Positions 1 through 64,000 of a stretch of 64,000 nt of DNA are shown piece by piece (position 1 is the first letter of the stretch; the number at the start of each line of letters is the position of its first letter). Both the position numbers and the translations under genes were made by a program. Below the pieces are notes generated by a model. That model was not told the DNA's origin, searched no databases, and saw only the letters and a list, made by a program, of their open reading frames with translations. The stretch is taken from positions 1-64,000 of the forward strand of contig CANSDP010000001.1 of the NCBI GenBank assembly GCA_947645675.1. The letters run 5' to 3'. This DNA is from an uncultured Bacillota bacterium (GTDB lineage Bacteria > Bacillota > Clostridia > Oscillospirales > Oscillospiraceae).

Positions 1-646
1 TCCGGAACACCAGGAAGCCCACCACAGCGGTGATGGAGTAGCCCAGGCCGGTGGCAATGGCCGCCCCCTGGATGCCCAGGTCGAACAGGGCAATCAGAAC
101 ATAGTCCAGAATGATGTTGGTCACGCCCCCCGCCACAGTGCAGAGCAGGGACAGGGCGGACTTGTCGGCGGCAATCAGGTAGAGGGAGAAGTTATACATC
201 AACAGGATGGGAATGGTGAACAGCAGGTAGTTGCTCAAATAGGTATGGCAGTAGCCGAACACCGCTGGGGAGAGGTCCATGGACCCCAGCAGAGTGTCCA
301 TGAACGTGTAGCCCAGCAGCATCATTACCGCGCCCACTACTGCGTTGGTGAGAATGAGGAGGGTGAAGTCCTGCCGGGCCTCCTGTTCCTTGTGCTCCCC
401 CATCTTTTTCATCACCACGGCGCTGCCGCCTGTGGCCAGCATCCCGGAGATGGCCGTGATCAGGGCGATGGCCGGGGCGGTGAGGTTGATGGCGGACAGG
501 GCCTCCATGCCAATGAGGTTGGAGACGAACAGCCCGTCCACCATGGTATAGAAGGTGTTGAACACCGTCATGACGATGGTAGGAAAGGCGAAGCGCAGGA
601 TGTTTTTGCCCGTGACGGGCAGGTGATAAGAGTCTGTTTTTTCCAT
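1..646 (-). CDS. MATE family efflux transporter (partial, runs off left edge)
   Basis: Minus-strand translation from ATG at 646: MEKTDSYHLPVTGKNILRFAFPTIVMTVFNTFYTMVDGLFVSNLIGMEALSAINLTAPAIALITAISGMLATGGSAVVMKKMGE..., typical MATE N-terminus; absent from ORF track because it is open at the edge. Confidence 0.9.
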   Translation of the reverse strand, partial: MEKTDSYHLPVTGKNILRFAFPTIVMTVFNTFYTMVDGLFVSNLIGMEALSAINLTAPAIALITAISGMLATGGSAVVMKKMGEHKEQEARQDFTLLILTNAVVGAVMMLLGYTFMDTLLGSMDLSPAVFGYCHTYLSNYLLFTIPILLMYNFSLYLIAADKSALSLLCTVAGGVTNIILDYVLIALFDLGIQGAAIATGLGYSITAVVGFLVFR

Positions 647-759
647 GATGTGCTCCTTTCAGTTTTGTGGTTGAAAAGTTTTATAAAATCGGCTTGCGTT
701 ACTTTAAAGCCAATGCTATAATCGCCCTGATAAATCGGATTTGTGGAGGAGATCCTACT

Positions 760-1680
760 ATGAAAGACATCAATCCAATTTGCAGAATCGCGTTGGTACA
801 GGCAGAGCCTATACTGTTCGATAAAAAATCATCACTTGCGAAAGCGCTTGCATACATTGAAGAAAGCGCGTCCAAAAAGTCGGATTTAATCGTTTTCCCG
901 GAGCTTTTTATCCCCGGCTATCCGATTGGAATGAACTTTGGCTTCAGTATGGGCAAGCGGACAGAAGCCGGGCGCTCCGATTGGAAACGCTATTACGATA
1001 CCTCCGTTGTCGTGGGCGATGTGGAATTTCAGGCACTTGCCGATGCGGCAAAAAAAACAGGCGCTTATATCAGCCTTGGTTTTTCGGAGCGTGATGCGGT
1101 CAGCGGAACGCTTTATAACAGCAATGTCATTTTTGAGCCAGATGGCGCGTATCAGGTGCATCGCAAGCTCAAGCCGACAGGCTCCGAACGAGTGGTCTGG
1201 GGCGACGCCAACAAGGGCTATTTCCCCGTCACACAAACGCCGTGGGGCCCCATCGGCAGTTTGATCTGCTGGGAAAGCTACATGCCGCTTGCGCGGGTCG
1301 CGCTCTATCAAAAGGGCGTTACGATCTATATTTCACCGAACACAAACGACAATCCAGAATGGCAGGCGACAATCCGGCACATTGCTGTCGAGGGTAAATG
1401 TTATTTTATCAACGCGGACATGATTGTAAGGAAAGCCTCTTATCCTTCTGATCTGAATGAAGTGGAGTCGATTTCCCGGCTGCCGGAAACGGTGTGCCGA
1501 GGCGGAAGCTGTATCGTGGACCCCTATGGTCATTATGTGACGGAGCCAATCTGGGATAAGGAGACGGTCATTTATGCGGAGCTCGATATGAATCTTCCAG
1601 CGTCCTGTAAAATGGAGCACGATGCGGTGGGGCACTATGCGAGGCCCGATGTGCTGGAACTGAAGGTCAACGAACGATAG
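760..1680 (+). CDS. Nitrilase / carbon-nitrogen hydrolase family protein
   Basis: Glu (FPELFIPGYP), Lys (HRKLKPTGSER) and Cys (LICWESYMPL) nitrilase motifs; ATG at 760 after GGAGGAG. Confidence 0.88.
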   Translation: MKDINPICRIALVQAEPILFDKKSSLAKALAYIEESASKKSDLIVFPELFIPGYPIGMNFGFSMGKRTEAGRSDWKRYYDTSVVVGDVEFQALADAAKKTGAYISLGFSERDAVSGTLYNSNVIFEPDGAYQVHRKLKPTGSERVVWGDANKGYFPVTQTPWGPIGSLICWESYMPLARVALYQKGVTIYISPNTNDNPEWQATIRHIAVEGKCYFINADMIVRKASYPSDLNEVESISRLPETVCRGGSCIVDPYGHYVTEPIWDKETVIYAELDMNLPASCKMEHDAVGHYARPDVLELKVNER

Positions 1681-1837
1681 AAATTCTGACTCTGCAGCTT
1701 TCAATTTATCGGGGGACTGCCTGGAACGGCGGTTCCCCGTATTTTTGTATTTGACAGGCTCTTTGTCAGAGAGTATGATAAACCATGTGGCCGCCACGCG
1801 GTCAAGGGGTATTTTGTAATTTGGGGAGGAAATTTTT

Positions 1838-2704
1838 ATGGAGCGGAAAAAAGGCTGGCTGACTTCGGGAGCCTTTGCAGCTCTATGCGGTACAACCAAG
1901 GAGACCCTGCGGCACTATAAGGACATCAGCCTCCTCTCCCCGGCCCATCAGGGGGACAACGGCTATTTCTACTACGACGTGGAGCAGTTCTACGATTTTT
2001 ACGCCATCGCCATCTTCCGCCAGACAGGGACGCCCCTGGAGGAGGTCCGCCGCTGCCTGCGGGGGCGGGACGCCGCCCAGACGCTGGCGCTTCTGCGGGA
2101 GCAGCGGGGCCGTTTGGAGGCGGAGCGGCAGAAGCTGGAGCACATGGACTTCGTGCTGTCCAGTGCGCTGCGTAACCTGGAGTTCGGCCCGGTTTCGGAT
2201 ATGACCCCCCAGACCGCGTGGTTTGAGCGGGAACATCTGCTGGCTCTCCCGGTGGAGGAGCTGGAGGGTCTGATGGCCCCAACAGCCAGCGAGGACGAGA
2301 TGCTGATCGCCGTGCTGGAGCGGTGCCAGGAGCTGTGCGGACAGTATGGGATACAGACGGATTTCCAGCTGGGGGCCATCCACCGGCCAGGAGAAGAGGG
2401 CGGGCCAGGTACCATCAGCCATCTCTACACCCGTATCAAAGAGAAAGCGGACTTTCCCTATTACATGGAAAAGCCCGCCGGGCACTATTTATATCTCTGC
2501 TGCCGGGGCCGCTGGGACATTTCTGAGGGCTATGCTGTCCTCAAAAACTATATCCTGGAGCAAGGCTTAAAAGTTACAGGGAGCTTTTACGCCTGCGATT
2601 TGGCAGGGTTCATCCTCAACTCGGTGGAGAAAAACGCGGCGTCCATGATTTCCGCGCGGCGATTGGACGGTTCCGCAAGCTATAGCAGTATTCAAAAATA
2701 CTGA
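1838..2704 (+). CDS. MerR family transcriptional regulator, C-terminus running into a repeat
   Basis: N-terminal MerR HTH (LTSGAFAALCGTTKETLRHYKDISLLSP...GYFYYDVEQ); last residues YSSIQKY* are encoded by the 55-bp repeat. Confidence 0.85.
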   Translation: MERKKGWLTSGAFAALCGTTKETLRHYKDISLLSPAHQGDNGYFYYDVEQFYDFYAIAIFRQTGTPLEEVRRCLRGRDAAQTLALLREQRGRLEAERQKLEHMDFVLSSALRNLEFGPVSDMTPQTAWFEREHLLALPVEELEGLMAPTASEDEMLIAVLERCQELCGQYGIQTDFQLGAIHRPGEEGGPGTISHLYTRIKEKADFPYYMEKPAGHYLYLCCRGRWDISEGYAVLKNYILEQGLKVTGSFYACDLAGFILNSVEKNAASMISARRLDGSASYSSIQKY

Positions 2705-2734
2705 CAATAGATGCTGAGTTTATTTTTGTTTCCA
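2680..2734 (+). repeat. 55-bp dispersed repeat, copy A
   Basis: ctatagcagtattcaaaaatactgacaatagatgctgagtttatttttgtttcca; 53/55 identical to 4696..4750, same orientation. Confidence 0.9.
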
Positions 2735-2898
2735 GCCCGTATCCGGCAAAGGAGGCGTTTAGCGCGCTGACGGAATAATCTCGCTGAACCAGGATGCTGT
2801 TCTTGATGCAGCACATCATTTCCTCGGCCACGTTGGTGTCGCGGATGGTGGACTCGGCGTCCTCACGGGTGGCAATGCTCAGGCCGGCAGTGCCAATT
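2735..2898 (-). pseudogene. Flagellin C-terminal fragment (remnant)
   Basis: Minus-strand translation GLSIATREDAESTIRDTNVAEEMMCCIKNSILVQRDYSVSALNASFAG resembles the flagellin C-terminal domain (ESRIRDTDMAEEMM...KNNIL); homology stops at the 55-bp repeat. Confidence 0.7.
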
Positions 2899-3132
2899 TA
2901 GGGGCTGAAGTATGGAAATAGACTGCCGATATGTAATATTGAAACGGCAATAAAAGCGCGGCCAGGTTGTATACAATCTGGCCGCGCTTTTTGTCGTATT
3001 CTGTGCAGCAAATATCCTGAAGCACATATTTTTTATATATTTATTGCCGAAAACCCGTTGAAAACCTGTTCCGTGCACCTCAATACACCGTATAATATTT
3101 GTCGTCCCCAAGAAAAAGAGAGGAGGATCGGG

Positions 3133-3762
3133 ATGTCAAGTATGATGTACGGCTATGCCCGCGTATCCACCCGCAGCCAAAAAGAGGACAGGCAGGTGGC
3201 AGCACTTCAGGAGTTTGGAGTGAACCTGGAGCAAATCACGGTAGAAAAGCAGTCGGGGAAAAACTTTGACCGGCCGCTGTACCAGCGATTGGTTCAGGTG
3301 CTCCAGTCCGGAGATGTGTTGGTGGTCAAAAGTATTGACCGGCTGGGGCGGAATTATAAGGAGATTTTAGAGCAGTGGAGCTATATCACAAAGACCCAGG
3401 GCGCGGCTATCGTCGTGCTGGACATGCCGCTGCTGGACACCCGGGAGGGCCGGGACCTGACCGGAACGCTGGTTGCGGACATTGTGCTCCAGCTTTTGAG
3501 CTATGTAGCTCAGACAGAGCGGGAATTTATCCATCAGCGTCAGGCGGAGGGCATTGCGGCCGCTCTGGAGCGAGGCGTTCGCTTTGGCCCCGACCGAATC
3601 CCCATGCCGGAGGAATTTGAGGAGCTGGCGGAGGACTGGTGGAATGGATACGTCACCGCTACCGACGCCGGAAAAATGCTGGGCATCTCCCGAAAAACCT
3701 TCACCCGCCGGGCAACGGAGTGGGGAGCCGGCCGGGGGCTCACAAAACAGGTAATCTGCTGA
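3133..3762 (+). CDS. Serine recombinase (resolvase/invertase family)
   Basis: YGYARVSTRSQKEDRQ catalytic N-terminus, VKSIDRLGRNYKEI motif, C-terminal HTH; AGGAGG before ATG 3133. Confidence 0.92.
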   Translation: MSSMMYGYARVSTRSQKEDRQVAALQEFGVNLEQITVEKQSGKNFDRPLYQRLVQVLQSGDVLVVKSIDRLGRNYKEILEQWSYITKTQGAAIVVLDMPLLDTREGRDLTGTLVADIVLQLLSYVAQTEREFIHQRQAEGIAAALERGVRFGPDRIPMPEEFEELAEDWWNGYVTATDAGKMLGISRKTFTRRATEWGAGRGLTKQVIC

Positions 3763-3918
3763 GAGGCAAGGGGCAGAACCATAAAACACCAAATCCAGAC
3801 CGGACAGGAGCCCGCTTGTTCTCATGAGATCATCCTCCATAATCAATGCGGGCCATTGGTGTATGGAGACGTACAACTTTTCCGCCATTCGCTTCAAGGG
3901 CAGAGGACATAGAAGGGA

Positions 3919-4464
3919 GTGAAAAGATTGTTCGTATTTTACGCAAATAAAAATCTTCTGACCGTCCATCAGAAGGAGCCCATCACCAGCGGTTCAGCCA
4001 ATACCTACCGGGTCCAGTTTGAGTTTTCCCCGGATTGGGACGGGATGACCCGGACGGCCTGTTTCCGGTCCGGGGGATCGACCGTCTCGGTGCTGCTGGA
4101 CGAGACTGGCCAGTGCGTCGTTCCCTGGGAGGTCACCGGACCGTGCGACAGCGGCAAGCGCCTGTTCGCCGGGGTCTGCGGCTCAGACATCTCCGGGACG
4201 GTCCTGCCCACAGTTTGGGCGGACTGCGGCGTGATCCAGCCGGGGGTATCCGGCGAAAGCGCCGCCAAGCCGCCCACGCCCGGGCCGCTGGAGACCGTCA
4301 TGAAAAGCAAGGCCGACGGCCTCTCTCTGGACGGGCGGGCCCTGCGCCTGCTTTCCGGCGACCGGGAGCTGGCGGCGGTCGCTCTGCCCGACGGCCCAAG
4401 CAGCGAGCTGATCGCCACCGAGGAGGACGTATCCCAAATGCTCAACGACGTTTTTACCTATTAG
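3919..4464 (+). CDS. Phage structural-like protein (prophage remnant)
   Basis: LFVFYANKNLLTVHQKEPITSGSANTYRVQFEFSPDWDGMTRTACFRSGGSTVSVLL... resembles phage baseplate/tail-associated proteins of Firmicutes; GTG start. Confidence 0.6.
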   Translation: MKRLFVFYANKNLLTVHQKEPITSGSANTYRVQFEFSPDWDGMTRTACFRSGGSTVSVLLDETGQCVVPWEVTGPCDSGKRLFAGVCGSDISGTVLPTVWADCGVIQPGVSGESAAKPPTPGPLETVMKSKADGLSLDGRALRLLSGDRELAAVALPDGPSSELIATEEDVSQMLNDVFTY

Positions 4465-4468
4465 ACCG

Positions 4469-4500
4469 CAGGAGGGGGCCGGGATTCCGGCCCCCTCCTC
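4469..4500 (+). terminator. Hairpin downstream of phage-like ORF
   Basis: GAGGGGGCCGG-gatt-CCGGCCCCCTC. Confidence 0.6.
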
Positions 4501-4695
4501 AGGCTGTCGAAAAAAGATCTGCCGAAGAAGTTCCAGACAGGCCGTTGAACAGAAGAAGATAGAGCAACAACGAAAGCGCGGAAGGGACTTGGGTATTAAG
4601 CCGGTGGGCCTTCCAATTTGCCGGCTTCTTGAGGTTCGTGGCAACGAATTTAAGCCTTACACAATGCCATGCGGAAATCTTGTCCAGAATATGAT

Positions 4696-4750
4696 CTATA
4701 GCAGTGTTCAAAACTACTGACAATAGATGCTGAGTTTATTTTTGTTTCCA
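4696..4750 (+). repeat. 55-bp dispersed repeat, copy B, abutting a perfect hairpin (4744..4771)
   Basis: Same 55-mer with two substitutions, followed by GTTTCCACCCCC-GGA-GGGGGTGGAAAC. Confidence 0.9.
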
Positions 4751-4818
4751 CCCCCGGAGGGGGTGGAAACAGTGGCAGCAATTCTGAAGATTGCTATCAT
4801 TTCTGGCCGGATGGACCA

Positions 4819-5244
4819 CTAGATCAAGGTTTTCTCGTTTTCCGCAAAGAGCTTATCGTTGATCTTTGACAACGGCGTGTGGTAAAGGATGCCGTGGCTG
4901 ATGATGGCGTCCCGTTTCAGCCTGGGGTAGATGGGGGCGTAGCCCATCCCCTTCAGAAGAAGCTGGACGTCCTCCAGCCCGGCTTCCAGCCCCACGCACA
5001 GACACAGCAGCCGGTCCCGAGAGGGCTTTCGCCGCCCCGAAAAGACCTGGTGGAGGTAGACCTCGCTCATCCCCGACCGCCGGGCCAGCTCCGACTTAGT
5101 CAGCTCACGGGCTTCATAGAGCTTTGCCAAAACAGCGGTCAAGTCGGTCTCCAGAAAAAACGCCTCGTTTTCCTTGATGTACTGGTCCAGGTCGGCCTGT
5201 TCCATCAGCTCCTGCTTCAGATCGTCGGTGGATTTCTCCCACAT
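4819..5244 (-). CDS. XRE-like helix-turn-helix regulator
   Basis: MWEKSTDDLKQELMEQADLDQYIKENEAFFLETDLTAVLAKLYEARELTKSELARRSGMSEVYLHQVFSGRRKPSRDRLLCLCVGL... Confidence 0.8.
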   Translation of the reverse strand: MWEKSTDDLKQELMEQADLDQYIKENEAFFLETDLTAVLAKLYEARELTKSELARRSGMSEVYLHQVFSGRRKPSRDRLLCLCVGLEAGLEDVQLLLKGMGYAPIYPRLKRDAIISHGILYHTPLSKINDKLFAENEKTLI

Positions 5245-5344
5245 ATTCCGCTCACTCCCTTTACTTCTCTGATTAAAACTGATATAATATATTTGTACTA
5301 TATCAAATGTCGGAACCAAATACAATATCCTGGCTGCATAGTAT

Positions 5345-6073
5345 TTGAGTTTTTTTGTGGGGGTGGCCGCCATCTACGCCTGGCTGTCGCAACAACTGGA
5401 TCGTGAATTTGAGGAGTTTCGGCTTTTGAAAGAAAGCCCCCGGGGCAGCGTGGAGCTGATCCGCCACCGCCAGAGCGGCAAACAGTTCATCCTCCGCCGC
5501 TTCACCGGCAACGGGGAGGTCTACCGGAAGCTGCTGGACTGCTCCTGTCCCTGTCTGCCCCTGATCTATGAGGCGGCGGAGCGGGACGGAGAGAATATTG
5601 TCATCGAGGAGTACATCCAGGGGGACACCCTGGACTTCCTGCTCCAGGGCGCTCTGTGCTCCCCGGCGGAGACCAGGCAGATCGTCCGGCAGCTGTGTCA
5701 GGCCCTGTGGGTCCTCCATTCCATGGCCGCTGTCCACCGGGACATCAAGCCGGAAAACGTGATCCTCCGGGGAAATGACGCAGTGCTCATCGACTTCGAC
5801 GCCGCCCGCCTCCACAAGCCGGAGACGGAGGCAGACACTCAGATTTTGGGCACCACCGGCTTTGCCGCCCCGGAGCAGTACGGCCTGGGCCAGTCGGACA
5901 CCCGGACGGATATCTACTCACTGGGTGTGCTGATGAACGTAATGCTCACCGGACAGCATCCCTCCAAAAAACTGGCGGAAGGCCGGCTTGGCCGGGTGAT
6001 TCAGCGGTGCACCCAGGTCAACCCGGCCAAGCGGTATAAGGACGTAATGAATCTGGCGGAGGCGCTGTCATGA
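5345..6073 (+). CDS. Compact serine/threonine protein kinase-like protein
   Basis: HRDIKPENVIL catalytic loop, IDFDAARL (DFG variant), GTTGFAAPEQYG, TDIYSLGVLMNVMLTGQHP; no TM or PASTA domain; TTG start assumed. Confidence 0.85.
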   Translation: MSFFVGVAAIYAWLSQQLDREFEEFRLLKESPRGSVELIRHRQSGKQFILRRFTGNGEVYRKLLDCSCPCLPLIYEAAERDGENIVIEEYIQGDTLDFLLQGALCSPAETRQIVRQLCQALWVLHSMAAVHRDIKPENVILRGNDAVLIDFDAARLHKPETEADTQILGTTGFAAPEQYGLGQSDTRTDIYSLGVLMNVMLTGQHPSKKLAEGRLGRVIQRCTQVNPAKRYKDVMNLAEALS

Positions 6074-7326
6074 ACCAGCAGAAAACCTGTCCCTACTGTG
6101 GAGCCCAGCTTCCGGATGCGGCCTGCTTCTGCCCCCACTGTGCACAGGATATCAGCGAGCGCAAGAAGATATGCCCCCCTCGGCGTATGCCGAGGAGGGC
6201 GCTATATAATGCCCTGATAGTCTTTTTTGTCCTGGCTGTAGCCCTGGCGGCCTGGAGCTATATCAGACCCAAGGTTTACGACAACGGCACTGCCGAGGTG
6301 ATCTATACCGACAGCGACGGCTCCTACCAGCTGCTGCTCAACCACTTCGGGGACCGCTTCCAGCCCATGACCGACTACACCGAGGAGGTGGAGGAGGGGA
6401 CCACCTCAAACAAGCCCTCCCGGCTGTTCATTAACCATGTGGAAACCGGCGTAAACGCCAAGGAGGCCTTTCTCCGCAAGGTGGAGGCCATCACCGTGGA
6501 GCTTCTCCAGGGCGGCGACAGCCCGGAGCCCTGGCAGTACACCCAGCCCCAGGCCTCGGACTACGACCTGGAGGCCGCCGCCCGAAGCATTTTGACCTAC
6601 ACCGACCGCAGCGGCGACATGGAGCTGCGCTGGAATATCCGCATGCAAAACGGCGACACCATCCGCCTGTACCAGCGGATGGCGTTGGGGGTGGTTCCCA
6701 CCCGGCACTTCTACCCGGAGGACGTACCCATGGACACCATGGAGGACCTCCAGGCCCTGGTGGACGAAATCAACGGGACCATCACCTCCGATGTGATTGT
6801 CTACATCCATCTGCCCGCCGTCACCTATGAGGGGAGCTTGGTGCTGGAGGAGCGGTCCATGAACCTTATCGGCAGCGAGGGCCCGGACGGGGCACGCACC
6901 ACCTTCACCGGCACCCTTCAGGCCACCGCCCAGAATGGCTACATCTGCCAATTTCAAAACCTGTGCTTCACGGGAGACGGCGAGGGGGTGGGGGTGTCCG
7001 CCTCCGCCCAGATCAACTTCTCTGACTGCCAGTTTGCCGGGTGGCGCACCGGCGTGCTGTGCTATGGCGATTCCTGGGTGAACATCAAAGACAGCGTCTT
7101 TGAGGACAACGCCGTAGGCTTCCACTTCAACTCCACCAGCGACAACCGAAACGACCACATGTACAGCGGCAACCTGTTCCGGCGCAACGACACGGCTGTC
7201 CTGCTGGAGAGCGTCCCCGGCGACCAGGCATTGTACTTCGAGGGCACCCGCTTCTCCCGCAACGGCGCGGACATCGACAACCGCTGCGGACATGAGGTGA
7301 GCATCGCCGCCGCTATCTTTGAGTAG
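6070..7326 (+). CDS. Zinc-ribbon / single TM / parallel beta-helix-like protein, paralogue 1
   Basis: CPYCGAQLPDAACFCPHCAQ zinc ribbon, hydrophobic segment ALYNALIVFFVLAVALAAW, right-handed beta-helix-like C-terminus; ATGA overlap with kinase stop. Confidence 0.75.
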   Translation: MNQQKTCPYCGAQLPDAACFCPHCAQDISERKKICPPRRMPRRALYNALIVFFVLAVALAAWSYIRPKVYDNGTAEVIYTDSDGSYQLLLNHFGDRFQPMTDYTEEVEEGTTSNKPSRLFINHVETGVNAKEAFLRKVEAITVELLQGGDSPEPWQYTQPQASDYDLEAAARSILTYTDRSGDMELRWNIRMQNGDTIRLYQRMALGVVPTRHFYPEDVPMDTMEDLQALVDEINGTITSDVIVYIHLPAVTYEGSLVLEERSMNLIGSEGPDGARTTFTGTLQATAQNGYICQFQNLCFTGDGEGVGVSASAQINFSDCQFAGWRTGVLCYGDSWVNIKDSVFEDNAVGFHFNSTSDNRNDHMYSGNLFRRNDTAVLLESVPGDQALYFEGTRFSRNGADIDNRCGHEVSIAAAIFE

Positions 7327-7342
7327 AGAGGATATATCAACC

Positions 7343-8620
7343 ATGAATGAGGAGACAAAGTCCTGCCCCCACTGCGGGGCACAGCTTCCAGAAGGGGCGT
7401 CCTTCTGTCCCCACTGTGCGCAGGATATCAACCAGCGCGAAGAGGTATCACCACCCCGGCATATGCCGAGGTGGGCGCTGTACAGCGCCCTGATGGTCCT
7501 CGCCGTCCTGCTGCTGGCCGGGGGGCTCTACCTCCGCAGCCGCCCCCAGGTCTGCGACAACGGCACCGCCGAGATTCTCTATACCGATGGCGGCGTCACC
7601 TATCAGGTGCTGGCCGGCTGGATAGACGACCGGTTCAACCCGGCCCAGCAGATCTATCAGCCGGCGGATGTGCGCGACGAGATGTACACCTTCCCCCAGT
7701 GTCTGTATATCAACCACCTGGAGAGCGGCGCCAACGCCAATGACGAATTTATGGAGAAGGTGGAGCGGGTTACCGCCGCCTTTGTTGAGACGGACAGCGA
7801 GGAGCTGCCCTGGACCTGCGACGAGCCGATCCCCCGACCGGGCTATGTCCCGGAGGCCGCCCTGGTCTCCTCCATCCACTTCTACTCCGGCAGCGGTCAG
7901 GGCACCCTGCAGTGGACCGTCGAGCTGAAAAATGGGGACGTCATCCGCCTCTATCAGACCATGCAGTCCATCCCCAAGGAGGTCTACCGCTTCACCCCGG
8001 AGGACACGCCCCTGAACACGGAGGAGGTACAGGCCCTGCTGGACAGCCTAAATGAGATCACAGAGGGCGAGCAGAACATCGTGGAGATCCATCTGCCCCC
8101 GGTGACCTACGACGGAGGTCTCACCATCCCCCGGGCGATCAATCTCTACGGCGCCGAGGAGGGTGGACGCACCATTTTTACCGGCCCCGTCCGCGTAGCG
8201 CCCCCAGTCACAGGGGTCTCCTGGATCTATGACATTGACTTCGTGGGCAGCGGAAACGGCGTGGGCTTCTCCACCTCCACTCGGACGTTCCTCCAGCGCT
8301 GCCGCTTCTCCGGCTGGCGCACCGGCGTGCTGGTACAGGACGCCTGGGTCAGCGCCTTTGATTGTACCTTCGAGGAGAACGAGATCGGCCTGCACTTCAA
8401 TCATGACAGCGGAAACCCCATGGATAGCCGCTACATGGGGGACGTGTTCCGCAACAACGGCACCGCCGTCCTGCTGGAGCGGGTATCCACCAAGGAGTCC
8501 CTCTCCTTCCCCGAGGCGGTGTTCTCCGGCAACGGAACCGACATCGATAACCGCTGCGGGCAGGAGCTGGATGTGAGCGAGGCGATTTTTGAATCGATGA
8601 ACCAGAGCGGTACGGAGTGA
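7343..8620 (+). CDS. Zinc-ribbon / single TM / parallel beta-helix-like protein, paralogue 2
   Basis: CPHCGAQLPEGASFCPHCAQ, TM, shared motifs DNGTAEILYTD, RFSGWRTGVLV, NGTDIDNRCGQE with paralogue 1. Confidence 0.75.
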   Translation: MNEETKSCPHCGAQLPEGASFCPHCAQDINQREEVSPPRHMPRWALYSALMVLAVLLLAGGLYLRSRPQVCDNGTAEILYTDGGVTYQVLAGWIDDRFNPAQQIYQPADVRDEMYTFPQCLYINHLESGANANDEFMEKVERVTAAFVETDSEELPWTCDEPIPRPGYVPEAALVSSIHFYSGSGQGTLQWTVELKNGDVIRLYQTMQSIPKEVYRFTPEDTPLNTEEVQALLDSLNEITEGEQNIVEIHLPPVTYDGGLTIPRAINLYGAEEGGRTIFTGPVRVAPPVTGVSWIYDIDFVGSGNGVGFSTSTRTFLQRCRFSGWRTGVLVQDAWVSAFDCTFEENEIGLHFNHDSGNPMDSRYMGDVFRNNGTAVLLERVSTKESLSFPEAVFSGNGTDIDNRCGQELDVSEAIFESMNQSGTE

Positions 8621-8650
8621 GCGGCGGCACAGATTGATAATACAGCAATT

Positions 8651-8693
8651 AAAAGGCCGCAGACGGTTGGGCTGAACCGTCTGCGGCCTTTTC
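8651..8693. terminator. Bidirectional intrinsic terminator
   Basis: AAAAGGCCGCAGACGGTT-gggctg-AACCGTCTGCGGCCTTTT between convergent genes. Confidence 0.9.
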
Positions 8694-8742
8694 GATTTCT
8701 AAAAACCTCTGTGCGGGCTGCGCAAAGCCGGGGAAGGGAGGC

Positions 8743-10572
8743 TTAGAAATAACTCATACTGATAATGATGAAACCGAAGTCGATGCTGGGGTCGGCGGCC
8801 ACCATCACATGGACGGCGAGCCTGCCATCGGCTGTGTTTTTGACCATCATGTCGTTCGCGCTATCATGATCTATGTTGCTGCCGAGGGGGTTGGAGAAAC
8901 CAAGCGCAACAAGCTCATTCAGATAGCGATTGCGAAGATTGACCAACTCAACGGCGGTGTAACCCCCCGGGCCCAGATTAAAGTGATACCAGTAGGAGTC
9001 CCGTCTTCCTTCGTCCAGTGTGGAGGTGGAGTATTTAGGGTCGTATCGAATGCCGTTGATCCGCCCAAAATCGGGGACCTCGGAGAAGTTGGGGTAGGTG
9101 GCGTCCGGCACCGCTTCGCCCGGGGCGTAGTTCAAGAGCATTTTGCCGTTTGAGTCAAGCTGGGCCCGCCCGCCGGTGATGGTGGTGGTGGGGACGGGGC
9201 TGTCATTCATCTCCCCGGTAGTGGTATCGCCTCCGGAGGGGCCGGTGGTGGCGGGAGGCGTACCCTGTCCGCCGTCACTGCCCAGATTGGAGATATTGCC
9301 CAGGGTGATATCATAGCTGTCCCAGGAGGCGTCGTCGAAGATGCGGAAATCGCCCCCAATGGTAGTGATGGTGCTGACATCCGGCCCATTGTAGTCCTGG
9401 ACCGAGATGTTCACACGGCCAGTGGAACAGGGCAGCACGGGATCGGACATGATGGTGTTCTCATAGCTCCGCCGTTCCACCTTCACCGTGTCATTCTGAA
9501 TCAGCAGGGTCTTGGAGGTCTTGTTGCGCACCATCAGATAGATCTCAATGCTGTTTCTATCGGAGGAGTATTTTTCGTACTCGGCCCGATCAAAGTAAAT
9601 CTCCAGCTTACTGTCACTGTAGAGAGCGGTGCGGTTTCCCGCGGAAGGGATCGTACTGTCAGTCTGACCGGTGTAGATGTTCCGGGCGGGGAACAGGGCT
9701 TCGTAGCTGTCGCCATTGGCCGAAATAATCCGGAACTGCCCCCCCACGGTCTCCACCTTGTTCAGGCTCACCAGGGAGAAGTCAATCTGCTCGATGGTGA
9801 CATCCACCGTGCCAATGCTGTCGGCAGAGACATCGTCGCTCATGATGATGCTATTAAAGCAGTATCCGTTTAGGCTCACCGCGTCGCACTGGACCGTGAT
9901 CTTCCCGCTGGTCTTGTTGTCCACATCCAGGTAGAGCTCAGCCTCATCATCGTCGTATTTGGACTTCTCCACCCGAACAAAGTTGATCTTCACATTGCTG
10001 TCCTCATAGAGGGGGGTATCGCTGATGGTCTTGGGCTCCTCCGGTGTGGGGGGCTGGACGGAGCCAGAGCCTGTCTCAATGAAGATGCCCTTCTCCACCG
10101 ACCAGTCCACGGTAAAGCCCAGGGCCGCGCCCAGGTCCCGGAGTTTATAGTAGGTATAGGCCCCACCGTCGTCGTCCAGGAGGACGATGGCCTCCAGCGC
10201 GGCGGCCTGACCGTTGATGCTGGTGGGGGCTGTGGCGGGGGAGTAGGCCCGGTCGCCGGTGAAGGGAGTGCTCATCTCGGCGCCGGTGGAGGTGTAACTC
10301 TTCCCGGTCTCAATGTTTACCGCCCCGTTCCAGCCCACCTCAAACTGGGCGGCGGTGCCGTTCAGGATCTGAGCCACATCCCGGAGCTTCACATAGTTGG
10401 TGTCATTGCCGTTGGCGTCCTTCAATGCATAGGCCTGAAAGACCACGGAGGTGCCGTCTACCAGAATGGTCTGGGTGGAGGCGTAGGCGGTGCCTCCACT
10501 GGCGTAGGCGGCGGGGACCAGGCCCAGACATAGCGTCAGGGCCAAGGCCAGGGACAGTGCGCGTTTCTTCAT
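8743..10572 (-). CDS. Secreted stalk-domain (copper amine oxidase N-like) protein with two tandem Ig-like repeats
   Basis: Signal peptide MKKRALSLALALTLCLGLVPAAYA; NYVKLRDVAQILNGT and YYKLRDLGAALGFTVDW stalk motifs; internal repeat (DSNVKINFVRVEKSKY... / DSKLEIYFDRAEYEKY...). Confidence 0.8.
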   Translation of the reverse strand: MKKRALSLALALTLCLGLVPAAYASGGTAYASTQTILVDGTSVVFQAYALKDANGNDTNYVKLRDVAQILNGTAAQFEVGWNGAVNIETGKSYTSTGAEMSTPFTGDRAYSPATAPTSINGQAAALEAIVLLDDDGGAYTYYKLRDLGAALGFTVDWSVEKGIFIETGSGSVQPPTPEEPKTISDTPLYEDSNVKINFVRVEKSKYDDDEAELYLDVDNKTSGKITVQCDAVSLNGYCFNSIIMSDDVSADSIGTVDVTIEQIDFSLVSLNKVETVGGQFRIISANGDSYEALFPARNIYTGQTDSTIPSAGNRTALYSDSKLEIYFDRAEYEKYSSDRNSIEIYLMVRNKTSKTLLIQNDTVKVERRSYENTIMSDPVLPCSTGRVNISVQDYNGPDVSTITTIGGDFRIFDDASWDSYDITLGNISNLGSDGGQGTPPATTGPSGGDTTTGEMNDSPVPTTTITGGRAQLDSNGKMLLNYAPGEAVPDATYPNFSEVPDFGRINGIRYDPKYSTSTLDEGRRDSYWYHFNLGPGGYTAVELVNLRNRYLNELVALGFSNPLGSNIDHDSANDMMVKNTADGRLAVHVMVAADPSIDFGFIIISMSYF

Positions 10573-10678
10573 GTTTTCTCCTTCTTTCTTTGAAATTTCC
10601 CAATTGACAAGCCCCGGCTGGCAGCCAGGGCCAGAAGGGCAGGCTTACTGCGCTTTTTCATACCATGCGTTTCCTATG

Positions 10679-10970
10679 CTAAAACAGGATCTTTTCCCCT
10701 TCGGAGAACAGCTTGTCATTGATGCCGGTCAGGCTGGTGTGGTGGACGATGTCATGGATGATAATGGCGTCCCGCTTATTGGCAGGGTAGAGTTGGGCGT
10801 CCTCCGGCCAGAGAAGACCGGACCTCGCTCATTCCCGCCTGTCTGGCCAAAACGGCCTTGAAAGTGGGTTTGCGCTGAGACAGCTCTCCCGGCAGCCCGG
10901 TAGCCGTCCTGTCTACAAAGTCGGTGGTTCTCTTCCTCATCCCTGTGATCTCCGCTCTACCTTTAGTCAT
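10679..10970 (-). pseudogene. Decayed paralogue of HTH regulator 4819..5244
   Basis: Minus-strand pieces LARQAGMSEV and, after a frame change, KRDAIIIHDIVHHTSLTGINDKLFSEGEKILF* match ARRSGMSEV and KRDAIISHGILYHTPLSKINDKLFAENEKTLI*. Confidence 0.8.
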
Positions 10971-11196
10971 TACTTTTTATAACCATTTTACAGGCTGTTC
11001 CGGCAAAAAACAATATGCTGGCTGCATAGAAACGCATATTTTTTGCTGGCAGCGGCGGAGGCGGGCCCACAAAGCCATTCGGTTTTGCAAGGGGGGCATT
11101 TTTCTTATTCTGAAATTTATTGAAAAGCAAGGGATATAACCTGAAAAAGAAAGTTTCGTCTCTCCCCCTCATATAGATAGGGGAGAGGTGATTTTT

Positions 11197-11478
11197 ATGG
11201 CGGGAAAACCCCGGCGTTTGGGATTTTTGGAGCGGGCGGCGGAGGTGTTTGACCTCCCGGCGGACGCGGTTGCGGGGGTTCCCCGGCTGGAGCTGGTGGG
11301 GGACAGGGAGCTGCGGGTGGAGAACCACAAGGGCATCCTGGCCTACGGCCGGGAGGAGATTCACATCAGCGGAGGCGTTTACATCATCAAGGTGGTGGGT
11401 CAGGAGCTGGAGCTGAGGGCTATGACGGGGCTGGAGCTGCTGATTACAGGGAAGGTTTTACAAATCTCGTTGGCGTGA
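11197..11478 (+). CDS. yqfC: Sporulation protein YqfC
   Basis: YabP/YqfC-like fold sequence (LELVGDRELRVENHKGILAYGREEIHISGGVYIIKVVGQELELRAMT) directly upstream of yqfD. Confidence 0.88.
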   Translation: MAGKPRRLGFLERAAEVFDLPADAVAGVPRLELVGDRELRVENHKGILAYGREEIHISGGVYIIKVVGQELELRAMTGLELLITGKVLQISLA

Positions 11479-11535
11479 TGGCAAACAATAAGGCTCCCGC
11501 TCAAAGGGAGCCTTTTCGGATTGGAGGGGCAACCT

Positions 11536-12750
11536 ATGCGGCGTTTGATGAATTATCTCCGGGGTATGGCTGTCGTCCGGCTGACCGGGCTGTTCCCCGA
11601 GCGGCTGATTAACCTCTGCGCCCAGGAGGGAATTGAGTTCTGGGCCATGGAGTGGCTGGACGAGCACACCGTCCGCTTTACCACCCGGCGTTACACCCTG
11701 GGGCGGCTGGAGGAGCTGGCTGGACGGGCGGGGTGTGAGGTGGGACGGGAATCCAGCCGGGGCCTGCCCGATTTCCTGAGCCGGTTCCGCACCCGGTACG
11801 CCTTTCTGGCGGGGCTGGCCTTCGCCCTGTGTGCGGTGAGCGTGCTGTCCCGCTTTGTCCTCACTGTGGAGGTGACTGGCAATGAACGTGTCCCCACCGC
11901 CGTGATCCTGAGCCAGCTGCGGCAGCTTGGGGTGCGCCCTGGGGTCTACGGCCCGTCGCTGGACTGTAAGCAGCTGGCTCAGGACGCCCTGCTGGGGCTG
12001 GAGGACCTGTCCTGGATGGCCATCAATCTCCATGGGACCCGGGTGGAGGTCGTGGTTCGGGAGGCGGTGAAGCGGCCCGAGCGGCTGGACGAGTCGGGCT
12101 TCTTCCACATCGTGGCCCAGGCGGACGGCCTTGTGGTCCACATGGAGACGGAGCGGGGGGAAGCCGTGGTGCGGGAAGGGGACGTGGTGGCCAAGGGGGA
12201 CGTGCTTATCTCCGGCATTGTCTCCATGGAGCCGCCCCAGTACACCGATATGCCCATTGTGGAGTATCAGACCCACGCCCGGGGACGGGTATGGGCCCGG
12301 TCCTGGCGGACCCTCACCGCCGCAATCCCGGTTCAGACCGGGGTGAAGGAGTACACCGGGGAGGAGAAAAGTGTCTGGTCGGTAAATTTTTTGGGACATC
12401 GGGTGAAAATTTTTGGAAACACTAGCATTTCCTGGCCGCGGTATGATAAAATAACCTCAGTACGTCAGGCGGTCCTGCCCGGGGGACGGGAGCTGCCCCT
12501 GTTCTGGAACCGGGAGACCTTTCGGGAGTACGCCCCCCGCTCCATCGAGGTGGACCGGGAAGCCGCCCGCCAGCTGCTGGAGGAGGAGCTGCGGAAGCGG
12601 CTGGACACCCTCATTGGCGAGGACGGCCAGGTGGAGCAGACCCGGTACTCCGCCCGGGTGACCGGAGGGAGGCTGGAGGTCACCCTCACAGCCCAGTGCC
12701 TGGAGGAAATCGGGGAGGAGGCACCCGGGGCGGAGGGGGAGAATCCGTAG
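11536..12750 (+). CDS. yqfD: Sporulation protein YqfD
   Basis: yqfC-yqfD-phoH synteny; GxV...LTGLFPERLINLCAQEGIEFW..., single TM, WMAINLHGTRVEVVVREAV; stop TAG lies in repeat E1. Confidence 0.9.
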   Translation: MRRLMNYLRGMAVVRLTGLFPERLINLCAQEGIEFWAMEWLDEHTVRFTTRRYTLGRLEELAGRAGCEVGRESSRGLPDFLSRFRTRYAFLAGLAFALCAVSVLSRFVLTVEVTGNERVPTAVILSQLRQLGVRPGVYGPSLDCKQLAQDALLGLEDLSWMAINLHGTRVEVVVREAVKRPERLDESGFFHIVAQADGLVVHMETERGEAVVREGDVVAKGDVLISGIVSMEPPQYTDMPIVEYQTHARGRVWARSWRTLTAAIPVQTGVKEYTGEEKSVWSVNFLGHRVKIFGNTSISWPRYDKITSVRQAVLPGGRELPLFWNRETFREYAPRSIEVDREAARQLLEEELRKRLDTLIGEDGQVEQTRYSARVTGGRLEVTLTAQCLEEIGEEAPGAEGENP

Positions 12751-12821
12751 GGCGGGACGACTCGGCCCGCCGCTTTGAGAGAACAGCAAGAAAACGGCGC
12801 GCCGGGGTCGCCGCGCCCTAC
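12747..12821. repeat. Palindromic GTAGGG element E1
   Basis: GTAGGGCGGGACGACTCGGCCCGCCG ... CGGCGCGCCGGGGTCGCCGCGCCCTAC. Confidence 0.9.
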
Positions 12822-12828
12822 AGCAGAT

Positions 12829-12897
12829 GTAGGGGCGCATATTATGCGCCCGCCGTCACGCACCGGAGTAATTCGGGCGGATTATATCCGCCCCTAC
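12829..12897. repeat. Palindromic GTAGGGG element E2
   Basis: GTAGGGGCGCATATTATGCGCCCGCCG ... CGGGCGGATTATATCCGCCCCTAC. Confidence 0.9.
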
Positions 12898-12933
12898 AGA
12901 AGATTTTAACCTAAGCAAGGAGATCAGTTACCC

Positions 12934-13905
12934 ATGACAGAACAGACCATCAGTTTAGAGCGTCTGGAGGAGACCATCAATGTGTTCGGCTCCTTCGACG
13001 AAAATATCCGCATCATTGAGCATGAGCTGGGGGTCACGGTGGTAAGCCGGGATTCCATGCTCAAGGTGGCGGGGGAGGACCCGGAGGGGGTCATGTACGC
13101 CGTCAAGGCCATTGAGAATCTGATGACCCTGGCCTCCAAGGGGGAGACCATCAACGAGCAGAACGTGCGCTACATTGTCCAGCTGGTGCGGGAGGGCAAG
13201 GAGGGACAGATCGTCCAGCTGGCGGGGGACGTGATCTGCGTTACCGCCAAGGGCAAGCCCATCAAGGCCAAGACCCTGGGGCAGAAGAAGTATGTCCAGG
13301 CCATCCGGGACAATGTGGTCACCGTAGGGGTGGGCCCCGCCGGCACGGGCAAGACCTATCTGGCCGTAGCCGCCGCCGTGGCCGCCTTCCGGGCCAAGGA
13401 GATCAACCGGATTATCCTCACCCGCCCGGCGGTGGAGGCGGGGGAGCGGCTGGGCTTCCTGCCCGGCGACCTCCAGTCCAAGGTGGACCCCTACCTGCGG
13501 CCCCTGTACGACGCCCTCTTTGAGATGCTGGGCCCGGAGACCTATCAGAAATATCTGGAGCGGGGCAACATCGAGGTGGCCCCCCTGGCCTATATGCGGG
13601 GCCGCACCCTGGACGACAGCTTTATCATTCTGGACGAGGCCCAGAATACCTCCCGGGAGCAGATGAAAATGTTCCTCACCCGCCTGGGCTTTGGGTCCAA
13701 AATCGTCATTACCGGCGATATCACCCAGATTGACCTGCCAGCGGACAAGGTGTCCGGCCTGCGGGAGGCCATGCGGGTGCTGAAGGGGGTGGAGGATATC
13801 GCCCTCCTCCGCCTGGGCGAGGCCGATGTGGTCCGCCACGCCCTGGTCCAGCGGATTATCAAGGCCTATGAGGTGGACGAGGAACGCAGGAGCAAGAAGA
13901 AATAA
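12934..13905 (+). CDS. phoH: PhoH family ATPase
   Basis: VGPAGTGKTYLAVAAAVAAF Walker A, DDSFIILDEAQNTSREQMKMFLTRLGFGSKIVITGD. Confidence 0.95.
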   Translation: MTEQTISLERLEETINVFGSFDENIRIIEHELGVTVVSRDSMLKVAGEDPEGVMYAVKAIENLMTLASKGETINEQNVRYIVQLVREGKEGQIVQLAGDVICVTAKGKPIKAKTLGQKKYVQAIRDNVVTVGVGPAGTGKTYLAVAAAVAAFRAKEINRIILTRPAVEAGERLGFLPGDLQSKVDPYLRPLYDALFEMLGPETYQKYLERGNIEVAPLAYMRGRTLDDSFIILDEAQNTSREQMKMFLTRLGFGSKIVITGDITQIDLPADKVSGLREAMRVLKGVEDIALLRLGEADVVRHALVQRIIKAYEVDEERRSKKK

Positions 13906-13925
13906 CCCGGGTTATTGGACCCTTT

Positions 13926-14007
13926 GTAGGGCGGGACGACCCGGCCCGCCGTCCACGGAGATCGGATACCCTCGGGAGAACGGCGCGCCGGGGTCGTCGC
14001 GCCCTAC
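13926..14007. repeat. Palindromic GTAGGG element E3
   Basis: GTAGGGCGGGACGACCCGGCCCGCCG ... CGGCGCGCCGGGGTCGTCGCGCCCTAC. Confidence 0.9.
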
Positions 14008-14186
14008 GGTTCCCACAGACAGGCTGCCCCCAGCTGGAGCCCCATCCGGAGCCCGCTGTAGAAGGTCCAGAGGCCGTGGCCTCTTACGGGATCGTTTTGC
14101 ATCTCTTCGGGCCAGAAGCTGGGGTCCGGTCCTGTGACCATGCCGGCGTAGAGCAGTTTCACAATCATAGGGATTTCGTGTTTCAT
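14004..14186 (-). CDS. Small hypothetical protein (60 aa)
   Basis: MKHEIPMIVKLLYAGMVTGPDPSFWPEEMQNDPVRGHGLWTFYSGLRMGLQLGAACLWEP; stop supplied by E3. Confidence 0.5.
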   Translation of the reverse strand: MKHEIPMIVKLLYAGMVTGPDPSFWPEEMQNDPVRGHGLWTFYSGLRMGLQLGAACLWEP

Positions 14187-14269
14187 TATGATTCCCTCCG
14201 AGACATAATACAAGCCACTAGTTGCCTATATTATAATATGCAAGTAATTGCTTGTCAAGAGGTATTTAT

Positions 14270-14488
14270 ATGATTTTTAACGAAAGATTGAAAATTCTCC
14301 GTGAGGAGAAGCGTTTGACCCAAGAGAGTACGGCCAGGGCCTTGGACATGCCTCTGAGAACGTACAATCGCCTGGAATCTGATGGCGCTAAAACGCATTA
14401 TGATACTCTGCTGAAGATTGCGGACCTTTATGAAGTTTCCGTGGACTGGCTCATGGGCCGGACGGACAGGCGTGAGATCAACCGGTAG
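14270..14488 (+). CDS. XRE family HTH regulator
   Basis: FNERLKILREEKRLTQESTARALDMPLRTYNRLESDGAKTHYDTLLKIADLYEVSVDWLMGRTD. Confidence 0.9.
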   Translation: MIFNERLKILREEKRLTQESTARALDMPLRTYNRLESDGAKTHYDTLLKIADLYEVSVDWLMGRTDRREINR

Positions 14489-14547
14489 GGGCGGCTCTAA
14501 AACCAGGGTAATTAAATGAGTAGATCAATTGTGAACGGCCGCAGTCC

Positions 14548-14679
14548 AAAAGCCTCCCTCTTAGAGGGAGGTGGCGCGGCGAAGCCGTGACGGAGGGAGT
14601 CCTCCGAAGGTCTGCGGGGAGTTCGGGGGGACTCCCTCAGTCAGCTTCGCTGACAGCTCCCTCGGAGAGGGAGCCTTTG
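14548..14679. repeat. Long imperfect palindromic repeat (about 130 bp)
   Basis: AAAAGCCTCCCTCttagaGGGAGGTGGCgcggcGAAGCcgTGACGGAGGGAGTC ... GGACTCCCTCAGTCAGCTTCGCTGACAGCTCCCTCggagagGGAGCCTTT; half copy at 31551..31576. Confidence 0.88.
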
Positions 14680-14803
14680 GGTGCGGCAATGATACATTGT
14701 TCAATGTTCACCCGTTCAATTACCGTGGCCCTGAACCGCCGAGCGGTTGACAAAGGAGCTTGGAGAGGATAAGATAGAGGTGTTCCCAGATAGGAGGACA
14801 GGT

Positions 14804-14947
14804 ATGGAGGCGGTACAAATGACAGACAAGCAGTTCGATAAGATCATCAAGATGATCCGTATGGTCCTGGACGGCTGCAAGGACCTGGACGAGGCAAAAA
14901 AGAAAGTAGAGGAACTGCTGGAGGACCAGCACGAAAAAGGTGAATAG
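14804..14947 (+). CDS. Small hypothetical protein (47 aa)
   Basis: MEAVQMTDKQFDKIIKMIRMVLDGCKDLDEAKKKVEELLEDQHEKGE; AGGAGG 8 nt upstream. Confidence 0.6.
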   Translation: MEAVQMTDKQFDKIIKMIRMVLDGCKDLDEAKKKVEELLEDQHEKGE

Positions 14948-14950
14948 CAG

Positions 14951-14983
14951 AAGTCCCGCCGGAGCGCTCCGGCGGGACTTTTT
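14951..14983. terminator. Intrinsic terminator
   Basis: AAGTCCCGCCGGAGCGCTCCGGCGGGACTTTTT. Confidence 0.9.
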
Positions 14984-14986
14984 GGC

Positions 14987-16444
14987 TTATGACGCTTTTT
15001 TTGCCTCCTGCGCGGCGGGGAGGACAACGGTGATACGGGTGCCCACGTCGGTGCGGGAGACGATCTCGAACCAGCCGCCGTGGCGTTCCACAATCCACTT
15101 GGCGATGGACAACCCCAGGCCCGTCCCGCCGGTTTTGCGGTCCCGGGACTGGTCGGTGCGGTAGAAGCGCTCGAAGATATGGGGGATGGCGTCGCTGGGG
15201 ATGCCGATGCCCTCATCCTGAACTGTGAGGCGGATATAGCTCCCGTCCCGGGTGACCCGGAGGTAGATGCGGCCCTCCGGGGGGCTGTATTTCAGGCTGT
15301 TGTCCATCAGGATGCGCAGCAGCTGTTTCATCAGCCCGGGGTCAGCGTATACGCTGACGGGGTCCTCCCCCCAGCGGGGGAGGAAGGTGCGTTCGGGGTG
15401 AATCATCTCCTCCTCCCGCAGCACCTCTCCGGCCAGGTCGGTGAGGTCCAGGGATTCCGGCTTCACCGGCTGGGAGTCGTTGTCCCCCCGGGCCAGGAAC
15501 AGTAGCTGTTCCACCAGCCGCTCCATGGAGGCGGCCTCCCCCCGGATGGCGTCGATGGACTCCTGCAAAGCCTCCGGGTCGCTCTTGCCCCACCGGTCCA
15601 GGAGGGCGGCGTAGCCCTGAATGACGGCGATGGGGGTGCGCAGCTCGTGGCTGGCGTCGGAGACGAAGCGCATTTGCGCGCTGTAGGCCTGATTCACCCG
15701 GTCCATCAGCTCGTTGATGGACTGGGCCAGAGAGCGCAGCTCCTTCTGGGTGGGGGGCAGGTCAATGCGGCTGTCCAGGTGGGCGGCGTCGATCTTGTCC
15801 AGCTCACCGGCCAGGCTCTCAATTTCCCGCTTGGACATGTGGGCCATGGAGTTGAGGCGGGAGGCGGTGGCGGCCAGGTCCTGAATGGGCCGGAGCACCT
15901 TCCGGATGGAGCGGTCGCTTCGGAACAGGTTGGTCAGCAGGGACAGCCCCTGGCAGATCAGAAGCACCACCCCCGCCCAGTACAGACCCCGGAAGATGCC
16001 GGACAGGTCCACCGTGATGGCGTAGGGCTGGCCGTCGTTGGCCAGCTCGACGGTGTAAAATTCGCTGAGGTCCCAGGAGCGGTACCCGCCCCGGGTCTCC
16101 TGGCGGTTGGGATCCAGCAGGAGGGCGCCGACTTTGGTATCTCCGCGGGGTTCCCGGTCCAGAGGGGTGATGGTGTAGTCGCTGGCCTCCATCCAGGAGA
16201 GGGCGTCCTCGGAGGGCACCCCCCGCTGGCTGACCAGAAGGGCTACATCGGCGCACCGGTTCTCCGCGTAGTAGACCAGCCCCAAAGCCGACAGCGTCAG
16301 CAGAAGCAGGTCCATTACCAGGAAAATGCCCAGCTGCCGAAGGAAAAAGCCAGAATTCAGCCGGAAGGCCAGGGAGGAGTCCCGGGCGGCAGCAAGGGGG
16401 TCCTCCGGCGGCGGAGTCTGGAATTTATGGTGCTTTCGGGCCAT
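14987..16444 (-). CDS. Sensor histidine kinase
   Basis: HELRTPIAVIQGYAALL H-box, DNSLKYSPPEGRIYL N-box, DEGIGIP, GGTGLGLSIAKWIVERHGG. Confidence 0.95.
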   Translation of the reverse strand: MARKHHKFQTPPPEDPLAAARDSSLAFRLNSGFFLRQLGIFLVMDLLLLTLSALGLVYYAENRCADVALLVSQRGVPSEDALSWMEASDYTITPLDREPRGDTKVGALLLDPNRQETRGGYRSWDLSEFYTVELANDGQPYAITVDLSGIFRGLYWAGVVLLICQGLSLLTNLFRSDRSIRKVLRPIQDLAATASRLNSMAHMSKREIESLAGELDKIDAAHLDSRIDLPPTQKELRSLAQSINELMDRVNQAYSAQMRFVSDASHELRTPIAVIQGYAALLDRWGKSDPEALQESIDAIRGEAASMERLVEQLLFLARGDNDSQPVKPESLDLTDLAGEVLREEEMIHPERTFLPRWGEDPVSVYADPGLMKQLLRILMDNSLKYSPPEGRIYLRVTRDGSYIRLTVQDEGIGIPSDAIPHIFERFYRTDQSRDRKTGGTGLGLSIAKWIVERHGGWFEIVSRTDVGTRITVVLPAAQEAKKAS

Positions 16445-16457
16445 AGCGGTCACCTCC

Positions 16458-16955
16458 CTACAGGGTTTTCATCCACTCCTGAACAGGCTTCAAGTTCTCA
16501 TAGGCCACATAGCTGCCGCCGTGAATGAGAAAGTTCAGCTGCTGATCCTCCTCGGGGGAGCGGCGGGAGCCCTTGCTTTGCAGACCCTCCCGGATGGACT
16601 TGGTGGCCACGCCCACCATCCGGCGCTTGACCCACCCCACCTTCTCCGGGGCCCAGCCGCCCTGAAGGTAGAACAGCGCCCCTCCGGCGGTGTAGTTGCT
16701 CTTGGCGAGCAGGTCCATGACCTGTTGGGAGGCGGGGGACATACCTACCCCGCACACGCCCTTGACCTTGTATTTCTTTACAGCCTTGTCCAGCCCGGTG
16801 ATGTGTCCAGCCATGAGGGGGCCCATGAAAAAGACGAGCTCCTCCAGCCCTGCCGGGGCCTCGTCCGCGCTGTAAGCCTTTAGCTTCTCCGCCTTGGCCA
16901 GCATTTCTGCGTACTGCCGGGTGAAGCCGGTGTTGGAATGGTAGATGATGACCAT
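16458..16955 (-). CDS. Flavodoxin-domain protein
   Basis: MVIIYHSNTGFTRQYAEMLAK FMN phosphate loop-like start; encoded between response regulator and kinase. Confidence 0.8.
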   Translation of the reverse strand: MVIIYHSNTGFTRQYAEMLAKAEKLKAYSADEAPAGLEELVFFMGPLMAGHITGLDKAVKKYKVKGVCGVGMSPASQQVMDLLAKSNYTAGGALFYLQGGWAPEKVGWVKRRMVGVATKSIREGLQSKGSRRSPEEDQQLNFLIHGGSYVAYENLKPVQEWMKTL

Positions 16956-16968
16956 AGGTCCCTCTCCT

Positions 16969-17649
16969 TTAATCCTCTTTGATGACGTACCCCACGCCCC
17001 GGACGGTGTGGATGAGCTTCAAGCCGAAGGCGTCGTCCAGCTTGCTCCGCAGAAAGCGGATGTAGACATCCACCGAGTTGGTCTCGCCCACAAAGTCGAA
17101 GCCCCACACTGCATCTAAAAGGGTCTCCCGGGTGAGCACCCGGCCCTTGTTCTCCAGCAGGCAGTGGAGCAGATCGAACTCCTTCTTGGTCAGCTCCACG
17201 CTCTGGCCCCGAACCAGGACCTGGTGCTTGTCCACATCCATGACCAGGGGCCCCGCCGCCAGGGGGACGTTCTGGGCGCTCTGGCCGTTTTTGTTCCGCA
17301 GAGCGGCCCGGATGCGGGCGAGGAGCTCCTCAATGGCAAAGGGCTTGGTGATGTAGTCGTCGGCCCCCGAGTCCAGACCGGCCACCTTGTCCACCACGCT
17401 GTCCCGGGCGGTCAGCATGATGACCGGGACCTGGCTCTCCCGCCGCAAGCGGCGCAGGACCTCCATCCCGGACAGCTGGGGCAGCATGATGTCCAACAGC
17501 ACCAGGTCGAACCCGCCGCTCAGGGCCAGGTCCAGCCCCCGGCGGCCGTCCAAAGCCTTTTCCACCTCATAGCCCTCATATTTCAGCTCCATCTCCACCA
17601 TGCGGGCCAGCTTTTCCTCGTCCTCCACCAGAAGGATGCGTTCTGACAT
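16969..17649 (-). CDS. OmpR-family response regulator
   Basis: ILLVEDEEKLARMVEMELKYEGYEV...DLVLLDIMLPQLSGMEVL...VIMLTARD...GADDYITKPF; winged-helix C-terminus. Confidence 0.96.
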   Translation of the reverse strand: MSERILLVEDEEKLARMVEMELKYEGYEVEKALDGRRGLDLALSGGFDLVLLDIMLPQLSGMEVLRRLRRESQVPVIMLTARDSVVDKVAGLDSGADDYITKPFAIEELLARIRAALRNKNGQSAQNVPLAAGPLVMDVDKHQVLVRGQSVELTKKEFDLLHCLLENKGRVLTRETLLDAVWGFDFVGETNSVDVYIRFLRSKLDDAFGLKLIHTVRGVGYVIKED

Positions 17650-17672
17650 ATCGGTTCACCTCATACGGTTCT

Positions 17673-17698
17673 GTGGGGCGGAGCATATCCGCCCTTAC
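17673..17698. repeat. Half-size palindromic GTAGGG-like element E4
   Basis: GTGGGGCGGAGCATATCCGCCCTTAC; contains TAA stop of the 17695..18291 gene. Confidence 0.7.
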
Positions 17699-18291
17699 TT
17701 TTGGTCCTTCTCGTCGGAGTGCCAGTCGTGCTTCAGCTCTTCCATGACCTTGTGGCCCAGGTCGGCGGCGGTGTCGGCCACCGAGCCCATCATGCCATTC
17801 AGGTCGTCCCGCTCCAGGTCGGGGCCGGAGAAGCGGTAGCGGAAGCCCAGAAAGAGCCCCAGAGCCAAAACGGGGATGGTCACCCAGGGGGCGCAGACCA
17901 GCAGGAGAAACAGAATCAGCACCGGCAGGGCGGTGATGGGCTGTTCCCGCCGCCAGATCTCCAGCTCGTTGTCCACCAGCCAGCGGCGCAGGGTGTGGAA
18001 GAACCGCCCCGCACCCCGCCCCTTGGCCTGGGGGAGCTTGGGGGCCTTTTGTTTTTTATGCTTCGCGGGCAGCTGGGCGGGCAGAGGCTCGGCGGCTGGG
18101 GGCGGCTGGGGGAGCTCATTCCGGGTGGAGTAGTAGGCCCCCTCAGTCCGGGGGATGGCACCCTTCTCCTCCAGGTAGATCAGCGCGTCCAGCAGGTTGC
18201 CCCCGCTGTACTCCAGCGCCGCCTTGGCCTGGGCGTAGCTGACGTTGGCCTTCTCCTTCAGGCGCTCTACCATTTCCAATGTGATATCCAT
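17695..18291 (-). CDS. DUF4342-like UBA-domain membrane protein
   Basis: MDITLEMVERLKEKANVSYAQAKAALEYSGGNLLDALIYLEEKG, C-terminal hydrophobic region. Confidence 0.75.
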   Translation of the reverse strand: MDITLEMVERLKEKANVSYAQAKAALEYSGGNLLDALIYLEEKGAIPRTEGAYYSTRNELPQPPPAAEPLPAQLPAKHKKQKAPKLPQAKGRGAGRFFHTLRRWLVDNELEIWRREQPITALPVLILFLLLVCAPWVTIPVLALGLFLGFRYRFSGPDLERDDLNGMMGSVADTAADLGHKVMEELKHDWHSDEKDQK

Positions 18292-18504
18292 GTGCGCAGC
18301 TCCTTTCCGCTGACCGTGGTTATGTTACAGGGAAAGTGTATCACAGCCAAGTTGAAGGACCGTTTAGCTTTTATTAAGATTTCCTTAAAATTCGCCCGTC
18401 ATGGGCGGATGTGAAAATTTTAAATGGAACCCAGGGGAAATGTCAAGAGAAAAATTGCGGGGCGGGCGGCATTCAGCCGCCCGCCCTCGGGAGTAGTTGG
18501 TGAT

Positions 18505-19437
18505 TCAGGAGAGGGCGGAGAAGTCAAAGCTGTCCGCGATGGCCTCCAGGCCGGCCCGGTCGATGGGGCCGTCGGAAAAGGTTTCGTCTCCCTGGGTACC
18601 GTCCAGGACGTTGACAAAGAGGAAGCCCTCCTCCAGGTCGGCCCAGATGAAGCTCCGGCTGGGGCCCAGGGACAGCTTCACCGTCACCCCGCACCGGGTC
18701 TGATAGTCCCAGTCCTGATAGTCCTCCAGGCTGCCCACGTTTAGGACCACCGTGTCCAGATAGCCCTTCCGGGCGTAGTGGAACTGGTAGTCCACCAGGC
18801 CGTAGCCGTCCAGGGTCAGGTCGCCGTCAAAGGCACAGGTGCCGTCGTCATAGGCGTAGCCGTAGTAGCCCATGTTTCCCTCCGCCAGAAAGTCGGGACC
18901 AAACCGCTCCAGCCAGGCCTCCCGGCCGGGCACGTCCTCCATGGACTGATGGAGCTTCAGGCCGTATTTTTCCACGATCTCGTCAAACCGTTCCGCCATT
19001 ACATCGTCGTAGACGGAATACATACTGTACCGCCCGCCCTCGTCGTAGATGTCGTTGCTGAAACGGCGGTCAGCGGTATACTCCTGATAAAAATTTTCCC
19101 ACTCCACACAGGCCTGGTTCTCCGGGGTGTTGGCGTAACCCTGGAGGGAGATCATGTCCACCACTCTGTCCTCATAGCTGATGTCGCCGGTGGAGCCGTC
19201 CACATGGGGAACCTGGATGGCGGTCTTTTTCGGAAAAGCCAGGTCCCGCAGTCCGAAGACGTTGAAGGCCACGGCGGCGGCGGTCATGGCCGTCAGCAGG
19301 GCGGCGGAGGCGGCCAGGACGGCCAGGACGCGGGTGGGGGTACGCTGTTTTTTCGTCATTTGAAAGTCCTCCAAATTGATTTGGACGGAGGTATGGACCT
19401 GGGAAAAGACCTCCCGGTAGAGCTCCTTATTCTTCAT
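18505..19437 (-). CDS. Membrane-anchored putative anti-sigma/sensor protein
   Basis: Overlaps 3' end of sigma gene; TM segment VLAVLAASAALLTAMTAAAVAFNVFGL near N-terminus. Confidence 0.6.
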   Translation of the reverse strand: MKNKELYREVFSQVHTSVQINLEDFQMTKKQRTPTRVLAVLAASAALLTAMTAAAVAFNVFGLRDLAFPKKTAIQVPHVDGSTGDISYEDRVVDMISLQGYANTPENQACVEWENFYQEYTADRRFSNDIYDEGGRYSMYSVYDDVMAERFDEIVEKYGLKLHQSMEDVPGREAWLERFGPDFLAEGNMGYYGYAYDDGTCAFDGDLTLDGYGLVDYQFHYARKGYLDTVVLNVGSLEDYQDWDYQTRCGVTVKLSLGPSRSFIWADLEEGFLFVNVLDGTQGDETFSDGPIDRAGLEAIADSFDFSALS

Positions 19438-19912
19438 CGTTCCATACCTCCGTCAATTTTGTTTTCAGCTTCTGCCGGGCGCGGGACAGCCGGGTGGTCA
19501 CGGCGGAGGGCTTGACCTGCAGCAGGGCGGCGATCTCGTTCACTGTCAGCTCCTCATAGTAGAACAGGTACAGCGCCGTCCGGTACCGCTCGGGCAGGGA
19601 CATGACCTGCCGGTAGACCTCGCTTTGCTCCGGCGTCTGGAGCTCCACCGCCGCGGTCACGGCGTCCAAGTCCTCATGCCGCCGCAGCTGGGCCCAGCGC
19701 AGGCCGTTCTTGCACTGGTTGATGGTCACCCGGATGATCCAATAGCGGGCGTGGTTCTCGTTGGCGAAGGATTCCTCACGCTGAAACAGCTTCAGCATCA
19801 CGTCCTGTACCGTGTCGTCCGCGTCATAGGGGCTGCCGTAGTAGTTCAGGGCGATGCGGTATACCGTGTCCTTATACCGCTCGGCCAGGGGGATAAACTC
19901 CGCTTGTGTCAT
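19427..19912 (-). CDS. RNA polymerase sigma factor (ECF-like), sigma A of this locus
   Basis: Region 2 (YKDTVYRIALNYYGSPYDADDTVQDVMLKLF) and region 4 (LPERYRTALYLFYYEELTVNEIAALLQVKPSAVTTRLSRARQKLK). Confidence 0.92.
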   Translation of the reverse strand: MTQAEFIPLAERYKDTVYRIALNYYGSPYDADDTVQDVMLKLFQREESFANENHARYWIIRVTINQCKNGLRWAQLRRHEDLDAVTAAVELQTPEQSEVYRQVMSLPERYRTALYLFYYEELTVNEIAALLQVKPSAVTTRLSRARQKLKTKLTEVWNDEE

Positions 19913-19955
19913 GGTATGTCTCACGCTCTTTTCTCTTGGAAGGCCTTCACTAAGA

Positions 19956-19983
19956 ATACACCTGTTGAAGCTCATTTGTCACA
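19956..19983 (-). promoter_or_regulatory. Predicted ECF-type promoter 1 (TGTGACA-N14-GGTGTAT)
   Basis: Minus strand TGTGACAAATGAGCTTCAACAGGTGTAT upstream of sigma gene 19427..19912. Confidence 0.75.
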
Positions 19984-20035
19984 GCAAAATAAATTTTTTA
20001 ATAGCCAGCGCCCCGCCGGAAGGCGGGGCGCTGAT

Positions 20036-20599
20036 TTAATCATTGGACAAAACGTCGTCCACAAGAAAACGGATCTGCGAACACTCCATATTCATCCTGT
20101 GGTACAGCTCCTCCTGTTCCGGGTCCTCGGTATTCCACTGGACATCACTGGCGTAATTCATGCTGTAGGTGCCTTTCTCTGTAGAGAACAAGTAGCGGCA
20201 GGGGACCGGCGAGATATCGTACAGCTCCTCCGGGGTCATGGGCCTGTCGTAGGACCGGTCCACATAGAACAGCGTCCCGCCCCAGTTCGGGTCCTTCTCC
20301 CGGATTGATTTAACATAGACCCAGGTGACGCCCCCGTCAACCTCCACGTCATACAGGCCCTTCCAGCTGTCGGGAAGGATCAGCGTCAGGCCGATGTCGG
20401 GCAGTTCGATGGTCTCCGCCGGGGCCTCCTGGCCGGAGGCCAGTGCTCCCGCGGTGAAGCTGACAGCCATCAACGCGGCCACCGCCGCTGCGGCCAGAAG
20501 GCGGCGCAATCCGCCTGCACCCCTTCGACGGTACCTGGCTCCCTCGATCAGCTGGTCATCAATGTTTCCAATACGGTCGGCAAATTGTCTCTCATTCAT
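20036..20599 (-). CDS. Putative anti-sigma / membrane sensor
   Basis: 4-bp overlap with upstream sigma gene; RRLLAAAAVAALMAVSFTAGALASG TM segment. Confidence 0.6.
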   Translation of the reverse strand: MNERQFADRIGNIDDQLIEGARYRRRGAGGLRRLLAAAAVAALMAVSFTAGALASGQEAPAETIELPDIGLTLILPDSWKGLYDVEVDGGVTWVYVKSIREKDPNWGGTLFYVDRSYDRPMTPEELYDISPVPCRYLFSTEKGTYSMNYASDVQWNTEDPEQEELYHRMNMECSQIRFLVDDVLSND

Positions 20600-21153
20600 A
20601 GCTCAATTCCCTCGCTTTCTAAATAATCCCGCAGCTTTTGGCGGGTATGGTAGAGCATAGACTTCACCTTGCTCTGGGAAAAGCCGGTGCGGCGGCAGAT
20701 GCTGCTGATGGAATCGAAATACCAGTAGCGGCGGATAAAGACCGTCCGCTTTGTCTCCCCCAACGTCCAGAGAAAGCGGTCGATGGCCTCCTCCACCCGC
20801 TGGTTTTCCAGCTCATCCTCCACACTTGGCTTCCCGGATACGCAGTCCCCCAGCTCCTCCAGGGAGCAGACGGTCTCCCGGCTGCGCTTGGCGGCGGTGA
20901 GATAGTCAAAGCGTTTCAGCGCCAGGTTCCGGACGATTTTTCCAATAAAGGCGGAGAAGTGGTTGGGCCGCTGGGGCGGGATGGCGTTCCAAAGCCCCAG
21001 CCAGGTGTCGTTAACGCACTCCTCGCTGTCCTCCGGACTGGATAGGATGTTCTGGGCGATATACTGGCACAGCCGCCCGTACTTCGCCGAGGTTTCCCGG
21101 ATCGCGTCCTCCGCCCGCTCCCAGTAGAGGTCAATGATCTGTTTGTCTTCCAT
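20596..21153 (-). CDS. RNA polymerase sigma-70 family (ECF-like) factor, sigma B of this locus
   Basis: MEDKQIIDLYWERAEDAIRETSAKYGRLCQYIAQNIL...EECVNDTWLGLWN...KRTVFIRRYWYFDSISSICRRTGFSQSKVKSMLYHTRQKLRDYL. Confidence 0.9.
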   Translation of the reverse strand: MEDKQIIDLYWERAEDAIRETSAKYGRLCQYIAQNILSSPEDSEECVNDTWLGLWNAIPPQRPNHFSAFIGKIVRNLALKRFDYLTAAKRSRETVCSLEELGDCVSGKPSVEDELENQRVEEAIDRFLWTLGETKRTVFIRRYWYFDSISSICRRTGFSQSKVKSMLYHTRQKLRDYLESEGIEL

Positions 21154-21276
21154 TGCGCACCACCTTTTTTCAATTAAAAGCGCTTTCACTCTTATTGTAC
21201 GGTTTTTGCCGGGAAGGTCGCAAAATTTCCGGAAGGGAATTTCGGTGGAGCGCCCGTGGGCGGCTGATAGCTAAGG

Positions 21277-21304
21277 ATACACCTCAAACACATGGTTTGT
21301 CACA
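21277..21304 (-). promoter_or_regulatory. Predicted ECF-type promoter 2 (TGTGACA-N14-GGTGTAT)
   Basis: Minus strand TGTGACAAACCATGTGTTTGAGGTGTAT upstream of sigma gene 20596..21153. Confidence 0.75.
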
Positions 21305-21341
21305 GATCAAGAGATATTTTTTAGAAATGTTTTTCGGCTTC

Positions 21342-21369
21342 TGTGACATTTTTCCCCTCTCAGGTGTAT
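21342..21369 (+). promoter_or_regulatory. Predicted ECF-type promoter 3 (TGTGACA-N14-GGTGTAT)
   Basis: TGTGACATTTTTCCCCTCTCAGGTGTAT, 35 bp upstream of lipoprotein ATG 21405. Confidence 0.75.
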
Positions 21370-21404
21370 TAGCTATAGAATGTCAAGAAAGGAGCCCATC
21401 CACT

Positions 21405-22235
21405 ATGAGAGAAAGAATACTATACAGGCTGTTGACCGCCTTGTCCTATGCCCTGACCCTGGCGCTTGCCTTGGCCGCCTGCGGACCCAAGAGCGGGCCG
21501 GCAGTCTCCCTTCCCACCTCCGGCGGCGCGTCCTCCTGCCTCTCCCCGTCCGAGAGCGTACCGCCACAGCCCGCCTCCCCCCAAGAGCTGGGGGCAGACG
21601 CGGCCAAGGCCTACCGCAAGGCCCTGGAGGACATCTACAACGACCACATCTATCCCAACGGTGACCCGGTTGAGCTGCTGCCGGGCGGGCAGATGGAGGA
21701 AAACCATTTTGCCCTCTTTGATGTAGATGGCGACGGCGAGACAGAATTGCTCTATCAAAATGACGACAGCCCCATGGCAGGCATGACAGATAACGTCTAC
21801 AGCTTCAACAAGGACGCCGGAACGCTGTACCTGGAGCTGTCCGGCTTCATAGGCATGACCTTCTACGACAACGGCGCCGTCCAGGTGATGGCCTCCCACA
21901 ACCATGGGCTGTCTGGGCGGGACGACTTCTGGCCCTTCGCTCTCTACCAGTATGACATAGGCGGCGACGGCTACCTGATGATAGGCAGCGTGGACGCCTG
22001 GGACAAGGATGACTTCCCGGAGGATTGGGACGGCAACCCCTTTCCCGACGAGGCGGACCAGGACGGCGACGGGCTGATCTACCTCGTTACCTACAGCGGC
22101 CAGGAGGTCACCACCGCCACGCTGGACGGGCCGGAGTATGAGGACTGGCTGAACGCCTATGTAGACGGCGCGGCGCGGTTAGAGCTGCCCTGGCAGGCCA
22201 TGACGCTGGAAAATATCCAGGCCGTCGCTCCATAG
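21405..22235 (+). CDS. Putative lipoprotein
   Basis: MRERILYRLLTALSYALTLALALAACGPKSG lipobox; track start at 21153 rejected. Confidence 0.75.
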   Translation: MRERILYRLLTALSYALTLALALAACGPKSGPAVSLPTSGGASSCLSPSESVPPQPASPQELGADAAKAYRKALEDIYNDHIYPNGDPVELLPGGQMEENHFALFDVDGDGETELLYQNDDSPMAGMTDNVYSFNKDAGTLYLELSGFIGMTFYDNGAVQVMASHNHGLSGRDDFWPFALYQYDIGGDGYLMIGSVDAWDKDDFPEDWDGNPFPDEADQDGDGLIYLVTYSGQEVTTATLDGPEYEDWLNAYVDGAARLELPWQAMTLENIQAVAP

Positions 22236-22242
22236 AAACAGG

Positions 22243-22285
22243 AATACCGCCGCGGTCCTACGGACTGCGGCGGCTGATTTTTTAA
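22243..22285 (+). terminator. Intrinsic terminator
   Basis: CCGCCGCGGTCCtacGGACTGCGGCGG followed by TTTTTT. Confidence 0.75.
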
Positions 22286-22330
22286 GAACCCCCCGGGAAC
22301 CGAAATTCCCGGGGGTCAGGTTTAGGCGAA

Positions 22331-25300
22331 TTAGCCCTCGTACATCTTCTGGAGCCGCAGCAGCTTCTCATAGCGCTGCTTGGCGGTCTCCTCGTTGAGT
22401 GCGAAGAGCTCCTTGGCGCGGTCGGGGAAGGAGCGGGTGAGGGAGGAGTAGCGGGCCTCGTTGAGCAGGAACTCCTGATAGCCGCCGGCGGGGGCCTTGG
22501 AGTCCACGGTCAGCTTGGCGCCCTCGGCGGCGGGGTTGAACCGGAACAGATTCCAGTAGCCGCACTCCACGGCCTTCTTCATCTCGGCCTGACAGTTCGC
22601 CATGCCGCCCTTGATGGAGTGCATCTCGCAGGGGGCGTAGCCGATGATGAGGGAGGGGCCGTGATAGGCCTCAGCCTCGGCAATGGCCTTCAGGGTCTGG
22701 TTGGGGTTGGCGCCCATGGCGATCTGAGCCACATAGACATAGCCGTAGGTCATAGCGATCTCGGCCAGGGACTTCTTGGGCATCACCTTGCCGGCGGCGG
22801 CGAACTGAGCCACCTGGCCGATGTTGGAGGCCTTGGAGGCCTGACCGCCGGTGTTGGAGTACACCTCGGTGTCGAACACGAAGATGTTCACGTCCTCGCC
22901 GGAGGCCAGCACGTGGTCCACGCCGCCGTAGCCGATGTCGTAGGCCCAGCCGTCGCCGCCGAAGATCCACACAGACTTCTTGGCCAGGTAGTCCTTCTCG
23001 GCCAGGATGGCCTTGGAGTCCTCGCAGCCGCCGGCCGCCCACTTCTCCAGCAGGGCGACCAGAGCCTTGGCGGCCTCGGCGTTGGCCTGACCGTCGTCCT
23101 TGGTCTCCAGATACTTGTCGATGATGGCCTTGTCCTCGCCCTCGGGCTGCATGGCCGCTACCTTGGCAATCAGGCGGTCGCGGATGGCCTTCTGGCCCAG
23201 ATACATGCCCAGGCCGTGCTCGGCGTTGTCCTCGAACAGGGAGTTGGCCCAAGCGGGACCCTTGCCCTCGGACGTAGTGGCGTAGGGGGAGGTGGCGGCG
23301 GGACCGCCCCAGATGGAGGAACAGCCGGTGGCGTTGGAGATATACATCCGGTCGCCGAACAGCTGGGTAATCAGACGGGCATAGGCGGTCTCGGCGCAGC
23401 CGGCGCAGGAGCCGGAGAACTCCAGCAGAGGCTTCTTGAACTGAGAGCCCTTGACGGACAGGTCGGCCATGTCCTCCTTGGCGGAGACGTTGGCCACCAT
23501 ATAGTTGAACACGTCCTGCTGAGCGGCCTCCTGCTCCTGGCCAACCATGGACAGAGCGTCCACCGGGCAGGTCTTGACGCACACGGAGCAGCCCATGCAG
23601 TCCAGGGGGCTGATGGCGATGGAGAACTTGTACTGACCCTTGCCCTTGCCGGCCTTCACGTCCACGATCTTGGCGGCCTCGGGAGCCTTGGTGGCCTCGT
23701 CCTCAGTGAGGGCGAAGGGGCGGATGGTGGCGTGGGGGCAGACATAGGAGCACTGGTTGCACTGAATGCACTTGGAGGAGTCCCAGGTGGGCACGGAGAC
23801 GGCCACGCCCCGCTTCTCATAGGCGGCGGCGCCCAGCTCGAAGGTGCCGTCCACATAGGGCTCGAAGGCGGAGACGGGCAGGCTGTCGCCGTCCATGCGG
23901 TCCACAGGATCCAGGACGTTGTTCACCAGGTCCACCAGCTTGACGGGGCCGGTGTGCTTGTTCTCCTTGGGGGCATCGACCGCGTCCTTCCAGGAGGCGG
24001 GCACGTCGAACTTCTTGAAGGCGGTGGCGCCGGCGTCGATGGCCTTGTGGTTCATGTCCACAATGTCCTGGCCCTTCTTCAGGTAGGAGTGGGTGGCGGC
24101 GTCCTTCATATACTGGATGGCCTCGGCCTCGGGCATTACCTTGGCCAGGGCGAAGAAGGCGGACTGGAGGATGGTGTTGGTGCGCTTGCCCATGCCGATC
24201 TCGCGGGCCAGGTCAATGGCGTTGATGGTGTAGACCTGGATGTTGTTCTCGGCGATATACCGCTTGGCTACGGCGGGCATGTGCTTATCCAGCTCCTCGG
24301 GGGTCCACTGGCAGTTGATGAGGAAGGTGCCGCCGGGCTTCACGTCCCGGACCATGGGGAAGCCCTTGACGATATAGGCGGGCACGTGGCAGGCCACGAA
24401 GTCAGCCTTGTTGATATAATAGGGGGCGCGGATGGGCTGGTCACCGAAGCGCAGATGGCTCACGGTCACGCCGCCGGTCTTCTTGGAATCGTACTGGAAG
24501 TACGCCTGCACATACTTGTCGGTGTGGTCGCCGATGATCTTGATGGAGTTCTTGTTGGCGCCCACGGTGCCGTCGCCGCCCAGACCCCAGAACTTGACCT
24601 CGATGGTGCCCTCGGCGGCGGTGTTGGGGGCGGCCTTCTCCGTCAGGGAGGTATTGGTCACGTCGTCCACGATGCCCATGGTGAAGTGGTTGGCGGGGGC
24701 ATCCTGAGCCAGGTTCTCATACACGGCAAAGACGCTGCGGGGCGGGGTGTCCTTGGAGCCCAGGCCGTAGCGGCCGGCCACAACGGTCTTGCCGGTGATA
24801 CCGGCGCCGGCCAGAGCGGTGACAACGTCCATATACAGGGGATCGCCCAGAGCGCCGGGCTCCTTGGTCCGGTCCAGAACGGCGATCTTCTTGGCGGTGG
24901 CGGGGATGGCGGCAATCAGCTTGTCGGCCCGGAAGGGGCGGTACAGGCGGACCTTAACCAGACCCACCTTCTCGCCGTGGGCGTTCAGGTAGTCGATGAC
25001 CTCCTCGGCCACGTCGCAGATGGAGCCCATGGCGATGATGACCCGGTCGGCGTCGGGGGCGCCGTAGTAGTTGAACAGCTGATAGTCGGTGCCCAGCTTG
25101 GCGTTGATCTTGCCCATATACTCCTCGACGATCTCGGGCAGGGCGTCGTAGTACTTGTTGCAGGCCTCGCGGTGCTGGAAGAAGATGTCGCCGTTCTCAT
25201 GGGAGCCGCGCATGGTGGGATGCTCGGGGTTCAGAGCGCGGGCGCGGAAAGCCTTCACGGCGTCCATGTCCACCATCTCGCCCAGGTCCTTGTAGTCCCA

Positions 25301-25855
25301 GATGGCGACCTTCTGGATCTCATGGGAGGTGCGGAAGCCGTCGAAGAAGTTGATAAAGGGAACGCGGCCCTTGATAGCGGCCAGGTGGGCCACGGGAGCC
25401 AGGTCCATAACCTCCTGCACGTTGCCCTCGGCCAGCATGGCGAAGCCGGTCTGACGGCAGGCCATCACGTCGGAGTGGTCGCCGAAGATGTTCAGGGACT
25501 GAGCGGCCACGGTACGGGCGGAGACGTGGAACACGCCGGGCAGCAGCTCGCCGGCGATCTTGTACATGTTGGGGATCATCAGCAGCAGGCCCTGAGAGGC
25601 GGTGTAGGTGGTGGTCAGCGCGCCCGCGTTGAGAGAGCCGTGGACGGTGCCGGCAGCGCCCGCCTCAGACTGCATTTCGATGACCTTCACGGTGTCGCCA
25701 AAGATATTTTTCTGCCCCTGAGCGGCCCACTGGTCCACATAGTCGGCCATGGGACTGGACGGCGTGATGGGGTAAATGCCGGCTACCTCGGTAAAGGCGT
25801 AGCTGACATACGCGGCGGCGTTGTTGCCGTCCATGGTTTTGAATTTTCTTGCCAT
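22331..25855 (-). CDS. nifJ: Pyruvate:ferredoxin (flavodoxin) oxidoreductase
   Basis: MARKFKTMDGNNAAAYVSYAFTEVAGIYPITPSSPMADYVDQWAAQG..., two 4Fe-4S motifs (CIQCNQCSYVCP, CMGCSVCVKTCP), TPP-binding GDGWAYDIGYGGVDHVLASG. Confidence 0.97.
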   Translation of the reverse strand: MARKFKTMDGNNAAAYVSYAFTEVAGIYPITPSSPMADYVDQWAAQGQKNIFGDTVKVIEMQSEAGAAGTVHGSLNAGALTTTYTASQGLLLMIPNMYKIAGELLPGVFHVSARTVAAQSLNIFGDHSDVMACRQTGFAMLAEGNVQEVMDLAPVAHLAAIKGRVPFINFFDGFRTSHEIQKVAIWDYKDLGEMVDMDAVKAFRARALNPEHPTMRGSHENGDIFFQHREACNKYYDALPEIVEEYMGKINAKLGTDYQLFNYYGAPDADRVIIAMGSICDVAEEVIDYLNAHGEKVGLVKVRLYRPFRADKLIAAIPATAKKIAVLDRTKEPGALGDPLYMDVVTALAGAGITGKTVVAGRYGLGSKDTPPRSVFAVYENLAQDAPANHFTMGIVDDVTNTSLTEKAAPNTAAEGTIEVKFWGLGGDGTVGANKNSIKIIGDHTDKYVQAYFQYDSKKTGGVTVSHLRFGDQPIRAPYYINKADFVACHVPAYIVKGFPMVRDVKPGGTFLINCQWTPEELDKHMPAVAKRYIAENNIQVYTINAIDLAREIGMGKRTNTILQSAFFALAKVMPEAEAIQYMKDAATHSYLKKGQDIVDMNHKAIDAGATAFKKFDVPASWKDAVDAPKENKHTGPVKLVDLVNNVLDPVDRMDGDSLPVSAFEPYVDGTFELGAAAYEKRGVAVSVPTWDSSKCIQCNQCSYVCPHATIRPFALTEDEATKAPEAAKIVDVKAGKGKGQYKFSIAISPLDCMGCSVCVKTCPVDALSMVGQEQEAAQQDVFNYMVANVSAKEDMADLSVKGSQFKKPLLEFSGSCAGCAETAYARLITQLFGDRMYISNATGCSSIWGGPAATSPYATTSEGKGPAWANSLFEDNAEHGLGMYLGQKAIRDRLIAKVAAMQPEGEDKAIIDKYLETKDDGQANAEAAKALVALLEKWAAGGCEDSKAILAEKDYLAKKSVWIFGGDGWAYDIGYGGVDHVLASGEDVNIFVFDTEVYSNTGGQASKASNIGQVAQFAAAGKVMPKKSLAEIAMTYGYVYVAQIAMGANPNQTLKAIAEAEAYHGPSLIIGYAPCEMHSIKGGMANCQAEMKKAVECGYWNLFRFNPAAEGAKLTVDSKAPAGGYQEFLLNEARYSSLTRSFPDRAKELFALNEETAKQRYEKLLRLQKMYEG

Positions 25856-26214
25856 AAGAAGTTCCCTACTTTCTTCCTAATTTCGCTGGGGTCCTCTGCC
25901 CTATTTTACAGGCCTGTCCCCATCTGACCAATCATGAAAACAGTTATAGTTTTCATAGCTGTATGGTTATATCGGGACAGGTCCGCGGCGGCCCCGGCAG
26001 ACCGGGCGCGCCTTGGATTTCCAAACACATGTAGTTTATCACTTTTTCTTTTGTTTGTAAACTTTTCAACTGAAAAATTTTCCCCATCAAAGAAAGAAAA
26101 TTCCGCGCCCCTCTCTGCCCGGGGCAGGGCCGGAGGAGAGGGATGAAAAACCGCCTCGCCGGCGCTTGGACCGGTGGGGCGGTGTGATAATAATAAGTTC
26201 GGTAAGTAGGGGGA

Positions 26215-26895
26215 TCACTCTCCCAGGGCGGTGTTGGAGATGAGCGCGCCAAACTCCTCAACGTCCACAGGCAGCCAAACGCTCTTTTCCTTGCCATTGA
26301 TGTCGGCCTTGACCAGTTCAAAGTTTACATCGAAGTCGGCGGTATTCTCGGTGGGAGTCAGGGCGGAGAGGCCTTCGGCCATCTTGTTGATGATGGCGCT
26401 GTACAGGGTGGCCTCATCGGCGGAAAGCAGGGTCTCGTCAGACATGATATCGGTCATGATCTGCTGGAGGATATTGTCCATGGCGCCGGACTCGAAGGTG
26501 TTGATGGTGCAGGTGACCACGGCGGTGCCCGCCTTCTCGTCGGACTCCTTCACCTTGGCGGTGAGGGTCACGTCTTTGAACATGTTCATGAAAGCGTCTA
26601 CAACAGCTCTGGCATCCTCAGTGCTGCCGCCCTCCATCTCGGAGACCAGCTGCTCAGCCAGCTCGTCATAGATATTGTCCTCAAGGCCCATATCCTTCCG
26701 GGCCGCGGCCTCGTCGGCGTAGCCGAACAGCTCTACGGCGGTGGAGGCATCATTTTTCAAAATCATGTCAAACAAGGCTACCGCCACCTGGTCGGGGGAA
26801 GCGATGTCCTCTTTGCTTCCGCAGCTGGTCAGTGTCAGGGAGAACAGCATGAGCATTGCCAGCAGCAGCGCGGGGATTCTCTGGATTTTTTTCAT
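26215..26895 (-). CDS. Putative lipoprotein
   Basis: MKKIQRIPALLLAMLMLFSLTLTSCGSKED lipobox. Confidence 0.75.
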   Translation of the reverse strand: MKKIQRIPALLLAMLMLFSLTLTSCGSKEDIASPDQVAVALFDMILKNDASTAVELFGYADEAAARKDMGLEDNIYDELAEQLVSEMEGGSTEDARAVVDAFMNMFKDVTLTAKVKESDEKAGTAVVTCTINTFESGAMDNILQQIMTDIMSDETLLSADEATLYSAIINKMAEGLSALTPTENTADFDVNFELVKADINGKEKSVWLPVDVEEFGALISNTALGE

Positions 26896-27077
26896 TGAAG
26901 TCACTCCTTTTCAACATTCGGTCTCAGACCGCAAACGATATTATACAAGGGGTAGATGGAAAAATCAACTATCAAATAAGAAATTTAGAGAATCTTAATA
27001 TATCCGCCTATGTTGCATTTTTCCCAAAATACCGTTACAATGGAGCAAAGCGCAAATCTCCTTTGGAGGTGGAGAAA

Positions 27078-36398: not shown

Positions 36399-36752
36399 TT
36401 ATTCTTCAATGGTATCCTCGTTGATGAAGTCGAACTCGTTATCTATGAGCATTTGCAGGTATTCGTCGAAGCTGTCCGCCACGACGGCCATCTCGTCCGG
36501 GTCGTGGAGGAAGCGCAGGACCTGCCCCTTTTTGCCCTTGGCGGAGGGGGAGAAGTCGATGAACAGCTGGGAGGTGCCGCCGTTGTTGCAGCAGTCGGAG
36601 AAGTGGAGCCAATCCAGCTTGTCCAGGTCCCGCTGGTCCGCCCCGTGAACCACTGAGGAGAAGCGGTCCCATATCTCCTGGCCGTCATAGCTGTAATAGG
36701 CCGCTTTCAGGCCGTCGTAGTAGGCCCGAGCCAATTCCTTTCCGGTTAACAT
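36399..36752 (-). CDS. SMI1/KNR4 (SUKH)-like protein
   Basis: LHFSDCCNNGGTSQLFIDFSPSAKGKKGQVLRFLHDPDEMAVVADSFDEYLQMLID. Confidence 0.65.
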   Translation of the reverse strand: MLTGKELARAYYDGLKAAYYSYDGQEIWDRFSSVVHGADQRDLDKLDWLHFSDCCNNGGTSQLFIDFSPSAKGKKGQVLRFLHDPDEMAVVADSFDEYLQMLIDNEFDFINEDTIEE

Positions 36753-36756
36753 AATG

Positions 36757-37923
36757 TTAATCCTCCGGTGGCGTATACTGCTCCGCGTGGAATTTCCCGT
36801 CCGGCCCCCGCATGTAGGCGGTGCCGACAGGGGCGGTCAGCAGGGGGAGAATGTCCGGGTCATAGTTGCAGATGGTGTTCAGGTCGTAGACCTCGGTATT
36901 TCGGGCGTCGTTGACATAATCCTCGCTCTCCTCGCCGGAGAAGAACCGCCAGCCGCTGTCGGGGCGGCCCTCGGTGGGCTGTTCCCGGTAGCACCAGCCC
37001 ACCTTCTTGCCCAGGACAGTAATATGGTCGGTGGCAAAGCAGCCGCTGGGCCCCTCCCAATCGGTGAGGTACAGCTTGAACTCCGGAGCCCACAGCCCGA
37101 ACTCCTTTTTCCGGGGCGGCACATACCACAGGCCGCTGGCCCAGGCGGCGCCGTCGTTCAGGAGGATATGGGTCAGCTTGGACCACAGCTCCAGCCCCTT
37201 GTTCAGCTCGGGCAGCTTGGTGCCGCCCCGGAAGTCCCAGTACAGCTCGCCGCACACCAGGCTGATTGCGAAGTCGGTCCAGTCCTCAAAAATCTGGGCT
37301 TGGACGATCCAGTGCTCCGCCATCTCGTCAAATTCCTCCCGGGTGAGCAGACCGCAGGCGTACCCCGTCCGCAGATGGCCGACGCACTCGCTGATGTCCC
37401 AGGCCAGATAGCCCTTGTGGCCTACGATGGGATAGAACTGGGCGGAGAAGTCACGGGCCACCTGGAAGAACTCCAGGCCGCCGCCGTTGAGCTGAGACAG
37501 GTCGAAGGGGGGACGGCCTTCCCAGAAGCCCTCAAAATCCAGATACTGGCTGTGACAGCGCAGCTCCTTGTTGCAGAAGTCCAGCATGGACTCCTTGTCC
37601 GTAATGCCGAAGATTTCCTTCAGGTGGGCCTGGCACGCCAGCTCCTCCACACGGGAGGCGCATTTGGGCAGGGTGATGAAGTAGTTGGGGCCGGATTCGT
37701 TGGGGCCGGGGATGCCGGGGGTCTTGCGCAGGGCGGAGACGCCTGCCAGCAGGGCGATGAACTCGTCCCGGCCGCAGGGCCGGCGTCCGTTGGTGTTCAG
37801 CTTTCGGAGGTCCGCCTCCAGCGCCCGAACGGCCTCGGCCAGCCCGGTGTCGTAGGGATGGAAGTCGATGAGCTGAGGCTCAGAGGGCTTGTCCTGTTTC
37901 TTGAGGCGGTCAAAGAGTCCCAT
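36757..37923 (-). CDS. DUF1266 + DUF2185 (Imm33-like) domain protein
   Basis: DUF1266-like helical region (LAWDISECVGHLRTGYACGLLTREEFDEM) and C-terminal ITVLGKKVGWCYREQPTEGRPDSGWRFFSGEESEDYVNDARNTEVYDLNTICNYDPDILPLLTAPVGTAYMRGPDGKF. Confidence 0.65.
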   Translation of the reverse strand: MGLFDRLKKQDKPSEPQLIDFHPYDTGLAEAVRALEADLRKLNTNGRRPCGRDEFIALLAGVSALRKTPGIPGPNESGPNYFITLPKCASRVEELACQAHLKEIFGITDKESMLDFCNKELRCHSQYLDFEGFWEGRPPFDLSQLNGGGLEFFQVARDFSAQFYPIVGHKGYLAWDISECVGHLRTGYACGLLTREEFDEMAEHWIVQAQIFEDWTDFAISLVCGELYWDFRGGTKLPELNKGLELWSKLTHILLNDGAAWASGLWYVPPRKKEFGLWAPEFKLYLTDWEGPSGCFATDHITVLGKKVGWCYREQPTEGRPDSGWRFFSGEESEDYVNDARNTEVYDLNTICNYDPDILPLLTAPVGTAYMRGPDGKFHAEQYTPPED

Positions 37924-37957
37924 CGAGATTTCCTCTTTTCTGTATTTCCAGTTTTTG

Positions 37958-38030
37958 CAGGGGCGGCCTTTGGCCGCCCGCATGTCTCGGGAATATCTGT
38001 ATACGGCGGGCGGCCAAAGGCCGCCCCTAT
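37958..38030. repeat. Palindromic element E5
   Basis: AGGGGCGGCCTTTGGCCGCCCG ... CGGGCGGCCAAAGGCCGCCCCTAT. Confidence 0.9.
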
Positions 38031-38033
38031 GAG

Positions 38034-38738
38034 TCAGCTGTGCTTGTTGATGATGCAGATATCCCGCTGACGGCTTTCCAGATCGAAGAGCTGGACATAG
38101 AGGGACACCTTATTTTCCCCATTCAGACCGGACCAGATCTCCCGCGCCCAGGACTGGGCGTCTGTGGCGTCGATGGCCACCCGGCGGGGCTCGCCCTCAA
38201 AGGAGGGCAGGGGGTCCAGGTTCTCCTGATAGGTGTGAATGAAGTGCCCCGCCCCGGCTGTGGGGGCGTCATACTCAAAGAAGTACCGGCAGCAGCAGGC
38301 CGGATCGCCGTCCAGGCTCTTGAGGATGGACAGGTTGTAGGTCCCGTCGGGCTTGAGTACCCCGGAGATACGGGGGGTCCAGTTGGGGCCGTCGGGCTCG
38401 AATTTACGGGTGTTCAGGGCGTGGCGGTAGCAGTGGCCCTCCGCAATTGCGTCCCGGATGGTGTCGGTCTGGTCGCCGTTGGTCACCACCAGCAGGCCGT
38501 TGGGCAGCAGCCGGACGGGGTGGTAAATAATCAGAGAGGGGTCGGTCATCTTGCTCTCGTCAAAGGCCTTGGTCCGGATGCCGTCCTCGGTGTTTTCAAA
38601 AACTCGGTTGCGGCTGTTCTCGCTGCGGCCCATGATGAAGTAGGCGATTGCCGCCTTTTTGTTGTCGGCGGTGCGGCCCAGGACAATGCCCCGGCCAGGG
38701 TAGGGGTGTTCGGAGAGGTATTTTGTCAGGTCAATCAT
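38034..38738 (-). CDS. purO: PurO-type IMP cyclohydrolase
   Basis: GRGIVLGRTADNKKAAIAYFIMGRSENSRNRVF, RHALNTRKFEPDGPNWTPRISGVL; located inside pur operon beside cyclohydrolase-less purH. Confidence 0.8.
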   Translation of the reverse strand: MIDLTKYLSEHPYPGRGIVLGRTADNKKAAIAYFIMGRSENSRNRVFENTEDGIRTKAFDESKMTDPSLIIYHPVRLLPNGLLVVTNGDQTDTIRDAIAEGHCYRHALNTRKFEPDGPNWTPRISGVLKPDGTYNLSILKSLDGDPACCCRYFFEYDAPTAGAGHFIHTYQENLDPLPSFEGEPRRVAIDATDAQSWAREIWSGLNGENKVSLYVQLFDLESRQRDICIINKHS

Positions 38739-38751
38739 GTGGTTACCTCCT

Positions 38752-38823
38752 GTAGGGGCGGCTTGTGGCCGCCCGTGAAATGAAACGTGGTGGAAAATGC
38801 GGGCGGCCAAAGGCCGCCCCTAC
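38752..38823. repeat. Palindromic element E6
   Basis: GTAGGGGCGGCTTGTGGCCGCCCG ... CGGGCGGCCAAAGGCCGCCCCTAC; contains TAG stop of purN. Confidence 0.9.
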
Positions 38824-39446
38824 GGCAGAATGCGGACAGCGCGCCCCTCTACCGTCAATCTGCCCTGGCAGAACAGGCTGACGGCCTGGGGCAGGAGCTT
38901 CCACTCGCACTGCTCCATAATCCGGCGCTGTAGGGTCTCCGGGGTGTCCTCCGGGAGGACGTCCGCCGCCCGCTGGAGGATGATGGGGCCGGCGTCGCAC
39001 TCCTCGGTGACGAAGTGGACGGTGGCTCCCGAGACCTTGACGCCGTAAGCCAGGGCCTTCTCATGGACGTGGAGGCCGTAGCATCCCGGGCCACAGAAGG
39101 AGGGGATCAGGGAGGGGTGGACATTGATGACGGCATTATTATAAACCTCAAAGAGTTCATGGGTTACAATAGTCATAAAACCGGCCATGACCACCAGATC
39201 AATGGACAATTCCCGCAGCTTTTCCACCAGCGCCGATGTCATAGCCTGGCTGGAGGGGTAGCCCTTCCGGTCCAGCACATATCCAGGGATGCCGGCGTTT
39301 TTGGCCCGCTCCAAGGCATAGGCGTCGGGCACGGAGGAGATGACAACGGCGATCTCTCCGTTGACGATCTCCCCCCGGCCCTGGGCGTCGATGAGGGCCT
39401 GCAAATTTGTTCCGCCCCCGGACACTAACACAGCGATTTTTTTCAT
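38820..39446 (-). CDS. purN: Phosphoribosylglycinamide formyltransferase
   Basis: VLVSGGGTNLQALIDAQ...NVHPSLIPSFCG...HFVTEECDAGPIILQ. Confidence 0.96.
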   Translation of the reverse strand: MKKIAVLVSGGGTNLQALIDAQGRGEIVNGEIAVVISSVPDAYALERAKNAGIPGYVLDRKGYPSSQAMTSALVEKLRELSIDLVVMAGFMTIVTHELFEVYNNAVINVHPSLIPSFCGPGCYGLHVHEKALAYGVKVSGATVHFVTEECDAGPIILQRAADVLPEDTPETLQRRIMEQCEWKLLPQAVSLFCQGRLTVEGRAVRILP

Positions 39447-40507
39447 TCGATTGTACCTATATTAGCTCCGATTACTACGCCGTGGCGGCCCTTGCCCACC
39501 ACGCCGATGGTATTGGCGTCCTCTCCGGCGGCGCGGAGGATGTCCAGCGCCTTTTGCTCCTGGTCCTCAGGGACGGCCAGCACCATGCCCAGACCCATGT
39601 TGAAGGTGTTGTACATGTCCCGTTCGGGGATATCTCCTCGACTTTGGATCAACTCAAAGATGGGCAGATGGGGCAGCTTGTCCCCCATCAGGAAGGCGGA
39701 CAGCCCTTCGGGCAGCATCCGGGGGATGTTCTCATAGAAGCCGCCGCCGGTGATGTGGCTGGCGCCGTGGAGGTCTACCCCGCCGTCGATGAGGGCCAGG
39801 ACAGGCTTTACATAGAGCTTGGTGGGGGCCAGCAGGGCCTCGCCCAGGGACTTGCCCTGAAGCTCGTCCATGGGGGTATTCAGGCCGGCGTGCTCGATGT
39901 CAAAGACCTTGCGCACCAGGGAGAAGCCGTTGGAGTGGACCCCGGAGGAGGTGAGTCCGATGAGGACGTCCCCCTCAGCCACCCTGGAGCCGTCGATGAT
40001 CTTCTCACGGTCCACCACGCCCACGGCGAAGCCGGCCAGGTCGTAGTCCTCGGGGGCCATCAGGCCGGGGTGCTCGGCGGTCTCGCCGCCGATGAGGGCG
40101 CAGCCCGACTGGACGCAGCCCTCAGCCACGCCGGAGACGATCGCTGCCACCTTCTCCGGCTCGTTTTTGCCGATGGCGATGTAGTCCAGGAAGAACAGGG
40201 GCCGCGCGCCGCAGCAGATGATGTCGTTGACGCACATAGCCACGCAGTCGATACCGATGGTGTCGTGCTTGTCCAGCAGCTGGGCCAGACGGATCTTGGT
40301 GCCTACGCCGTCGGTGCCGGACACCAGCACCGGCTCCTTCATCCCGGACAGATCGGGGGCAAAGAGGCCTCCGAAGCCGCCGATGCCGCTGACCACGCCG
40401 GGAATCATGGTCCGGGCCACATGCTTTTTCATCAGCTGGACGCCCTTGTAGCCAGCCTCAATGTCCACGCCGGCGGCGGCGTAGGACGCGGAATGGGAAT
40501 TTTCCAT
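39443..40507 (-). CDS. purM: Phosphoribosylformylglycinamidine cyclo-ligase
   Basis: YAAAGVDIEAGYKGVQLMK...GTDGVGTKIRLAQLLDKHDTIGIDCVAMCVNDI. Confidence 0.97.
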   Translation of the reverse strand: MENSHSASYAAAGVDIEAGYKGVQLMKKHVARTMIPGVVSGIGGFGGLFAPDLSGMKEPVLVSGTDGVGTKIRLAQLLDKHDTIGIDCVAMCVNDIICCGARPLFFLDYIAIGKNEPEKVAAIVSGVAEGCVQSGCALIGGETAEHPGLMAPEDYDLAGFAVGVVDREKIIDGSRVAEGDVLIGLTSSGVHSNGFSLVRKVFDIEHAGLNTPMDELQGKSLGEALLAPTKLYVKPVLALIDGGVDLHGASHITGGGFYENIPRMLPEGLSAFLMGDKLPHLPIFELIQSRGDIPERDMYNTFNMGLGMVLAVPEDQEQKALDILRAAGEDANTIGVVGKGRHGVVIGANIGTIE

Positions 40508-40531
40508 AGGGAATACCTCCAAATTTATGGT

Positions 40532-40607
40532 GTAGAGGCGGATATCATCCGCCCGTCTCTATCGTAATCTGACAGGCATCGTGCGGGCGGATAATATCCG
40601 CCCCTAC
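40532..40607. repeat. Palindromic element E7
   Basis: GTAGAGGCGGATATCATCCGCCCG ... CGGGCGGATAATATCCGCCCCTAC. Confidence 0.88.
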
Positions 40608-40616
40608 AGAGGGGGC

Positions 40617-42041
40617 CTATTCCTTCCCCGACCAGCAGTAGGTACACACCTTGTCCTTGTCGATACCGATGGCCTCCAGCAGGCCGTCCAGGGACTGGTA
40701 ACCCAGGGAGTCGAAGCCGAACTTTTCACAAATGGCCTTCAGCATGCACTGGCCACGTTGGGTGGAGGCGTCGGCGTACTCATCCACATGCTTCTGGCCC
40801 GCGGCCCCCTCCAGGTCCTGAATGGTTCGGCGGGCGAGGAGGTCCATGTCGGAGTTTCCCCGGGAGAAGTTCAGATACTTGCAGCTGTACATGATAGGGG
40901 GACAGGCGGAGCGCATATGGACCTCCTGGGCCCCCGACTCATAGAGGAACTCCACCGTCTCCCGCAGCTGAGTGCCCCGGACGATGGAGTCGTCCACAAA
41001 GAGCAGACGCTGGTTTTGGATCAGCTCGGGGACGGGGATCTGCTTCATCTTGGCCACCTGACTGCGGACGGCCTGGTTGTCGGGCATAAAGGACCGGGGC
41101 CAGGTGGGAGTGTATTTTACAAAGGGGCGGGCGAAGTGGGCCTGGCTGGCGTTGGCGTAGCCGATGGCGTGGGGGATGCCCGAGTCGGGCACACCGGCCA
41201 CGTAGTCCACCTGGGGCAGCGTGCCCCGCTCCTGCTCGTCCCGGGCCATAATGGCCCCGTTGCGGTAGCGCATGAGCTCCACATTGATGCCCTCATAATT
41301 GGAGTTTGGATAGCCGTAATAGCTCCAGAGGAAGGCGCAGATTTTCATCTCCTGGCCGGGGGGGGAGATGGTCTCAAAGCCTTGGGCGGTGATGCGGACA
41401 ATCTCCCGAGGCCCCAGCTCATAGGCGTCCTCATAGCCCAGCTTGTGATAGGCGAAGGACTCGAAGGAGACGCAGTGTCCCTCCTCGCCCCTGCCGATGA
41501 GGACGGGCAGGCGTCCCACCCGGTCCCGGGCGGCGACGATCTCCCCGCTGGCGGTGAGGATGAGCAGGGTAAGAGAGCCCGCTACCGCCTCCTGGGCGTG
41601 GAGGATGCCGTCAACCAGATTGTCCTTCTGGTTGATGAGGGCGGCGGCCAGCTCGGTGGAGTTGACCTTGCCCGAGCTCATAGCCATAAACTGGTGGCCG
41701 TGGTCGGAGAAATATTGGTCCACCAGCTCCTCAGCATTGTTGATGATGCCCACAGTGGTAATGGCGTACAGTCCCAGGTGGGACCGCACCAGCAGAGGCT
41801 GAGGGTCGGTGTCGCTGATGCAGCCGATGCCGGAGCAGCCGTGGAATTTGGATAGGTCCTTCTCGAACTTGGTCCGGAAGGGCGTGTTTTCGATGGAGTG
41901 AATCTGCCGCTGGAACCCGTCCTTGGCGTCATGGAGGATCATGCCGCCCCGGCGGGTGCCCAGATGGGAGTGGTAGTCCACCCCGAAAAAGATATCAAGT
42001 GAGACGTCCCGCGTAGAGACGGCGCCAAAAAAACCACCCAT
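40617..42041 (-). CDS. purF: Amidophosphoribosyltransferase-like protein
   Basis: N-terminal glutamine amidotransferase class II-like region; VDYVAGVPDSGIPHAIGYA, RLLFVDDSIVRGTQLRETVEFLYESGAQEVHMR PRPP motif. Confidence 0.93.
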   Translation of the reverse strand: MGGFFGAVSTRDVSLDIFFGVDYHSHLGTRRGGMILHDAKDGFQRQIHSIENTPFRTKFEKDLSKFHGCSGIGCISDTDPQPLLVRSHLGLYAITTVGIINNAEELVDQYFSDHGHQFMAMSSGKVNSTELAAALINQKDNLVDGILHAQEAVAGSLTLLILTASGEIVAARDRVGRLPVLIGRGEEGHCVSFESFAYHKLGYEDAYELGPREIVRITAQGFETISPPGQEMKICAFLWSYYGYPNSNYEGINVELMRYRNGAIMARDEQERGTLPQVDYVAGVPDSGIPHAIGYANASQAHFARPFVKYTPTWPRSFMPDNQAVRSQVAKMKQIPVPELIQNQRLLFVDDSIVRGTQLRETVEFLYESGAQEVHMRSACPPIMYSCKYLNFSRGNSDMDLLARRTIQDLEGAAGQKHVDEYADASTQRGQCMLKAICEKFGFDSLGYQSLDGLLEAIGIDKDKVCTYCWSGKE

Positions 42042-42052
42042 ATGCTCCTCCC

Positions 42053-42547
42053 TCAGCCCTTCAGCTCCGCCTGGAGCTTGGCCTCCTTGCCGGCAATTTG
42101 CTGCGCCATTTTCTCCCGGGCCTCGTCCAGCCGGGCGGCGAGGGCGTCGTCGGAGACGGCCAGGATCTGAGCGGCCAGCACGGCGGCGTTTTTGGCTCCG
42201 TTGATGGCGACGGTGGCCACGGGGATGCCGCTGGGCATTTGGACGGTGGCCAGCAGGGCGTCCAGACCGTCCATAGCGCCCCCCTTCATGGGGATGCCGA
42301 TAACGGGCAGAGTGGAATTGCCGGCGAAGGCCCCAGCCAGATGGGCGGCCATACCGGCGGCGCAGATCAGCACGCCGAAGCCGTTGGCCCGAGCGTTTTT
42401 GGCGAACTCCGCGGCGGCGGCGGGGGTGCGGTGGGCGCTGAGAATGTGGGCCTCGTAGGGGATGCCGAACTCGTCCAGCTGGGCGCAGGCCCCCTTGACC
42501 ACCGGCCAGTCGCTGTCTGAACCCATGATAACGGCTACTTTTTTCAT
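42053..42547 (-). CDS. purE: 5-(carboxyamino)imidazole ribonucleotide mutase
   Basis: VAVIMGSDSDWPVVKGACAQLDEFGIPYEAHILSAHRTP. Confidence 0.97.
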   Translation of the reverse strand: MKKVAVIMGSDSDWPVVKGACAQLDEFGIPYEAHILSAHRTPAAAAEFAKNARANGFGVLICAAGMAAHLAGAFAGNSTLPVIGIPMKGGAMDGLDALLATVQMPSGIPVATVAINGAKNAAVLAAQILAVSDDALAARLDEAREKMAQQIAGKEAKLQAELKG

Positions 42548-42568
42548 AAAAAACACTCCTCTTTCTGT

Positions 42569-42602
42569 TAAAAACGCAGGCTATCTGCGGGTACAGATAG
42601 CC
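42569..42602 (-). terminator. Intrinsic terminator/attenuator in purE leader
   Basis: Minus strand GGCTATCTG-tacccg-CAGATAGCC-TGCGTTTTTA, before purE. Confidence 0.75.
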
Positions 42603-42611
42603 TGTAGGATA

Positions 42612-42674
42612 TTATGGGGCGATTTTGAGCGGATTGAGGCCATAGGACCGCCGGGATCGGAAAAAGCGGAACAT
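42612..42674 (-). CDS. Candidate 20-aa leader peptide of pur operon
   Basis: MFRFFRSRRSYGLNPLKIAP*, preceded by GAGGAGGG; stop is 9 nt before terminator stem. Confidence 0.6.
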   Translation of the reverse strand: MFRFFRSRRSYGLNPLKIAP

Positions 42675-42806
42675 AATGGACCCTCCTCTCAATGTGTGCT
42701 CGAGATGTCATTTTATAGGAAAATGCTCGGTTTTGCAAGAGGAAGCGGCAAATTCGTAAATTTGTACAAGAATTTCGGGGGAGGGGACAAAAAACTGGCG
42801 GAGGGG

Positions 42807-43898
42807 TCACAGCAGGCCGGCGGTGGTGAGGATGCGCTCCACCTCGCCGGCCCGGCGGGGCCAGGCGGCCTGGGCGGCCCGGTCCATCCGCCGCTGGGAG
42901 ACGAAGCCGGGGGCCTCCTCCAGGGCGTGGGCACAGAGGGTGATAAACTCCTCCGGGCCGCTGGCGTTGTATACCACGTCGGGGAAGCACTCCACCTGGC
43001 CGGGCCAGAGCATGGACACCACCGGCTTGCCCGTGGCCAGGTACTCATACAGCCTGGGGGAGACCACGTCGTCATAGGGCCGGTCCTCCCGAAGCAGGTC
43101 CAGCAGCACGTCGCAGCGGTAGAGCCAGTCGGACACCTCGGCGGCGGGCCGGGGCCCGGGGAGAAAGACGTTGGACAGCTGGTCCAGCGGCTGGAGGAAG
43201 GGGTTGCCCTTCTCAACGGGCCCTATCAGAAGAAAGCCCCAGTCGGGCCGGGTCTGGGCGGCGTAGAGAACGGGGGAGAGGTCCAGCTCCTGCCGGATGG
43301 TGCCGCTCCAGCCGAAGATGGGGGCGGTCACCCCGGGGAGGGGGTCGGGCCGGCGGGTGTTGGGGTCGAAGAGGGGCAGGTTGATGCCGTTGGGCAGCAG
43401 GGCGATGTTGGCGCTGCACGGGGACAGCCGGTCGGCCAGCTGGGGGGAGGCGGCGAAAACCACGTCGGCGGCCTGGGCCAGACTGCCCTCCCAGTGGGGC
43501 GGAAGGCCCTCCCAGTTCCGGTCGCAGTCGTAGACCAGGGCGCTGTACTCCAGCTTGTCCAGCAAGTGGACGTGGCGGGGGTGGGTGGTCCACAGCAGGG
43601 GCTCGGAGAAGCGCCGCCTGGAGGCGGCGGCCTGAATGAAGCGAATGATCTTGTTCCAGGCCCGCTGGAACAGGAATCGGTGCTGCTCTGAAATAGGGGC
43701 GCGGATGGGGGGCAGGGTATAGGCGATCACATTGGGCCGTACCTGGGTTCCCCGCTTTAAAAAAGACCGGTCCTTGACCGACTGGGCGGGGGAAAAATAT
43801 AAAACCTGGGCGTCCCGCAGGCGGGAGATGAGCTGCTGCGTGCGGCTGGGCAGGACGGTGGACCAGGGCTCGTTTGCCAGACAGAGGATTTGCTTCAA
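42807..43898 (-). CDS. Glycosyltransferase family protein
   Basis: GT-B type features: LLPNGINLPLF, IFGWSGTIRQELDLSP, RLYEYLATGKPVVSM. Confidence 0.85.
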   Translation of the reverse strand: MKQILCLANEPWSTVLPSRTQQLISRLRDAQVLYFSPAQSVKDRSFLKRGTQVRPNVIAYTLPPIRAPISEQHRFLFQRAWNKIIRFIQAAASRRRFSEPLLWTTHPRHVHLLDKLEYSALVYDCDRNWEGLPPHWEGSLAQAADVVFAASPQLADRLSPCSANIALLPNGINLPLFDPNTRRPDPLPGVTAPIFGWSGTIRQELDLSPVLYAAQTRPDWGFLLIGPVEKGNPFLQPLDQLSNVFLPGPRPAAEVSDWLYRCDVLLDLLREDRPYDDVVSPRLYEYLATGKPVVSMLWPGQVECFPDVVYNASGPEEFITLCAHALEEAPGFVSQRRMDRAAQAAWPRRAGEVERILTTAGLL

Positions 43899-43939
43899 GA
43901 AGGGAGACCTCCCTTATTGCTAGAATCAAGAAAATAGCG

Positions 43940-43968
43940 TTGACTTGCGCTGGGTTTTCCTCTATTAT
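43940..43968 (+). promoter_or_regulatory. Predicted sigma-A type promoter
   Basis: TTGACT-N17-TATTAT upstream of PAP2 gene. Confidence 0.5.
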
Positions 43969-44031
43969 AAGCTTTGAACAGCGGTTCGTCAAGACGGCTG
44001 GTTGACATAAAATAAAGGAGGCGTGCCCGAA

Positions 44032-44580
44032 ATGCTGGACACCTTGCTGCGGCTGGATGGAGAGCTGCTTCTGTCCATTCAATCCCTCCATCAGCCCTGG
44101 CTGGACCCTGTAGTCTCGCTGTATACCATGCTGGGGGACGCGGGGCTGATGTGGATTGCCCTGTCCCTGGCTATGCTGATATGGAAGCCCACCAGAAGGG
44201 CGGGCGGGACGGCCCTCCTGGCCCTGGTCCTGGGACTGCTGGTGACCAATATCACCATCAAGCCTCTGGTGGAGCGGGCCCGGCCCTGGCTGGTGCTGGA
44301 GCTCACCCCGCTGGTGACGGAGAACGACCCCAATTCCTTCCCGTCGGGCCACACCTGCGCGGCCTTTGCCGCCGGCCTGTCCTGGGCCCGGGCTCTGCCC
44401 TGGCGGTGGGGACGGATCGCCGCCGTAGTGCTGGCCGTCCTGATGGGCCTGTCCCGGCTGTATGTGGGGGTCCACTTTCCCACCGACGTGGCGGCGGGAG
44501 CTGTGATCGGCGCTCTGTGCGCCTGGGCGGCGTGGAGGGCGTGCGAGGCCTATGAGGAGCGAAAAAACCGGGTCTATTGA
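44032..44580 (+). CDS. PAP2 family phosphatase
   Basis: KPLVERARP, FPSGHTCAAFA, SRLYVGVHFPTDVAAG. Confidence 0.94.
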   Translation: MLDTLLRLDGELLLSIQSLHQPWLDPVVSLYTMLGDAGLMWIALSLAMLIWKPTRRAGGTALLALVLGLLVTNITIKPLVERARPWLVLELTPLVTENDPNSFPSGHTCAAFAAGLSWARALPWRWGRIAAVVLAVLMGLSRLYVGVHFPTDVAAGAVIGALCAWAAWRACEAYEERKNRVY

Positions 44581-44616
44581 TTTCGGTATCAAAAAATAAA
44601 GAGAGGAAGCGTAATC

Positions 44617-45465
44617 ATGTGGGAAAGTGTCGGCTATTATAACGGAGTGATGGGTCCCCTGGAGGAGATGCAGGTGCCCATGGGGGACCGGGCGCTCTAC
44701 TTCGGAGACGGGATCTACGAGGCCACCTGTGTGGCGAACCGGATTCCCTTCGCCCTGGAGGAGCACCTGGACCGGATGTACAACAGCCTGCGGCTGCTGG
44801 AGATCCCCTTCAGGATGGAGCGGGAGCGGGTGCGGGCGGAGCTGCAAAGGGTGATCGACGCGGCGGCGGACAGCCCCATTCATTTTCTGTACTGGCAGAT
44901 CACCCGGGGCAACAGCCCCCGGAACCATGTATTCCCCCAGGGGGTGGAGCCCTCCCTGATGATTTTTGTCAAGCCCCACGCCATGAAGCCTATGGATATC
45001 CCATACAAGCTGATTTCCCTGGAGGACAACCGCTTTAACCTGTGCAACATCAAGACGCTGAACCTGATTCCCAGCGTGCTCGCCAACCAGCGGGCGGCGG
45101 AGCGGGGCTGTGACGAGGCGGTGCTCCACCGGGGCAGCCGGGTGACCGAGTGCGCCCACAGCAACATCTCCATCCTGAAGGACGGCGTACTGCGCACCGC
45201 CCCTACCGACGAGCTGATTCTTCCCGGCATCACCCGCAAGCATCTGCTGGCCCTGGCCAAGGAGCACGGCATCCCCGTTCTGGAGGAGCCCTTCTCCATG
45301 GTGGAGCTGATGAACGCCGACGAGGTCATCGTCACCAGCTCCAGCGCCCTGTGCATGAAGGTGGAGTCCATCGACGGCATCCCCGTGGGCGGGAAGGACC
45401 CTCAGCGGCTGAAGCTGCTCCAGGACGCCTATCTGGCCAAGTTCCAGCGGGAGACGGCGAAATAA
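44617..45465 (+). CDS. Class IV aminotransferase (D-amino-acid transaminase-like)
   Basis: YFGDGIYEATCVANRIPFALEEHLDRMYNSLRLLEIPF, NIKTLNLIPSVLANQRA, VTECAHSNISIL. Confidence 0.92.
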   Translation: MWESVGYYNGVMGPLEEMQVPMGDRALYFGDGIYEATCVANRIPFALEEHLDRMYNSLRLLEIPFRMERERVRAELQRVIDAAADSPIHFLYWQITRGNSPRNHVFPQGVEPSLMIFVKPHAMKPMDIPYKLISLEDNRFNLCNIKTLNLIPSVLANQRAAERGCDEAVLHRGSRVTECAHSNISILKDGVLRTAPTDELILPGITRKHLLALAKEHGIPVLEEPFSMVELMNADEVIVTSSSALCMKVESIDGIPVGGKDPQRLKLLQDAYLAKFQRETAK

Positions 45466-45472
45466 CAAGGAA

Positions 45473-45503
45473 AAGGGCCCCGGCTTTCGCCGGGGCCCTT
45501 CGC
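45473..45503. terminator. Intrinsic terminator between convergent genes
   Basis: AAAAGGGCCCCGGCtttcGCCGGGGCCCTT. Confidence 0.85.
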
Positions 45504-45515
45504 TGTTTGCGTGAA

Positions 45516-46961
45516 TTAGTTCCAGAAATCGGTCTTTTCCCGCAGTCCGATAGAGGAGGCCTTGAAGGTGGGGTCCTTGCCCCGAGCGCGCTGGTCGGTG
45601 TAATCCTTCAGCGCCTTCATGGCGGTATTGCCCAGAATGACGATAACGGGCAGATTGATGATAGCCATAAAGCCCATCAGTACGTCCGCGATGTCCCAAG
45701 CCAGGCGGACCTTCAACAGAGCGCCCGCAAACACCAGCAGGACGGCGGCAAGGTTGAAGATGGTGGTGCCGGTCTTGCCCACCTTACGGCCGGCAATGTA
45801 GTTCATACAGCCCTCGCAGTAATACAGGTTGCCCAGCAGGGTGGTGAAGGCGAAGAGGAGCAGGGCAAAGGTGATGAAGATCGGGCCGAAGCCGCCGAAG
45901 ATGGTAGCCAGGGAGGCCTGCACCAGGGGAGCGCCCTCCAGACCGCCCTTGATGTCAACGCCGGTGGACAGGGTCATCATGGCGGTGGCGGTACACACCA
46001 GAATGGTGTCGATGAACACGGACAGCATCTGCACCAGACCCTGCTTTACAGGGTGGGACACGTCGGCCGCGGCGGCGGCGTTGGGGGCAGAGCCGATACC
46101 GGCCTCGTTGGAGTACAGGCCGCGCTTGATGCCCTGCATCACGCAGGAGCCCATGAAGCCGCCGAAAATGGCCTGGAAGTCGAAGGCCTCAACAAAAATC
46201 TTGGCCAGCACGCCGGGGATAGCGGTGATGTTCATCACCATGACCAAAATGGCCATCAGGATGTAAATGACGCCCATCACAGGGACCATCACGCCAGTGA
46301 CCTTGACGATGCGCTTGCCGCCGCCGAAGATGCAAATGGACACCAGAACCGCCAGAACCGCGCCGCCGATCAGGGAGACCATGCTGATCTCCTTGCCGAA
46401 CAGAACAACAGTACCCGCCGCCTCATAGAAGCTGTAGCTGGTAAAGCTGCTAATCAGGTTGAAGGAGGCCAGCATATTAAAGCCGCCGGCGTAGGTGGCG
46501 ATGAGGATCACAGCGAAGATGACGCCCAGCGCGCGGCTGTGCAGGGCGGCCTCGATGTAGTAGGAGGGGCCGCCGTAGCTTCCGCCCTCGGGGTTCTTTT
46601 TCTTATAAATCTGGGCCAGGGTGCTCTCTACAAAGGCGGAGGCCCCGCCGATGATGGCGATGAGCCACATCCAGAACACCGCGCCGTAGCCGCCGGCGGC
46701 AATGGCGGTGGCTACGCCTACGATGTTGCCGGTGCCCACGCGGCTGGCGGTGGAGACCATCAGGGCCTGGAACGCGGAGACGGAGTTTTCTCCCTTGGGC
46801 TTCTCGGTGACGACGCGAATGGATTCGGGCAGCAGCCGCAGCTGGACCAGCTTGCCCCGGAAGGTAAAGTACAGACCTACAGCCAGCAGCATGATGATCA
46901 GAATGTAGCTGTACATCCAACCGCTGATGGTGCCAATCAGATTGGCAAACGCTTCTAACAT
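45516..46961 (-). CDS. AGCS family alanine/glycine:cation symporter
   Basis: ASRVGTGNIVGVATAIAAGGYGAVFWMW, GLYSNEAGIGSAPNAAAAADVSHPVKQG. Confidence 0.96.
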   Translation of the reverse strand: MLEAFANLIGTISGWMYSYILIIMLLAVGLYFTFRGKLVQLRLLPESIRVVTEKPKGENSVSAFQALMVSTASRVGTGNIVGVATAIAAGGYGAVFWMWLIAIIGGASAFVESTLAQIYKKKNPEGGSYGGPSYYIEAALHSRALGVIFAVILIATYAGGFNMLASFNLISSFTSYSFYEAAGTVVLFGKEISMVSLIGGAVLAVLVSICIFGGGKRIVKVTGVMVPVMGVIYILMAILVMVMNITAIPGVLAKIFVEAFDFQAIFGGFMGSCVMQGIKRGLYSNEAGIGSAPNAAAAADVSHPVKQGLVQMLSVFIDTILVCTATAMMTLSTGVDIKGGLEGAPLVQASLATIFGGFGPIFITFALLLFAFTTLLGNLYYCEGCMNYIAGRKVGKTGTTIFNLAAVLLVFAGALLKVRLAWDIADVLMGFMAIINLPVIVILGNTAMKALKDYTDQRARGKDPTFKASSIGLREKTDFWN

Positions 46962-47178
46962 AGATTTTCCCTCTCTCTCTTAAATTCAGGCAGCTCGGAC
47001 CAAGCCTTATGGGAACCTGGCCCGGATGCCTCGTCGAGAGGTAGTATAGCATAGATTTTTCAACTTGCATAGTATTTCATGCGTGGAATTGCGCTGAATT
47101 TGCTGAAATGACGGGAAAAAAGGAAAATAATTCCAATTATTGCGTCTTTAACACGCGAAATTCAGCCCCGGCGGCGGT

Positions 47179-47571
47179 TCAGCCCTCCAGCTTCCTGGCC
47201 GTCTTGGACAGGAAGCGCTCGTCGGTGACAATGAACCGCTCATGGGTCCCCTGGCCGATGGGGCCCCTCTCGTCGAAGGCGGCCACGGTGAGCGACAGCC
47301 GCTTGCCGTCCACCGCTGCCACCTCGCTCTCCGCCCAGACCCTCATCCCCACGGGGGTGGCGCTGTCGTGGGAGACGTTCAGCCTGGTGCCCACGGTGCT
47401 TTGACCGGGCTCCAGATAGGGGGCGATGGACTTCCAGGCCGCCTCCTCCATCAGGGCGCACATAAAGGGGGTGCCGAACACCGGCAGCGCCCCGGAACAG
47501 GCCGCCTGGGCGGTGTTGCTGTCGCTGACCACCGTCTCGGCGCGGCCCTTCAAACCGACTGTAATAGACAT
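47179..47571 (-). CDS. Thioesterase (hotdog, FlK-like)
   Basis: GTPFMCALMEEAAWKSIAPYLEPGQSTVGTRLNVSHDSATPVGMRVWAESEV...FDERGPIGQGTHERFIV. Confidence 0.85.
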   Translation of the reverse strand: MSITVGLKGRAETVVSDSNTAQAACSGALPVFGTPFMCALMEEAAWKSIAPYLEPGQSTVGTRLNVSHDSATPVGMRVWAESEVAAVDGKRLSLTVAAFDERGPIGQGTHERFIVTDERFLSKTARKLEG

Positions 47572-47697
47572 GAAAACGTCCTCCTTTATCTTTGGTTGCC
47601 ATATTATAGCACAGGGAAAGGAAGAAAGCCAGCAGGGGCATTGCTTTTTTTGATATGCTGAATTCCCAGTTGAAAATGGTTTGACTATTTAGTAGAA

Positions 47698-47774
47698 TAA
47701 AGGAACCTTCTGAATTTTCAGGTGTTTCCCCCGCCTCCGGCGGGGGAAACACGAATAAATCAGAGGTTCTTGAA
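47698..47774. repeat. Long near-perfect stem-loop element
   Basis: GAACCTTCTGAATTTTCAGGTGTTTCCCCCGCC-tcc-GGCGGGGGAAACACGAATAAATCAGAGGTTC. Confidence 0.85.
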
Positions 47775-47803
47775 ATCACCAGTTTGGAACAGGAGGGCAT
47801 ATC

Positions 47804-48625
47804 ATGGAAACGGGAACCTATCAGACAGCCTGCGGGGTGATTCACTACTGGGTCGGCAGGAAGCCAGATCATGCCAAAGCGTCGTTGATTTTTTTGCCGG
47901 GATTGACCGCTGATCACCGTCTATTTGAGAAACAAATTGAATTCTTTGAGAAGGAATACGATGTTTTCGTGTGGGATGCCCCAGGGCACGGAGCTTCCTG
48001 GCCCTTCGCGCTGACCTTTACGCTCATGGATAAAGCAAGATGGCTTGACGAGATCCTTACAAAGGAAAAGCTGACCGCTCCAATTGTGATCGGACAGTCA
48101 ATGGGGGGATATGTCGGGCAGGTCTATGCCCAGATGTATCCGGAAAAGCTGAGGGGATTTGTGTCCATTGATTCCGCGCCTCTGCAAAGAAAATATGTGA
48201 CCCGGGCTGAGCTGTGGCTGCTGAAAAGGATGGAGCCGGTATACCGGCACTATCCCTGGAAGGCGCTTTTATGGTCCGGGACAAACGGAGTGGCGGTGTC
48301 CCCCTACGGCAGGGGACTGATGCGGGCTATGATGATGGTCTATGATGGTGATCAGGAGAGATACGCCAGACTGTCCGGCCATGGCTTCCGTATGCTGGCC
48401 GGCGCCATGGAGGCAGACCTCCCCTACGAAATACCCTGTCCCGCGCTGCTGATCTGCGGAGAAAAGGACCGCGCGGGTTCGTGCGTCAGATATAACAGGG
48501 CATGGAATAAAAACACCGGGATCAGGCTGGAGTGGATCAAGGGAGCCGGACACAACTCAAACACGGACAGACCCGAGCTGGTTAACGCCTTGATTGAGGA
48601 GTTCGTGATAAGAAATATAATTTAA
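47804..48625 (+). CDS. Alpha/beta hydrolase
   Basis: LIFLPGLTADHRLFEKQIEFF, APIVIGQSMGGYVGQVYA nucleophile elbow, GAGHNSNTDRPE. Confidence 0.93.
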   Translation: METGTYQTACGVIHYWVGRKPDHAKASLIFLPGLTADHRLFEKQIEFFEKEYDVFVWDAPGHGASWPFALTFTLMDKARWLDEILTKEKLTAPIVIGQSMGGYVGQVYAQMYPEKLRGFVSIDSAPLQRKYVTRAELWLLKRMEPVYRHYPWKALLWSGTNGVAVSPYGRGLMRAMMMVYDGDQERYARLSGHGFRMLAGAMEADLPYEIPCPALLICGEKDRAGSCVRYNRAWNKNTGIRLEWIKGAGHNSNTDRPELVNALIEEFVIRNII

Positions 48626-48629
48626 AACC

Positions 48630-48664
48630 AGCGGGCGTACATTGTGCGCCCGCTGGCAATTTTT
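48630..48664. terminator. Intrinsic terminator
   Basis: CCAGCGGGCGtacattgtGCGCCCGCTGGcaatttttc. Confidence 0.75.
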
Positions 48665-48665
48665 C

Positions 48666-49943
48666 CTACATCTCGCTCCTGATCTCCGCCATAGCGTTGA
48701 CCACTGTCCAGCCCTGGGGGAAGGGGCGGTCCAGGTTCCACACGCCAATGCCGTACAGGCCGTAGTCCAGGGCCAGCCGGACCTTGGCCTGGATGGACCG
48801 GGCGTCCTCGAACCAGACCTCATGCTCGCCGCCCTGGCCGTCCACATAGCGGAACCAGGGGGCCTGGGCCTGTTCGTCGTACCGGATGGCGGCGCGGCGG
48901 TCCCAGGCCAGCCGGACGGCCTCCACATTGTTCAGCGACCGGGTCCGGCCCCCCTGGCGGTAGGGCAGGGGCCAGTCATAGCCGTAGTTGGGGACGCCCA
49001 GGAAGAGCTGGCTGGGGGTAAACTCGGTGAGGGCGTATTCCACCACCCGGCGGACCTCTGGCAGGGGGGCCACCGCCATGGGCGGGCCGCTGAGGTTGCC
49101 CCAGTCATAGGTCATGAGAAGGGCGTGGTCCACCGACTGGGCGATCAGGTGGTAGTCGACGCCCTCATAGAGCCGTCCCGGCTGATCCGCCGAGGTCTTG
49201 GGGGCCAGAGCGGATATGAGAGGCCGCCCCCCGGGGGCCAGAGCCCGGCGCAGGCGGGCCAGGAACCGGGCGTAGGCCCGGGCGTCCTCCGCCCGGAGGT
49301 ATTCAAAGTCCACGTCCACCCACTGATAGCCCCGCCGCTCCGCCGTGCGGACGATCTCCTCGATCAGCTCCTTCTGGTCATCCTCGTCCTCCAGCAGCTC
49401 ATGAGCCAGCTCACCGGAGAAACGCTCGTTTTCGTCCAGGTTGGACAGGTGGAGGACAGGGGCCACCCGGCTCTGGAGGGCGGCGTTCACCAGGGCCTCG
49501 TCCCGGAGGGGTATGAGCTCCTCCTCGTCAAACCGGTAGGTGAAGGGGGTGAGGAGGGACAGATAGGGCAGGGTGGCCCGGAGCAGGCTCCGGTCAATGG
49601 TGGGGTAGGCGTAGGCGTTGACGGTGAGGGTCCCCTGGGGCCGGGAGGCATACTTGACCACGATGACCTGTCCAGGATAGAGCAGGTCCCGGCCCTGGAG
49701 GGAAGGGTTGTTGCGCAGCAGCTGGACGGCGGTAGTGCTGTGCATCTGGGCGATGGAGTACAGGGAGTCCCCCGCCTTGACGGTGTGGGTCAGCTCGGGG
49801 TACTGGACCACGATGGTCTGGCCCACCACCAGCTGGGAGGGGTTGGGGAGCTGATTGTCCTGGAGCAGCCGCTCCATGGGAACGCCGTACTGCTGGGCCA
49901 GCTGATACATACTGTCCCCCGGCTGAACGACATGGATGTCCAT
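48666..49943 (-). CDS. LysM-GH18 glycosidase (SleL/YaaH-like)
   Basis: Two LysM repeats (HVVQPGDSMYQLAQQYGVPMERLLQDNQLPNPSQLVVGQTIVV; HTVKAGDSLYSIAQMHS) and GH18 catalytic WVDVDFEYL. Confidence 0.92.
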   Translation of the reverse strand: MDIHVVQPGDSMYQLAQQYGVPMERLLQDNQLPNPSQLVVGQTIVVQYPELTHTVKAGDSLYSIAQMHSTTAVQLLRNNPSLQGRDLLYPGQVIVVKYASRPQGTLTVNAYAYPTIDRSLLRATLPYLSLLTPFTYRFDEEELIPLRDEALVNAALQSRVAPVLHLSNLDENERFSGELAHELLEDEDDQKELIEEIVRTAERRGYQWVDVDFEYLRAEDARAYARFLARLRRALAPGGRPLISALAPKTSADQPGRLYEGVDYHLIAQSVDHALLMTYDWGNLSGPPMAVAPLPEVRRVVEYALTEFTPSQLFLGVPNYGYDWPLPYRQGGRTRSLNNVEAVRLAWDRRAAIRYDEQAQAPWFRYVDGQGGEHEVWFEDARSIQAKVRLALDYGLYGIGVWNLDRPFPQGWTVVNAMAEIRSEM

Positions 49944-49957
49944 AAAATGCCCTCCTT

Positions 49958-50698
49958 TCAAACCACCGTCACAAACTGGCCGCTGGCGTATCCGATGACG
50001 CCGTTGTAGTTGACCAGGTGCCAGCCGTTGTCGGTGTTGATGATGGTGAGGGGAGCGCCGTCGGGGGCCTGGGCGACAATGGGGGCGGAGGTATTGGGCC
50101 GGGAACGGATGTTCAGATTGCCCCACTCCACGTCCACCACCCCCTGGCGGCGGTGCTCCGACTCAAAAAAGGGGATGTTGAAGTACTCCGTCAGGGCCAG
50201 GACGATCACCCGGGCGGCGCTGTCCAGGTTGTTCTTGATCCAGGCGGCGTCCTCCGGGTTGTCGTGGAAGGCCAGCTCAATGAGGACGGAGGGGGCCCGG
50301 ACCCGGGCCACCTCCCCCAGGGTGGTGGTGGCCTCGGTGCGCACCTTGTTGGGGTCGGGGTAGATGGTTTTCAGCCCGTCGGCGATGAGCTCCGCCGCAC
50401 GCTTGCCGTCGGCGCTGCCGGGGTAGTAGAAGACGATGGACCCCCGGGCCTTGCCCGCCTGGGCCCCGGCGGCGGCGTTGGAGTGGAGGGCCAGGTGGAA
50501 ATCGTAGTTCCCCGCGTTGGAGGCGGCGATAGAGGAGGCGGCCGTCATGTCCGGGGTGTTCCGGGTGTACCGAATGCCGGAGGCGTCCAGATAGGGGATC
50601 ATCTTGTCGGCCAGGAGATTCATCCATTCCTCCTCTGTGCCGCCGTTGACATAATAATTCCATTCTTGTGTGCTGGGGGATAAGTATATAATGGGCAT
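49958..50698 (-). CDS. N-acetylmuramoyl-L-alanine amidase with SH3-like domain
   Basis: FHLALHSNAAAGAQAGKARGSIVFYYPGSADGKRAAELIADGL, VLIELAFHDNPEDAAWI; C-terminal GNLNIRSRPNTSAPIVAQAPDG. Confidence 0.92.
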   Translation of the reverse strand: MPIIYLSPSTQEWNYYVNGGTEEEWMNLLADKMIPYLDASGIRYTRNTPDMTAASSIAASNAGNYDFHLALHSNAAAGAQAGKARGSIVFYYPGSADGKRAAELIADGLKTIYPDPNKVRTEATTTLGEVARVRAPSVLIELAFHDNPEDAAWIKNNLDSAARVIVLALTEYFNIPFFESEHRRQGVVDVEWGNLNIRSRPNTSAPIVAQAPDGAPLTIINTDNGWHLVNYNGVIGYASGQFVTVV

Positions 50699-50889
50699 AG
50701 CAATGCACCTCCCGAATTTTACCCATCCTATGAGCGGGCAGAGACGGAGGTGCCTGAATTTGCGGAATAATTGGGACAAAACGCCCCCGCATTTTGTCGA
50801 AAATATCTAATTGCAATTCGACGGAAGTCGTGCTATAGTCAAAATAAGTCCAGTAGCGGAACGGGCCGCGGGGCGGGATAATTGAATAC

Positions 50890-51075
50890 CGGCAAGTGAA
50901 GTTCCTGGAAAAATGACGAAAGTCTGCCGAAGGAGTAAAACTCTCAGGCGCTTGTCAGCAAGCGAGGACCGGGAATGGATGTGGCTCTGGAGAAGCCCGG
51001 AAACGGGTACCGAAGGTGCAAGGCGGCGCGGAGACGCGCGGCTGAATCTCTCAGGTAAAAGGACGGAGTGGAACG
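50890..51075 (+). promoter_or_regulatory. Tandem glycine riboswitch
   Basis: Two aptamer-like units: TGCCGAAGGAGTAAAACTCTCAGG... and GGAGAAGCCCGG...TACCGAAGGTGCAAGGCG...GAATCTCTCAGGTAAAAGGACGGAG, upstream of AGCS gene. Confidence 0.9.
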
Positions 51076-51114
51076 TGCGGACTGTGTGTCCGCCATTTTC
51101 GCGTTCTCTTTTTC

Positions 51115-51147
51115 GGAGCGGCCGGTGGGCCGTTCCTTTTATTTTTT
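51115..51147 (+). terminator. Riboswitch expression-platform terminator
   Basis: GGAGCGGCC-ggt-GGGCCGTTCC-TTTTATTTTTT before the AGCS start. Confidence 0.75.
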
Positions 51148-51163
51148 CTGAGGAGGAATTATC

Positions 51164-52564
51164 ATGCAGCAAGTACAGGAAACCCTTCTGACCATGGTGC
51201 AGACCGTCAACGCCTATCTCTCGGACTACATCCTGGTGGGCCTGCTCATCGCGGTAGGCCTCTGGTTCTCCATCAAGACCCGCTTTGTCCAAATTCGCTG
51301 CTTTGGCGAGGGTATGCGCCGGGTCTTTGGCAGCATCTCCTTGTTCGGCGGAAAGCAGCAGAGCGGAATGAGCTCCTTCCAGGCCCTGGCTACCGCCATT
51401 GCCGCTCAGGTGGGCACCGGCAATATCGTGGGGGCCTCGGGAGCCATCCTGACCGGCGGTCCGGGAGCCATTTTCTGGATGTGGATCATCGCCTTTTTCG
51501 GCATGGCTACCATCTACGCCGAGGCCGTGCTGGCCCAGGAAACCCGGGTGAAGGACAAGGACGGCAATATCCAGGGCGGTCCCGTCTACTACATCACCAC
51601 CGCGTTCCAGGGCCCCTTCGGCAAATTCCTGGCAGGATTTTTCTCCGTGGCCATTATCCTGGCTCTGGGCTTCTTCGGCTGTATGGTGCAGTCCAATTCC
51701 ATCAGCTCCACCTTTGAGACCGCCTTCCACGTCCCCGGCTGGGTGGTCGGCGCGGCGCTGGTCCTCATCTGCGGCGCGATCTTCCTGGGGGGCGTCCAGC
51801 GTCTGGCCGCTGTCACCGAGAAGGTGGTCCCCGTGATGGCAGTGCTCTTCGTGCTGGGGGGCTGTGTGGTGCTGGTGATGCGCGCCCAGTATATCCCCGC
51901 CACCTTCGGCATGATTTTCCAATACGCCTTCCAGCCCCAGGCCATTCTGGGCGGCGGCTTCGGCGCGGCGCTGAAAATCGCCCTGAGCCAGGGGGCAAAG
52001 CGGGGGCTGTTTTCCAATGAGGCGGGCATGGGCTCCACCCCCCACGCCCACGCCCTGGCCAATGTGGCCCAGCCCCACGATCAGGGCGTGGTGGCCATGG
52101 TGGGCGTGTTCATCGACACCTTTGTCGTCCTGACCCTCAACGCCCTGGTGATCATCTCCACCCTCTACGCCGGCGGCGGCCCTCTGGCCGGGGGCTACAC
52201 GGGCCCGGTCACCGAGACCATCGGCAAGGCCAACCTGGCCCAGACCGCCTTCGGCTCCGTCTGGGGGGAGGAGCTGGGGGCCATGTTTGTGGCCGTCTGC
52301 CTGTTCTTCTTCGCCTTCTCCACCATCCTGGGGTGGAACCTCTTCGGGAAGATCAACGTGGCGTATCTCTTCGGGAAGAGGGCCACTGTGGTGTACACGG
52401 TGATCGCTCTGGCCTTCATCTTCCTGGGCACCCTGGCCTCCAACGACCTGGTCTGGGAGCTGTCCGATATGTTCAACAACCTGATGGTCATTCCCAACGC
52501 CATCGGCCTCTTCGCCCTGACGGGCCTTGTGGTAAAGGTGATGAAGCGGGCGAAGCGGAGCTGA
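51164..52564 (+). CDS. AGCS family glycine/alanine:sodium symporter
   Basis: IAAQVGTGNIVGASGAILTGGPGAIFWMW, GLFSNEAGMGSTPHAHALANVAQPHDQG; AGGAGG. Confidence 0.96.
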   Translation: MQQVQETLLTMVQTVNAYLSDYILVGLLIAVGLWFSIKTRFVQIRCFGEGMRRVFGSISLFGGKQQSGMSSFQALATAIAAQVGTGNIVGASGAILTGGPGAIFWMWIIAFFGMATIYAEAVLAQETRVKDKDGNIQGGPVYYITTAFQGPFGKFLAGFFSVAIILALGFFGCMVQSNSISSTFETAFHVPGWVVGAALVLICGAIFLGGVQRLAAVTEKVVPVMAVLFVLGGCVVLVMRAQYIPATFGMIFQYAFQPQAILGGGFGAALKIALSQGAKRGLFSNEAGMGSTPHAHALANVAQPHDQGVVAMVGVFIDTFVVLTLNALVIISTLYAGGGPLAGGYTGPVTETIGKANLAQTAFGSVWGEELGAMFVAVCLFFFAFSTILGWNLFGKINVAYLFGKRATVVYTVIALAFIFLGTLASNDLVWELSDMFNNLMVIPNAIGLFALTGLVVKVMKRAKRS

Positions 52565-52665
52565 CGGGTAAAATTGACCGGCCCCCCACAAGGACTTGGC
52601 GCTATTTCATTCATAAGAGAAAATAATGCGCAGACCCTATGCAGCCAGCATCTTGAAAAGCAGTT

Positions 52666-52705
52666 GGAACCCTGTTACAATGGACCGTAACAGGGTTCTT
52701 TTTAT
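52666..52705 (+). terminator. Intrinsic terminator
   Basis: GGAACCCTGTTACaatggaccGTAACAGGGTTCTTTTTAT. Confidence 0.9.
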
Positions 52706-52736
52706 AGTTCCCATAATAGAACGGAGGAATGATAGC

Positions 52737-53660
52737 ATGAAGAAAAAACTCTTGTCGGCGGCGCTGGCTGTGGCTATGGCGCTGTCCGTGGTCCCCGGAG
52801 CCTTCGCGGCGGAAGCGGTGACGGCCAGCCCCACCAACGACAAGCTGACGGTGGACGGTGTGGAGCGGAACCCCACGGTCTACAAGATCGGGGACAGCAA
52901 CTATTTCAAAATCCGCGACCTTGCCGCCGTGCTCAACGGCACCAGCAAGCAGTTCAGCGTGGGCTATGACGGCGAGAAGCAGTCGGTCACCGCCACCCCC
53001 GGCCAGCCCTATGAGCTGACAGGCACCGAGCTGACCGGCGCGGCCTCCTCCAGCCAGCCGGCGCAGGCCAGCGGAGACGCCGTCTATGTCAACGGCCAGC
53101 GGGTGGAGGCCGAGGTCTATAAGATCGACGGCAGCAACTACTTCAAGCTCCGGGACCTGGGAGCGGCCCTGGGCTTTGAGGTGAACTGGACCGCCGAGCG
53201 GGGCGTCATCGTGGAAACCGGCGGGGCCGCTCAGACCACTGATCCCACGCAGCCTGGTACCAGCTATACATACGATGAGTTAGCTAATTGCTATATTGAT
53301 GCGCTGCTTTGCTGGAATAACGGCGGCCAGTGTATGAAGATGATTCTGACCGAGGCTATGAATGCGGAGGAAGCCAGAGCGGAGAATAGACAGGGAGAAG
53401 CTGTACAGAAAATGCGCAGCCATGTCAATGAAATGTTGTCTTATGCTGAGGAGCTTTTGGCGATTGTAAATCAGTATCCGGATATCTTTGCTGAGACGAT
53501 TTCCGATGAGGAGTCTGTGATTGCGGGGCTTAAAACTTTGCAGAGCATGGACTTTACCTCAAGAGACGACATTTATTTTGTTTTGGCACTCAGTGATCAA
53601 TGGATAAAGGTTTCGAAGGACTTGAATGCCTTAGAAGATCTCATTTTGTCGTATAAATAA
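52737..53660 (+). CDS. Secreted stalk-domain protein
   Basis: Signal peptide MKKKLLSAALAVAMALSVVPGAFA; two stalk motifs NYFKIRDLAAVLNGT and NYFKLRDLGAALGFEVNW. Confidence 0.82.
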   Translation: MKKKLLSAALAVAMALSVVPGAFAAEAVTASPTNDKLTVDGVERNPTVYKIGDSNYFKIRDLAAVLNGTSKQFSVGYDGEKQSVTATPGQPYELTGTELTGAASSSQPAQASGDAVYVNGQRVEAEVYKIDGSNYFKLRDLGAALGFEVNWTAERGVIVETGGAAQTTDPTQPGTSYTYDELANCYIDALLCWNNGGQCMKMILTEAMNAEEARAENRQGEAVQKMRSHVNEMLSYAEELLAIVNQYPDIFAETISDEESVIAGLKTLQSMDFTSRDDIYFVLALSDQWIKVSKDLNALEDLILSYK

Positions 53661-53680
53661 TCTTAAAAGAAATAAACAGC

Positions 53681-53712
53681 CCCCGTCCGCTGGACGGGGG
53701 CTTTGCTGTCTT
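53681..53712 (+). terminator. Intrinsic terminator, repeat copy 1
   Basis: GCCCCCGTCCgcTGGACGGGGGCTTTGCTGTCTTG. Confidence 0.8.
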
Positions 53713-53840
53713 GACAAGACGGCAGTATGTGGTATAATAATAACAGAAGGGATACCGTGACAAGCGGTTAGTCCCGAATGATTTAGCTAAGGAATAGCCG
53801 CTTCATTTGGACGTGAGGGCGGCTATTTCCTTTTGAAGAT
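53711..53840 (+). ncRNA. Candidate antisense RNA antitoxin, locus 2
   Basis: TTGACA-N16-TATAAT promoter at 53711..53738; ends in terminator GGAATAGCCGC...GGCGGCTATTTCCTTTT. Confidence 0.65.
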
Positions 53841-53909
53841 CTGATAGCACAGACCTACAACGCCAAGAATCACAAGAGAGTAAGCGAAAAGCTCCTCATA
53901 TGTAACCAT
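53823..53909 (-). CDS. Small hydrophobic peptide (28 aa), holin-like type I toxin candidate
   Basis: MVTYEELFAYSLVILGVVGLCYQIFKRK*; SD GGGGGG within a hairpin with upstream CCCCC. Confidence 0.72.
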   Translation of the reverse strand: MVTYEELFAYSLVILGVVGLCYQIFKRK

Positions 53910-54018
53910 AGCGGTCCCCCCTTTCCGGGGGACAAGGCCCCCAAGGATGGGGGACTAACCACCTGCCGTTTGTAACGATATACCCTTCCGGCTTTACCCA
54001 TAAGGGCTCAGCACATCC

Positions 54019-64000: not shown

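Follow-up and report, generated by a model that had tools for sequence, protein, structure and literature searches.

Among bacterial Ser/Thr kinases and pseudokinases, the DYD family has been described as a membrane-associated group from Firmicutes in which the beta3 Lys is changed to Arg, an Asp occupies the Gly position of DFG and the alphaC Glu is lacking. About 60% of its members are annotated as pseudokinases, and kinases with the Lys-to-Arg change may still bind ATP via the last Asp of their D-F/Y-D motif (PMC12599244). The review of this family mentions no HTH partner, receptor or regulon (PMC12599244). Pairing of a Hanks-type kinase with a neighbouring transcription factor is described for PknS-EcfK and PknT-EcfP, in which a transmembrane kinase is thought to act on a sigma factor, possibly on Thr (PMC13147305, PMC8999054). 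The PASTA kinases PknB, PrkC and Stk1 couple the kinase fold to membrane signalling.

We analysed a window of 64,000 nucleotides, the whole stretch of DNA considered here, which encodes a kinase from a Firmicutes host that resembles the DYD family, with Arg at beta3 and Asp in place of the DFG Gly. This kinase lacks a transmembrane (TM) segment and reads DFD. TM-bearing sisters exist, and several TM kinases paired with the same HTH family carry a literal DYD. We propose, with a probability of roughly 55%, that the locus encodes a split, membrane-coupled signalling system in which zinc-ribbon (ZR) receptors act through an atypical kinase on an Xre-type regulator of surface proteins. We did not find this set of HTH, kinase and ZR genes in the literature searched, which included few subscription journals and few preprints, and the description of the locus as an undescribed system in a sequence-only reading of this DNA holds. 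The model offers a concrete, testable wiring from receptor to kinase, regulator, DNA site and targets for a kinase type that has so far been recognised mostly in sequence data. It does so for gut Clostridia, a group in which little is understood of how surface proteins are controlled.

Layout and conservation of the locus

The locus observation made in the sequence-only reading is real and extends further than was noted there. A gene for a 141-aa Xre-type HTH regulator (4819..5244, minus strand) faces a divergent gene for a compact Ser/Thr kinase (5372..6073, plus strand). The regulator was assigned by family alignments and by Pfam, scoring 37 bits against HTH_31 (E=4e-9; gathering cut-off 27) and 29.7 bits against HTH_3 (cut-off 23). 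The longest kinase ORF begins at TTG 5345, and translation probably starts at the non-AUG codon ATC at 5372 rather than at an upstream TTG or GTG. The reported overlap between the kinase and the first ZR gene was found at 6070-6073, where the kinase stop codon TGA lies within an ATGA that also supplies the ATG of ZR1 (418 aa; 6070..7326, plus strand). ZR2 (425 aa; 7343..8620, plus strand) has the same layout as ZR1 and is 45% identical to it in alignment, in agreement with the tandem paralogues originally described.

Comparison of genomes shows that the three genes form one unit, as judged from sequence. The HTH, compact kinase and ZR genes are conserved together in about 30 genomes, and an HTH-ZR-kinase operon also occurs in other families of the order. 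Owing to the relatedness of the genomes, neither this nor any genome count below represents independent events. A cultured relative, a Pseudoflavonifractor isolate, has the cassette as well. Lack of co-conservation, or C-termini without a beta-helix, had been named as the outcomes that would count against the system; both were checked and neither occurred. The HTH family itself is class-wide and usually encoded beside a kinase, which in most genomes carries its own TM. The comparison further shows that ZR/TM genes stand beside TM-less kinases and, in our sample, never beside TM kinases: such a gene lies within 400 nt of the kinase gene for 23 of 31 TM-less kinases and for 0 of 63 TM kinases. 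In one kinase (L234) the zinc ribbons are part of the protein itself, as a C-terminal fusion. That ZR/TM genes and TM-less kinases complement each other favours the earlier suggestion that the ZR proteins serve as membrane anchors.

The patchy distribution of the cassette and a serine recombinase gene upstream (3058-3762) would also fit an anti-phage defence module with the kinase as effector, and the PD-T4-6 models of PADLOC do match the kinase. These models score kinases generally, however, no model matches the ZR proteins, and the predicted regulon consists of surface proteins rather than defence genes. We rejected a defence island because the PADLOC matches are generic kinase matches, and we regard a defence function as very improbable.

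An atypical kinase and its candidate substrate

The window kinase is a clear member of the Pkinase family (E=2e-27; PF00069, 96.4 bits against a gathering cut-off of 31.7). We found no TM or PASTA domain in it, as the sequence-only reading had stated, and unlike the PASTA kinases it scores far under the equivalog cut-off of NF033483 (104.5 bits against 450). That reading had also described an intact HRD..KPEN, a degenerate Gly loop and FILRRF at beta3, and all three are present. Its suspected Lys-to-Arg change extends to the whole cassette, since motif alignment places Arg (His in one) at beta3 in every cassette kinase. The position of this Arg rests on sequence alignment because the AlphaFold model of the kinase (pLDDT 53.6) was built from too shallow an alignment. 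Kinases of the cassette clade carry DFD in place of DFG, with the last Asp present and Phe as the middle residue. In the alphaC region a Glu (GN.EVY) is frequent without being invariant, and it is perhaps one residue off register, a placement for which the kinase model is too poor a guide. The PrkC of the same genome was left out of the motif comparisons, its row having been read in a wrong frame.

Without a Lys at beta3, the kinase may be inactive. A true pseudokinase that binds ATP or nothing could work allosterically or as a scaffold, keeping the HTH regulator at the ZR receptor or releasing it, all without phosphorylation. The loss of the beta3 Lys to Arg or His in the entire TM-less cassette clade, the degenerate Gly loop and the DFD motif would fit such a role, as would the share of DYD-family members annotated as pseudokinases. 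The HRD Asp, catalytic Asn, DFD Asp, APE motif and P+1 Thr, on the other hand, are retained family-wide in our alignments, and the last Asp of D-F/Y-D could still permit ATP binding (PMC12599244). We consider such a pseudokinase role unlikely, though well worth keeping in mind.

In the signalling model, a kinase with Arg and DFD in place of Lys and DFG would act on the HTH regulator, most likely at Thr6. Of 95 HTH homologues paired with a kinase, 93 have this N-terminal Thr, and Ser never takes its place. Its near-invariance makes the HTH regulator a better candidate substrate than the ZR proteins, which the sequence-only reading had put forward. Among 46 ZR family members the cytosolic part has no conserved Ser, Thr or Tyr (the best position is only 72% Ser), and we rejected it as a phosphorylation substrate. 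A rule by which Thr6 occurs in exactly those HTH proteins that have an adjacent kinase seemed perfect in a first small set and failed in a larger one. HTH proteins without a nearby kinase often still keep Thr6, so this residue need not be the phosphosite. The likeness to PknS-EcfK and PknT-EcfP consists only of the HTH/kinase pairing and the near-invariant Thr6, which hint at a kinase-controlled transcription factor. Those pairs comprise sigma factors and transmembrane kinases, whereas the present locus encodes an Xre-type HTH protein, a TM-less kinase and a separate putative ZR receptor.

Zinc-ribbon proteins as putative receptors

The double CxxC ribbon recognised in the sequence-only reading is a constant feature of the ZR proteins, with four Cys invariant across an alignment of 46 family members. 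ZR2 matches the Pfam ribbon model Zn_Ribbon_1 (PF13240) with 32.6 bits, above the cut-off of 25, and ZR1 falls below it with 19.2 bits. In an AlphaFold model of ZR1 (mean pLDDT 88.6), residues 42-65 form a single TM helix and the C-terminus folds into a right-handed beta-helix. The earlier claim of a beta-helix-like C-terminus of about 350 aa holds in part: the helix is predicted for residues ~211-418, and a separate beta-rich domain (67-210) precedes it. A first Foldseek search with the whole ZR1 model gave weak matches only. A second look with VIA aligned the beta-helix to 6kfn (Z 17.9, rmsd 2.5, 188 residues) and to many other structures with Z >13; the best alignments of region 67-210 were to beta-sandwich domains with Z ~8, which is within background.

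We compared the ZR proteins to two described families. They have the predicted right-handed beta-helix in common with NosD and related proteins (PF05048, PF13229). In the ZR proteins, however, a ribbon and a TM precede the helix, there is no nitrous-oxide operon, and the scores against these models lie under the curated cut-offs (for NosD, 19 vs 23.6 in Pfam and 16.8 vs 300 bits in NCBIfam). TcaA-like surface proteins (NF053815) share a cytosolic N-terminal zinc ribbon followed by one TM; the match is weak and confined to the ribbon, and their extracellular part is unrelated to that of the ZR proteins. We know of no kinase or HTH partner of TcaA.

We suggest that the ZR proteins are single-pass receptors with the beta-rich domain and beta-helix outside the cell and the zinc ribbon inside. 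The extracellular part may bind a ligand from the environment or on a surface, which might be a glycan, and the ribbon would dock the cytosolic kinase. The ectodomain is swapped between genomes and can be a beta-helix, LRR, DUF6273 or a domain of unknown type. Such swappable ectodomains on a constant zinc-ribbon/TM/kinase core resemble receptors built from modules and could help in the search for ligands. The closest structural alignments of the beta-helix are to polysaccharide lyases, a comparison of fold only, and tandem paralogues reach four or more per locus. Both observations would suit surface adhesins or glycan-acting enzymes that are effectors under kinase/HTH control and not sensors. 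We find this improbable given that ZR genes are encoded with the kinase instead of being scattered, are confined to loci whose kinase has no TM of its own, and strictly conserve the ribbon while the ectodomains change.

A probable operator and a predicted surface-protein regulon

Neither an operator nor a surface-protein regulon was part of the sequence-only reading, and both are added here. The probable operator is the palindrome TATGC-N5-GCATA, whose centre lies at about -42 relative to the HTH promoter. The window copy (operator 1, 5322..5342, assigned to neither strand) reads TATCC-N5-GCATA, one mismatch from consensus, and intergenic alignments show at most one mismatch in 24 of 26 cassettes. 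It abuts the -35-like TTGTAT of the HTH promoter (5297..5325, minus strand), whose -10 TATAGT lies at offset 19 from the motif, a spacing fixed in cassette and external sites. The kinase-operon promoter (TTTACT-17-TATAAT; 5260..5288, plus strand) is kept in 26/26 aligned cassette intergenic regions. The HTH protein would bind the palindrome at what is a class II activator position and could switch on its own gene together with a regulon that would comprise secreted, SLH, lipoprotein, LRR and CuAO-domain proteins. Counted along the kinase transcript, the site falls near +38, and HTH protein bound there could additionally restrain the kinase operon.

Comparison shows further copies of this putative operator in front of surface-protein genes, nearly all of them in cassette genomes. 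Sites are present in 25/27 cassette genomes and 3/37 others (Fisher 2e-12), and outside the cassette in 18/27 and 3/37 (p=1e-6); the reversed pattern, used as a control, gave no sites in the same genome sets. External sites carry the -10 in a single orientation (mean score 3.70 vs 1.87; 0/2000 shuffles) and precede secreted, SLH, lipoprotein and CuAO-domain genes. Downstream targets are enriched in signal-peptide-like sequences (23/33 vs 20/142); some sites (L280, L291, L294) have no convincing downstream gene.

The three site-bearing genomes without a detected cassette (G002, G009 and G034) could mean that some other global regulator uses the operator, with the cassette merely one target and the HTH protein doing something else. 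Against this, G002 and G034 are incomplete (58% and 81%), and site presence follows the cassette. The palindrome is exact upstream of the divergent HTH genes of TM-less systems, recurs in other families before the HTH genes of such systems, precedes both tandem HTH genes of L138, and is absent before HTH genes of TM kinases. Where an HTH gene is no longer next to the kinase (G003 L292, G055 L330 and the relic HTH gene of the window), the site has remained with the HTH gene. We therefore judge control by another regulator to be quite unlikely. The operator makes it possible to predict the regulon across many uncultured species at once. More tentatively, we envisage a class-wide architecture, absent from the literature searched, of an Xre-type regulator and a DYD-like kinase. 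One clade would have split off its receptor as a zinc-ribbon adaptor with interchangeable ectodomains, with the kinase phosphorylating Thr6 and the regulon reached via TATGC-N5-GCATA.

The genome of the window has three operator sites, all inside the window. Operator 2 (10985..11029, minus strand; -10 TAAAAT) matches the combined operator and -10 pattern with 0 mismatches. It lies upstream of a decayed second HTH gene copy (10685..10919, minus strand; tblastn fragments of 63% and 36%) and of a gene for a secreted CuAO_N1-like protein (8743..10572, minus strand; weak PF07833 match), a probable regulon member. Operator 3 (52637..52681, plus strand; -10 TACAAT) has one mismatch and is followed after 55 nt by the gene for a second secreted CuAO_N1-like protein (52737..53660, plus strand). 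In G022 and G002, the operator is followed directly by genes for relatives of the N-terminal part of the 8743..10572 protein.

Gene organization and conservation of the cassette

The gene layout proposed in the sequence-only reading was confirmed by ORF and Pfam analysis. An HTH regulator gene (4819-5244, minus strand) diverges from a kinase gene that ends at 6073 and is followed by the genes for two paralogous zinc-ribbon/one-TM proteins, ZR1 (6070-7326) and ZR2 (7343-8620). As that reading had also claimed, the kinase stop and ZR1 start overlap, sharing an ATGA, and the kinase stands alone, with no TM and no PASTA domain. The sole other match to this kinase in the window's genome (2.46 Mb, 82% complete) is a kinase domain, 32% identical, inside a long ORF. 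The probable kinase start codon at 5372-5374 is non-AUG and has a Shine-Dalgarno-like sequence immediately 5' of it. The equivalent codon in 26/26 cassettes is AUU (10), AUC (8), AUA (2), AUG (4) or GUG (2). These starts, together with the Shine-Dalgarno-like sequence, suggest that kinase translation is throttled. A serine recombinase gene lies upstream of the cassette (3058-3762; Resolvase E=5e-29); it is not conserved there in most relatives whose neighbourhoods were compared.

Comparison of gene neighbourhoods bore out the proposal that the genes form a system. ZR1 relatives are present in 31 of 149 related genomes, including Oscillospiraceae and Pseudoflavonifractor records, and most of these encode a divergent HTH, a kinase and one to several ZR proteins in that order, with the genes separated by short gaps or overlapping briefly. 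The exceptions are informative: G022 retains a decayed remnant (locus L083), G007 and G027 carry single ZR copies with stop codons or frameshifts, and the HTH genes of G003 and G046 are displaced by some kilobases.

A family alignment places Arg at the beta3 position of cassette-clade kinases (His in one), whereas in their TM-bearing sisters this position, or one beside it, is mostly Lys. HRD, KPEN and APEQYG are retained, and DFG is replaced by DFD. A published Ser/Thr (pseudo)kinase family of Firmicutes and Actinobacteria, in which DYD replaces DFG, also has Arg at beta3, predicted to form a salt bridge with the last Asp of DYD; about 60% of its members are annotated as pseudokinases (2025 review, PMC12599244). 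Several TM kinases paired with the window's HTH family contain a literal DYD. Because the window kinase differs from the DYD family in lacking a membrane segment and in its DFD motif, we place it near that family, not firmly in it.

Zinc-ribbon proteins as candidate receptors

We searched class and phylum genomes with HTH profiles and read the neighbourhoods of the matches; a kinase gene is the usual neighbour of this HTH family. In 63 partner kinases, the kinase domain is followed by up to three TMs, or by one TM and an ectodomain. A zinc-ribbon/TM gene lies within 400 nt of none of these (0/63) versus 23/31 kinases without a detected TM, though these counts share ancestry and are not independent events. 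Among the remaining eight TM-less kinases are contig-truncated or broken genes, a kinase whose ZR gene is about 3 kb distant, and a kinase to which zinc ribbons are fused. In the kinase tree, those that have a separate ZR partner cluster, and a search of 345 genomes of the order yielded more TM-less kinases from several families, most adjoining a ZR gene and an HTH. Since ribbon, TM, kinase and HTH are constant and the variable part is extracellular, we read the ZR proteins as putative receptors.

The fused kinase is that of locus L234 (G435:C11:159200-165700), where an HTH-paired kinase gene at 3431-4462 encodes C-terminal zinc ribbons and no detected TM. A gene run downstream of a TM-less HTH/kinase/ZR set (L080, 187-7002) contains another kinase and two putative PP2C-type phosphatases, judged by eye.

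An AlphaFold model of ZR1, built from 12 aligned relatives (pLDDT 88.6), contains a zinc ribbon, a TM helix (42-65), a beta-rich domain (67-210) and, as anticipated from the C-terminal repeats, a beta-helix from about residue 211 to the end. A structure aligner matched modelled residues 211-418 to right-handed beta-helix polysaccharide lyases and tailspikes (6kfn: Z 17.9, 188 residues, rmsd 2.5), which establishes the fold of the model, not its function. Among 46 aligned ZR members, the four ribbon cysteines are invariant and the cytosolic segment contains no invariant Ser, Thr or Tyr. Across systems, the ectodomains are beta-helix, BspA-type LRR or DUF6273, or have no Pfam match.

Probable operator and predicted regulon

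HTH-kinase intergenic regions share the kinase promoter TTTACT-17-TATAAT, and 24/26 contain the palindrome TATGC-N5-GCATA with at most one mismatch. The palindrome adjoins the HTH promoter on the strand opposite the kinase promoter; the -10 follows the 21-nt motif at a distance of exactly 19 nt. From the promoter positions, we infer that the palindrome is centred near -42 relative to the HTH start and near +38 relative to the kinase start. The exact palindrome also occurs upstream of divergent HTHs in TM-less systems of other families but was not found before the HTHs that pair with TM kinases, where the sole exact match (L204) proved to be a TM-less system. This distribution ties the site to the window's HTH clade. 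Related yet different palindromes with variable centres (ATACTATGC/GCATAGT) occur on contigs C76 and C178 of G010, on G026:C1 and at L289, near a BspA-LRR gene; they may belong to a paralogous regulator.

A genome scan with the palindrome alone found sites outside the cassette that have the -10 at the same offset and orientation (mean score 3.70 versus 1.87, 0/2000 shuffles) and no -10 in the opposite orientation. Scanning 64 genus genomes for palindrome plus -10 gave about 60 sites, and a reversed-pattern control gave none. Such sites are present in 25/27 cassette genomes versus 3/37 others. The downstream genes, mostly 20-110 nt away, encode CuAO_N1-like secreted proteins, SLH proteins with GH26-like and Ig-like domains, lipoproteins, Big_2 proteins, LRR proteins, zinc-ribbon kinases with LRRs, and HTH copies. 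By a crude predictor, signal-peptide-like N-termini occur in 23/33 downstream genes versus 20/142 background ORFs. One secreted family of about 730-745 aa stands behind the operator in six species (L336, L337, L339, L341, L342 and L298); scans of two of its members gave SLH, Ig-like and GH26-like matches in both. At L283 (506-3013) and L331 (758-3028), the operator precedes genes that encode zinc-ribbon Ser/Thr kinases carrying LRRs at their C-terminus, so the output of the regulon may reach a second kinase.

The window's genome has only three sites with at most two mismatches, all inside the window: the cassette site, one at 10985-11029 upstream of a relic HTH and a CuAO gene (8743-10572), and one at 52637-52681 (operator 3) with a CuAO gene at 52737-53660. 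The relic of this second HTH gene (10685-10919), its operator intact, is flanked by the CuAO gene next to the cassette and by a YqfD-like gene. A glycine riboswitch (Rfam RF00504, 50977-51076) precedes a probable sodium/amino-acid symporter gene (51164-52564) that ends shortly before operator 3.

Proposed signalling chain

In the most likely mechanism, the extracellular part of the ZR protein would sense a ligand, the zinc ribbon would couple to the kinase, the kinase would modify the HTH, and the HTH would activate surface-protein genes. Signalling from kinase to transcription factor is already known, as in PknS-EcfK (PMC13147305) and PknT-EcfP (PMC8999054). What appears undescribed in the literature searched, which covered few subscription journals, is the Xre partner, a zinc-ribbon receptor separate from the kinase, and the regulon. 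The -42 position is the one feature that would favour activation over repression by the HTH.

HTH residue Thr6 is present in 93/95 kinase-paired homologues and is Ser in none; one exception is a pseudogene fragment and the other is apparently misaligned. A plain helix cap would accept Ser, Asp or Asn, which favours Thr6 as a candidate phosphosite. Some HTHs that have no kinase nearby keep Thr6 as well, and we therefore treat it only as a lead. A glycan is a reasonable guess for the ligand, and only that, because the beta-helix resembles polysaccharide lyases and the targets include GH26-like domains.

Follow-up and report, generated by a model that had tools for sequence, protein, structure and literature searches.

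A conserved two-block promoter motif at two ECF sigma operons and a divergent lipoprotein gene in an Oscillospiraceae bacterium, most likely read by one of the two sigma factors

The window analysed here, a stretch of 64,000 nucleotides of Oscillospiraceae DNA, carries two tandem ECF sigma/anti-sigma operons on the minus strand, sigB-asB and then sigA-asA, together with a divergent lipoprotein gene, lip. The sigA gene (19427..19912, minus strand) encodes a protein of 161 aa that scores above the cut-offs of Pfam models Sigma70_r2 and r4_2 and of TIGR02937. The product of sigB (20596..21153, minus strand; 185 aa) is above the cut-offs of Sigma70_r2 and TIGR02937, falls just below that of r4_2 (21.5 vs 25.7 bits), and belongs to a family rich in paralogues, with a relative in 105 of 121 genomes. 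Both are short proteins with sigma domains 2 and 4 only, the architecture that defines ECF sigma factors.

Each sigma gene runs into a gene for a putative membrane anti-sigma factor. The start of asA (18505..19437, minus strand; 310 aa) overlaps the end of sigA, and its product is predicted to have helices at the N-terminus, a single membrane helix near residues 35-58 (low confidence) and an outer alpha/beta domain. The gene co-occurs with sigA orthologues, and AsA (alignment A1) is probably the membrane anti-sigma factor of SigA. Similarly, asB (20036..20599, minus strand; 187 aa) overlaps the end of sigB and comes after sigB in relatives; the AsB sequence has one hydrophobic stretch, and AsB is probably the membrane anti-sigma factor of SigB. 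Searches with Pfam and NCBIfam models found no family above cut-off in AsA, AsB or the lipoprotein, Lip, and PDB sequence and fold searches with AsA gave nothing significant, with RseB at noise level only. Proteins of the anti-sigma family are modular, and the 50 open reading frames found extend from 154 aa (some being truncated at contig ends) to 894 aa. In three relatives (L210, L211 and L214), a second, diverged anti-sigma-like gene lies directly after asB, 59-71% identical to AsB over about 145 aa and with an N-terminal sigma-binding part that looks different. In genome G061, the protein encoded 3' of a SigB relative (L105:6375-10001) is at least 1209 aa long. Its N-terminus resembles that of AsB, Ig-like and alpha-2-macroglobulin domains come after it, and the protein is apparently an anti-sigma/macroglobulin fusion.

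The motif TGTGACA-N14-GGTGTAT occurs in the window in three exact copies, all within 1.4 kb and all at the places and with the 14-nt spacing given in the original prediction. We designate these predicted SigA-type promoters P_A (19956..19983, minus strand), whose -10 box ends 43 nt from the sigA start codon; P_B distal (21277..21304, minus strand), 123 nt 5' of the sigB start codon; and P_lip (21342..21369, plus strand), 35 nt 5' of the lip start codon. P_lip and P_B distal are divergent, with their -35 boxes 37 bp apart. The spacers had been called unrelated, which is true of the three sites in the window but not across species: the P_lip spacer, TTTTTCCCCTCTCA, is nearly invariant between species and resembles the promoter of a SigA orthologue from another genus (L046, ATTTTCCCCTCTCG). 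An Rfam scan of the region found nothing above threshold, and a PHROGs search returned generic sigma-factor matches only, with no sign of phage origin.

Chance alone would give about 0.02 exact matches to the 14 fixed bases in 2.46 Mb, the size of the organism's own assembly, against the three found. The genome-wide scan that had been proposed as a check found these three sites and no further one at 0-1 mismatch to the pattern TGTGACA-N15-GTGTAT. When TGTNACA was permitted, one extra, diverged site with a single mismatch appeared on another contig; at up to two mismatches the assembly gave 25 matches and the reversed-pattern control 23, which is to say equal numbers. With the assembly about 82% complete, more targets may be missing from it. 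Across 251 family genomes, the exact motif occurs at background rate outside this locus, except for a match in G118 that lies directly 5' of a SigA orthologue. A broad regulon was therefore rejected.

Conservation of the motif follows SigA. The same two boxes at 14-nt spacing are found 5' of SigA orthologues (42-85% identity) in other Oscillospiraceae genera, generally 33-45 nt and never more than 58 nt from the start codon, and 49 of 54 such upstream regions score at least 10 of the 14 fixed positions, where shuffled upstreams average 8.2-9.3. Training sites for the SigA promoter matrix used below were picked by similarity to the window motif; as an unbiased check, we counted the 7-mers in 50 distinct upstreams taken from SigA orthologues of less than 70% identity. 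The commonest were GTGACAA (37 regions) and TGTGACA (36 regions, 0.35 expected from shuffles), and in 31 of the latter 36 TGTGACA is followed, at a distance of exactly 16 nt, by the start of a [TC]GT[ATC]T core. SigA orthologues are accordingly preceded by a conserved, group-specific -35/-10 motif, and the earlier proposal of an ECF-type promoter, autoregulatory for SigA, is supported. Loss of the motif from orthologous promoters had been named as grounds for refuting that proposal, but the motif is there. A SigA paralogue on contig C2 is preceded by the related TGTGACA-N14-GGCGTTT; crosstalk with other ECF paralogues of the genome is possible, since their promoters resemble one another.

A near-perfect palindrome, TGAAGGCCTTCC (19938..19949, minus strand), lies at the predicted start site of sigA. 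In SigA-orthologue upstreams (L127-L165, L042-L054) the 12-nt palindrome TGAAAGCTTTCA and palindromic variants of it are conserved, beginning about 6 nt past the -10 box, where transcription is predicted to start. The centre differs by species yet is still palindromic (AGCT, GGCC, TGCA or GCGC), and a palindrome with no more than one mismatched pair is present in 35 of 53 upstreams, compared to 0.39 expected. It is not present at the lipoprotein promoter. The element could possibly be an operator or a 5'-end RNA element.

The sigB gene has a second predicted promoter, not in the original prediction, which we call P_B proximal (21195..21222, minus strand; TGCGACC-N14-CGTACAA). A pattern of this type, TGCRACC-N14-CGTACtn, is common to all fetched SigB orthologues (at least 59% identity), linked to SigA or not, at 35-60 nt 5' of the start codon; the most distant orthologue, L013, has it as TGAAACC/CGTATTT. 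With the window left out of their training, the matrices give the three motif sites 24.4 as SigA promoters and -6.6 as SigB promoters, and the proximal site -11.2 and 16.0, respectively. Over the full 64 kb, the three sites alone exceed 10 on the SigA matrix and the proximal promoter alone exceeds 9 on the SigB matrix. P_B proximal probably serves SigB autoregulation, to judge by this conservation. Directly 3' of it lies a cre-like dyad, TGAAAGCGCTTTTA (21175..21188, minus strand); the dyad, TGAAAGCGCTTTTA/C, resembles the catabolite-control (cre) consensus and is kept in most SigB orthologues (L207-L214, L013).

The lip gene (21405..22235, plus strand) encodes a lipoprotein with the lipobox LAAC and an FG-GAP-like domain that has DxDGDG loops. 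Its Pfam FG-GAP and EF-hand matches are sub-threshold, its profile matches the calcium-loop region of YesW (E 3e-6), and a fold search with Lip returned nothing significant. Lip is homologous to a C-terminal domain of some SigA anti-sigma factors: a profile of the Lip domain from which all fusion proteins were left out matches the C-terminal end of SigA-type anti-sigma proteins from G072, G014 and Candidatus Galloscillospira, with E values between 1e-52 and 1e-74. BlaR1-type M56 sensor peptidases also carry the domain as part of their C-terminal region (L090:3486-5741, L092:984-4508). Since three other lineages have the domain joined to their SigA anti-sigma factor, we assign the lipoprotein, by its sequence, to the SigA module. 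Lip homologues of 34-36% identity also lie between gyrB-like and gyrA-like genes in G082 and G074, and one follows a gyrB-like gene in G089 (L089:4335-5171, L091:4410-5264, L088:5053-5871); these gyr-like genes were named by eye from their N-termini.

Sister species show the locus in a different arrangement. In two Lawsonibacter metagenome-assembled genomes (L207 and L208, the same records as L128 and L127) and in Colidextribacter sp. OB.20 (L209, the same as L132), lip and sigA are divergent neighbours with an exact site before each, in keeping with the earlier proposal that the lipoprotein gene is a target, and sigB-asB lies downstream of asA. Four sister genomes have 1, 2, 2 and 2 sites genome-wide, all of them exact and all at this locus. 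The divergent region of L207-L209 aligns with the P_B distal/P_lip region of the window, with the boxes standing out as conserved blocks and 37-40 bp between the two -35 boxes. The alignment pairs P_B distal itself with the sigA promoter of the sister species and takes in the TTGATC and CCTTAGC on its flanks; the palindrome downstream is lost in P_B distal. The single-contig genome G257, 98% identical to the window over sigA and sigB, has one site, a sigB without the distal promoter, and no lipoprotein gene anywhere in the genome. Both boxes of P_A are identical between the window and G257, although the spacer and upstream DNA differ. Since the divergent regions align and the G257 sigB has no distal site, the position of P_B distal corresponds, as far as the alignments indicate, to an ancestral-type sigA promoter beside lip that would now read into sigB. 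The distal sigB promoter appears to be a former sigA promoter moved before sigB by rearrangement.

We consider it very probable that the motif is the SigA promoter, through which SigA would drive sigA-asA, lip and sigB-asB, with a one-way hand-off to SigB; SigA alone is its most likely reader. The original prediction was wider, that one or both sigma factors read the motif and form a cross-wired pair. Its SigA half is supported. A mutual arrangement has in its favour that the motif precedes both sigma genes and that SigA and SigB are both ECF factors with the same promoter geometry of two 7-mers and a 14-nt spacer, but the promoter that SigB orthologues keep differs in both the -35 (TGCRACC) and the -10 (CGTAC), and the window sites score negatively on the SigB matrix. 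Furthermore, SigB orthologues unaccompanied by SigA lack the motif, and genomes with SigB but without a SigA orthologue (best match 38-44%, paralogue level) have motif matches at background only, whereas G032 and G070, with no close SigB, nevertheless keep the exact SigA promoter. Because the matrices split the two classes and the motif follows SigA in both kinds of genome, we prefer one-way control from SigA to SigB. Mutual regulation by SigB failed both the matrix test and the co-occurrence test and was rejected, and we regard a cross-wired pair as improbable.

There are two further readings. P_B distal might be a silent relic of the ancestral sigA promoter, left behind by the rearrangement, with P_A and P_lip the only working sites. 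Its alignment to the sister sigA promoter, the vanished palindrome and the G257 sigB that lacks a distal site would all suit a relic, but all 14 box positions are intact despite divergence of the spacer, and a terminator looked for between P_B distal and sigB was not detected. The sister species' sigB is also downstream of a sigA promoter, so that SigA-driven expression of sigB fits both layouts, and we judge the relic unlikely, if somewhat less so than cross-wiring. Least credible of all, in our view, is a conventional regulator that binds the motif at housekeeping-sigma promoters. The boxes repeat at a distance of 21 bp, two helical turns, and P_A and P_B distal agree with a weak housekeeping promoter in 9 of its 12 positions; P_lip, however, has no such match, and the boxes sit at a fixed -35/-10 distance, 33-58 nt from the start codon in nearly all orthologues. 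The -10 half, moreover, differs between the sigma families while the geometry is constant.

Under one-way control, AsA would hold SigA until an outside signal releases it. Released SigA would transcribe its own operon, sigA-asA, and the divergent lip, so that the lipoprotein would be made in step with AsA, and would also transcribe sigB-asB from the distal of the two sigB promoters. SigB, presumably restrained in turn by AsB, could then continue from its own proximal promoter. The domain fusions and the modular nature of the anti-sigma family make the lipoprotein plausible as a separately supplied sensor part. We suggest, tentatively and at somewhat less than even chances, that it serves as a sensor or feedback subunit detached from the SigA anti-sigma factor, whose outer C-terminal part in other lineages is the same domain, and that it is expressed from the divergent SigA-type promoter, exported separately and acts on AsA signalling. 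If so, the ratio of sensor to anti-sigma factor would be set by SigA activity.

Much of this circuit is of a known type. Autoregulated ECF sigma/anti-sigma operons with group-specific promoters have been described (Rhodius et al. 2013, PMC3817407); there, as here, a sigma gene is followed by a membrane anti-sigma gene and preceded by a two-block -35/-10 motif that is conserved within a group and different between groups. Here, by contrast, three identical sites lie at a single locus, and one of them precedes a second ECF operon, which has also kept a promoter of its own. In its discussion the same paper considers that ECF factors may form sigma-sigma cascades, so the wiring proposed here, with the promoter of one ECF factor before the gene of another, is not a new kind; the downstream sigma factor in that scheme, however, has no autoregulatory promoter, while SigB has both. 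In the RseA-RseB pair of the E. coli RpoE system (reviewed in PMC8103513), as proposed here, a separate exported protein is made with the anti-sigma factor and possibly touches its outer domain. Neither AsA nor Lip has significant fold or sequence similarity to RseA or RseB, and the link between Lip and AsA comes instead from domain fusions and the shared promoter type. SigV-like models are the nearest to SigA among NCBI families, far below their cut-offs, and SigV-RsiV likewise pairs a sigma factor with an anti-sigma factor of a single membrane helix (predicted in AsA) and an outer sensor domain. RsiV-type anti-sigma factors carry DUF4179, however, and AsA has no match to it at E values up to 1. 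The link between the anti-sigma factor and the lipoprotein domain is the unusual feature of an otherwise known circuit type.

The Oscillospiraceae are abundant in the gut and encode many ECF sigma factors per genome; SigA-like matches number up to about 30 in a single genome of the family. In our literature searches we came across no experimental study of ECF promoters from this family. One sigma family now gains a defined promoter and a predicted target list of three operons, drawn from an assembly of the completeness given above. The two promoter classes offer a clean test of SigA against a second sigma factor, and the exchange of a domain between anti-sigma factor and lipoprotein provides a concrete hypothesis as to how such a module may sense its surroundings.
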